From positions 1 to 36,773 of the forward strand of contig JARGOP010000035.1 of the NCBI GenBank assembly GCA_029233965.1: DNA of 36,773 bases, read 5' to 3'. The notes below the pieces were generated by a model that did no database searches, was not told the DNA's origin, and worked only from the letters and a program-made list of their open reading frames with translations. Shown piece after piece: positions 1-36,773 of the stretch. Positions within the stretch are counted from its first letter, which is position 1. Every line of letters starts with the position of its first letter. The position numbers and the translations under genes are program-made. The DNA is from Verrucomicrobiales bacterium (GTDB taxonomy: Bacteria > Verrucomicrobiota > Verrucomicrobiia > Verrucomicrobiales > DEV007).

Positions 1-154
1 GCTTCAGGCCGAAAGAGTCGACACGCCGTTTGATGGAGAGGAGATTTTCCAACTCCAGGCCGGGATAGATCGAGACGATGTCCGTCGCGCCAACCTGCGC
101 AGCGAGCTGGAGATTTTCATCGGAGAACGGCGTGACGAGGAGGGCGATATTCAT
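1..154 (-). CDS. TIM-barrel sugar enzyme, mannonate-dehydratase-like (N-terminal 51 residues; runs off the window)
   Basis: Only the first 51 codons lie in the window, read leftward from the ATG at 152-154. The peptide begins MNIALLVTPFSDENLQLAAQ and continues with a GATDIVSIYPG segment. An opening hydrophobic strand followed by a helix and a 'GaTDIV' strand is typical of the xylose-isomerase-like TIM-barrel family that includes mannonate dehydratase (UxuA) and sugar-phosphate isomerases. The catalytic region is off the window, so substrate cannot be assigned. A role in uronate/hexuronate catabolism would fit the neighbouring sialic acid genes but is inference. It is transcribed divergently from everything on its right. 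No clear ribosome binding site precedes the ATG. Confidence 0.6.
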   Translation of the reverse strand, partial: MNIALLVTPFSDENLQLAAQVGATDIVSIYPGLELENLLSIKRRVDSFGLK

Positions 155-199
155 GTGCAGGCTTGAGATCTAACAGGGTCAGAGGGCGGAAGCAACAGG

Positions 200-439
200 G
201 TTGAATCAGGGCTCGTGATCTTTGGTCCGACCGCCGCAGCGGCCTCAACCGCCCTTTGGGCTTTGACGAAGCAGACCGCGCTGGAACTCCGGATCGAGCC
301 CTACGCGATCATGATCGAGCCGTCGGGATCCACCTTCTGCCGCGAGCAGCGAATCGAACTGGCGGAAGAGGAGGTGCGGAAGGGAATGAAGAGTCGCCCT
401 CCGGGGAAAGGGTTACCCTCTCGGAACGCCGCCGAATGA
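200..439 (+). pseudogene. decayed short-chain dehydrogenase-like fragment
   Basis: A 74-codon open frame (GTG at 215, stop at 437-439) is open in phase a little further upstream. It contains ALWALTKQTALELR followed by a YAIMIEPSG segment. This resembles the C-terminal part of an SDR fold: the helix after the catalytic Tyr-x3-Lys, then the strand ending in 'EPG'. The residues where Tyr and Lys would fall are Ala and Thr, there is no Rossmann N-terminus upstream, and the last 30 residues look unlike any SDR. I read it as a gene remnant; a chance resemblance is possible. It sits between the divergent TIM-barrel gene and the secreted coiled-coil gene. Confidence 0.3.
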
Positions 440-699
440 TCCCCGCTCCCCGGCACACCCCGACTATGTAAACTCAGGGCATTCTGATAAGTCGAAACGC
501 ACCAATGCGCTGAACAATGTCTACAAATGGGTCGGTGGGAAATGGACCTTCGTTCGCTACGGTGACGGTCCAGAAAAAGAGAACGGTCTCACCACGGGGA
601 AGCTCGGGGAGCGGAAGTACGAATCATGTCCCGCCCGGCTCCGTCGATTGCGAATTGGGAGACATTGACACTCGTGAGCCGACTCGATAGTCTCCGAAA
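440..699 (+). other. intergenic stretch with an unassigned open fragment
   Basis: This stretch has no complete gene. From about 437 to 667 the plus strand is open in one frame without an ATG. It includes a protein-like segment NNVYKWVGGKWTFVRYGDG (about 512-568) and ends at a TGA near 667. With the SDR-like fragment just upstream, this suggests a decayed region rather than a regulatory one. I see no terminator or clear promoter. The promoter for the gene starting at 700 must lie here but cannot be pinned down. Confidence 0.3.
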
Positions 700-1719
700 A
701 TGATGAAGCGGCCCCTGTTTCCTTTAAGCGCTCTTGGAGTCGCCGTTGTCGTTTCGGTTTTTGGTCTACCGGCTTTTGCCGAGCAAACTGAGGGGGATCC
801 TCTCTCCCTCGAGAAGTTAAAAGCGAAATACGAAGGGGCCCGCGATCTGGCGAATGAGCCGATCAAAGATCTCAATCGAAAATATACGGAGGCTCTGAGG
901 AAGTTGCTCGAAAGCGAAGCGGCATCCGGTGAATTGGACCGTTCTTTACAGGTGAAGAGTGAACTCGAGGCGTTCGGAAATGGAGAGGAGTTCGACGAAA
1001 CTCTCTTTCCGATGGATGACAGTACGGCCCCGGCTCTGGCGAGACTGCGATCCGCCTATGTGACGCAGCGATCTCTTCTTGAGAAAGAAGTCGCCCCTCA
1101 GTTCGCCGCCTTGCAAAGCAAATACATCGAGGCATTGGAGCAGTTAGAGAGAGAACACACCCGACTTCAAAATTTCGACGCTGCAGTGAAAATTCGGGAG
1201 GAAAGAGAGTCGTTCAAAGTGGATCATGACTCTCTCGAAGGTCGAATCCACTTTATCGTGAAAGGGGAGATTCAAATGGAGCTGAACGGGGAGCGCCTCA
1301 GTTTTCGCGATGAGTCCAACGACCCTCAATACATCAGCGGAGTGAGCCGGGTGAACACCTTTACGGTCGGTGATGTGATCTCAATCAAGATGAGCAGTGG
1401 CGCGAGCTTCCGAAGCCTCATCATGGCAATTCAAAGTGAAGACGGAAAAACGGGGATTCCTGTGGCGAGGAACTACTACCGGATTCTGGACTCGGAGTCT
1501 TCTCATGGGGAGATAGAAGCCGATGAGGTCGCCACCCTGAAAGCCGAACCCGGCCCCGGCCCGACTGATCGGGACATGGCGACGATCTGGAATGGCAAGA
1601 GCCTGCCTGAAGCGCTCAAGAGTGCCTCCCAGTGGGCGAAGCTGGAGAAGCAGGTGGATTGGAACTACTACGCGGTGGCGATCACGAGTGACATGTTCTT
1701 ACCGCTCGAAGGAGAGTGA
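700..1719 (+). CDS. secreted coiled-coil protein of unknown function
   Basis: The 339-residue product begins with a signal peptide: MMKR, then a hydrophobic stretch to about residue 25, with likely cleavage after AFA. Residues 35-165 are helical and charged, with two similar blocks (around LKAKYEGARD...LNRKYTEALRKL and LEKEVAPQFAALQSKYIEAL...), consistent with coiled coil. The C-terminal 170 residues look beta-rich and carry no motif I recognise. Proteins of this plan are common as exported proteins of unknown function in Verrucomicrobiota. The start may be 700 or 703 (MM). It lies 80 bp upstream of the sialic acid lyase on the same strand, but co-function is only a guess from position. Confidence 0.75.
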   Translation: MMKRPLFPLSALGVAVVVSVFGLPAFAEQTEGDPLSLEKLKAKYEGARDLANEPIKDLNRKYTEALRKLLESEAASGELDRSLQVKSELEAFGNGEEFDETLFPMDDSTAPALARLRSAYVTQRSLLEKEVAPQFAALQSKYIEALEQLEREHTRLQNFDAAVKIREERESFKVDHDSLEGRIHFIVKGEIQMELNGERLSFRDESNDPQYISGVSRVNTFTVGDVISIKMSSGASFRSLIMAIQSEDGKTGIPVARNYYRILDSESSHGEIEADEVATLKAEPGPGPTDRDMATIWNGKSLPEALKSASQWAKLEKQVDWNYYAVAITSDMFLPLEGE

Positions 1720-1799
1720 GTCACGGGACTGCACGGTAACAATCAGCCAATGGTCACCTCTTCTCGTTTCGTTTTGAGAGTGGCCGCTAAGTTCCTCAG

Positions 1800-2741
1800 A
1801 TGATTAATTTTCCACCCTTGACCGGACTCGTCGCGGCGACCTTTACGCCCTTCCATCCCGATGGCAGGATCCGCTTCGAAATGATTCCGGACTGCACCGA
1901 GTTTCTGATTCGCAACGGAGTGACCGGGATTTATATTTGCGGGAGCACGGGGGAAGGCCCTTCTCTGACGATCGCGGAGCGAAAGGCGGTCGCGGAGGCC
2001 TATGTGAAGGCGGCCGCGGGGCGGTTGCGGACCATCGTTCACATCGGGCACACCTGCCTCTCTGATGTCTGTGCACTGGCGGCCCACGCGGAGTCCATCG
2101 GGGCGGATGCGATCTCGTCGGTCTCGCCGTATTATTTCAAACCGGAGAACACCACGGTGCTCGTCCAGTTCCTCAGCGCTGCGGCTGCGTCGGCTCCGAC
2201 CCTGCCATTTTACTATTATCATATTCCTTCGCTGACCGGAGTGGCGGTGAATCCGGTACAGTTTCTCGAGGAGGGCGGTCGATCCATTCCGACCCTGCGC
2301 GGGATCAAGTTTACCGACTCTGATCTCAGCCTCATGAATGCCTGCCAGGAGGTTGAGCAGGGAAAATTCGACGTGCTCTTTGGTCGCGATGAAATGTTGC
2401 TCGCCGGTCTCAGCGCGGGAGCCGCCGGAGCGGTTGGCAGCACTTACAATCTCGCGCCACAACTCTATGAGAGCATCATTCAGGCATTCGGTGCCGGGGA
2501 GATGAAGGCCGCCCGTGAATGGCAGCTGCGCTCCGTCGCGATGATCCGGGCGATCGTCGAAGTCGGTGGTGAGTCAGCGATCAAGTATCCGATGCATCGC
2601 CACGGGCTCGATTGCGGTCCGCGTCGTCTTCCGATGCGACAGCTGACGCAGGCGGACAAGGATGAGATTGACCGTCGGCTCGATGCCCTCGGTTTTGACG
2701 AGTGGGCGGCGCTTCCGGTTTCGGCTGAACCTGTCGCATGA
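1800..2741 (+). CDS. nanA: N-acetylneuraminate lyase (DHDPS family)
   Basis: This 313-residue cytosolic (beta/alpha)8 aldolase should cleave N-acetylneuraminate to N-acetylmannosamine and pyruvate, the first step of sialic acid catabolism. Family signatures are visible: G48-S-T-G-E52 (the carboxylate-binding GxxGE loop), Y138-Y-Y-H-I-P with Y140 in the place of the catalytic tyrosine, and K170 in GIKFTD as the Schiff-base lysine. YYYHIPSLTGV and the neighbouring Kelch-symporter gene favour sialic acid lyase over dihydrodipicolinate synthase. The stop overlaps the next start (ATGA at 2738-2741), so the two are translationally coupled. The start at 1800 has no Shine-Dalgarno, but the product begins just before the conserved GLVAATFTPF strand. 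Confidence 0.9.
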   Translation: MINFPPLTGLVAATFTPFHPDGRIRFEMIPDCTEFLIRNGVTGIYICGSTGEGPSLTIAERKAVAEAYVKAAAGRLRTIVHIGHTCLSDVCALAAHAESIGADAISSVSPYYFKPENTTVLVQFLSAAAASAPTLPFYYYHIPSLTGVAVNPVQFLEEGGRSIPTLRGIKFTDSDLSLMNACQEVEQGKFDVLFGRDEMLLAGLSAGAAGAVGSTYNLAPQLYESIIQAFGAGEMKAAREWQLRSVAMIRAIVEVGGESAIKYPMHRHGLDCGPRRLPMRQLTQADKDEIDRRLDALGFDEWAALPVSAEPVA

Positions 2742-5257
2742 AGAGCTTCTTTCCCATTCTGTTTGGCGTCCTCTTGTTTGGTCACGGGCTCAGGGCCGGG
2801 GAGTTACTCACCTGGGAGGCACTCCCGCCGATCCCCAATGAAACAGGAGTGGCCGGCCCGTTCACGGGGATCCACGAAGAAGCTCTCATCGTCGCCGGCG
2901 GGGCCAATTTTCCGGGAGCAGTCTGGGAAGTGGAGAAGGTCTGGCACGATGAGATTTTCGTGCTTCCACTCGGCGACGGGGAACCGGCATGGAAGTCCGC
3001 CGGGAAGCTCCCGAAACCGCTTGGCTACGGGACGACGGTTTCCCTGCCCGAAGGGATTTTATGCATCGGGGGAAACGACGCGTCGTCGCTCAGTGATTCC
3101 GCGTTTCTGTTGAAGTGGAACGGGCAGGAGGTGGAGGTCGAAGTGCTGCCGAACCTTCCAACCCCGGTTTGCTACGCGGCTGCCGTGAAGCTGGGAAATT
3201 TCATCTATCTTGCGGGGGGACAGCATGGTCCCGGGCTCGATTCCGCGACGTCGGCATTCCTGCGTCTCGATTGGTCGAAGCGATCGGATCCGGAGGCGTT
3301 TCTCTGGGAGTCTCTCGCAGACATTCCCGGAGAGGGTCGTGCCTTTCATTCTCTGGTCACACAGAGCAATGGTCGACACGAGGTGATCTACCTGCTGGGT
3401 GGACGTCACGTCGACGGAAATGGGGAGGTAAAGTTTCTCCCGAAGGTCTTTCAATTCGATCCGCTCAAGAAAGAGATGCCCTGGACGCGGAAGGCGGATC
3501 TGCCGACGCCTCTGGCGGCGGGGACGGTCGCCGCGGTCGGGCAGAGTCATCTTGTGACCCTCGCCGGTGCGGATGGCAGTCTCTTCGCGCAGTCGGACGA
3601 GATGAAAGACCGGCATCCCGGATTTCCGAAGTCCAGCTATGCCTATCATACCATCACCGACACCTGGATTGAGGCGGGGCAACTCCCGCAGAATCAGGTC
3701 ACGACGGAGGTGGTTGCGGCGGGAGATAAGTGGTTTCTCATCAGCGGGGAAGTCCGGCCGAGAGTCCGAACCCCTGACGTGTGGAAAATCACACCGCTAC
3801 CTGGCGAGGTGGCTTTCGCGGCGGCGAACTGGGTTGCGATTGTTCTCTATCTCGGAGGAGTCATTGGTATCGGCGTGTTCTTCTCGCGTCGCAACAAAAG
3901 CACGGATGACTTTTTCCGGGGAGGACAGCGGGTTCCTTCCTGGGTCGCGGGCCTGAGTATCTTTGCGACGCTGTTGAGTTCGATCACCTTCATCGCGCTT
4001 CCGGCCCGCGCCTTTGCGACTGACTGGGTCATGATGGTGGTGAATGCGGGGATTCTCATCTGCGCTCCGCTCGTGGTTCTCGCGATCATTCCGAAGTTCC
4101 GGAACTTTAACGTCACCTCTGCCTACGAGTATCTTGAAAGCCGGTTCCATCTTTCCCTGCGGCTCTTTGCGGGGATGTCGTTCGTGCTCTTCCAGATCGG
4201 ACGAATGGCGATCGTGATGTTTCTCCCGGCGCTGGCGCTCGCGACGATCACTCCCCTCTCGGTCGAACAATGTATCCTCGTCATGGGCGTGCTCAGCATT
4301 CTCTACTGTTCGATCGGCGGACTCGAGGCGGTCGTGTGGACGGATGCCCTGCAATCGATCGTGCTGCTCGGCGGAGCTTTCCTCAGCTTTGTGATCATTC
4401 TCATGAACCTCGACGGCGGCTGGGCCGAATATACGACCGTCGCCCTGACCGATCACAAATTTCGCTGGGCTGATTTTGACTTTGGCTCCACTTCCTACCT
4501 TACAACCGCGTTTTGGGTAGTTTTGTTAGGAGGCGTCGGAAGCTCCCTGATTCCCTACAGCTCGGATCAGGCCGTGGTGCAACGCTATGTTTCGACGCCG
4601 TCGGAGAAAGAGGCTCAATCCGCGATCTGGCTGAATGCGGTGATGTCGGCGGTGGCGACGCTGCTCTTCTTCGGACTCGGCACCGGGCTCTACGTTTTCT
4701 ACAAGGCGAATCCGGGAGGGCTCGATCCAACCTTCCCGACAGACTCAATTTTCCCGCTCTTCATTTCGCGGGAGCTTCCGGTTGGAGTCGCGGGGGTTGT
4801 CATCGCGGCAGTTTTCGCGGCGGCGCAGTCGACGATTTCTTCCAGCATGAACAGCACCTCGACCGTCATCGTGACCGACTTCTTCCGGCGGCTCGGATGG
4901 GAGGCGAGCGAGCGAGCCTACCTCCGGCTTGCGAGAATCCTCACCGTTGTTCTCGGGACGGTAGGAACCCTCTTCGCGCTCGTCCTTGCGTGGAGTGAGA
5001 TCGAATCTGCCTGGCAGACGTTTCTCATGATTATCGGTTTCGTGATGGGACCGCTCTGCGGTCTGTTTTTGTTAGGGATGTTTACCAAATCAGGAAACAC
5101 ACGCGGTGCGATCGTCGGAGTTGTCTTCGGAGTGACAGTCCTCGTCTGGGCTCGCTTCGGCACCGACATGCACGGCCTTCTCTACGCGCCACTCGGGGTG
5201 AGTGCGACCTGGCTGGTGGGGTGGGTCATGAGTCGGTCGTTGTCGGGGACGGACTGA
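2738..5257 (+). CDS. N-acetylneuraminate epimerase (Kelch) fused to an SSS-family sodium/solute symporter
   Basis: This 839-residue fusion has a signal sequence (residues 1-20), then a Kelch beta-propeller to about residue 355, then a sodium:solute symporter domain of about 13 membrane helices to the C-terminus. The propeller has NanM-type blades (AGGANFP, CIGGNDASS, YLAGGQHGPG, YLLGGRH). The symporter starts around residue 364 (NWVAIVLYLGGVIGIGVFFS) and continues with RNKSTDDFFRGGQRVPSW, a usual SSS entry motif. The expected role is periplasmic mutarotation of sialic acid followed by sodium-coupled uptake, feeding the lyase encoded just upstream (4-bp overlap). The fused order places the propeller outside the membrane next to the transporter. 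Separate nanM and siaT genes are the commoner arrangement, although such fusions occur in PVC bacteria. Substrate assignment is inferred from family plus context. Confidence 0.88.
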   Translation: MKSFFPILFGVLLFGHGLRAGELLTWEALPPIPNETGVAGPFTGIHEEALIVAGGANFPGAVWEVEKVWHDEIFVLPLGDGEPAWKSAGKLPKPLGYGTTVSLPEGILCIGGNDASSLSDSAFLLKWNGQEVEVEVLPNLPTPVCYAAAVKLGNFIYLAGGQHGPGLDSATSAFLRLDWSKRSDPEAFLWESLADIPGEGRAFHSLVTQSNGRHEVIYLLGGRHVDGNGEVKFLPKVFQFDPLKKEMPWTRKADLPTPLAAGTVAAVGQSHLVTLAGADGSLFAQSDEMKDRHPGFPKSSYAYHTITDTWIEAGQLPQNQVTTEVVAAGDKWFLISGEVRPRVRTPDVWKITPLPGEVAFAAANWVAIVLYLGGVIGIGVFFSRRNKSTDDFFRGGQRVPSWVAGLSIFATLLSSITFIALPARAFATDWVMMVVNAGILICAPLVVLAIIPKFRNFNVTSAYEYLESRFHLSLRLFAGMSFVLFQIGRMAIVMFLPALALATITPLSVEQCILVMGVLSILYCSIGGLEAVVWTDALQSIVLLGGAFLSFVIILMNLDGGWAEYTTVALTDHKFRWADFDFGSTSYLTTAFWVVLLGGVGSSLIPYSSDQAVVQRYVSTPSEKEAQSAIWLNAVMSAVATLLFFGLGTGLYVFYKANPGGLDPTFPTDSIFPLFISRELPVGVAGVVIAAVFAAAQSTISSSMNSTSTVIVTDFFRRLGWEASERAYLRLARILTVVLGTVGTLFALVLAWSEIESAWQTFLMIIGFVMGPLCGLFLLGMFTKSGNTRGAIVGVVFGVTVLVWARFGTDMHGLLYAPLGVSATWLVGWVMSRSLSGTD

Positions 5258-5325
5258 TCGGCACGGCATGAAGGCGCCTCGAAATTTTCTCGCCCGTCTT
5301 CATGAGGTTGGTTAGGGTCCTGCCT

Positions 5326-6705
5326 ATGACTTCGAAGACCCCCCTTGAATCAAAATCACAGAACCGCCGTCAGTTTCTCAAAGCCGGGGCTGCCCTGGGA
5401 ATGGGAGTGTTGGCTTCCAATGCCGCGACAGTTCGTGCCGCGACAAACAAGAACGGCAAGCTCCGCATTTTCCAAATTGGAACCGGCGGGATCGGCGGGA
5501 TGCAACGAAAAGGTCTCAAGGGTCACCCCATGGTCGAATTCGCGGGTTTTTGCGATACGGACACGACCATGTTTTCGAGGATCGAAGACTACCACGGCGA
5601 CTACTGGACCGTGACCGATTACCGCGAAGCGTTCGCGAACAAAGCGGGCGACTTTGATGCTGTCATCGTCGACACGCCGGACTTTCATCACTGCCCCATG
5701 ATGGTCACGGCGTTGAAGCACGGGAAGCATGTCTACGGCCAGAAGCCACTCGTGCACCAGCTCGATGAGTTGCGCATCATTCGGGAAGCGGTGGCGGCAC
5801 GTCCTGAGCTTTACACCCAGATGGGCAATCAACGCGCCTGCACGACGGGTCGCATGCAGGCCACGGAGATTCTGAAATCGAATCAACTGGGTCGGCCGAT
5901 TGAAGCTCACATTTGGGTTGGCGGCATGAGTCGCGGCACTTACTTCGTTGATCCCTGGAGCCCGATCACGGAAGCGACAGCGATTCCGGAGACAGTGAAG
6001 TGGGGTTTGTGGAACGGTCCTTTGACGGAGCACCTCCCTTACAGTGAAGACCTGCACCCGCGCCGCTGGCGTTCCTACTGGGAGACCGGGGGCGGCATGC
6101 TCGCGGACTGGGGCTGCCATGTCATCGATGTGCTCTACTTTGCCTATGACCTGCCGCATCCGGAATCCGTGGTCACGAAGACGAGCAAGCCGTCCGGGGT
6201 TTGCCATTCAGGTCAGAATGAATCAACGATCACCTACCCCGGTGGCGACAATTTTGTGAATGACAAGTTCGTCCTCCATTTCAATGACAGTTCGATCAAG
6301 CCGTCGTTTGAGAAGTTGGGCCTCCCGACCCCGGGGATCACGGGAACGGCCACCATGGTGGTTTGTGAGGAAGGAACCATGATCCTTGAGCCGGGTGGAA
6401 AATTTGAAATCTACCGCAAGGGCAAGCTCGTCGAAAACGAGCCACGCCCCGAAGTCGCACCCCGCGATCACTGGAAGGACTGGGCCGACTGCTGCCTTGG
6501 AAACGAGAAGCCGCTCTGGACTCAGTTTGACATCGGATCCCGCATCACTGAGCCGGCCCTGCTCGCGACCAAGGCAACGCGTTTCCCGAATGAGGAGTTG
6601 AAGTGGGACGGTGAAAACTACCGCTTCACGAATCACGACGAGGCGAACAAAACGATTCTTTCGCGGAATTACGCGGAGGGATTTGCGCCGCCGGCGATTG
6701 CTTAA
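5326..6705 (+). CDS. Tat-exported Gfo/Idh/MocA family oxidoreductase
   Basis: This is an NAD(P)-dependent oxidoreductase of 459 residues, or 467 if the upstream ATG at 5302 is used. The N-terminus carries a twin-arginine signal (NRRQFLKAGAALGMGVLAS). A Rossmann segment follows (LRIFQIGTGGIGG), then GKHVYGQKPLVHQ, the family's 'EKP' motif with Gln for Glu. GGGMLADWGCHVIDVL marks the C-terminal substrate domain and its catalytic Asp/His. I prefer ATG 5326 because it gives the usual short n-region and follows an AGGG nine bases upstream. The gene lies 68 bp after the symporter fusion and ends at a strong hairpin, so it is probably the last gene of the sialic acid unit. The sugar it oxidises is unknown. 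Confidence 0.87.
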   Translation: MTSKTPLESKSQNRRQFLKAGAALGMGVLASNAATVRAATNKNGKLRIFQIGTGGIGGMQRKGLKGHPMVEFAGFCDTDTTMFSRIEDYHGDYWTVTDYREAFANKAGDFDAVIVDTPDFHHCPMMVTALKHGKHVYGQKPLVHQLDELRIIREAVAARPELYTQMGNQRACTTGRMQATEILKSNQLGRPIEAHIWVGGMSRGTYFVDPWSPITEATAIPETVKWGLWNGPLTEHLPYSEDLHPRRWRSYWETGGGMLADWGCHVIDVLYFAYDLPHPESVVTKTSKPSGVCHSGQNESTITYPGGDNFVNDKFVLHFNDSSIKPSFEKLGLPTPGITGTATMVVCEEGTMILEPGGKFEIYRKGKLVENEPRPEVAPRDHWKDWADCCLGNEKPLWTQFDIGSRITEPALLATKATRFPNEELKWDGENYRFTNHDEANKTILSRNYAEGFAPPAIA

Positions 6706-6733
6706 CCCGGGTTCGACAGTCTTCGGGATTCAA

Positions 6734-6773
6734 CCCTGTGAGGTCGATGACCTGACAGGGTCGTTTCGTTTTC
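6734..6773 (+). terminator. rho-independent terminator after the oxidoreductase
   Basis: Arms 6734-6745 (CCCTGTGAGGTC) and 6749-6760 (GACCTGACAGGG) pair over 12 positions with one mismatch around a GAT loop. They are followed by the T-rich stretch TCGTTTCGTTTTC. It lies 29 bases past the stop of the plus-strand gene. Its T tract is on the plus strand only, so it serves that gene and not the convergent lipoprotein gene. Confidence 0.8.
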
Positions 6774-6812
6774 GGGGTGCGTTGGGGATTTCGCGGAGGC
6801 GGGAAACAGGAA

Positions 6813-7523
6813 CTACGACTCCTTCTTAACGGGAGTCATCGTCGACTTGCCCTGAACCGCTTTCCGCACCTTCCGTGCCCAGGCCTGCATTGCCATCTCG
6901 GCCTGTCCATACTTGGAAAGGCTGCCCGGTTGGAGCTTGCCTCCTTCGAGCCTGTCGACCATCGCATAGAGCTGGCGGCGGGAGCGGGAGTCAAGCACCT
7001 CGATTTCGATGGAGGCGCTTCCGGCGCCGAGGGCACGCGTTTCTCCCTGAAGCACCTGAAGACCGGTCGCAGCGATGCCGGCATAAGGCATGTAGTTCAC
7101 AGCGAAAAGGGCCGGGTTGCTGGGCTCCAGATCGGTGAGGGCGGCACGAATCGTCATCGTTGATGAGCTGCGTGAACGGGTGATTTCGTAGAATTTTCCG
7201 AACTCCGCCTCAAGAATGTCTTCGAACTTTTCGGCAAGGACTTCCGCTTCTTCGCGACTCGCTTTCTTCACCTTGGGGTCGGTGCTTTTCGGAAGCAGGA
7301 CACGGACATCTTCAATGATGACCCGCTCGTATCGCTTCAGCCGCTCGGGATCGCCTGATTTGACGAGAGCTTTGTTTCCGAAAGCGCCGACTTGCTCTTC
7401 CATGCCGCGGTAACTGCTAAGGTGGTTACTCTTGTCCGGTTGGGTTGTCTCGCAACTGACGAGTAGCATTACGGGAAGGAGAGGCAGGAAAAGACGCGCA
7501 CGCATCTGATTGAATCGTCTCAT
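6813..7523 (-). CDS. DUF3313-like lipoprotein
   Basis: The 236-residue product has an N-terminal hydrophobic segment and a lipobox (LLVSC, Cys near residue 24), so it is a predicted lipoprotein. Features that recall DUF3313 are LSSYRGME after the lipobox, a YERVIIEDVRV strand, the SREEAEVLAEKFEDILEAEF helix, and ALTDLEPSNPAL in the middle. DUF3313 proteins are uncharacterised small lipoproteins of Gram-negative bacteria. The start may be 7523 or the ATG at 7505 (MRARLF), which gives a more usual n-region. The gene is convergent with the oxidoreductase and divergent from the histidine kinase. Function is unknown. Confidence 0.75.
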   Translation of the reverse strand: MRRFNQMRARLFLPLLPVMLLVSCETTQPDKSNHLSSYRGMEEQVGAFGNKALVKSGDPERLKRYERVIIEDVRVLLPKSTDPKVKKASREEAEVLAEKFEDILEAEFGKFYEITRSRSSSTMTIRAALTDLEPSNPALFAVNYMPYAGIAATGLQVLQGETRALGAGSASIEIEVLDSRSRRQLYAMVDRLEGGKLQPGSLSKYGQAEMAMQAWARKVRKAVQGKSTMTPVKKES

Positions 7524-7606
7524 TTTTGAGAACTCGCAATCGAAAAGTCGCGGCGTCAGAGCAGGAAATTTTCGGACTCAATGCCCTATGTTATGAGCAG
7601 GAATCA

Positions 7607-7622
7607 TGGCTCAAAAGAGCCA
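7607..7622 (+). other. small hairpin in the leader of the histidine kinase gene
   Basis: TGGCTC (7607-7612) and GAGCCA (7617-7622) form a six-pair stem with an AAAA loop, 49 bases upstream of the kinase start. It lies in the divergent interval between the DUF3313 gene and the kinase gene. No T tract follows, so it is not an obvious terminator. A role in the leader is possible but unproven. Confidence 0.3.
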
Positions 7623-7671
7623 GCACTCTCCCTCTCGCCGGCGCTGGGTATTCGTGTTAGCCTTTTGGTGA

Positions 7672-9681
7672 ATGGGAGGAAAGACACAGTGTTGGGTGAT
7701 CGGCATTTGCCTCATGGCAAGTGGATCGCCGGGTGCTTTTCCGGAAACGGCGAAGACGCTTCGCAACGTCGATGCGATTCGAAAACTCACCTACGAGGAA
7801 GCGCGGCTTGCGCCGCCGGTTCAGATTCGGGTCACGGTGACTTCGCATCTCGACGCCGGTTTCGATGCCCAGGACAACTCGGGGGGCATGTTCTTTCAGA
7901 TGGATCAAGAGGAGATGCCGCGACTCGGGGAGGCGGTGGAGGTCTGGGGAAATGTCACGGGAGGGTTCTACGGGCCCTATGTGATTGTTGACCAGATTCG
8001 TTCTCATGGTGGTACGGGGCAGCCGAGACAGCTTTATTTTCGCCCCGATTTTATCCAGACCGGTCTGGGGGACAACCGGTGGATGGAGATTGAGGGCTTG
8101 CTCGTTGATGTGGATTTTGCGAATGGAAAAAGGACGGGGTCCGGTCTCCTCGTGACCGGTGAGAACGACCTCACGATCCGGTTTCGGAATCACCATCGCG
8201 ATTTTGATCTTCAGAGGCTCCAGAAGGTGGTGGGAACCTGGGTGAAGCTCAAAGGAACGGGTGCTCCCCTCTTCAATGACCGGCGGCAGCGCATCGGGTC
8301 GGATATCATTTGTTCGAGCGCGCAGAATGTCGAGTTGGTTGAAAATCAGGGCGACACGCCGGTCGTGACTCTCGATGAGATCGGCCGGTGGGATTCCCGT
8401 CGCACGAAACCGGGACTGGTGCAGACACGCGCGGTCGTGACGCTCGTGGAAGGCCCCAACTCGCTCATTGCCCAGGCCGGCGAGGCGGCGGCCCGGGTGC
8501 GCACGCTCAGACCTCAGGAAGCAAAGGTGGGGCAGTCGTTTATCTTTACCGGCCTGCCCCAGACGGAGGGCTATTTCGTGGGACTTCGTTACGCCCAGAT
8601 TGAGGAGGATCCGGGACCGGTCGGCGAAGTCGTAGCCGTCCTCGATGAAGCTCCCATGGCCCGAACGCTGGGGATGCAGTTGGTCGTTTTGCAGGGGCGA
8701 CTCATGGAGCGCCAGGGAAGGTTGCTCAGTCTCCAGCAGGGCGATCAGTTGATTCCGGTTCGATTGCCGGAAGAGATGAATGAGGAGGTGCTGCCCTCGG
8801 TCGGAAGCGAGATCAAGGTCAGCGGCGTGAAACTGGTTGAAGCGGACGACCGAGGACAGGTTCGCTCGGTCACGGTGGTGACAAGATCGATGGATGATCT
8901 GGAGGTGCTGGCGGTTCCTTCCTGGTGGACGCCGCAGCGCTACCTCATTGCGATTTCCGTTCTCGTCACCGGGGTGCTTTTGATTCTTATCTGGACCTTC
9001 GCATTGAAACGCCGCGTGCAGAAGCAGACCGACCTGATTCAGAGTCAGCTCGTCTCGAATGCGGCGCTGGAAGAGCGGGCCCGAATTGCGCGTGAATTGC
9101 ACGACACCCTTTCGCAGGGATTTTCCGGGGTGGGCTATCAGTTGGCCTCGGTGAAGAATCACCTGAAATCGGATCCGGACCGTGCCCTCGAAAAACTGGA
9201 CACCGCCCGGCAAATGGTCGAGCACAGCCTTGCCGAGGCGAGAGACTCCCTGAGTGGACTGCGCATTCCGGCGGCGGCGGATTCGCTGAGTTTTCCGGAA
9301 ACCACCATCGCGATCGCACGCGAGCGATGTGAAGAGGCCGAGGTTCAGCTCATGGTGCATCACACCCTTGAGTTCGACCCTTTTTTACTGGAAGCGGAAA
9401 CGGCCTATGCCTGTCACCGGATTTTGCTCGAAGCGGTGATGAATGCGATCCGCCACAGCGGAGGCGATTGCGTCGGTTTCGCGACCGGCGGTACCGAGCA
9501 TGAATTGATTTTTTGCATCAGTGACAATGGCCACGGATTTGATCCGGAAATCAAACCTGCCGGTCACTTCGGAATCCAGGGAATGCAGGAGCGGGCGAAG
9601 CAAATCGAAGCGGATCTTGTCGTCAATTCCTCTTCCGAAGGCACCCGTCTCGCCCTCACTCTACCCCGACCCCTTTCATGA
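7672..9681 (+). CDS. sensor histidine kinase, HisKA_3 (NarX/DesK type), with large beta-rich extracytoplasmic region
   Basis: The 669-residue kinase has an export sequence, about 390 extracytoplasmic residues, one membrane helix (residues 424-445), and a cytoplasmic kinase core. The phosphoacceptor is H477 in ARIARELHDTLSQG, the HisKA_3 motif. The ATPase shows NAIRHSGG (N box), DNGHGFD (G1) and a GIQGMQERAKQI segment. The extracytoplasmic part appears to be four modules of about 90-100 residues, each with a beta pattern like an OB fold and 'GeaVEVWGNV' or 'GSEIKVSGV'-type turns; this is my reading of a pattern, not a proven fold. An in-frame TGA precedes the ATG, so the start is 7672 or the GTG at 7696, which lies 16 bases after GGGAGGA. 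It overlaps the response regulator gene by 4 bp. Confidence 0.9.
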   Translation: MGGKTQCWVIGICLMASGSPGAFPETAKTLRNVDAIRKLTYEEARLAPPVQIRVTVTSHLDAGFDAQDNSGGMFFQMDQEEMPRLGEAVEVWGNVTGGFYGPYVIVDQIRSHGGTGQPRQLYFRPDFIQTGLGDNRWMEIEGLLVDVDFANGKRTGSGLLVTGENDLTIRFRNHHRDFDLQRLQKVVGTWVKLKGTGAPLFNDRRQRIGSDIICSSAQNVELVENQGDTPVVTLDEIGRWDSRRTKPGLVQTRAVVTLVEGPNSLIAQAGEAAARVRTLRPQEAKVGQSFIFTGLPQTEGYFVGLRYAQIEEDPGPVGEVVAVLDEAPMARTLGMQLVVLQGRLMERQGRLLSLQQGDQLIPVRLPEEMNEEVLPSVGSEIKVSGVKLVEADDRGQVRSVTVVTRSMDDLEVLAVPSWWTPQRYLIAISVLVTGVLLILIWTFALKRRVQKQTDLIQSQLVSNAALEERARIARELHDTLSQGFSGVGYQLASVKNHLKSDPDRALEKLDTARQMVEHSLAEARDSLSGLRIPAAADSLSFPETTIAIARERCEEAEVQLMVHHTLEFDPFLLEAETAYACHRILLEAVMNAIRHSGGDCVGFATGGTEHELIFCISDNGHGFDPEIKPAGHFGIQGMQERAKQIEADLVVNSSSEGTRLALTLPRPLS

Positions 9682-10307
9682 CCGATTCGACCAAACAACT
9701 CCGCCTTCTCCTCGTGGATGACCACCTCCTTGTCCGCCGCGGCCTCGCCAGCTTGCTGGATGACGAAAAAGATCTGACCGTCGTCGCGGAAGCGGGGAGT
9801 GGAGAAGAAGCCATCGCCCTCGCGACTGAGCATCGTCCGGACGTGATTATCCTGGATCTGCGCCTTCGCGACATGAGCGGGATCGAAGTGGCGGCCGAGC
9901 TGAAAGGGCATCGTATCCTTATGCTTTCCAGCTTCATGCAGGAGGAAGATGTTCGCCGTGCCTTTGAGGCCGGTATTCTCGGATATCTCTCGAAGGACAA
10001 AAACAGTGATGAGCTCTTAAACGCGATTCGGGCCGTCGGCGATGGCCAGCAATATCTCCCGCCCGAGATTTCCCTCCTCCTCGCGAAAAGTGAATGGAGC
10101 GCCCACCTTACTGATCGGGAGTTGGAAATTCTGCAGTGGATTGCGAGGGGACGGGCCAATAAGCAGATTGGTGAGGAGCTGAGCCTTTCCGAGAACACCG
10201 TGAAGAATCACGTGAAGTCGATCCTTTCCAAATTGAATGCGAAAGACCGGACCCACGCCGTGACCGAGGCCCTGAAGCGCGGGCTGTTTCAATTGGGGCA
10301 TTCCTAG
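9678..10307 (+). CDS. NarL/FixJ-family response regulator
   Basis: The 209-residue regulator has a receiver domain (residues 8-120) with acidic pair D14-D15, phosphoacceptor D60 (VIILDLRLRD), S84 and K106. The LuxR-type helix-turn-helix is at about residues 143-200 (LTDRELEILQWIARGRANKQ, then SENTVKNHVKSIL). It is translationally coupled to the kinase gene (ATGA overlap), so the pair is a dedicated two-component system. All receiver residues needed for phosphorylation are present. Target genes are not evident. The downstream acr3 gene is convergent and has its own ArsR regulator. Confidence 0.95.
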   Translation: MTDSTKQLRLLLVDDHLLVRRGLASLLDDEKDLTVVAEAGSGEEAIALATEHRPDVIILDLRLRDMSGIEVAAELKGHRILMLSSFMQEEDVRRAFEAGILGYLSKDKNSDELLNAIRAVGDGQQYLPPEISLLLAKSEWSAHLTDRELEILQWIARGRANKQIGEELSLSENTVKNHVKSILSKLNAKDRTHAVTEALKRGLFQLGHS

Positions 10308-10325
10308 GAGGGGCTTTGCGAAAGT

Positions 10326-11435
10326 CTAGTTTTCGGCCGCCGGTTCACTCTCACGAAACCAACCCTGCGTTTTCTGACAAACCCGGACGAGAAAGAGCAT
10401 CAGCGGTACCTCAATCAGCACGCCCACGACGGTGGCAAGCGCAGCTCCCGAGGACAGGCCGAAGAGCATCACCGCCGTCGCGATCGCGACTTCGAAGTGA
10501 TTGGAGGCACCAATCATGGCGGATGGGGCCGCGTCTTCATACCTGAACTTTAGAAACTTCGCGGCGAGATAGGTCAGCGCGAAAATCAGCAGGGTTTGAA
10601 TTGTGAGCGGAATGGCGATCCAGAGAATCGTGAGCGGATTTGCGAGGATCGTTTCCCCTTTAAAGCTGAAAAGCAGCACGAGGGTGGCGAGGAGCGCGGT
10701 GATCGACACCGGCGTCAGAATGTGGAGGAATTTTTTCTCGAACCACTCGGGGCCTTTGACCTTCATGATCCAGCGGCGCGAGAGGTAACCGGCGACGAGC
10801 GGCAGCGCGACGTAGATAGCAACCGAAAGCAACAGGGCCTGCCAGGGGACCGGCATCCGATTTACCCCCAGGAGCCAGCCTCCGAGGACGCCATAGAGCA
10901 GCAGCATGGTGAGGGAGTTGATCGCCACCATGACGAGAGTGAGCCCCTGGTTACCGCGGGCGAGATATCCCCAGACCAGAACCATCGCGGTGCAGGGAGC
11001 AATCCCGAGCAGAATCGCGCCGGAGATATACGAGCGATAGAGCTCCACTTCCGCGCCGCCTTTGACCACTTCAGTGCCGGGGAGGAAGTCTTTGAAAAAG
11101 TACCCGAGAAACAAGGTCGCGATTCCCAACATGGTGAAGGGCTTGATCGCCCAGTTCACGATCAAAGTCAGGAGAACCGGCCGGGGACTGCGGCTTGCCT
11201 GGACCACTTCGCCAAAGTCGATCTTCACCATGATCGGATACATCATGAAAAAGAGGCAAATGGCGATGGGGATGGAAACCACCGGGGCGTCATTCACGTA
11301 GATCGCCATCCCGTCGAGCGTTTGCGCGAGGTTGGGTGCGAGTTTGCCGAGAGCAATGCCGGCGACAATACAAAGCGCGACCCAGGCGGTAAGGTGGCGC
11401 TCAAAAAAGCCCATGGAAGATTTGTCGAGACTCAT
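10326..11435 (-). CDS. acr3: ACR3-family arsenite efflux permease
   Basis: This 369-residue inner-membrane protein has about ten hydrophobic helices and extrudes arsenite using the proton motive force. Family marks are [20 protein letters not shown], with the essential cysteine at C148, the SLTMLLLYG segment and the C-terminal [14 protein letters not shown]. It lies 76 bp downstream of arsR on the same strand, so the pair forms an arsenic resistance operon. No arsenate reductase (arsC) gene is nearby. Its 3' end is 18 bp from the end of the convergent response regulator gene. No convincing Shine-Dalgarno precedes the ATG. Confidence 0.95.
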
Positions 11436-11511
11436 GATGAGAAGAGGATCGGGATTGATTTTGAATCTGGCAGGTCAGCCATTGAAAGATCGCAGCACGT
11501 TTGATTGAGAG

Positions 11512-11895
11512 TTAGTTTTCTGCCCCGATGACCTGACGGTTCGCAGAGATTCCGCTTTCCGTTGCGGTTTCGCAGCAGGAAGAGGCAGAAGCAGGCAGAC
11601 AGAGATCGGGATGTCCCTGGCAGCAATCCTCCGTCAGGAACGACATCAGCTCCCCGATGTTCGGAGCATTCATTTGGTAAATGACCGATCGGCCGACTTT
11701 CCGCGATTTCACGAGGCCGGCGTTGGCGAGTTCTTTGACGTGAAATGAGAGCGTGTTCGCGGGGATCTTCATTTTCTCCGCGATCTTCCCGGCAGGCATG
11801 CCTTCGGGGCCCGCTTTCACGAGCATGCGGAAGATCGTGAGCCGGGATTCCTGGGCCAATGACGACAGCGCGGTAACGGCTTTATTTATTTCCAT
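11512..11895 (-). CDS. arsR: ArsR-family arsenic-responsive repressor
   Basis: The 127-residue winged-helix repressor has ALSSLAQESRLTIFRMLVKA at the N-terminus and a recognition helix in ANTLSFHVKELANAGLV. The DNA-binding helix lacks the classical ELCVC metal site. Instead there are cysteines at the C-terminus, C91-C92-x6-C99, with another pair at residues 107-108 in SSCCE. This resembles the C-terminal CC-x(n)-C arsenite site known from the Acidithiobacillus ferrooxidans ArsR. Binding of As(III) should release the operator and allow arsR-acr3 transcription. M1 is the only usable start; the next in-frame Met (24) is inside the fold. The ATG lies inside the putative operator and only a few bases after the -10, so the mRNA is probably leaderless or nearly so. 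Confidence 0.93.
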   Translation of the reverse strand: MEINKAVTALSSLAQESRLTIFRMLVKAGPEGMPAGKIAEKMKIPANTLSFHVKELANAGLVKSRKVGRSVIYQMNAPNIGELMSFLTEDCCQGHPDLCLPASASSCCETATESGISANRQVIGAEN

Positions 11896-11911
11896 ACTTC
11901 TGGAAGTATGG
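11892..11911 (-). promoter_or_regulatory. putative ArsR operator overlapping the arsR start codon
   Basis: The 20-bp inverted repeat CCATACTTC-TG-GAAGTATGG has perfect 9-bp arms. Read on the minus strand it covers the -10 element (11905-11910) and runs over the arsR ATG (11893-11895). A repressor dimer bound here would block both polymerase and, if transcription started within the site, the translation start. Assignment as ArsR operator is inference from position and symmetry. Confidence 0.75.
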
Positions 11912-11932
11912 AGATTTTAGAGAGCTTGTCAA
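11905..11932 (-). promoter_or_regulatory. arsR-acr3 promoter (-35 and -10)
   Basis: On the minus strand there is a perfect TTGACA (11927-11932), a 16-bp spacer and CATACT (11905-11910) as a -10. The expected start of transcription falls within about five bases of the arsR ATG, leaving no room for a Shine-Dalgarno sequence. This supports a leaderless or near-leaderless transcript. Confidence 0.65.
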
Positions 11933-12130
11933 TGGATTCCCGGTCGAGCGCAAGCGGGGTTGTCTCGCATCGGCGGGTGATGAAGTCACACTTTGGTCTT
12001 CAGGAGCACGGAGAGCCGGACCTGTTTTCTGCTTTTTCCCGAAATACGTCCGTAATGGATTCTTCCGCAGAGACAACTACCCCGTATAAACTCGGGTCGT
12101 TACCGGCGTCCCGGTTAGCGTCCGTCATCC
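11933..12130. other. intergenic region between arsR and the ECF sigma gene
   Basis: This is a divergent interval with no gene. It must hold the promoter of the sigma factor gene. The only candidate I see is a TATAAA about 50 bases upstream of the ATG without a good -35. The promoter may be recognised by the ECF sigma itself, whose consensus I cannot infer from one site. Confidence 0.35.
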
Positions 12131-12697
12131 ATGGATCCATTGAAAAATCCCAGCGAACCCCGTCCTGATTTCGAGGCCCTGATGGAAACCGTCAGGCCCC
12201 GTTTGCGGGCTTTTCTGCTTTCCCTGACCGGTAGTGAGGCCGCTTCTGAAGACCTCACTCAGGAAGTGTGCCTCATTCTCTGGGAGAAACGGGAAGCATT
12301 CGATCCCTCGGGCGACTTCCGGGCCTGGGCTTTCCGGATTGGATTTCTTCAGGCTCAAAATTACCGGCGGAAAACGGCCAGACAAAACAGTCGCGAACTG
12401 CCCGGCGATGAGCTCTTCGAGCACATTGCCGAGGTCACGACCGAGCGTCACGGTCGCGATGATGAAGATGAAAAACGGCAACAGGCGGTCCTGACCTGTC
12501 TGGGAAAACTTCGCACCGCCCACCGCGACCTCGTTCTCCGTCGCTATCAGGACGAGCATTCCCTGGAGCAACTCAGTAGCGAAGCGGGGATCAACCGGAA
12601 TGCGATGGCCCAGAAACTTTTCCGCCTCAAGCGGACCCTTCTCACCTGCGTGGAAAAACAGCTCACGATTCTAAATCGTGAAACCTCAGCGTCATGA
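12131..12697 (+). CDS. ECF-type RNA polymerase sigma factor
   Basis: The 188-residue sigma-70 family protein has region 2 (residues 15-85: ...SEAASEDLTQEVCLILWEKR, then DFRAWAFRIGFLQAQNYRRK) and region 4 (about 120-175: LRTAHRDLVLRRYQDEHSLE, then NRNAMAQKLFRLKRTL). It lacks regions 1 and 3, so it is an ECF factor. It directs polymerase to a small regulon that probably includes its own operon. The stop overlaps the next ATG (ATGA, 12694-12697), and that gene begins with an anti-sigma-like domain. This is the usual sigma/anti-sigma order and implies stoichiometric co-expression. The short form with a LILWEKR helix is typical of PVC ECF factors. No Shine-Dalgarno is seen upstream. Confidence 0.93.
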   Translation: MDPLKNPSEPRPDFEALMETVRPRLRAFLLSLTGSEAASEDLTQEVCLILWEKREAFDPSGDFRAWAFRIGFLQAQNYRRKTARQNSRELPGDELFEHIAEVTTERHGRDDEDEKRQQAVLTCLGKLRTAHRDLVLRRYQDEHSLEQLSSEAGINRNAMAQKLFRLKRTLLTCVEKQLTILNRETSAS

Positions 12698-15600
12698 CTC
12701 AAGATAACGACTCTCAAGATTTTCAAAACATCCTCGCTGCCCTCAATGAGCGCGAACTCACGGAGTGGGAACGCGAACGCCTCTGGGAGTTGCTCGAGGG
12801 AAATCCGGGCCGGATTGCCGAGTTCAGTGACCATTGCTTCGTCGGGTCCGAAATCCAGTCGATCACCGATGAGCAGCTCGTGGAAGCCGGGGTTGAGCCG
12901 CCCTTGAGAAACGTCGTCTCGATGCCAATGTCGGATTCAGCTTCGACACGTTCCCGGAAATGGCCTCTCGCCGCAGGGATCGCGGCATTGATTGCCATTC
13001 TTGCGGTCGTCATCGGCCGCACGAATCGTGATCAAGTTCCCGAACCGGAGGCCATTGCCGTGGGCGAACCGGCCGGGCCGGGCTGGAAAGCTGCGCCGAA
13101 ACCTGAGAACGGGACGATTCGCCGGGCAAATCTCTCGCTCGATGATCCCAACGATGAAGCGGTCGCCCTGAGCGGCGCGGCGGCACTGGCCAACAGCCGC
13201 AATCCCCGCGGAGGAAAACTGGAGGGAGCGGCCTCGGTTCCTGAAAAGATCTCCTTCAATCATCACGTCCGCCCGATCCTCTCCGAGAATTGTTTTTATT
13301 GCCACGGTCCGGACGAGAACACCCGGGAAGCCGGCCTGCGCCTAGATCTGCGTGAGGCGGTGACCGAAGATTTGGGAGGCTATGCCGCGATTGTTCCCGG
13401 CGATGCGGAGAAGAGCGAAATCTGGTATCGGATTCTGTCCGATGATCCTGCCGATGTCATGCCTCCGCCGGAGTCTCACCGAACTCTCAGCAAAGCGGAT
13501 AAAGAAATCCTGCGTCGCTGGATCAACGAGGGAGCGGAGTATGAAGCGCACTGGGCTTTCATCAAACCGGAGCGTCCTGCGGTCCCTGAGTTGGAGTCGG
13601 ACTGGGTTAAGAATCCGATTGATACGTTCATTCTGAACCGGCTTCGGGAAGAGGGGCTGGAACCAAACCCCAAGGCGGAGCCCCGGGCGTTTCTTCGTCG
13701 TCTTTCTCTGGACCTGATCGGTCTTCCGCCAACCCTTGATGAACTGGCTTCCTTCGAAGAGGCCTATCCGGAAAATCCTGACAAGGCAACAGAAAGTGCC
13801 GTGGACCGCCTCCTTGCGTCTCCTCACTTCGGCGAGCGCATGGCATTGCCCTGGCTCGACGCGGCCCGCTATGCCGACTCCAACGGCTTCCAGCAGGACG
13901 GAAACCGTCACCAGTGGCCCTGGCGCGACTGGGTCATAGATGCTTACAACGACAACATGCCCTTCGATCAGTTTACGATTGAACAGGTCGCCGGCGATCT
14001 GCTTGAAGACCCGACTCAGGATCAACTCATCGCGACAGCCTTTAACCGGAATCACATGCTCAACGGAGAGGGAGGTGCGATCAAAGAAGAGCAGCGCATT
14101 AACATCGTGATCGACCGGGTCGATACCACGGCGACGACCTGGCTCGGACTGACGATGGCCTGCGCCCAGTGTCACACCCATAAGTATGATCCGATCACGC
14201 ACGAAGAGTATTTCCAGTTCTTCGCCTTCTTCAATAATGTCCCGGAGTCGGGCGGGGTGGATAAACGCTCGGGATCGGGATGTGCTTTCGGCAGCGGTGC
14301 GACGGTTCAGCTTTCGCGCCCTCTCTTGAGTCTGCCGACCGTCGAGCAACGGGAGAAACAGCAGGAGCTGGGGGCAAAGATCAAGGAGCAGGAGGCGATC
14401 ATTCAACAACTGCTTCCGAAAGTGGACCCGAAACGACTTGAGTGGGAGAAGAGCTTCACTCTGGAACAACTCGTCGACCGGACCCTTTTCCGGGGGAATG
14501 TCTCCAGCCATTTGCGCACGAAAGAGGAAGACCGGAACCCAACCCAGAAGCGCGAGATCACCGAGTTCTATCTCCACAAGGGGGATCATGGAAACAAGCT
14601 TTGGACTTCGCTCGGGGCGGAGATTTTCCAACTCCGCGGAGAGTTGCAAAAGACCGGCGAATCGATTGTCGAAGTCATGGTGATGGGGGAAAATCCTCCG
14701 GATAAGAGTCGTGAGACCTTCATCCTCGACCGCGGGGACTATCAACAGCCGACGGAAAAAGTCAGCGCGGGAACGCCATCGTTCCTCCCGCCCATGCCGG
14801 AGTCGGCACCGAGAAACCGTCTTGGCCTCGCGCAATGGCTCGTCGATGGAGAGAATCCTCTCACCGCTCGTGTCACCGTGAATCGACTCTGGGCTCAGTT
14901 CTTCGGGATCGGGATTGTGAAGACCTCCGAGGATTTCGGGGTTCAGGGTGAACTGCCGAAGCACCCGGAGCTGATCGACTGGCTTGCAGTCGAGTTCGTC
15001 GAATCCGGCTGGGACACGAAGCACCTCATTCGTCTCATCGTGACGAGCTCGACCTATCGACAGAGTTCTGAGTTCACTCCGGAGAAGCTGGATCGTGATC
15101 CGGAAAACCGGCTCGTCGGACGTGGTGCCCGTGCCCGCCTCCCTTCGATGCTCCTGCGCGATCAGGCGCTGGCGGTGGCCGGTTTGCTGAAAGATGACAT
15201 CGGGGGACATCCCGTCTATCCCTACCAGCCCGATGGATTGTGGAAGGACTTTTCCTTCGGGAAAATCAGTTATCCGCATCAGGAGGAAAAAGATCAGCTC
15301 TACCGGCGGAGCCTCTACACCTTCTGGCGCCGGACTTCCGCTCCGCCGAATATGTTCGACAGCTCCTCGCGACAAGTCTGCACGGTGAAACCTTCGACGA
15401 CGAACACCCCGCTGCACGCGCTCACCCTCCTCAACGACGAGACCTACGTCGAAGCGGCCCGGGCTCTCGCGGGACGAATGATGAAGGAGGGTGGCGACAA
15501 TACCGACGACCGCCTCGATTTTGCGTTTCAGCTCTCGACCGGTCGTATGCCGGATGATCGCGAGCATCAGCTCCTTATGAACGGCTATGAGCGGAGTCTC

Positions 15601-15738
15601 AACGAATTCCGCAGTTTTGAAAACGAAGCTGCCGAGTATGCCGGTGTCGAAACAAGCGAGGCGGTCCTGGAACTCGCCGCGTTGACCCGAATGGCTCAGG
15701 TGATTTTGAACCTCGATGAAACGTTGAACCGGCCCTGA
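12694..15738 (+). CDS. FecR-like anti-sigma domain fused through a membrane helix to a PSCyt1-DUF1549-DUF1553 c-type cytochrome
   Basis: The 1014-residue product has three parts. Residues 1-85 form a small helical cytoplasmic domain (ALNERELTEWERERLWELLE, GNPGRIAEFSDHC) like the N-terminus of FecR-type anti-sigma factors of PVC bacteria. Residues 90-108 are one membrane helix, which would place the rest in the periplasm. After a linker comes a planctomycete-type cytochrome c domain with C200-FY-C203-H204 and a possible distal ligand at M256 (VMPPP), then DUF1549 (about 305-515) with a second haem motif C490-AQ-C493-H494, then DUF1553 (about 715-985). The biochemical role of PSD1-type proteins is unknown; they are abundant in polysaccharide-degrading PVC bacteria. 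Coupling to the sigma gene by a 4-bp overlap indicates it controls that sigma factor. The DUF1501 gene follows after 157 bp. Confidence 0.9.
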   Translation: MTQDNDSQDFQNILAALNERELTEWERERLWELLEGNPGRIAEFSDHCFVGSEIQSITDEQLVEAGVEPPLRNVVSMPMSDSASTRSRKWPLAAGIAALIAILAVVIGRTNRDQVPEPEAIAVGEPAGPGWKAAPKPENGTIRRANLSLDDPNDEAVALSGAAALANSRNPRGGKLEGAASVPEKISFNHHVRPILSENCFYCHGPDENTREAGLRLDLREAVTEDLGGYAAIVPGDAEKSEIWYRILSDDPADVMPPPESHRTLSKADKEILRRWINEGAEYEAHWAFIKPERPAVPELESDWVKNPIDTFILNRLREEGLEPNPKAEPRAFLRRLSLDLIGLPPTLDELASFEEAYPENPDKATESAVDRLLASPHFGERMALPWLDAARYADSNGFQQDGNRHQWPWRDWVIDAYNDNMPFDQFTIEQVAGDLLEDPTQDQLIATAFNRNHMLNGEGGAIKEEQRINIVIDRVDTTATTWLGLTMACAQCHTHKYDPITHEEYFQFFAFFNNVPESGGVDKRSGSGCAFGSGATVQLSRPLLSLPTVEQREKQQELGAKIKEQEAIIQQLLPKVDPKRLEWEKSFTLEQLVDRTLFRGNVSSHLRTKEEDRNPTQKREITEFYLHKGDHGNKLWTSLGAEIFQLRGELQKTGESIVEVMVMGENPPDKSRETFILDRGDYQQPTEKVSAGTPSFLPPMPESAPRNRLGLAQWLVDGENPLTARVTVNRLWAQFFGIGIVKTSEDFGVQGELPKHPELIDWLAVEFVESGWDTKHLIRLIVTSSTYRQSSEFTPEKLDRDPENRLVGRGARARLPSMLLRDQALAVAGLLKDDIGGHPVYPYQPDGLWKDFSFGKISYPHQEEKDQLYRRSLYTFWRRTSAPPNMFDSSSRQVCTVKPSTTNTPLHALTLLNDETYVEAARALAGRMMKEGGDNTDDRLDFAFQLSTGRMPDDREHQLLMNGYERSLNEFRSFENEAAEYAGVETSEAVLELAALTRMAQVILNLDETLNRP

Positions 15739-15739
15739 A

Positions 15740-15852
15740 AAATACCCAACTACCCAAGCATCGAAAGAATGACGAATTCAAGAATCCCGAAACCCGAGCC
15801 TTCGAAATTTATCCATTCGGATTTCGTTGGGTATTTAGGTTTTTCGTCATTC
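15740..15852 (+). repeat. two interlocked inverted repeats (A-B-A'-B')
   Basis: Arm A AAATACCCAAC (15740-15750) pairs perfectly with A' GTTGGGTATTT (15826-15836). Arm B GAATGACGAA (15767-15776) pairs perfectly with B' TTCGTCATTC (15843-15852). The order A-B-A'-B' means the two stems cannot nest; an RNA would form a pseudoknot or two alternative stems. The element lies directly after the stop of the anti-sigma/PSD1 gene and before the DUF1501 gene, so it could act as a switch or attenuator, or be an intergenic repeat. Confidence 0.5.
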
Positions 15853-15895
15853 CATCTTTCTCCCGTTTCATCATTCATCATTTCCCCACTTCCTC

Positions 15896-17374
15896 ATGAG
15901 CTTTGATCAACATCTCAACGAATCAGCGAAACGACTCAATCAGACGCGCCGTCAATTCTTCGGCAAATCGGCGACCGGGATTGGAACTGCGGCGCTTGCT
16001 TCCCTCATCGGGAAAGAAGGCCGCGCCGCTGAGACCCTCGCCAACTACGGCTCCGGCACCGCGACTTTTCCGACGCACACCGCGAAAGCGAAACGGGTCA
16101 TCTACCTGATGCAGACCGGTGGCCCGTCGCACCTCGACCTCTTTGACTACAAGCCGGGCATGTATGCGCGGCACGGAGAGAACATTCCGGAGTCGGTTCG
16201 TGCCGGAGTTCGTCTCAGCACGATGACGGGAAACTACAAAGAGTATCCCGTTCTTCGACCACTCCAGAACTTCCAGCAGAACAAAAACTGCGGCACCTGG
16301 ATGTCTGACCTCGTGCCCTACACACGGGAGATCGCGGACAAGATCTGTGTCATCAACTCGATGAACACCGAGGCGGTGAATCACGCCCCGGGCGTGACGT
16401 TCTTCACGACGGGACATCAACTGCCCGGTCGCCCCAGCATGGGCGCCTGGATGAGCTACGGTCTCGGTTCCGCGAGCGAGGACCTGCCCTCTTTTGTGGT
16501 CATGTTATCGCGGGACCGGGAAAATTCCTGCGGTCAGCTCTTCTACGACTACTACTGGGGCAGCGGGTTTATCCCGAGCAAATACCAGGGCGTAAAATTT
16601 CGCGGTCAGGGCGATCCGGTGCTTTTCCTCTCCGATCCGAAGGGGCTGAGCCGGGACATGAAAAAGGGCCTTATCGACGATGTCGCGGCGCTCAACCGGG
16701 AACACTACGAGGACGTCGCCGATCCGGAGATTCAGACGCGCATTGCGCAGTACGAGATGGCTTACCGCATGCAGACGAGTGTGCCGGAGCTGACCGATCT
16801 CTCCGACGAGCCGCAGCACATCCTCGACATGTACGGGCCCGATGTTCACCGTCCCGGATCATTCGCCCGGAACTGTCTCCTTGCCCGCCGCCTCGCGGAA
16901 CGCGGCACGCAATTTGTCCAGCTCATGCACGCCGGGTGGGATCAGCATCAGAACATCCCGACACAGCTTGCGGTGCAGTGCAAAGACACCGACCAGCCCA
17001 GTGCGGCTCTCGTGAAGGACCTCGAACAGCGGGGACTTCTTGAGGATACCCTCGTAATCTGGGGCGGAGAGTTCGGCCGGACCCCGTTCGGACAGGGCGA
17101 CATCAATAACGAACTGAAGCACGGCCGCGATCACCATGGCGCCGCCTTCTCGATCTGGATGGCCGGAGGCGGTGTCGCCCCGGGCAAGGTCTACGGCCAG
17201 ACTGATGATTACGCCTACAACATCGTCGACGGGAAGCTGCACGTGCACGATTTCCATGCCACAGTGATGCACTTGTTGGGGATTGATCATGAAAAGTTGA
17301 CCTACCGCTTTCAAGGGCGGCGTTTCCGACTCACCGACGTGCACGGTCATGTCGTGAAAGGCATTCTTTCGTAG
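15896..17374 (+). CDS. DUF1501 protein, Tat-exported
   Basis: The 492-residue product starts with a twin-arginine signal (R18-R19-Q-F-F, then GIGTAALASLIG). The mature part is a DUF1501 protein, a relative of the alkaline phosphatase/sulfatase superfamily. Visible marks are VIYLMQTGGPSHLDLFDYKP near the start, LVIWGGEFGRTPF and the KHGRDHHGAAFSIWMAGGG segment with metal-ligand-like Asp/His residues. Genes of this family almost always follow a DUF1549/DUF1553 gene in PVC bacteria, as here. The activity is unproven. Tat export suggests it folds, perhaps with metal, in the cytoplasm before secretion. A start at 15896 gives the expected short n-region, though no Shine-Dalgarno precedes it. Confidence 0.93.
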   Translation: MSFDQHLNESAKRLNQTRRQFFGKSATGIGTAALASLIGKEGRAAETLANYGSGTATFPTHTAKAKRVIYLMQTGGPSHLDLFDYKPGMYARHGENIPESVRAGVRLSTMTGNYKEYPVLRPLQNFQQNKNCGTWMSDLVPYTREIADKICVINSMNTEAVNHAPGVTFFTTGHQLPGRPSMGAWMSYGLGSASEDLPSFVVMLSRDRENSCGQLFYDYYWGSGFIPSKYQGVKFRGQGDPVLFLSDPKGLSRDMKKGLIDDVAALNREHYEDVADPEIQTRIAQYEMAYRMQTSVPELTDLSDEPQHILDMYGPDVHRPGSFARNCLLARRLAERGTQFVQLMHAGWDQHQNIPTQLAVQCKDTDQPSAALVKDLEQRGLLEDTLVIWGGEFGRTPFGQGDINNELKHGRDHHGAAFSIWMAGGGVAPGKVYGQTDDYAYNIVDGKLHVHDFHATVMHLLGIDHEKLTYRFQGRRFRLTDVHGHVVKGILS

Positions 17375-17378
17375 CTTC

Positions 17379-17444
17379 ATTGGAGTGAGGGCTTCAACCC
17401 TTTCGTCGCCCGGCTTTCGCAAAGGCCTGAAGGCCTCATTCCAA
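17379..17444 (+). repeat. long imperfect inverted repeat after the DUF1501 gene
   Basis: The segment from ATTGGAGTGAGG (17379-17390) pairs with CCTCATTCCAA (17434-17444), and the inner parts GCTTCAACCCTTT and AAAGGCCTGAAGG pair in part. The result is an imperfect stem of about 26 positions with a loop near TCGCCCGGCTTTCG. It starts five bases after the stop. No T tract follows. It may be an intergenic repeat (REP-like) or a 3' end stabilising hairpin. Confidence 0.5.
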
Positions 17445-17484
17445 CAGGCTCAACAGGCGGAAAAATTTGTGCTATGATTCTCCC

Positions 17485-17832
17485 ATGAATTTTCCGACTC
17501 TCATCTGTGTCCTTGGTCTCCTCATTTTCACCGGTTGCAGCGAGGCACCTCCGGAAGAAGCTTTTGTCCCGCCGCCGGTCGGAATTCTTGATACCGGAGA
17601 TTTTCTGGTGACGCTCCACAGCACACCCGAGAGTCCAGTCTACAGTCTCGAAGACAAGGAAGGGAATCTTCTCGCGCGGAACCTGCGGCGTGATGAATTT
17701 GCGAGGCAGTTTCCTGAAATCTACAAAGAAATCAGCTCTCTCTGGGCCGGGAACAACCGCGGTACGCTCGAAGCCGATCCGATGACCCGGCCGATTTTCG
17801 AGGACCTCCTCCTGTCCAAGCCGAACCCGTAG
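17485..17832 (+). CDS. small lipoprotein of unknown function
   Basis: The 115-residue product begins MNFPTLICVLGLLIFTGC, a lipoprotein signal with Cys18 in the lipobox. The mature part is acidic and proline-rich at first (SEAPPEEAFVPPP), then forms a short domain with LVTLHSTPESPVYSLEDKEG and a helical end. I recognise no family. I chose ATG 17485 because it gives an exact lipoprotein signal; a TTG six codons upstream is in frame but unlikely. It is 110 bp after DUF1501 on the same strand and may belong to the sigma-factor operon. Its TAG stop lies inside the outer arm of the repeat that follows. Confidence 0.7.
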   Translation: MNFPTLICVLGLLIFTGCSEAPPEEAFVPPPVGILDTGDFLVTLHSTPESPVYSLEDKEGNLLARNLRRDEFARQFPEIYKEISSLWAGNNRGTLEADPMTRPIFEDLLLSKPNP

Positions 17833-17901
17833 CGGAAGGTGCCAACCTTCCGTGCATCGTACCGGGGCACCTCCGTCGGAACCGTGGCCGGTTCCGCTAC
17901 G
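17828..17901. repeat. 74-bp cruciform (REP/BIME-like) element between convergent genes
   Basis: Outer arms CGTAGCGGAA (17828-17837) and TTCCGCTACG (17892-17901) are perfect 10-bp inverted repeats. Inside, CGGAAGGT/ACCTTCCG (17833-17840 and 17845-17852) and CGGAACCG/CGGTTCCG (17877-17884 and 17889-17896) each form an 8-bp hairpin with a 4-base loop. A further AGGTGCC/GGCACCT pair is possible. Both flanking genes end with the TAG in CGTAG, one on each strand. It resembles extragenic palindromic repeats, but no REP-associated transposase gene is in the window. Confidence 0.75.
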
Positions 17902-18655
17902 TTCGATCCGGAACCGTCGCGACATACACGGTGCTCGCCGAGGTTTTGTCCTGGAGCGGATTGTAAAACTCGACGATGTGAGATTCGCAATTCTCAAAGA
18001 CCTGCTCCAGTGCCGTCGTGAAGTTCTCCTCCGGCGGATCGTCCGACCACATCGCGAAGACTCCGCCCGGCAGAATCCGAGACGCAAATTTTGCCAATCC
18101 CTCTGCCGAATAAAACGAGCCGTGTTGCTCATGGAGCAACTTGTCCGGCGAGTGATCGATGTCGAGGAGAACGGCGTGGAACTGCTTCTCCGGTTCCTCG
18201 GGATGAAAGCTCCTCCCCTCGTCGCTCCCGAGGGCGAGCCGGAAGAAGTCTCCATGGACGAAGCGGCATCGATCGTCAGTGGTGAGTTCCGGACCCAGAG
18301 GCACTAACCCCTGCTCGTGCCATTCGATGACCGGCTTCAAATAATCGACCACGAGAAGCGATCCGAGATTTCCATTTTCCAGCGCAGCTTTCGCAGTGTA
18401 GCCGAGACCGAGTCCACCGACAACCACGTCCATCGCCGGTTCATCGGGAAACTGTTCGCGCGCTTTCGCGAGTCCTAGATTCGAAAGCGCGATCTCCACC
18501 GCCGTGAAGAGACTCGACATGAGATACTCATCGCCGAGGATGATCTCGTGAATCTCCTGATTGTTGAGCGAAAGAATCGTGCGGCGACGCAGGATCAATT
18601 CGCCCAGTGGGGTCGGTCGGTAGTCGAGTTCCTCGAACTGCGGTTTCGGGTGCAT
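17897..18655 (-). CDS. spermidine-synthase-like protein
   Basis: The 252-residue protein has a Rossmann-type methyltransferase/aminopropyltransferase fold. Visible marks are RRTILSLNNQEIHEIILGD and YLMSS near the N-terminus, a VVVGGLGLGYTAKAAL glycine-rich cofactor loop, VVDYLKPVIEWH after it, FHAVLLDIDHSPDKLL with the acidic pair in the place of the catalytic region, and GGVFAMWSDDPP near the end. These match bacterial spermidine synthase-like proteins whose substrate is mostly unknown. True SpeE has a conserved catalytic Asp/Tyr pattern that I cannot confirm here. It is convergent with the lipoprotein gene, and its TAG stop falls in the palindromic repeat. Confidence 0.8.
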   Translation of the reverse strand: MHPKPQFEELDYRPTPLGELILRRRTILSLNNQEIHEIILGDEYLMSSLFTAVEIALSNLGLAKAREQFPDEPAMDVVVGGLGLGYTAKAALENGNLGSLLVVDYLKPVIEWHEQGLVPLGPELTTDDRCRFVHGDFFRLALGSDEGRSFHPEEPEKQFHAVLLDIDHSPDKLLHEQHGSFYSAEGLAKFASRILPGGVFAMWSDDPPEENFTTALEQVFENCESHIVEFYNPLQDKTSASTVYVATVPDRT

Positions 18656-18938
18656 GGGGTTCTATAGACTTGAATCATGCGCTGTTCTTCCAAAAATGGA
18701 GAAGCTCTTCGACTTCCTCACAGTAAATGCCGGATCGGCATGATGCCCCAGAAGAAATCCATGACGCGGCGTTTCTTTAGTATGGAGGTCTCATTCCTGC
18801 GGTGCAACTGCCTTGAACCCGTGGGCATTCCGGTTCCAAGTCCTCAAAATTCGTTTCCAACAGCCAAGAACACGCCATAAAAAAGGGTCGCCTTTGGTCA
18901 TGGAGGAGGCAGAATTGGATTCTCTTTTGAATAGTATT
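18656..18938. other. intergenic region upstream of the ThuA gene
   Basis: This is a divergent interval of about 280 bp. It has a small hairpin ATGCCG-GAT-CGGCAT near 18729-18743 and a strong GGAGGAGG (18902-18909) just before an in-frame TTG at 18915. A 67-codon open frame (18677-18880) crosses it but looks non-coding. No clear promoter was found. Confidence 0.4.
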
Positions 18939-20000
18939 ATGAACAGGAAATTATTGATTCTCATTGCCGTGGGTTCGCTTTTCAGACTCTCCGCTGAGGC
19001 GGGAGAGTTTCTCCGCTTCGAAGGTTCCAGCGACCTGCCGGGCTCCGGAAGACACATCGTCCTCATCTCCGGCGACGAGGAATACCGGACGGAAGAGAGC
19101 ATGCCCATGCTCGCGAAAATCCTGAGCAAGCGATTCGGCTACGAGACAACGGTTCTTTTCGCGATCAATCCGGACGGCGGATTCGTCGACAATCAGTATC
19201 AGAAAAATATCCCCGGGATGGATGAAATCGCGACGGCGGATCTCGTCATCATCGGGACGCGCTTCCGTGATTTACCGGAGGAGCAGTTGAAGCCCTTCGC
19301 TGATTATCTCAATGCCGGAAAACCTGTCATCGGGATTCGCACGGCGACGCACGCGTTCAAAACCCCGAATAAAACCGGCGGGATCGATTGGAATAACTTC
19401 GGTCGGAATATTCTCGGGGAAAACTGGGTCAGTCACTACGGCAAGCACAAAGTGCAGGGGGCGCGTTCCCTCGTTCATGAGAAAAACGCCGGTCACGGAA
19501 TCCTGCAGGGAGTCGGGACGATTTTCGCCGAATCCGACGTCTACGAGGTGAAGGCGGAGAACGTGAATGATGAAAACGCGACCATCCTCCTCACGGCTGC
19601 GGTGACACACTCACTCGATCCGGCTTCCCCCAATGTTCCCGGGATGATTCCTCAACCGGTCGCGTGGCTCAAGGAATACGAGACTCCGGAGGGAACGGGC
19701 TCCGGTCTCTCTTTCTGCACGACCTTCGGATCTTCCTGCGACTTCGACGACGGGAACCTGCGGCGTCTTCTCATCAACGCGGCCTTTTTTCTGACCGGAG
19801 TCGAGGTTCCTGCGGAAACCGACGTCAGCTATATCGACCCGTTTGAGGCGAGCGCCTACACGAATCACCGCACGTCGGACTACTACCGTGAACTGAACCT
19901 GAAACCGGCTGACTACGGCTACGGGAAGTCCCCGCAAACCGGACCGTCACTGGAGAAAATGATTCAGGAGGGGAACCAGAAAGCGGGCCCCCTCCCGTAA
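18939..20000 (+). CDS. ThuA domain protein, exported
   Basis: This ThuA-like protein of about 353 residues has a glutamine-amidotransferase-like fold and a signal peptide (MNRKLLILIAVGSLFRLSAEAG). Family features are HIVLISGDEEYRTEESMPML, LVIIGTRFRDLPEEQ, GKPVIGIRTATHAF and FGSSCDFDDGNLRRLLINA. ThuA proteins are linked to trehalose and other carbohydrate use, and exported versions are numerous in PVC bacteria; no enzymatic activity can be assigned. ATG 18939 gives a standard signal peptide. An in-frame TTG at 18915 lies five bases after GGAGGAGG and would add eight residues, so it is a serious alternative start. It is convergent with the second DUF1501 gene (14 bp apart). Confidence 0.85.
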   Translation: MNRKLLILIAVGSLFRLSAEAGEFLRFEGSSDLPGSGRHIVLISGDEEYRTEESMPMLAKILSKRFGYETTVLFAINPDGGFVDNQYQKNIPGMDEIATADLVIIGTRFRDLPEEQLKPFADYLNAGKPVIGIRTATHAFKTPNKTGGIDWNNFGRNILGENWVSHYGKHKVQGARSLVHEKNAGHGILQGVGTIFAESDVYEVKAENVNDENATILLTAAVTHSLDPASPNVPGMIPQPVAWLKEYETPEGTGSGLSFCTTFGSSCDFDDGNLRRLLINAAFFLTGVEVPAETDVSYIDPFEASAYTNHRTSDYYRELNLKPADYGYGKSPQTGPSLEKMIQEGNQKAGPLP

Positions 20001-20013
20001 AGAGACGCTGGGT

Positions 20014-21306
20014 TCACCCGAACAATTCCACCAGCGGCTGCCCTTTATCCGCGAGGGTGAAGGGTCGCATGCTGGGCGAGAAAACAACTTCGTCGAGCGG
20101 AAGCCCGAGGGCATACCCGATCGTGGCATTCAAATCCGGGACCTTCACCTGCGGGGAACCTTCGACCGACTTGGCGGCCGTTTCATCGGTTTCGCCGTAG
20201 ACTACGCCGCCTTGGATGCCGCCGCCGGCTAGAGCAACACTGAAACAGGAAGGGTGGTGGTCGCGCCCCTCGTTCACGTTGATCTCCGGGGTCCGGCCGA
20301 ACTCGGTTGCGAGCACGACGAGGGTGTCTTCGAGCATGCCCTTGCTCTCCAGATCACTGAGAAGGGTTGAAAGTGCGGCGTCGAGCGTTTTCGCCTGGTC
20401 GGGCACCCGAACGAAGTTGGCATTGTGCGTATCCCAGCCACCAAAGGTGACCTCCGCGTAGCGAACCCCGTTTTCGAGAAGGCGGCGGGCGAGGAGACAG
20501 CCCTGACCGAACGCGTTGCGCCCGTAGCGCTCGCGCAGGTTTTCGCTTTCGAGCGTGAGGTCGAAGGCGGCGAGGTCGGAACTCTTCATGAGTTTGATCG
20601 CGTCTTCGTACATGTCGGTATATGCACGGACGTTCTTCTGGTCGTAGCGCTCCATGAAGGGAGCATCCAGTTTCTTCGCAATGTCGCGGTGGAACTGAAA
20701 GCGCTCTTCGGTGAGACCGGCGCGCATCTTCACGTTGTCGAGACCACCCTCCGGATCACGGATCGCGAGGGGGGAAAGTCGACTCTCCATGAAACCGGCG
20801 CCGGGATGGCGGGAGTCGGTTCCGATAAGCACATTGGGTGGAATGTCAGAGCCGGTGTCACCCTTGAGACGAGTCATCCAGGCACCCATCGCGGGGTGAA
20901 CGATCGAGCTGCGCAAGGTGTAGCTCGTGCGCATGAAATACTCGCCCTGACGGTGCGCTCCCTGCGTCGAGATCATAGAACGGATCACGGCCATCTTGTC
21001 AGCCTGCTTCGCAAGCTTCGGGATGTGATTGGCGAAAAAGACGTCGTCCACTTTCGTTTTGATCTGCTTCGATTCGCCCATCACCTCGATGTTTTTCTTG
21101 GGATCGAAGGTATCGAGGTGAGACATGCCGCCATTCATGTAGAGGTAGATGACGCGCTTCGCGGTCGCTTCCTGCCTCAGGCTGGAGGCTCCGGCCCCTG
21201 CGCCGCGCAGGCCGAATGGCAGGGCGGAGAGGGCGCTGACGCCCAGAAAAGACCTGGCCGCGTCATTGACGAATCGGCGGCGGGTGATGTCGGTATCAAT
21301 CTTCAT
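20014..21306 (-). CDS. DUF1501 protein, Tat-exported (second copy)
   Basis: The 430-residue product starts at ATG 21306 with a twin-arginine signal (TRRRFVNDAARSFLGVSALS). The DUF1501 marks are RVIYLYMNGGMSHLDTFDPK, LVVLATEFGRTPEINVNEGR, DHHPSCFSVALAGGGI and a C-terminal IGYALGLPLDEV. A longer reading from 21441 would bury the Tat signal, so it is rejected. It follows the DUF1549/DUF1553 gene by 50 bp on the same strand, forming the usual two-gene unit. It differs clearly from the copy at 15896 (shorter, different spacing), so the pairs are not a recent duplication. Function is unknown. Confidence 0.92.
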   Translation of the reverse strand: MKIDTDITRRRFVNDAARSFLGVSALSALPFGLRGAGAGASSLRQEATAKRVIYLYMNGGMSHLDTFDPKKNIEVMGESKQIKTKVDDVFFANHIPKLAKQADKMAVIRSMISTQGAHRQGEYFMRTSYTLRSSIVHPAMGAWMTRLKGDTGSDIPPNVLIGTDSRHPGAGFMESRLSPLAIRDPEGGLDNVKMRAGLTEERFQFHRDIAKKLDAPFMERYDQKNVRAYTDMYEDAIKLMKSSDLAAFDLTLESENLRERYGRNAFGQGCLLARRLLENGVRYAEVTFGGWDTHNANFVRVPDQAKTLDAALSTLLSDLESKGMLEDTLVVLATEFGRTPEINVNEGRDHHPSCFSVALAGGGIQGGVVYGETDETAAKSVEGSPQVKVPDLNATIGYALGLPLDEVVFSPSMRPFTLADKGQPLVELFG

Positions 21307-21356
21307 GAGATTTAGTAGGGTTGGGTCCACGGGTGAACCCTGTTCAGTCGAAAAGG

Positions 21357-23624
21357 TTATTGGATGAAAAGAAACTGGCGGGTGTTCAGGATCGTCCAGA
21401 CGATCCCCGAAACCGAACCGGCTTCCGGATTTGTCTCCCACGCTTCGCGGAAAATCTGAACTTCCTGCGGAGTGGGCTTACGGCTCAGCATCGCGAGGTA
21501 AATGGTGTTGAGTCGGTCGACAAATTTTTCGCCTTTCATCGAGCGGGAGAGGACGGAGAACTGATGACCGATCGTCGAGATCGCACTTCCATTGAGGAGC
21601 GCGAGCGCCTGCGTGATGGAGGCCTCATCGCTGGCGTTATCAACCAGTTCCCGATCGCTCTGACCGAATTCACCCAGGAAGTGTCCGGGAGGCGCCGGCG
21701 AGGAAATTTCGGAAGCGCGCACGAGACGGGCGGCCGTTGGTTGCCAGCTTTTCTCGTAGCTGCGGCGAAGATCACTCTTCGGCGGGATATTCCAATCCTT
21801 GAGCTGTTGGGCTTTCTCCTTTTCCTCACGCTTCTGGATTGCTTTCTGTTCGTCTCGGAACATCGCGTCGATGATCGGCTTCACGATGCCGGTGCCATCG
21901 CCGGCTTTGGCGCCGAGAATGTCGGACATGCCGTCGTCGAAGGTCCTCGCTCCATTGTCGAGGACAAGGGAGGCGAGATCGTTGAGAAAGGGATCGGCTT
22001 CTTTCGCATTCTTTGCGACGAGCTCGACCTGGCGTTCCACCCCGTCCCGGTAGACGACTTCTTCGACCCGCCTGGCGAGTTTCGCGCGGAGTTTGTTCGC
22101 TTCCGTCCGGGCCGCGCGGATCGCCGCCTCATCGCCGCTTTCCTGAGCCGCTGTCATTTTCGCTGTCGCCGCCTCGATTTCGGAAGTGAGTTCCTTCTGG
22201 ATCTTCACCACCTCGATGACATCTCTGGCGTATCGCTTCGGGCTTTTGCCGTAAACCGCCTCACCAATGAGTTCCACCGTGGCAAGGCGCTTCTCGTAAT
22301 CGAGTTTCCGGCGCGCACTCGGCTCATCGGGGTTGGCAACCGCGAGAGTGACGAGCGAGTCCCAGATCTGCTCCGCACTCATGCGGCGGAGAACGGGTCC
22401 CTGGAAATAGTAGGGCGCCCCGGGAGTGTGTTCCTCGAGCGTGGCCTCACGGCGATAGGCATCGGTCTTGAAAATGATCGCGAGGTAGGCCTGGAGATCG
22501 AAATCAAGATCGATCATGAGCTGCTCGAGGTAATCCATGAGTTCCGGATTCGCTCCCGTGACGCCTTCCTTCATATCATCGACCGGCTCGATCAAAGCGA
22601 GACCGAAAGCCTCTTTCCAGAGACGGTTCGCGATCACTTTCGAGAAGCGGGGATTGTCCGGCGAGGTCAGCCATTTGCCGAAGGCCTCCGGAAGGGTGGT
22701 GCTTTCACTGATCACGGCGTCCGGACCCATGATGGTGCGGGGCTCGACGAGGCTGCGGGGTTTCGCGTCGTCATACTGGTAGTCATGAGGGAGACGGAGC
22801 TGACGATCTTCTTCGAGGAAGACGTTGTTGAAACGGATCGGGAAGAGAATCTCCGAATCTCCCTTCCTGAGGTCCCTCTTGTCAGTGAACTTGGCAGGAA
22901 CGGTTTTGGCGACCTCTTTCATCGCTTTCGCCGCATCGGCGGCGTTCGGATTCCGGTTGCTCGTCGTCATCGGATAGGTGAAGGCTGCGAGATGGTAATA
23001 ATCCATCTGCGTGGTTTCATCGAAGGGATGGTCGTGGCACTGGGCGCAGACGATCTGTGACGCCAGAAAGATCTGAGAGGTGATCGCGAGATTATCCAGG
23101 GGCATGCCATAGTCCCGGAGGTAGTATCCGATCGCGGGGTTCTCCCAGCTGCTGCCGCTGGCGGTGACGAGATCGTAGACGATTTCATCGTAGGGCCTGT
23201 TGTCACGGAGGGCGTCTTTGATCCACATCTCGTATCCCATGCCCGGCGCAATGCTCTGGCCGCCCGCCGTAAGGCGGGTTTTGATACGCAGGAGGTCCGC
23301 GAAGTAGTTGTAGAAATGACTCACGTAACCGTCCGAGCCAATCAGTTCATCGACGAGAGCGGGAATCTTTTCGGGATCCTTTGATTCGATGAATGCCTTT
23401 GCTTCCTCCTGAGTCGGGATCCGCCCGATGATGTCGAGATAGAGGCGTCGTACCATGACCTCATCGCTCGCAAGGGGGTTCGGCTTGAGATCGTTCTCCG
23501 TGAGTCCGGCCTTGATGAGGCGGTCTATCTTCGCGGTTGGGGAAACCTTTGTGAATTCCGCGAAAGCAGGAATCGACACTGCCAGAAAGAGGCAGATGGG
23601 GAGGAGTTGGGATATTTTCATCAT
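21357..23624 (-). CDS. DUF1549/DUF1553 protein without the PSCyt1 domain
   Basis: The 755-residue product has a signal peptide (MMKISQ..., cleavage near AFA) and begins directly with DUF1549 (VRRLYLDIIGRIPTQEEAKA). One haem motif is present, C193-AQ-C196-H197 (VCAQCHDHPFD). The middle (about residues 430-560) is a helical, charged insert. DUF1553 follows toward the C-terminus (RLVRASEISSPAPPGHFLGE and LNGSAISTIGHQFSV). Compared with the 1014-residue gene it lacks the N-terminal cytochrome domain, the membrane helix and the anti-sigma domain. It heads the operon with the DUF1501 gene. The start may be 23624 or 23621. No sigma gene adjoins it. Confidence 0.9.
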   Translation of the reverse strand: MMKISQLLPICLFLAVSIPAFAEFTKVSPTAKIDRLIKAGLTENDLKPNPLASDEVMVRRLYLDIIGRIPTQEEAKAFIESKDPEKIPALVDELIGSDGYVSHFYNYFADLLRIKTRLTAGGQSIAPGMGYEMWIKDALRDNRPYDEIVYDLVTASGSSWENPAIGYYLRDYGMPLDNLAITSQIFLASQIVCAQCHDHPFDETTQMDYYHLAAFTYPMTTSNRNPNAADAAKAMKEVAKTVPAKFTDKRDLRKGDSEILFPIRFNNVFLEEDRQLRLPHDYQYDDAKPRSLVEPRTIMGPDAVISESTTLPEAFGKWLTSPDNPRFSKVIANRLWKEAFGLALIEPVDDMKEGVTGANPELMDYLEQLMIDLDFDLQAYLAIIFKTDAYRREATLEEHTPGAPYYFQGPVLRRMSAEQIWDSLVTLAVANPDEPSARRKLDYEKRLATVELIGEAVYGKSPKRYARDVIEVVKIQKELTSEIEAATAKMTAAQESGDEAAIRAARTEANKLRAKLARRVEEVVYRDGVERQVELVAKNAKEADPFLNDLASLVLDNGARTFDDGMSDILGAKAGDGTGIVKPIIDAMFRDEQKAIQKREEKEKAQQLKDWNIPPKSDLRRSYEKSWQPTAARLVRASEISSPAPPGHFLGEFGQSDRELVDNASDEASITQALALLNGSAISTIGHQFSVLSRSMKGEKFVDRLNTIYLAMLSRKPTPQEVQIFREAWETNPEAGSVSGIVWTILNTRQFLFIQ

Positions 23625-23716
23625 CGGAAAATGGTGGGAGGTGGATACAGACTATAAAATCCCGCGAAACGCCGGTAGTTTCGACCATGATCGTGCCATC
23701 AGGTCCACAAGGGATT

Positions 23717-23733
23717 AGACCACTCAGTGGTCT
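23717..23733. repeat. 17-bp palindrome over the stop codon of the PIN/TRAM gene
   Basis: AGACCACT-C-AGTGGTCT is a perfect inverted repeat with 8-bp arms and a one-base centre. The TGA stop of the PIN/TRAM gene (23724-23726) lies at its centre. It is not followed by a T tract in the direction of transcription, so it is not a classical terminator. A binding site or RNA 3' end structure is possible. Confidence 0.5.
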
Positions 23734-24758
23734 CGAAGTTCAGCAAAAATGAGCCGGCCGGCACTGGTTTGGACGGCTCCGGCGACAATGACGGCCTGAG
23801 TGGTGCCCATCAGTTTCTTGCCGTGGTTTACGACAATCATGGTCCCGTCGGGAAGGTAGCCGACGGCCTGGTGATCGTCTTTTCCGCCTTTGACGAGTTC
23901 CAGTTCGACCTCGTCACCCGGAGAAACGAAGGGCCGAAGTGCGAGGGCGAGTTCGTTCAGGTTCAGGACGGAAATACCTTTGAGGCGGGCCACTTTGCCG
24001 AGGTTGGAATCATTCGTGAGAATCCGTCCGTTCAATTCATCGGCAAGCTCTACCATCTTGGAATCACCGGAAAGGCCGGAGGCGTAGTTGTCATCGTTGA
24101 TGATGACATCGATCCCATCGGTCGATTGCATGCGGTTCAGACAGTCAAGCCCGCGCTTGCCGCGGCTGCGCTTCATCTCATCTGCGGAGTCGGCCATTTT
24201 CTGAAGCTCGTCGAGGACGAACCGTGGAACAACCATCGCTCCGCCGAGAAAGCCGGCCTCACAGATGCCATGAACGCGACCATCGATAATGACGTTCGTA
24301 TCAAGCAGCGTCGGCAGGTCCTGAAGGGAATCCTGGCGAAATCGAACGTAGGGAATCAACAGGGAAAACTCCTCCCGCTTGCTCCGCAGCGCGAGCATGA
24401 CCCCAAGGAAGCCGAAGCCGAGAAAGATCGCCAGATTGAAGATGTTTCCGGCGAGCTCGAACTGCTCAACCCAGCCCGCCTCGAAAAAGCCGATGCGGGT
24501 CACGAGCCAGGCGCAGAGAAATCCAATGAGGAGACCAAAGGTTCCATGTGAAAAGGACCGGATCGTGACGCCGCGCAGCATCACGTCGAGCACGATCATG
24601 AAGGACGCGAAACCAAGGCCGATGATCGCGCCGGTCCATCCGGCGAACCACCAGTCTTCCCGCGCTTCCCCGAGCGCCACAGAAACCCCGACGAAACTCC
24701 CCAGAAGGAGGAAGAACATTCGGATCACGTTGAGAAGAGCACCTTGATTCAGTTGCAT
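23724..24758 (-). CDS. membrane-anchored PIN/TRAM domain protein (YacL type)
   Basis: The 344-residue product has about four membrane helices in residues 10-125. A PIN ribonuclease domain follows (LLDTNVIIDG with D153, then acidic residues in EADELNG-like positions and ILTNDSNLGKVA), and a C-terminal TRAM RNA-binding domain (about 275-335, GTMIVVNHGKKLMG). It matches the Bacillus YacL family of membrane PIN/TRAM proteins, probable RNases of unclear target. It lies 59 bp downstream of prmA on the same strand. The start at 24758 is preferred because it includes the first full hydrophobic helix. Confidence 0.92.
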   Translation of the reverse strand: MQLNQGALLNVIRMFFLLLGSFVGVSVALGEAREDWWFAGWTGAIIGLGFASFMIVLDVMLRGVTIRSFSHGTFGLLIGFLCAWLVTRIGFFEAGWVEQFELAGNIFNLAIFLGFGFLGVMLALRSKREEFSLLIPYVRFRQDSLQDLPTLLDTNVIIDGRVHGICEAGFLGGAMVVPRFVLDELQKMADSADEMKRSRGKRGLDCLNRMQSTDGIDVIINDDNYASGLSGDSKMVELADELNGRILTNDSNLGKVARLKGISVLNLNELALALRPFVSPGDEVELELVKGGKDDHQAVGYLPDGTMIVVNHGKKLMGTTQAVIVAGAVQTSAGRLIFAELRDH

Positions 24759-24817
24759 GCGGCGGCAGAGGGAAAGGTCAATATATCACGAGTGCTGATA
24801 TTTCGCGACGAACTGTT

Positions 24818-25681
24818 TTATCGGCGTCCGTGTCCGGCAACCCACTTTCCCCGGCGGAGGAAATCGCACAGTGGCAGTCCCGCCGCTTTTGCCGCTTCGG
24901 CGACCTCCTTTGCCTGTGATGTCAAAAAGCCGGAAATGACGATTTCACCATCGTCGGTGAGACCGGATGGAAAGAACGGAAGCAGGGTCACGAGGAGTGC
25001 GCTGAACAGGTTCGCGGCGAGGACATCGAAGGATCCGAGTTCGCCCGACTCCAGCATCGGAATGACATCGCCGGCGAGAAATGTAATCCTGTCTGCGACC
25101 TCGTGGCGTTCCGCATTCCGGCGTGCATATCCCAGCGCCATTTCGTCAATTTCGACGGCGATTACTTCGGAGGCGCCCAGCCTGGCGGCAGCCACGGCGA
25201 GAATGCCGCTGCCGCAACCGAGGTCGAGAAGTCGCCAGGGCCGGTTTGCCCGCTCCTTGGCGAGATCGACGAGAAACCGCAAACAGCCGGCAGTGGTGGG
25301 ATGACCTCCGGTCCCGAATGCGAGCTGCGGCGGAAAGCTGAGGAGGATGCGTCCGGGATATCTGGTCTCGAGACTCTTGAGGACGACTTCGTCTTCCGAC
25401 TCGGTGACGAGCAGGGAGTCCCGGATCTTCAGCAGTGAGTTGGCCCCGGCTTCAGCGGAGGGCTGCCAGTCTCCGGGCCGGACCTCAGTCACGCCGCCGC
25501 CGAATTCAGCCCGAAGGAGGTCAGCTTGTTCCCGGGTCGTGAGAAAACTGGAGAGCTGCCAGCGCTTCCGCTTGACCTGCTTTTCAGCCGAAAAGGCAAC
25601 ATCGCTCATGAGGAGCTTCGTTTCCCATTCTTCGAGGTCTTCTTCGTCGACCGACTTTGACCAGCGATACAGTGTTTCCAA
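24818..25681 (-). CDS. prmA: ribosomal protein L11 methyltransferase
   Basis: The 287-residue S-adenosylmethionine-dependent methyltransferase has the PrmA signature LAFGTGGHPTT (120-130), the SAM-binding loop LLDLGCGSGI (151-160), the acidic VIAVEIDE and the catalytic-motif-like VLAANLFSALL (the family's N-x-x-x motif). It trimethylates ribosomal protein L11. I accept the TTG start at 25681 because a strong GGAGGT (25688-25693) lies six bases upstream and no ATG is available before the fold begins. The neighbouring tRNA-Gly gene ends 34 bp upstream on the same strand, so a joint transcript is possible. Confidence 0.93.
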   Translation of the reverse strand: METLYRWSKSVDEEDLEEWETKLLMSDVAFSAEKQVKRKRWQLSSFLTTREQADLLRAEFGGGVTEVRPGDWQPSAEAGANSLLKIRDSLLVTESEDEVVLKSLETRYPGRILLSFPPQLAFGTGGHPTTAGCLRFLVDLAKERANRPWRLLDLGCGSGILAVAAARLGASEVIAVEIDEMALGYARRNAERHEVADRITFLAGDVIPMLESGELGSFDVLAANLFSALLVTLLPFFPSGLTDDGEIVISGFLTSQAKEVAEAAKAAGLPLCDFLRRGKWVAGHGRR

Positions 25682-25687
25682 GCGGTG

Positions 25688-25693
25688 ACCTCC
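25688..25693 (-). promoter_or_regulatory. strong ribosome binding site for prmA
   Basis: GGAGGT on the minus strand, six bases before the TTG at 25679-25681. It decides the start in favour of TTG. It stands out because most genes in this window lack a recognisable Shine-Dalgarno sequence. Confidence 0.8.
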
Positions 25694-25714
25694 AGATTTG
25701 CTTGAAAGAAAAAA

Positions 25715-25789
25715 TGGAGCGGGTGATGAGATTCGAACTCACGACATCAACCTTGGCAAGGTTGCGCTCTACCCCTGAGCTACACCCGC
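25715..25789 (-). tRNA. tRNA-Gly (anticodon GCC)
   Basis: The minus-strand sequence folds as a complete tRNA: acceptor arms GCGGGTG and CACCCGC, D-loop TAGCTCAGGGGTAGAGC, anticodon loop TTGCCAA (GCC at 25755-25757), and T-loop GTTCGAATC. The CCA end is encoded (25715-25717). A short T run follows, before the prmA ribosome binding site. Confidence 0.97.
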
Positions 25790-25792
25790 ATT

Positions 25793-25808
25793 CGCTACCG
25801 TGGTAGCG
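25793..25808. other. palindrome at the 5' side of tRNA-Gly
   Basis: CGCTACC-GT-GGTAGCG has 7-bp arms and starts four bases upstream of the tRNA 5' end. It may be part of the tRNA promoter region or a processing signal, or a chance match. The divergent trpC gene lies beyond it, so the interval 25790-25927 should hold two opposing promoters; neither is clear. Confidence 0.35.
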
Positions 25809-25927
25809 CGGACGGGAAATTTGGACGGAATCGTTCGTTTTTCAAGGCAAATTTTTTAAAATACAGTGGCGGGCGAATTGAGCGGGGCGTATCGATGACG
25901 ACCGGATCGAACGGACCCCCTACCACG

Positions 25928-26758
25928 ATGAAAACTTTCGGAAACAAGCTCGACGAAATCCTTGCTGATAAACAGGCGGAAGTGGAGAAGCTGCTGCCTC
26001 TGAGTGACAAGCTGCAGTTCGCCGCGCAGGCCCGTGAAGACTTCCGCTCGTTTGAAATCGCACTGGGCGGAGCGCTGCGGGAGCAGGCGGAGGATGAGGG
26101 ATACGGCAAAAACATCCTTTCCGTCATCGCAGAGGTGAAGAAGGGTTCGCCTTCAGCCGGAACGATCGAGCCGAATTTTGACCCGGTAGCGATCGCAAAG
26201 TCCTACGAGGAAGCGGGGGCAAACGCTCTTTCGATTCTGACTGACGAGAAATATTTTCAGGGCCATCTTTCCTACCTCTCCCAAATCCGCGAGGCGGTGG
26301 ATCTGCCGCTTCTGAGGAAAGATTTCATCATTCACGAGGTGCAGATTTTCGAAGCGGTCGTGGCGGGAGCGGATGCGGTCCTGCTGATCGTCGGAGCGCT
26401 CGAACAGGAGGAACTGGTTCATCTTCTTGAAGTTGCCCACAGCTACCAACTCGATGTCCTCGTCGAGGTGCACGACCTCGAAGAAATGGAGCGCGCCCTT
26501 GAAACCGACGCGAAAATCATCGGGGTGAACAACCGGAATCTCCGCACCTTTGAAGTGGATCTCACGACAACGGAGGCCCTCAGTCAGGAGGTGGGTCCCT
26601 ATCACATTCTTGTGAGTGAGAGCGGCATCTACACCGGTGAGGACACCGGGCGGATTCAATCCTGGGGGGCGGATGCGATCCTCGTTGGAGAAGCGCTCAT
26701 GAGAGCGGGTGATCGCACCGCAAAGATGGCTGAGCTGAAGGGGCTGCCACTGTCCTAG
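25928..26758 (+). CDS. trpC: indole-3-glycerol phosphate synthase
   Basis: The 276-residue (beta/alpha)8 enzyme closes the indole ring in tryptophan biosynthesis, converting CdRP to indole-3-glycerol phosphate. Active-site marks are VIAEVKKGSPSAG (catalytic Lys and the phosphate/carboxylate loop), EAGANALSILTDEKYFQGHL, LPLLRKDFIIHEVQIFEA, IIGVNNRNLRTFEVDL and VSESGIYTGED. I prefer ATG 25928 because family members begin close to the LDEILADKQAEVE helix; an in-frame ATG at 25895 would add 11 poorly conserved residues. It is divergent from tRNA-Gly and is not next to other trp genes, so the pathway is dispersed in this genome. Confidence 0.95.
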   Translation: MKTFGNKLDEILADKQAEVEKLLPLSDKLQFAAQAREDFRSFEIALGGALREQAEDEGYGKNILSVIAEVKKGSPSAGTIEPNFDPVAIAKSYEEAGANALSILTDEKYFQGHLSYLSQIREAVDLPLLRKDFIIHEVQIFEAVVAGADAVLLIVGALEQEELVHLLEVAHSYQLDVLVEVHDLEEMERALETDAKIIGVNNRNLRTFEVDLTTTEALSQEVGPYHILVSESGIYTGEDTGRIQSWGADAILVGEALMRAGDRTAKMAELKGLPLS

Positions 26759-26774
26759 AGGCTGCAAACCGTGC

Positions 26775-27719
26775 CTATTCAGCCAGCAGATTCATTCCGC
26801 GGCTCTCAAAAAACGCCGGTAGGCTGCTCCAGGAGGCATCGACGGGGTTGAACCACTGAACCCGTTTCCGGTCCGCCGAAACCCGGAACTGTCCGATCAT
26901 GGGAGCGACGTTGGGATCGTAGCCGGAGTCCGGCGCATGGATCTCGCGAATTTCCACGTCGCTCCATTCCGGATCGTCCGCGTAGGTTTCGACGATGAGT
27001 GAGACCCCCTTCGGCAACGAGTCGCTGAGTTTGACATACCAGCGCTGTTGTTTGACCCAATCCTCGAGTTCTCCGGCAGGCTTGTTTGGCGACTGCTGCA
27101 TGGCCCCGGCCTTGCGTTCAAAGCCGTCTTCGGTGGGTGTCACCGTTTCGGTTGTCACATCGGCATTCGCCCCTCCGTCATAGGTGTAGACCTGAACCTC
27201 GAAAGTACCATCCCGGTTTTCGACGAAGAATTTCGAGATCCAGGTGCCGAGGTATTCCTCTCCCCCGGTCCAGACGAACTTGCCGGATCCTTTCGGCGTT
27301 TCGAGAAGCGCGGCGGAACGGCTCAGGTAGAAGCGTCCGTGCCTCCATTCCAAAACACGAAACCAGGTAGGCGACACGTCACTCTGCGGCTCGGGGGCGA
27401 CGAGTTCGATTTTCCCGTCCTGATCGATATCGCCGACGAGTTGCGGCATGCTGATTCCGAAGTGCCACTCTCCAAAAACCATGGGGTGCTCGACATCTTT
27501 GAGGTCAGCCCCTTCCCAGATGACCGCGCCGGTGGAATCGGAGACCCGGAGCTGATAGAAGGTTCCATTTTCTTCCTCTTTCGCGAAAAGGTGCCAGGAG
27601 ATGATTTCGGCTTTGCCGTCCCCATCAAGGTCGGCCATCAACTGACCGTCTCCCTGGCCGGATCCCGATTTTGCGGAAAGAACAAGCACGGTAAACAGAA
27701 CCAAAGCGGAAACTCTCAT
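26775..27719 (-). CDS. secreted FG-GAP/VCBS repeat protein
   Basis: The product is 314 residues if started at ATG 27719 (334 from 27779). It has a signal peptide (MRVSALVLFTVLVLSAKSGSG) followed by FG-GAP-like calcium-binding repeats, with ADLDGDGKAEII and VGDIDQDGKIELVAPE as clear DxDxDG loops. The rest is beta-rich and unassigned. I chose 27719 because the upstream extension would overlap the divergent carboxypeptidase region and hide the signal peptide. It is convergent with trpC. Such propeller-like proteins bind calcium and often take part in extracellular recognition; no specific role can be given. Confidence 0.75.
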   Translation of the reverse strand: MRVSALVLFTVLVLSAKSGSGQGDGQLMADLDGDGKAEIISWHLFAKEEENGTFYQLRVSDSTGAVIWEGADLKDVEHPMVFGEWHFGISMPQLVGDIDQDGKIELVAPEPQSDVSPTWFRVLEWRHGRFYLSRSAALLETPKGSGKFVWTGGEEYLGTWISKFFVENRDGTFEVQVYTYDGGANADVTTETVTPTEDGFERKAGAMQQSPNKPAGELEDWVKQQRWYVKLSDSLPKGVSLIVETYADDPEWSDVEIREIHAPDSGYDPNVAPMIGQFRVSADRKRVQWFNPVDASWSSLPAFFESRGMNLLAE

Positions 27720-27807
27720 GGCTGAATCTACGCCGATGACTTCTGGGGCACTTGCCGGGTTTTGCCCGCATACTCGCACCTATTGTCACGACGCGAAGAG
27801 AAGATGT

Positions 27808-28653
27808 ATGATACGCTCCCCCATGATTTGTTTCCGCTTTTCTGAGCGTATCAAGGTTGCGCGTCTGATTTGGATGACAGCCTTTTTCATCCCTGTGAGC
27901 TCACCGGCACAGCAGACAATGCAGCCTCTCCAACTGACGGCGGAGAGTGCCATGGCGGTGCGACTGGATCAACGGATCGTGACTTACTCGAAAAACATCG
28001 ATGAGAAGCGGCCGGTGGCGAGTACACAGAAACTGCTCACGGCTTTGATCATCGCCGAGGCGGGCGGGCTTGATGAGCGAGTCCCCGTCAAGCGTACTGA
28101 CGGACAGGTCCCCCCGCGAAATCTCTGGATCACGGAGGGCAGCTCTTATTCCCGGGGAACGCTCCTCGAGATGATGCTGATTCGCAGCTTTAATGATGTC
28201 ACGAAATGCCTCGCCCGGGACCACGCCGGCAGTCAGGGGGAGTTTGCGAAGATCATGAATTCCCGCGCGGCGTCGCTGGGAATGGAAAACTCTCATTTTG
28301 AAGATGCGCACGGCCTGTCTTCGACGGGGCAGCATTCGACGGGCCGGGACATGATGAAGCTGGCGGTGGCGGCATTCAGCAATCCTGAGATTCGGCGCAT
28401 TGTCAGGATCAAAGAGACCACCTTCACCTATCATGGAGCCAAGACGATCCCGGTTGAGAACAGCAATGAATTGCTCCTTCGCTACCCGTCCTGTGTCGGG
28501 ATGAAAACCGGCTACACCGAGGCGGCGGGGCGGTGTCTCGTCGCGGCGGCTGAGGAAGGCGGGAAGACGGTCATCGCGGTGATTCTCGGCAGCACCATCG
28601 AAGAGGTCTGGAACGATGCGGAAAGACTGATCCGTTTTTCGCAGCAGTATTAG
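27808..28653 (+). CDS. D-alanyl-D-alanine carboxypeptidase (peptidase S11, PBP5/6 family)
   Basis: The 281-residue periplasmic serine peptidase trims the pentapeptide of peptidoglycan. The three active-site motifs are S72-T-Q-K75 (SxxK), S127-F-N129 (SxN) and K233-T-G (KTG in GMKTGYT). A hydrophobic export segment lies in residues 15-30. The C-terminal PBP5 domain and membrane anchor are absent, so this is a short form. ATG 27808 is chosen because it follows GAAGAGAAG at good spacing; upstream readings would cross the start of the divergent gene. It is followed 13 bp later by the acetyltransferase gene. Confidence 0.92.
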   Translation: MIRSPMICFRFSERIKVARLIWMTAFFIPVSSPAQQTMQPLQLTAESAMAVRLDQRIVTYSKNIDEKRPVASTQKLLTALIIAEAGGLDERVPVKRTDGQVPPRNLWITEGSSYSRGTLLEMMLIRSFNDVTKCLARDHAGSQGEFAKIMNSRAASLGMENSHFEDAHGLSSTGQHSTGRDMMKLAVAAFSNPEIRRIVRIKETTFTYHGAKTIPVENSNELLLRYPSCVGMKTGYTEAAGRCLVAAAEEGGKTVIAVILGSTIEEVWNDAERLIRFSQQY

Positions 28654-28666
28654 GATTCACTTTGCG

Positions 28667-29295
28667 ATGTCTTTCCTCCGGAACAAAGCCCCGCTCATCG
28701 TCACGCTCGAAAGTGGCCTCGTGGTTCGTCTCCGCCCGATTCACGAAGGAGACACGGCCCGGATCCGGCAGGCCTACGGGTTGCTCTCGGAAGAAAGCCG
28801 CATGAACCGTTTCTGGGAAAAGCCGACGGAGATCAATGCTTCGCGAGCCGACGCTCTCGCGGACACGGGGACGAAAATCACTTTGCCTGGGTCGCCCTTC
28901 ACGAAACAGATGATAGTTTCCCGGGCTATGCCGGAGCTTCGGTGTGGAGAGATCCCCGCAATCCTGAAAGGGCGGAGATCGCCTTCACTGTCGCGGATGA
29001 ATGGCAACGCAAAGGGCTCGCCACGCTGCTCTTCTCGATTCTCTGGATCGAGGGACGCGAGTCGGGGATTCGCGAGTACCACGGAACGGCGCGCCGCCGT
29101 AATCTCGCGATCCTCCATTGGTGGGAGGGCATCGGCGGGAACATCCGCACCTTCGGCCGTCATCACGAGTTCTCCTTTCCGCTGGAGTCTCCGGACTCGT
29201 TTCTTCAAAAGGTCGCTTTTGAAATGCCTCCCTCTCCGGAAAGGGTCGTTCTTGCTGATTGGCTGGCCGAGTGGAATGATCTGTCACAGGTATAA
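28667..29295 (+). pseudogene. GNAT acetyltransferase gene broken by a -1 frameshift
   Basis: Residues 1-67 are in one frame (LVVRLRPIHEGDTARIRQAY, SEESRMNRFWEKPTEINASR). From the GGGG at 28867-28870 the protein continues in another frame with DENHFAWVALHE, SVWRDPRNPERAEIAFTVAD, EWQRKGLATLLFSIL (the acetyl-CoA loop) to the TAA at 29293-29295. Adding one G to the run of four restores a single 210-codon GNAT gene. The N-acetyltransferase fold is clear, but the substrate is unknown. The cause could be a real deletion or a homopolymer sequencing error. In the first frame the product would end as an unrelated tail. Confidence 0.75.
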
Positions 29296-29319
29296 CAATT
29301 CTATTTTGTAATCATCCGA

Positions 29320-29487
29320 GTGACGGTGATTGCGGGGGACTGCGACGAACTTTTCTCTTCCGGACTTCTCCGCGAAAGCTCAGTTTCGGAGCCATTGCCG
29401 ATTCGCATTCCCGGGGCCGAAGCTCCGAATGAATTTCAGACGCGCGAAGACAAAGCGATCATGGACGAAAGCGCGCAAGCGATTTGA
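29320..29487 (+). CDS. possible small acidic protein (55 residues)
   Basis: A GTG-started frame of 55 codons has natural codon use (mostly G or C at the third position) and an acidic, protein-like product that begins MTVIAGDCDELFSSGLL and ends DKAIMDESAQAI. It is in the same frame as the end of the GNAT gene, separated by that gene's TAA and 24 bases. GAG precedes the GTG by a few bases. I recognise no family. It may be the tail of a once-longer gene or a real small protein. The remaining bases to 29535 hold nothing I can name. Confidence 0.35.
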   Translation: MTVIAGDCDELFSSGLLRESSVSEPLPIRIPGAEAPNEFQTREDKAIMDESAQAI

Positions 29488-29535
29488 TCAAGAGGCAGTC
29501 TCTAACAAGTCTCCAAAAGCACTTTCTTCGCTTCC

Positions 29536-30324
29536 TTAATAGGCCTCCACCATGGCCCCGTCGATGAGCACATTCTGTCCGGTCAGGTACGCGTTTGCCT
29601 CCGAACTGAGGAAAGCAACGATCCGTCCGAAGTCTGCCGGTTCACCGTATTTTCCCAGTGGAATGGAGGCCCGGGAACGGGCGCGCTGGTCTTCGAGAGA
29701 GATGCCGGCCTTCTCTGCCCAGATCGTATCGAGCTGCTCGATGCGTTCGGTGTCGATGCGTCCGGGCCCTACCGTATTGACAAGAATTCCATCCGGACCC
29801 AGCTCCCGCGCGAGTGATTTTCCGAGTCCGACGAGCCCTGCCCGGAAGACATTGGAGAGAAGGAGGCCGTCGATCGCCTGCTTCGTGGAGACCGAAGTGT
29901 TGTTGACGATGCGGCCGCCGCCACCCTCTTTCAGGTGAGGTAGCGCTGCACGAATCGTTCTCACGTAGCCCAGCATGGTGAGCTCAAAGGCAGACTGCCA
30001 GGCGTCGTCGTCAAACTGTTCAAACCCTCCCGCCGGCGGGCCGCCCGTGTTGTTGAAGAGCGCCCAGATGCCTCCGCATTGATCCACCGTCGCAGCGACG
30101 ACGGATTCGATATCGTCGGCCACCGTCAAGTCGCCTGCGAGGAAGTGTGGCCGGTTTCCGGTTTCTGTTTCGATGAAGTCCGCCGTTTCCCGCAGCCGGG
30201 TTTCGGAGCGGGCGAAGAGCATGACGTTCGCACCTTCTCTCGCGAGTTCTAACGCAACCCCGCGGCCAATCCCTCCGCTGGAGGCCATGACGAGGGCACC
30301 TTTGTCTTTCAGTCCAAGATCCAT
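29536..30324 (-). CDS. atypical short-chain dehydrogenase/reductase (FabG-like)
   Basis: The 262-residue Rossmann protein has a variant nucleotide loop ASSGGIGRG (14-22), N91-N-T-G-G95 in place of NNAGG, and the conserved S144. Where the catalytic Tyr and Lys should stand (13 and 17 residues after S144) it has S157 and R161 (LLLSNVFRAG). A subgroup of 'FabG-like' SDRs is known to lack the perfect cofactor motif and catalytic tetrad, and this protein fits it. The overall fold and the C-terminal GQNVLIDGAMVEAY are typical. The reaction is therefore uncertain. It is convergent with the small frame before it. Confidence 0.88.
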   Translation of the reverse strand: MDLGLKDKGALVMASSGGIGRGVALELAREGANVMLFARSETRLRETADFIETETGNRPHFLAGDLTVADDIESVVAATVDQCGGIWALFNNTGGPPAGGFEQFDDDAWQSAFELTMLGYVRTIRAALPHLKEGGGGRIVNNTSVSTKQAIDGLLLSNVFRAGLVGLGKSLARELGPDGILVNTVGPGRIDTERIEQLDTIWAEKAGISLEDQRARSRASIPLGKYGEPADFGRIVAFLSSEANAYLTGQNVLIDGAMVEAY

Positions 30325-30399
30325 GCGGGAAACCTAGACGAATCTACGCAATCGCGAGCGGAGAATCCTGCCTTTTTCAAGGTCGCTGCGGAATCCGGA

Positions 30400-31077
30400 T
30401 CACCCCCCCCTGCTGGAACGAGTTCCGGCAGAGGGAGGCTCCTCCTTAGATTCTCCGAACTGATTATGGCTGGAGAAATTGTTGTGATTGCGGTTTTGCT
30501 GCGGTGAAGAGGCCCGGGCACACTGGGAGGCCGCAATGATCATTTTGCGATTTCCGAGACCTGTTTTTTCCAGAATGGAGGCAACGTGCTTCTCGACGGT
30601 GCGTTCACTGATGCCAAGCTCCGTTGCGATTTGACCGTTCGTTTTCGCAGCTGCCACCAGTGGCAGGACCTCCCGTTCGCGCCGGGAGAGCAGCGTCTTG
30701 TCGATATCTTCATCGCGATCTGACGGAAGATGCTCGCTCGCGCAGATAAGTTGCTCAAGAGTCATGTCTAAGATGAGTTGTTCATCTTCACAGGGCCTCT
30801 CGCTATAGTGAATGCAGAAAGTGATGCAGAGGTTTTCCTTCGGCCAGATCGAGCGTTCGATCACGACCGGTGATCCCTCGCGCGGCACGCACGCTCCGGG
30901 GATTATACTGCCGGAGAGGATAAGTTTCCCTGTGTCCGGATCATAGCGCTTTAAGGCAAGGTCTATGCCATTCGCCGTGAGGAGATAGTTTGCAAGCCCA
31001 TCACAGCCAACTCGATCGCTTTTGGAAAGCTTTCAGCGCGGTGCATCGAAAGCACCAACTGGTGTCCCGATTTCCAT
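30400..31077 (-). pseudogene. LuxR-type transcriptional regulator, 5' part interrupted
   Basis: The intact C-terminal part (GTG at 30888 to the stop at 30400) contains a LuxR helix-turn-helix: LLSRREREVLPLVAAAKTNG then SERTVEKHVASILEKTGL. Upstream the same frame is open and protein-like (NYLLTANGIDLALKRYD) to a TGA at 31033-31035. Fourteen codons further an ATG (31075-31077, MEIGTPVGAFDAP) could be the original start. A second frame reading AESFPKAIELAV also looks coding, so a pair of compensating indels is an alternative to a nonsense mutation. The last codons before the stop contain eight consecutive G (30403-30410, as C on the plus strand). The tail after the HTH is low-complexity. Confidence 0.6.
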
Positions 31078-31491
31078 AGGTTGGGCCCTCTCATCTTCGA
31101 AAACGTCTGGCGATGCGGTTTTGGACTTCGATCAGGTCCGCATGGAGACCGCCGCCGGGCGCTGCGGGCGGGGCACCGGAACCTTTCCGGGTGTCCGGGT
31201 GTCCCTTCCGGCAGTGCGTTTGATGGCAGGGAACGGGGCGTCGATTCATGGGCGTGCTTACACAACAAACCAGGTTCATTTCTCTCTTTTAATTACCGAT
31301 TCCGGAAAGAAAGTTACAAAATCAAAGGTTTTTCCCCGACGGAGCACTCACCCTTTGGAGAATAAGCGGCCCCACCAAAAGTCACAGCGAAACGAGACAT
31401 CCCTTTACGCATTCCAACAATGCGTAGATCTACCCAATCCCCTATTTCCGATCGGAAGAGGGAAAAATCAGGTCACTCCTGAAAACGGGGC
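31078..31491. other. intergenic region between the LuxR gene and valS
   Basis: About 410 bp with no convincing gene. It includes an AT-richer part (31255-31350) and a 12-bp perfect palindrome TTCCGATCGGAA (31446-31457) flanked by CCCTA and GAGGG. No T-rich tract follows the palindrome in the valS direction, so I do not call it a terminator. Open frames on both strands here look non-coding. Confidence 0.4.
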
Positions 31492-34221
31492 TCAGGAGCC
31501 GAGTCCGGCGATCATACGACCGAGTTCATCAACGCGGTCCTGCCACTGCTTCTGGCGCTCCTTCATTTCCGCGACGACGGCTTCCGGCGCACGCGTCACG
31601 AAGTTCTCATTGGCGAGCTTGGCGTTCACCTTTTTGAGCTCGTCGTTGGCCTTTTCATGTTCTTTACCAAGGCGTTCGCGCTCGGCATCGACATCGATCA
31701 GTCCGTCGAGAGGAAGGTAAATTTTTCCGATCGCCGTCAGTGCCGTGGGCACACCCGTCTCCGCAGCGAAGCCCGGTGTGACCGTGACTTCCTCTGCTCC
31801 CACGAGTTGTTGAAAGACGTCGGCTTCTTCGAAGCTGCCTTCCGGATCAATGATCAGCTTTACTCCGTTTTTCCCGGAAATCCCATATTCGGCTTTGAGA
31901 TTCCGCGCACGACCCACCGCTTCGTAGATAGCTTTGACGCGGGCTTGAGCGCTTTTCACGGTTGCCTCATCGAGATCGGTGAGGATTCCCTTTTCCGGGA
32001 GCGGAGTTTGCATGAGAAACTCCGGATCGCCCTCTTCGCGGAAGTTCAGGTTCACCCAGAGCTGTTCCGTGATGTGTGGCATGAAGGGATGAAGGAGAAG
32101 AAGAACCCGCTTCAGGACAAGATCCATCGTCGCCAGAGTCGACGCTTTCAGGGCAGGATCGGCTCCTTCCGCGAAGGCCCCTTTCGATGATTCCAGATAC
32201 CAATCGCAATAATTACTCCAGAAGAAGTCGTAGAGGAGTTGGGCCAGTTCATTGAAGCGGTAGTCCTCGTAGGCCGCTTCCATATCACGCTCGAGCTTGT
32301 CGAGCTTGGCGAGAATATCGATCGAATAGATGGACAGAGCTGCGGCATCGAATGCGCCCTCGCCTTCCTGCATCTGACGGTAGCGGGCCGCATTCCACAG
32401 CTTGTTCGCGAAGTTCCGTCCTTCGACAACCTGTGGGTAGATTTCCTTTCCTCCTTCGTTCGTGATTTCAAAGCGAATGTCAGCGCCGAGAGGAGCGGTC
32501 CGCATCACCGCGAAGCGAAGCGCGTCGGCTCCGTATTCGGCGATGATGTTGAGCGGGTCGGGCGAGTTGCCGAGACTTTTGGACATCTTGCGACCTTTTC
32601 CATCGCGGACGATGCCGGTGAAATAAACGTTCTTAAACGGAAGCTCACCGCGCCAGCGATAGCCGGCCATGATCATGCGGGCGACCCAGAAGAAAATGAT
32701 CTCCGGAGCGGTCACGAGATCGGTCGTCGGATAGAATTTTTTCTCTGTGGCCGAAGGCTCCTCATCGCTGTTCGTCATCGTCGCGAAGGGCCAGAGCCAG
32801 CTCGAAAACCAGGTGTCGAGGACGTCTTCGTCGCGCACCCAGTTTTCTTCGTCTTCAGGAGGATCGATCCCGACATGGATGTCCGTGATGGCATCGGACG
32901 CGCTGAGATTCTCGCGGACCTGCAGCTCTGCGGCCATGTCTTTTTTATACCACACCGGGATCTGATGACCCCACCAGAGCTGACGGCTGATGCACCAGTC
33001 CTGGATGCCATCCATCCAGTGAGCGAAAGTCTTCTTCCACCGTTCCGGGCGGAAACGGATCTCATCATTCGCGACGGCGGCGGCGGCTTCTTCGACGCAG
33101 GGGTATTTGAGAAACCACTGCATCGAGATACGCGGCTCGATCGGGACGTCGGCCCGCTCGCTGAAGCCGACATTGTTGTCATAGTCCTCTACCTTGATGA
33201 GTTGCCCCATTTCCTCGAGAATCTCCGCCGCTTTTTTACGCGCTTCAAAGCGATCGAGTCCTTCGAAGTCCGGGCCGCCGTGCTCGTTGATGGTTCCGTC
33301 AGGGTGGAACACGTCAATGATCTCAAGATTATTCTTCAGTCCGATTTCAAAATCGGCCTTGTCGTGGGCAGGCGTCACCTTGAGGACGCCGGTTCCGAAC
33401 TCCGGATCAATATGCTCATCGGCGACGACGGGGATTTCCGCCTCGGGGAACGGGCGGAGCACGGTCTTGCCGATGAGATCGGCATAGCGCTTGTCTTTCG
33501 GATTCACCGCGACGGCGGTATCGCCCATGATCGTCTCAGGACGCGTTGTCGCGATTTCAACCCAGCGGTCGGGGCGGCCTTCTGCGTCCTCGCCCACCAC
33601 CTTGTATTTCATGTAGTACAGCTTCGAGCGCTGCGACTTCATGATGACCTCCTCGTCGCTCAGAGCAGTGAGTGATTTCGGGCACCAGTTCACCATCCGC
33701 TTGCCGCGATAGATGAGGCCTTCTTCGAAGAGATCCACGAAAATCTTCGAGATCCAGCGGCTGTAATCTTCGTCCATCGTGAAGCGCTCGCGCTCCCAGT
33801 CGCAGGAGCAGCCGAGGCGCTTGAGCTGCTCGATGATAATCCCGCCGTGCTCCTCTTTCCACTCCCAGACGCGTTCAAGAAAAGCGTCGCGTCCGAGGTC
33901 GCGGCGGGTCTTGCGCTCCTCCTTGCGCAGCTTTTGCTCCACCTTGGATTGGGTCGCGATGCCAGCGTGGTCGGTGCCCGGAAGCCAGAGGACGTCTTTG
34001 CCCTCCATACGGGCGCGGCGGGCGAGAATGTCCTGGATCGTGTTGTTCAGAACATGTCCCAAATGCAGAATACCGGTGACGTTGGGCGGGGGAATGACGA
34101 TCGAATAGGCCTCGTTTGCGCCGGTTTCGTTGCCGCGAAAGCAACCTGCGTCGACCCAGCGGGTGTACCACTGAGATTCCACGTCGCCCGGTTGATAGCC
34201 TTTTGAGAGTTCTGTCGTCAT
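31492..34221 (-). CDS. valS: valyl-tRNA synthetase
   Basis: The 909-residue class I synthetase charges tRNA-Val. The HIGH motif is H53-L-G-H56 (PPPNVTGILHLGHVLN) and the KMSKS motif is K545-M-S-K-S549. The editing (CP1) domain lies between them, with TTRPETIMGDTAVAV and CTP-like GTGVLKVTPAHD segments. The C-terminal 65 residues form the typical coiled coil (DVDAERERLGKEHEKANDEL). Length is normal for ValS. The start at 34221 follows a GGGG-containing leader. It is divergent from the amidase gene. Confidence 0.97.
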   Translation of the reverse strand: MTTELSKGYQPGDVESQWYTRWVDAGCFRGNETGANEAYSIVIPPPNVTGILHLGHVLNNTIQDILARRARMEGKDVLWLPGTDHAGIATQSKVEQKLRKEERKTRRDLGRDAFLERVWEWKEEHGGIIIEQLKRLGCSCDWERERFTMDEDYSRWISKIFVDLFEEGLIYRGKRMVNWCPKSLTALSDEEVIMKSQRSKLYYMKYKVVGEDAEGRPDRWVEIATTRPETIMGDTAVAVNPKDKRYADLIGKTVLRPFPEAEIPVVADEHIDPEFGTGVLKVTPAHDKADFEIGLKNNLEIIDVFHPDGTINEHGGPDFEGLDRFEARKKAAEILEEMGQLIKVEDYDNNVGFSERADVPIEPRISMQWFLKYPCVEEAAAAVANDEIRFRPERWKKTFAHWMDGIQDWCISRQLWWGHQIPVWYKKDMAAELQVRENLSASDAITDIHVGIDPPEDEENWVRDEDVLDTWFSSWLWPFATMTNSDEEPSATEKKFYPTTDLVTAPEIIFFWVARMIMAGYRWRGELPFKNVYFTGIVRDGKGRKMSKSLGNSPDPLNIIAEYGADALRFAVMRTAPLGADIRFEITNEGGKEIYPQVVEGRNFANKLWNAARYRQMQEGEGAFDAAALSIYSIDILAKLDKLERDMEAAYEDYRFNELAQLLYDFFWSNYCDWYLESSKGAFAEGADPALKASTLATMDLVLKRVLLLLHPFMPHITEQLWVNLNFREEGDPEFLMQTPLPEKGILTDLDEATVKSAQARVKAIYEAVGRARNLKAEYGISGKNGVKLIIDPEGSFEEADVFQQLVGAEEVTVTPGFAAETGVPTALTAIGKIYLPLDGLIDVDAERERLGKEHEKANDELKKVNAKLANENFVTRAPEAVVAEMKERQKQWQDRVDELGRMIAGLGS

Positions 34222-34228
34222 GATTTTT

Positions 34229-34245
34229 CCCCGCGAAGTGCGGGG
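34229..34245 (-). promoter_or_regulatory. hairpin in the valS leader just before the start codon
   Basis: CCCCGC (34229-34234) pairs perfectly with GCGGGG (34240-34245) around a five-base loop. On the minus strand it ends seven bases before the valS ATG and its 3' arm contains the only G-rich stretch that could bind the ribosome. It could therefore control valS translation. This is inference from structure alone. Confidence 0.45.
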
Positions 34246-34250
34246 TCGGA

Positions 34251-34279
34251 ACTATTTGTTGATTGCACCCCTTTGTAAA
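34251..34279 (-). promoter_or_regulatory. probable valS promoter
   Basis: On the minus strand TTTACA (34274-34279), 17 bases, then AATAGT (34251-34256). This would give a leader of roughly 20-25 bases that starts just before the hairpin. It is the best sigma-70-like match in the interval. Confidence 0.5.
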
Positions 34280-34390
34280 ATTGAAATCCCCATTTCACGG
34301 ATTGCGTTCAATGTCAGAATCGCTTACGTTTTCGCCCTGAAATCCGACGGGTCCCGAAAGACCGTCCCGGTTCCCCCCGGCAACACACCC

Positions 34391-35413
34391 ATGCGATTCC
34401 TCGCGCGACAGCAACGTCCCCGGCGAAAACTGAGCCCCGCGAGCCCGTCAGCGCTCTGCGCTGTTCTGGCTCTCGTCGTGTTTTTATCATCCGAAGGATC
34501 CGCTCTGGCCAAAGACTGGAATGTCGTCAGCCTTGGCGGACGGGAGTATGTCACGGACGAAAATGTTGCGCAGTTCTACGGCTTCCAGCGATTCGCGAAA
34601 GAGGGTGATGACCGGATTTTCAAGCACACCCACCTCATTATGACTTGGAAGGTCGGCTCACAGTCGATTTATGTGAATAACATCAAGTTCAACCTCAGTT
34701 TCCCGGTTGTGGAAAGTGGCGGCAAAGCCATGCTTTCCACCGTCGACCTCGCCAAGCTGGTCGATCCCGTGGTTCGCCCCAGCTACATCAAGAAGCCGAT
34801 CAACTTTGATACGGTTGTTATCGACGCAGGGCACGGAGCCCACGATTCCGGGGCGGTGGGGCCTTACGGGCGTGAAAAAGACTACGCTCTCGACATGGCC
34901 ATCCGCCTGGAGAAAGCCCTCCAGGCCAAAGGGTTCAAAACGCTCCTGACCCGTCGCGAGGATGTCTTCCTCACACTGGGACAGCGGGTCGCGATTGCGA
35001 ACGGGCAGCGAAACGCGATTTTCATCAGCATGCACTTCAACTCCTCCGGCTCACGCGATGCGAACGGGATTGAAACCTACGCGCTCGCTCCGCAGGGGAC
35101 CCGATCCACCAATGGCGGCAGTCCCTGGAGTTCACCCCTGAGCGGAAACGTCCGCGATGCGGAAAACATCGCGCTCGCGACGGCGGTACACGCGCATGTC
35201 ATCCACGAGTTGCGTTCCGTTGATCGCGGTATCAAGCGTGCCCGGTTCAACGTGCTGCGGGGGATCAACAAACCGGCGATTCTTTTCGAGGGCGGGTTCG
35301 TGACCAACGCTGCGGAGGGCAAACAGATCAATGACCCGGCCCATCGCCAGCGCATTGCAGATTCGATCGCGGCTGCTGTTGTGAAGTTCAGGACGGCTGT
35401 CGCGAAGAAGTGA
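34391..35413 (+). CDS. N-acetylmuramoyl-L-alanine amidase (Amidase_3)
   Basis: The 340-residue exported zinc amidase cleaves the bond between MurNAc and the stem peptide. The N-terminus is basic followed by a hydrophobic segment and an ALA cleavage site (about residue 40). A small beta-rich domain (about 45-135) precedes the catalytic domain. Zinc ligands are H148 (VIDAGHGAHDSG), E162 (GREKDY) and H215 (ISMHFN), and the catalytic glutamate is E300 (ILFEGGFVTN). ATG 34391 is chosen because upstream codons to 34220 would overlap the valS start and give no signal peptide. The gene end is 9 bp from the end of the convergent PQQ gene. Confidence 0.94.
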   Translation: MRFLARQQRPRRKLSPASPSALCAVLALVVFLSSEGSALAKDWNVVSLGGREYVTDENVAQFYGFQRFAKEGDDRIFKHTHLIMTWKVGSQSIYVNNIKFNLSFPVVESGGKAMLSTVDLAKLVDPVVRPSYIKKPINFDTVVIDAGHGAHDSGAVGPYGREKDYALDMAIRLEKALQAKGFKTLLTRREDVFLTLGQRVAIANGQRNAIFISMHFNSSGSRDANGIETYALAPQGTRSTNGGSPWSSPLSGNVRDAENIALATAVHAHVIHELRSVDRGIKRARFNVLRGINKPAILFEGGFVTNAAEGKQINDPAHRQRIADSIAAAVVKFRTAVAKK

Positions 35414-35422
35414 CGGCGCGCG

Positions 35423-36749
35423 CTACTGCGCGAGGTTCACCCGCACCAGCTCCCTGTCATTCCGGACGAAGGCTGACTGCATCGCAAACGCGGGAGCAGC
35501 CCAGACCACGGGCCTTCCAAATGCCTCGTTCGTCGGTTCGAGCACTTTCGCCCGGCTGACCTCGGCATAGGCTTCAGGACTCACTTCAGCGATGATGAGA
35601 TGGCCCGTCTCTGAAAAGAGGAAAAGTTTTCCACTTTCTTCGTGCAGTGTGAGGAAGGCAGTGCCGTGGCGTCCGCCCCGCTCGGGGTTCTCGTCTCCGA
35701 GCGTCGGGAGGGTTGTCTGCCAATACCGCTCACCGGTTTCCAGACTCGCTGCGGTAAATCCACTCGTGTCGATGTCGCAGCCGTAGATTACCCCATCAAT
35801 AATGAGCGGAGTGACGTTCGCCGCGAAAAGTCCCTCCTTCGGCTTCGCCCGCCAGAGAAATTTCGCGCCCGGCTTTTCATCGTCGAGTTCCATGACCGCA
35901 CCGACACGACCAATGCCACTCGCGAAAAGCTTATGGCCGGCTTTTTGCGGCGCCATGATCGACATGCCGAAGCCCGGTTTCAGGGGAAGCGACCAATACG
36001 CCGAGCCGTTTTCCGGATTGAGCGAATTCAGTGATTCCGGATGCCAGATCAAAAGCTGCTTCACCCCGGCGTGTTCGATCATCGTGGGTGGACAATAGCC
36101 CGGCTCGGCCGCGCTGAGCGCTTTCCATTTCACCTCGCCGGTGTTTTTGTCGAAGGCGACGGCGACACTTCCCTCGCCTCCGACGAGCGCGTAGAGGGTG
36201 TCCCCTTCGATGAGTGGGTGCGCGGAAAACCCCCAGATCGGGGATTCGATCCCGTAGATCTCTTTCCAGTCCTGCTGCCAGACTACCTCGCCGGTGGCAG
36301 CATCGAGACAGAGGAATTTTCCCTCCGCACCGAGCGCGTAGACCTTGCCGTCAGCAACGGTTGGTGTGCTCCGCGGGCCGCCGGGGTAAGAAATGAAGTA
36401 GGGCTGGTCGTATTCGTGTGACCAGAGCTCTCCGCCGGTGGCAGCATCGAAACAACGAATGCGCTCTCTTCCTTTCAACGGATTCCGCCCGCTCGGGTTG
36501 TTCACAACTTCTTCCTTCTGTAATGACGTAGTCGCTGAGATAGACTTTGCCATCGGACACTGTCGGGCTGCTGTAGCCATACTCTGCGGGGACGCGCCAG
36601 AGGATTTCCGGTCCCGTTTCCGGAAAGGATTCAACAATGCCGTTTTCCCGCCAGACTCCGTCGCGTCCGGGACCCAGCCATTGCGGCCAGTCCCCGGCTT
36701 GGATTGGAAGCGGGAGAAGAAAAAGAGCGAAAAAGACTGGTCTGATCAT
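35423..36749 (-). pseudogene. PQQ-like beta-propeller protein, frameshifted
   Basis: The gene starts at ATG 36749 with a signal peptide (MIRPVFFALFLLPLPIQAG) and DWPQWLGPGRDGVWRE, the usual opening of PQQ-repeat proteins of PVC bacteria. The first frame is coherent to YGYSSPTVSDGKVYLSDYV (about 36525). The rest of the propeller, from QKEEVVNNPSGRNPLKGRER to the stop at 35423, is in a different frame. Propeller repeats such as FDAATGGELWSHEY and LDAATGEVVWQQDW are clear there. A +1 shift near 36516-36525 would join them. No homopolymer is present at the junction. It may be a true pseudogene or an assembly error. The reading of about 440 residues is of normal length after repair. Confidence 0.75.
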
Positions 36750-36773
36750 GAAAAAGGAATACAAGGGTTACGG

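Follow-up and report, generated by a model that had tools for sequence, protein, structure and literature searches.

The window, by which we mean the whole stretch of 36,773 nucleotides from a Verrucomicrobiales bacterium analysed here, contains two convergent genes that end at either side of a short palindromic element. On the plus strand, a small lipoprotein-like open reading frame (ORF) at 17485–17832 encodes 115 aa from its ATG and has the C-terminus FEDLLLSKPNP. On the minus strand, an ORF at 17897–18655 encodes 252 aa, ends in VYVATVPDRT and was labelled by eye as SAM-dependent-transferase/spermidine-synthase-like. The names that the initial annotation gave to the two convergent ORFs are to be taken loosely: "lipoprotein" was given by eye from an N-terminal hydrophobic stretch and a Cys box, and the "spermidine-synthase-like" ORF matched nothing in Pfam or NCBIfam at E 0.01, with weak matches to an O-methyltransferase in the PDB (E 0.17–0.18). 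The synthase-like gene was matched in 28 of the 58 genomes of the family, our own genome included, and a lipoprotein-like homologue adjoined it at two of the 27 other loci, in the relatives G057 (71%) and G043 (61%).

Between and into the ends of these genes lies a 74-bp element at 17828–17901. The initial annotation had described it as having 10-bp outer arms, two internal 8-bp hairpins and a CGTAG at each end whose TAG is the stop codon of the adjoining gene; coordinates, arms and stops were all confirmed. The element consists of two inverted 25-bp GTAG-tagged REP units, 24 bp apart, each formed by CGTAG, a perfect 8-bp stem and the loop GCCA. Unit 1 (17828–17852, plus strand) carries its foot to the left of hairpin 1 (17833–17840, loop 17841–17844, 17845–17852). 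After the spacer, read directly at 17853–17876, unit 2 follows in inverted orientation (17877–17901, minus strand) with the stem variant CGGAACCG and hairpin 2 (17877–17884, loop 17885–17888, 17889–17896). Both units match the unit pattern exactly. The outer arms, CGTAGCGGAA and TTCCGCTACG, are complementary at 10 of 10 positions, and the two arms are the only exact matches of CGTAGCGGAA in the window. According to both the ORF list and our census of such sites, the TAG of unit 1 (17830–17832, plus strand) is the stop of the ORF at 17467–17832, and that of unit 2 (17897–17899, minus strand) is the stop of the ORF running from 18655 to 17897.

We then considered the folding and the borders of the element. 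With up to 3 mismatches allowed, the left unit matched once in the window and never in 100 shuffles, and the single-strand DNA fold of 17815–17915 was better than that of 195 of 200 shuffles (z −2.5). Hairpin 1 was not formed in this minimum-energy fold, and the fold was therefore rejected as proof of both hairpins. With RNA parameters and the bare 74 bases, the structure of either strand was closed by the outer arms (−37.4 and −37.9 kcal/mol), and on the minus strand a longer internal stem replaced that strand's second hairpin. No direct target-site duplication abutting the element was seen by eye at its junctions (flanks ..CCGAACC and TTCGATCC..), and a MITE with terminal inverted repeats and such a duplication was rejected on this ground. 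The missing duplication is expected for the REP class, yet it offers no positive sign of transposition.

The unit is abundant in its own genome (4.83 Mb, 151 contigs). When the 74 bp were used as the query, 44 matches were found (E up to 10), among which the site itself was the sole match of full length at high identity, the other longer ones reaching 73–75%. The unit pattern GTAGCGGAANNNGCCANNNTTCCG had 43 exact matches, and it was found 55 times at up to 1 mismatch and 79 times at up to 3, compared with 0 and 9 for the reversed pattern used as a control. Of the 43 exact units, 18 are found within 200 bp of the end of a contig (11 contigs in all). Contigs thus tend to break off at the repeat, so that the number of copies given here is a minimum. 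The 25-mer of unit 1 has five further copies in this genome, and a 24-base unit identical to unit 2 occurs on contigs C23 and C18. Among the 13 distinct exact units, 98.1% of cells were paired; the stem covariation score was 0.412 against 0.098 for shuffled units (0 of 500 reached it), and every slid version scored lower, on evidence from three variable stem pairs, the loop and the other five pairs being fixed by the search pattern. Inverted pairs or arrays were found not only in the window but also at C8:111886–112167 and C120:58–359. A further dimer (C113:120988–121062) is embedded in the reading frame of a DNA-methylase-like ORF of 911 aa, and this ORF in turn has its stop at the TAG of a related hairpin (GTAGCGAAACTC-TCAC-GAGTTTCGCTAC).

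The family extends well beyond this genome. Of the 33 genomes of the genus, 17 (our own included) carried units at up to 1 mismatch, with 1 to 80 units per genome. The element belongs, as a BIME-like dimer, to a GTAG-tagged REP family spread through this Verrucomicrobiales genus: both units have the GTAG foot, the palindrome is short with conserved pairing, and the units are multicopy, mainly extragenic and dispersed, occurring also in inverted pairs or arrays. The expectation that such a REP-like element would have many copies was thus borne out, as the repeat is far from unique in its genome and recurs in about half of the genomes of the genus. A scan of named genomes with the exact pattern found at least 112 stretches. 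Among the 80 matches listed, most were from Verrucomicrobiota (Verrucomicrobiales, Akkermansiaceae, Akkermansia) and Planctomycetota (Gemmataceae, Fimbriiglobus and others), with one Kiritimatiellia MAG and single MAGs labelled Armatimonadetes, Holosporales and Clostridia. A consensus common to Verrucomicrobiota and Planctomycetota MAGs (L363–L442) hints at an old or exchanged family.

In order to learn what the element did to the two genes, we compared the locus with relatives. The closest match of the synthase-like gene is in G057 (89% identity), which keeps the same convergent neighbour and has no REP unit at up to 1 mismatch in its genome. There, the two genes end at their own stops, both TAG and 5 bp apart; the minus-strand gene ends in VYVAVKA-TAG and the lipoprotein-like gene in FEDLLETKSFSPPLK. 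Both C-terminal tails hence differ in sequence and length from those in the window. G043 (synthase-like gene 73%) carries units elsewhere in its genome; the two stops of its gene pair overlap, and no unit was listed near them. At the 27 other loci the tail of the minus-strand gene past the aligned part ranges from 0 to 6 residues and differs in sequence between loci, so that the changed residues are not conserved ones. The initial annotation had raised the possibility that the element redefined both C-termini and had proposed a comparison with strains lacking it. This comparison favours the proposal: the element is absent from both relatives that share the gene pair, and the orthologues at the locus end at different residues, the tails differing by a few residues from those of G057. 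Presence and absence at the site are plain, and insertion rather than loss is what we infer from them. As G057 has the same genes with their own stops and other tails, the element most likely arrived between the genes and replaced both stops.

An alternative is that both TAGs are ancestral stops that the insertion targeted. The hairpins would then have been placed 3' of an existing (G)TAG, as IS200/IS605 elements are placed beside a target tetranucleotide, with no C-terminus changed. Both G057 genes do end in TAG, and the tails at the locus, differing from those of G057 in sequence and length, speak against it. We further examined orthologues at seven other loci. The gene names used for these and other REP sites (amidohydrolase, RNase R, GDP-fucose synthase, oxidoreductase, methyltransferase, HisD, DNA methylase) were given by eye. 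The amidohydrolase-like gene ends in FEE-TAG at its REP and in FEK-TGA in the closest REP-free orthologue, from G069 (97%). The RNase R-like gene ends in EEEG-TAG at the REP and in AGDSTGEG-TGA in the REP-free orthologues of G050 and G069 (94%), and the GDP-fucose-synthase-like gene in FLTK-TAG at the REP and in FLKQI-TAA in the REP-free orthologue of G057 (90%). The closest REP-free orthologue stops with TAA for the oxidoreductase (G071, 89%; others with TAG, TAA or TGA) and with TGA for the gene at L194 (G071, 66%), and the best homologue found for the methyltransferase-like gene at L094 reached just 52%. Length changed by 0 to 5 residues relative to the closest orthologue and by up to about 13 relative to more distant ones. 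These TGA and TAA stops in the closest REP-free orthologues argue against ancestral TAGs, as does the occurrence of GTAG in units where no called gene ends. The HisD-like gene supports the other side, for its G034 orthologue (96.5%) has the same end residue and TAG without any unit; at this locus the TAG may be older than the element, or a loss of the element may explain the difference. In G050 the HisD-like gene ends on a TAG followed by an apparent decayed unit, and in G069 (L345) it ends at a unit with GTAA for GTAG, where the stop survives as it should if the host still needs the stop but no longer the tag. For the locus in the window, we regard ancestral TAGs as quite unlikely and insertion with exchange of both stops as the better account.

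To assess how often the units supply stops, we took a census of 142 REP sites in five genomes (our own, G027, G043, G050 and G019), with genes called by our own codon-usage script rather than a standard gene finder. Sites less than 60 bases from the end of an examined stretch were dropped. Contig ends, where many site groups of our own genome are located, reduced its count to 19 of roughly 30; in G019 about 7 of some 41 site groups were left out; the sites of G027 are its listed matches; and the census sets aside G062 and other unit-bearing genomes. Within this sample, 61 sites lay between convergent genes, 57 between tandem and 11 between divergent genes, and 13 were undecided (61 vs 11, p 1.5e-9). 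Gene ends faced a site in 186 cases, and in 94 of these they met a unit with GTAG outward. The stop fell exactly at the TAG of the unit at 9 of the 94 outward-facing ends: 5 of 15 in our own genome, 2 of 15 in G027, 1 of 21 in both G043 and G050, and 0 of 22 in G019. Another stop was used in the remaining 85. No gene ended 1–4 bases short of the TAG, and 28 gene ends, the nine included, lay within 15 nt of the GTAG.

Genes seldom extended into the repeat, as 3 of the 186 facing ends ran into or through a unit beyond its GTAG. Run-through from the GTAG side occurred in the DNA-methylase-like ORF (L095), and a second case, L272, is likely a shadow ORF. Of the frames entering a unit from the GTAG side, 9 of 10 were the TAG frame (binomial p 0.0004 against 1/3), a count that omits the L272 gene end (+236), whose composition resembles that of a shadow ORF; with it the count becomes 9 of 11 (p 0.0014). 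The window site supplies two of the nine, and when it is counted once the values are 8 of 9, or 8 of 10 with L272 (p 0.001 and 0.003). Selection seems to filter insertions by frame, and the bias suggests how such insertions survive. A gene at L269 (G050:C44, near 2501–2511) runs into its REP from the opposite side, and its stop is a TAG within the loop region of a variant unit.

The initial annotation had also suggested that the element was selected to close both frames. As a selected bidirectional gene-end module, the dimer would have had its GTAGs and hairpins kept for closing the two frames and separating the converging transcripts. The convergent bias of 61 against 11 agrees with this, as do the strong RNA folds on both strands and the G069 HisD-like unit, in which the tag was lost and the stop kept. 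However, tolerance of insertions mainly outside genes and promoters would predict the same placement equally well. The window site is the sole one of the 61 convergent sites that closes both frames, orthologous gene pairs manage without the element, and a terminator scan found no terminator-like site in it. The GTAG is present whether or not a gene ends there, and the great majority of outward-facing ends (85 of 94) use another stop; in the REPs studied in the part of PMC8266576 used here, recognition by the transposase explains the tetranucleotide. This suggestion was hence not upheld, and we consider a selected gene-end module very improbable.

Hairpins between convergent genes are commonly terminators, but the 43 exact units genome-wide, the absence of any intrinsic terminator (G+C-rich hairpin with a T-run) called within 17828–17901 and the lack of an Rfam match at E 1 in 17400–18400 led us to reject the terminator and Rfam readings and to give next to no probability to an intrinsic terminator acting in both directions or to a common local inverted repeat with no tie to mobile elements.

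The initial annotation had proposed looking for a RAYT transposase elsewhere in the genome. PF01797 matched 10 times in our own genome, and all nine genomes scanned were positive, with 103 matches in total; none of the 34 loci scanned around PF01797 matches held GTAG units at up to 3 mismatches. A RAYT was indeed present on contig C99 (NF047646, 80.8 bits against a cut-off of 80), but its neighbours are GGAG-footed repeats, another family than the GTAG units. RAYT-like genes near GGAG-footed inverted repeats were seen at C99:43664–43900 (L033) and also at L179, L183 and L185, and this GGAG REP/RAYT pair is a second type that coexists with the GTAG family. We also scanned the REP loci, among them 80 of the at least 112 exact-pattern stretches, with three small profiles of our own. 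GTAG units proved to adjoin a divergent RAYT-like gene in two cases, in G019 (L296/L475) and in a Gemmataceae MAG (L392). Both scored low on NF047646 (42 and 40 bits against the cut-off of 80). The units flanking them are exact at L392 and have a CCCA loop at L475. In G071 a third divergent RAYT-like gene (L476:1495–2184) is bracketed by close variants of the GTAG unit with one extra loop base, and its own stop is the TAG of the REP.

A profile from the alignment of L296/L475 and L392 found this linked RAYT type in 16 of the 33 genomes of the genus (12 strong and 4 weak matches). Three of 18 loci of the linked type that were scanned had a GTAG-footed hairpin nearby, one of them (L479) imperfect. 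No match of this type was found at E 1e-6 in our own assembly (G000), which is fragmented at repeats, nor in G057. Across the genus the linked RAYT does not track the units, being present in 10 of 17 genomes with REPs and in 6 of 16 without (33 genomes, Fisher p 0.30), in a count that used one loop sequence, so that variants were missed, and in which 4 of the 16 RAYT genomes were weak matches. Tracking of REP presence by RAYT presence was accordingly not supported. The genome does encode a RAYT, as sought, and the GTAG-linked type had no match in it at E 1e-6; the lack of a cognate GTAG RAYT in this assembly lowers the claim of a complete REPtron there only.

Taken together, these findings make it highly probable, in our judgement, that a REP dimer inserted between the two convergent genes, that its outward GTAGs replaced both stops with nearly neutral effect, and that a RAYT-type transposase mobilised it. 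The dimer would have been placed into the few bases between the genes. By analogy with published REPs, the GTAG at the start of each unit would be the recognition/guide tetranucleotide of a RAYT-type HUH transposase. Since the dimer shows GTAG outward on both strands, a neighbouring frame in the right register would end at the TAG. The old stops would be replaced and the tails altered by a few residues in poorly conserved ends, which may be nearly neutral, and an insertion near a stop is probably harmless when the TAG falls in frame. Once transcribed, the hairpins may later act on mRNA 3' ends or keep the converging transcripts apart. The mobiliser was most likely a RAYT that is now gone, or one not captured in the fragmented assembly; it may have been of the G071/G019 type. 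As GTAG is the tetranucleotide that TnpAREP recognises or is guided by in published REPs, the TAG is presumably held by the transposase rather than by translation. This argument is not absolute, because GTAG mutants were still bound in the S. maltophilia REPtron, which among published ones resembles ours most.

A bolder version would have the RAYT guide tetranucleotide double as a stop by design, with portable bidirectional gene-end cassettes spread across Verrucomicrobia and Planctomycetota, the in-frame TAG making insertion at coding 3' ends harmless, the tag held by transposase recognition and translation together, and the G071 RAYT ending on its own REP. We think this version unlikely and keep to the near-neutral exchange of stops by a mobile repeat. 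E. coli work cited in the portion of PMC12306157 considered here indicates that ribosomes can stall, and translation can fall, when a REP lies within 15 nt of a stop; in the window, where the unit starts at the stop itself, such an effect may be possible.

In summary, the finding is largely explained by the known GTAG-tagged REPs and opens no new kind of system. As far as the text of Di Nocera et al. (2013; PMC3733652) used here goes, GTAG REPs often provide TAG stops to flanking ORFs, comprise 24 family consensus sequences and occur in Verrucomicrobia; further earlier reports of REP-supplied stops may exist. In the same source, these REPs share with our units the GTAG at one end, stems of mostly 6–9 bp, short loops, many of them fitting CMA, dimers in opposite orientation and intragenic copies. 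They likewise adjoin the 3' ends of convergent genes, with termini that often supply the TAG stop, and they reach Opitutus terrae (Verrucomicrobia) and Planctomycetes; the likeness of GTAGCGGAANNNGCCANNNTTCCG to them was judged from these described features, and the present genus is not named in that text. In the passages of PMC8266576 at hand, recognition and guidance of TnpAREP by GTAG are strict in E. coli and less so in S. maltophilia and Marinomonas, and GTAG mutants of the S. maltophilia REPtron Sm were still bound with much lower cleavage. Like REPtron Sm in those passages, our units have GTAG directly before a perfect 8-bp stem and a very short loop; stem and loop sequences differ, with a loop of 3 in Sm and of 4 here, and the TnpAREP of Sm was tested biochemically, whereas the present family was characterised from its sequence. 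As with the REP-flanked RAYT genes in the part of PMC2817692 used here, GTAG units bracket a RAYT-like gene in G071, G019 and the Gemmataceae MAG, and in G071 the REP even supplies the stop of the RAYT. Unlike those RAYTs, the linked ones that we scanned are divergent (40–42 bits on NF047646, cut-off 80), and their type was not found in our own assembly. The comparison of the window with G057 is a clean with/without case of a REP dimer exchanging the stops of two genes at once, and it warns annotators that C-terminal differences among close relatives can be repeat-derived. To the known GTAG-tagged REPs, our analysis adds an empty site at the locus, a count of the frames that enter units and a divergent RAYT linked to them.
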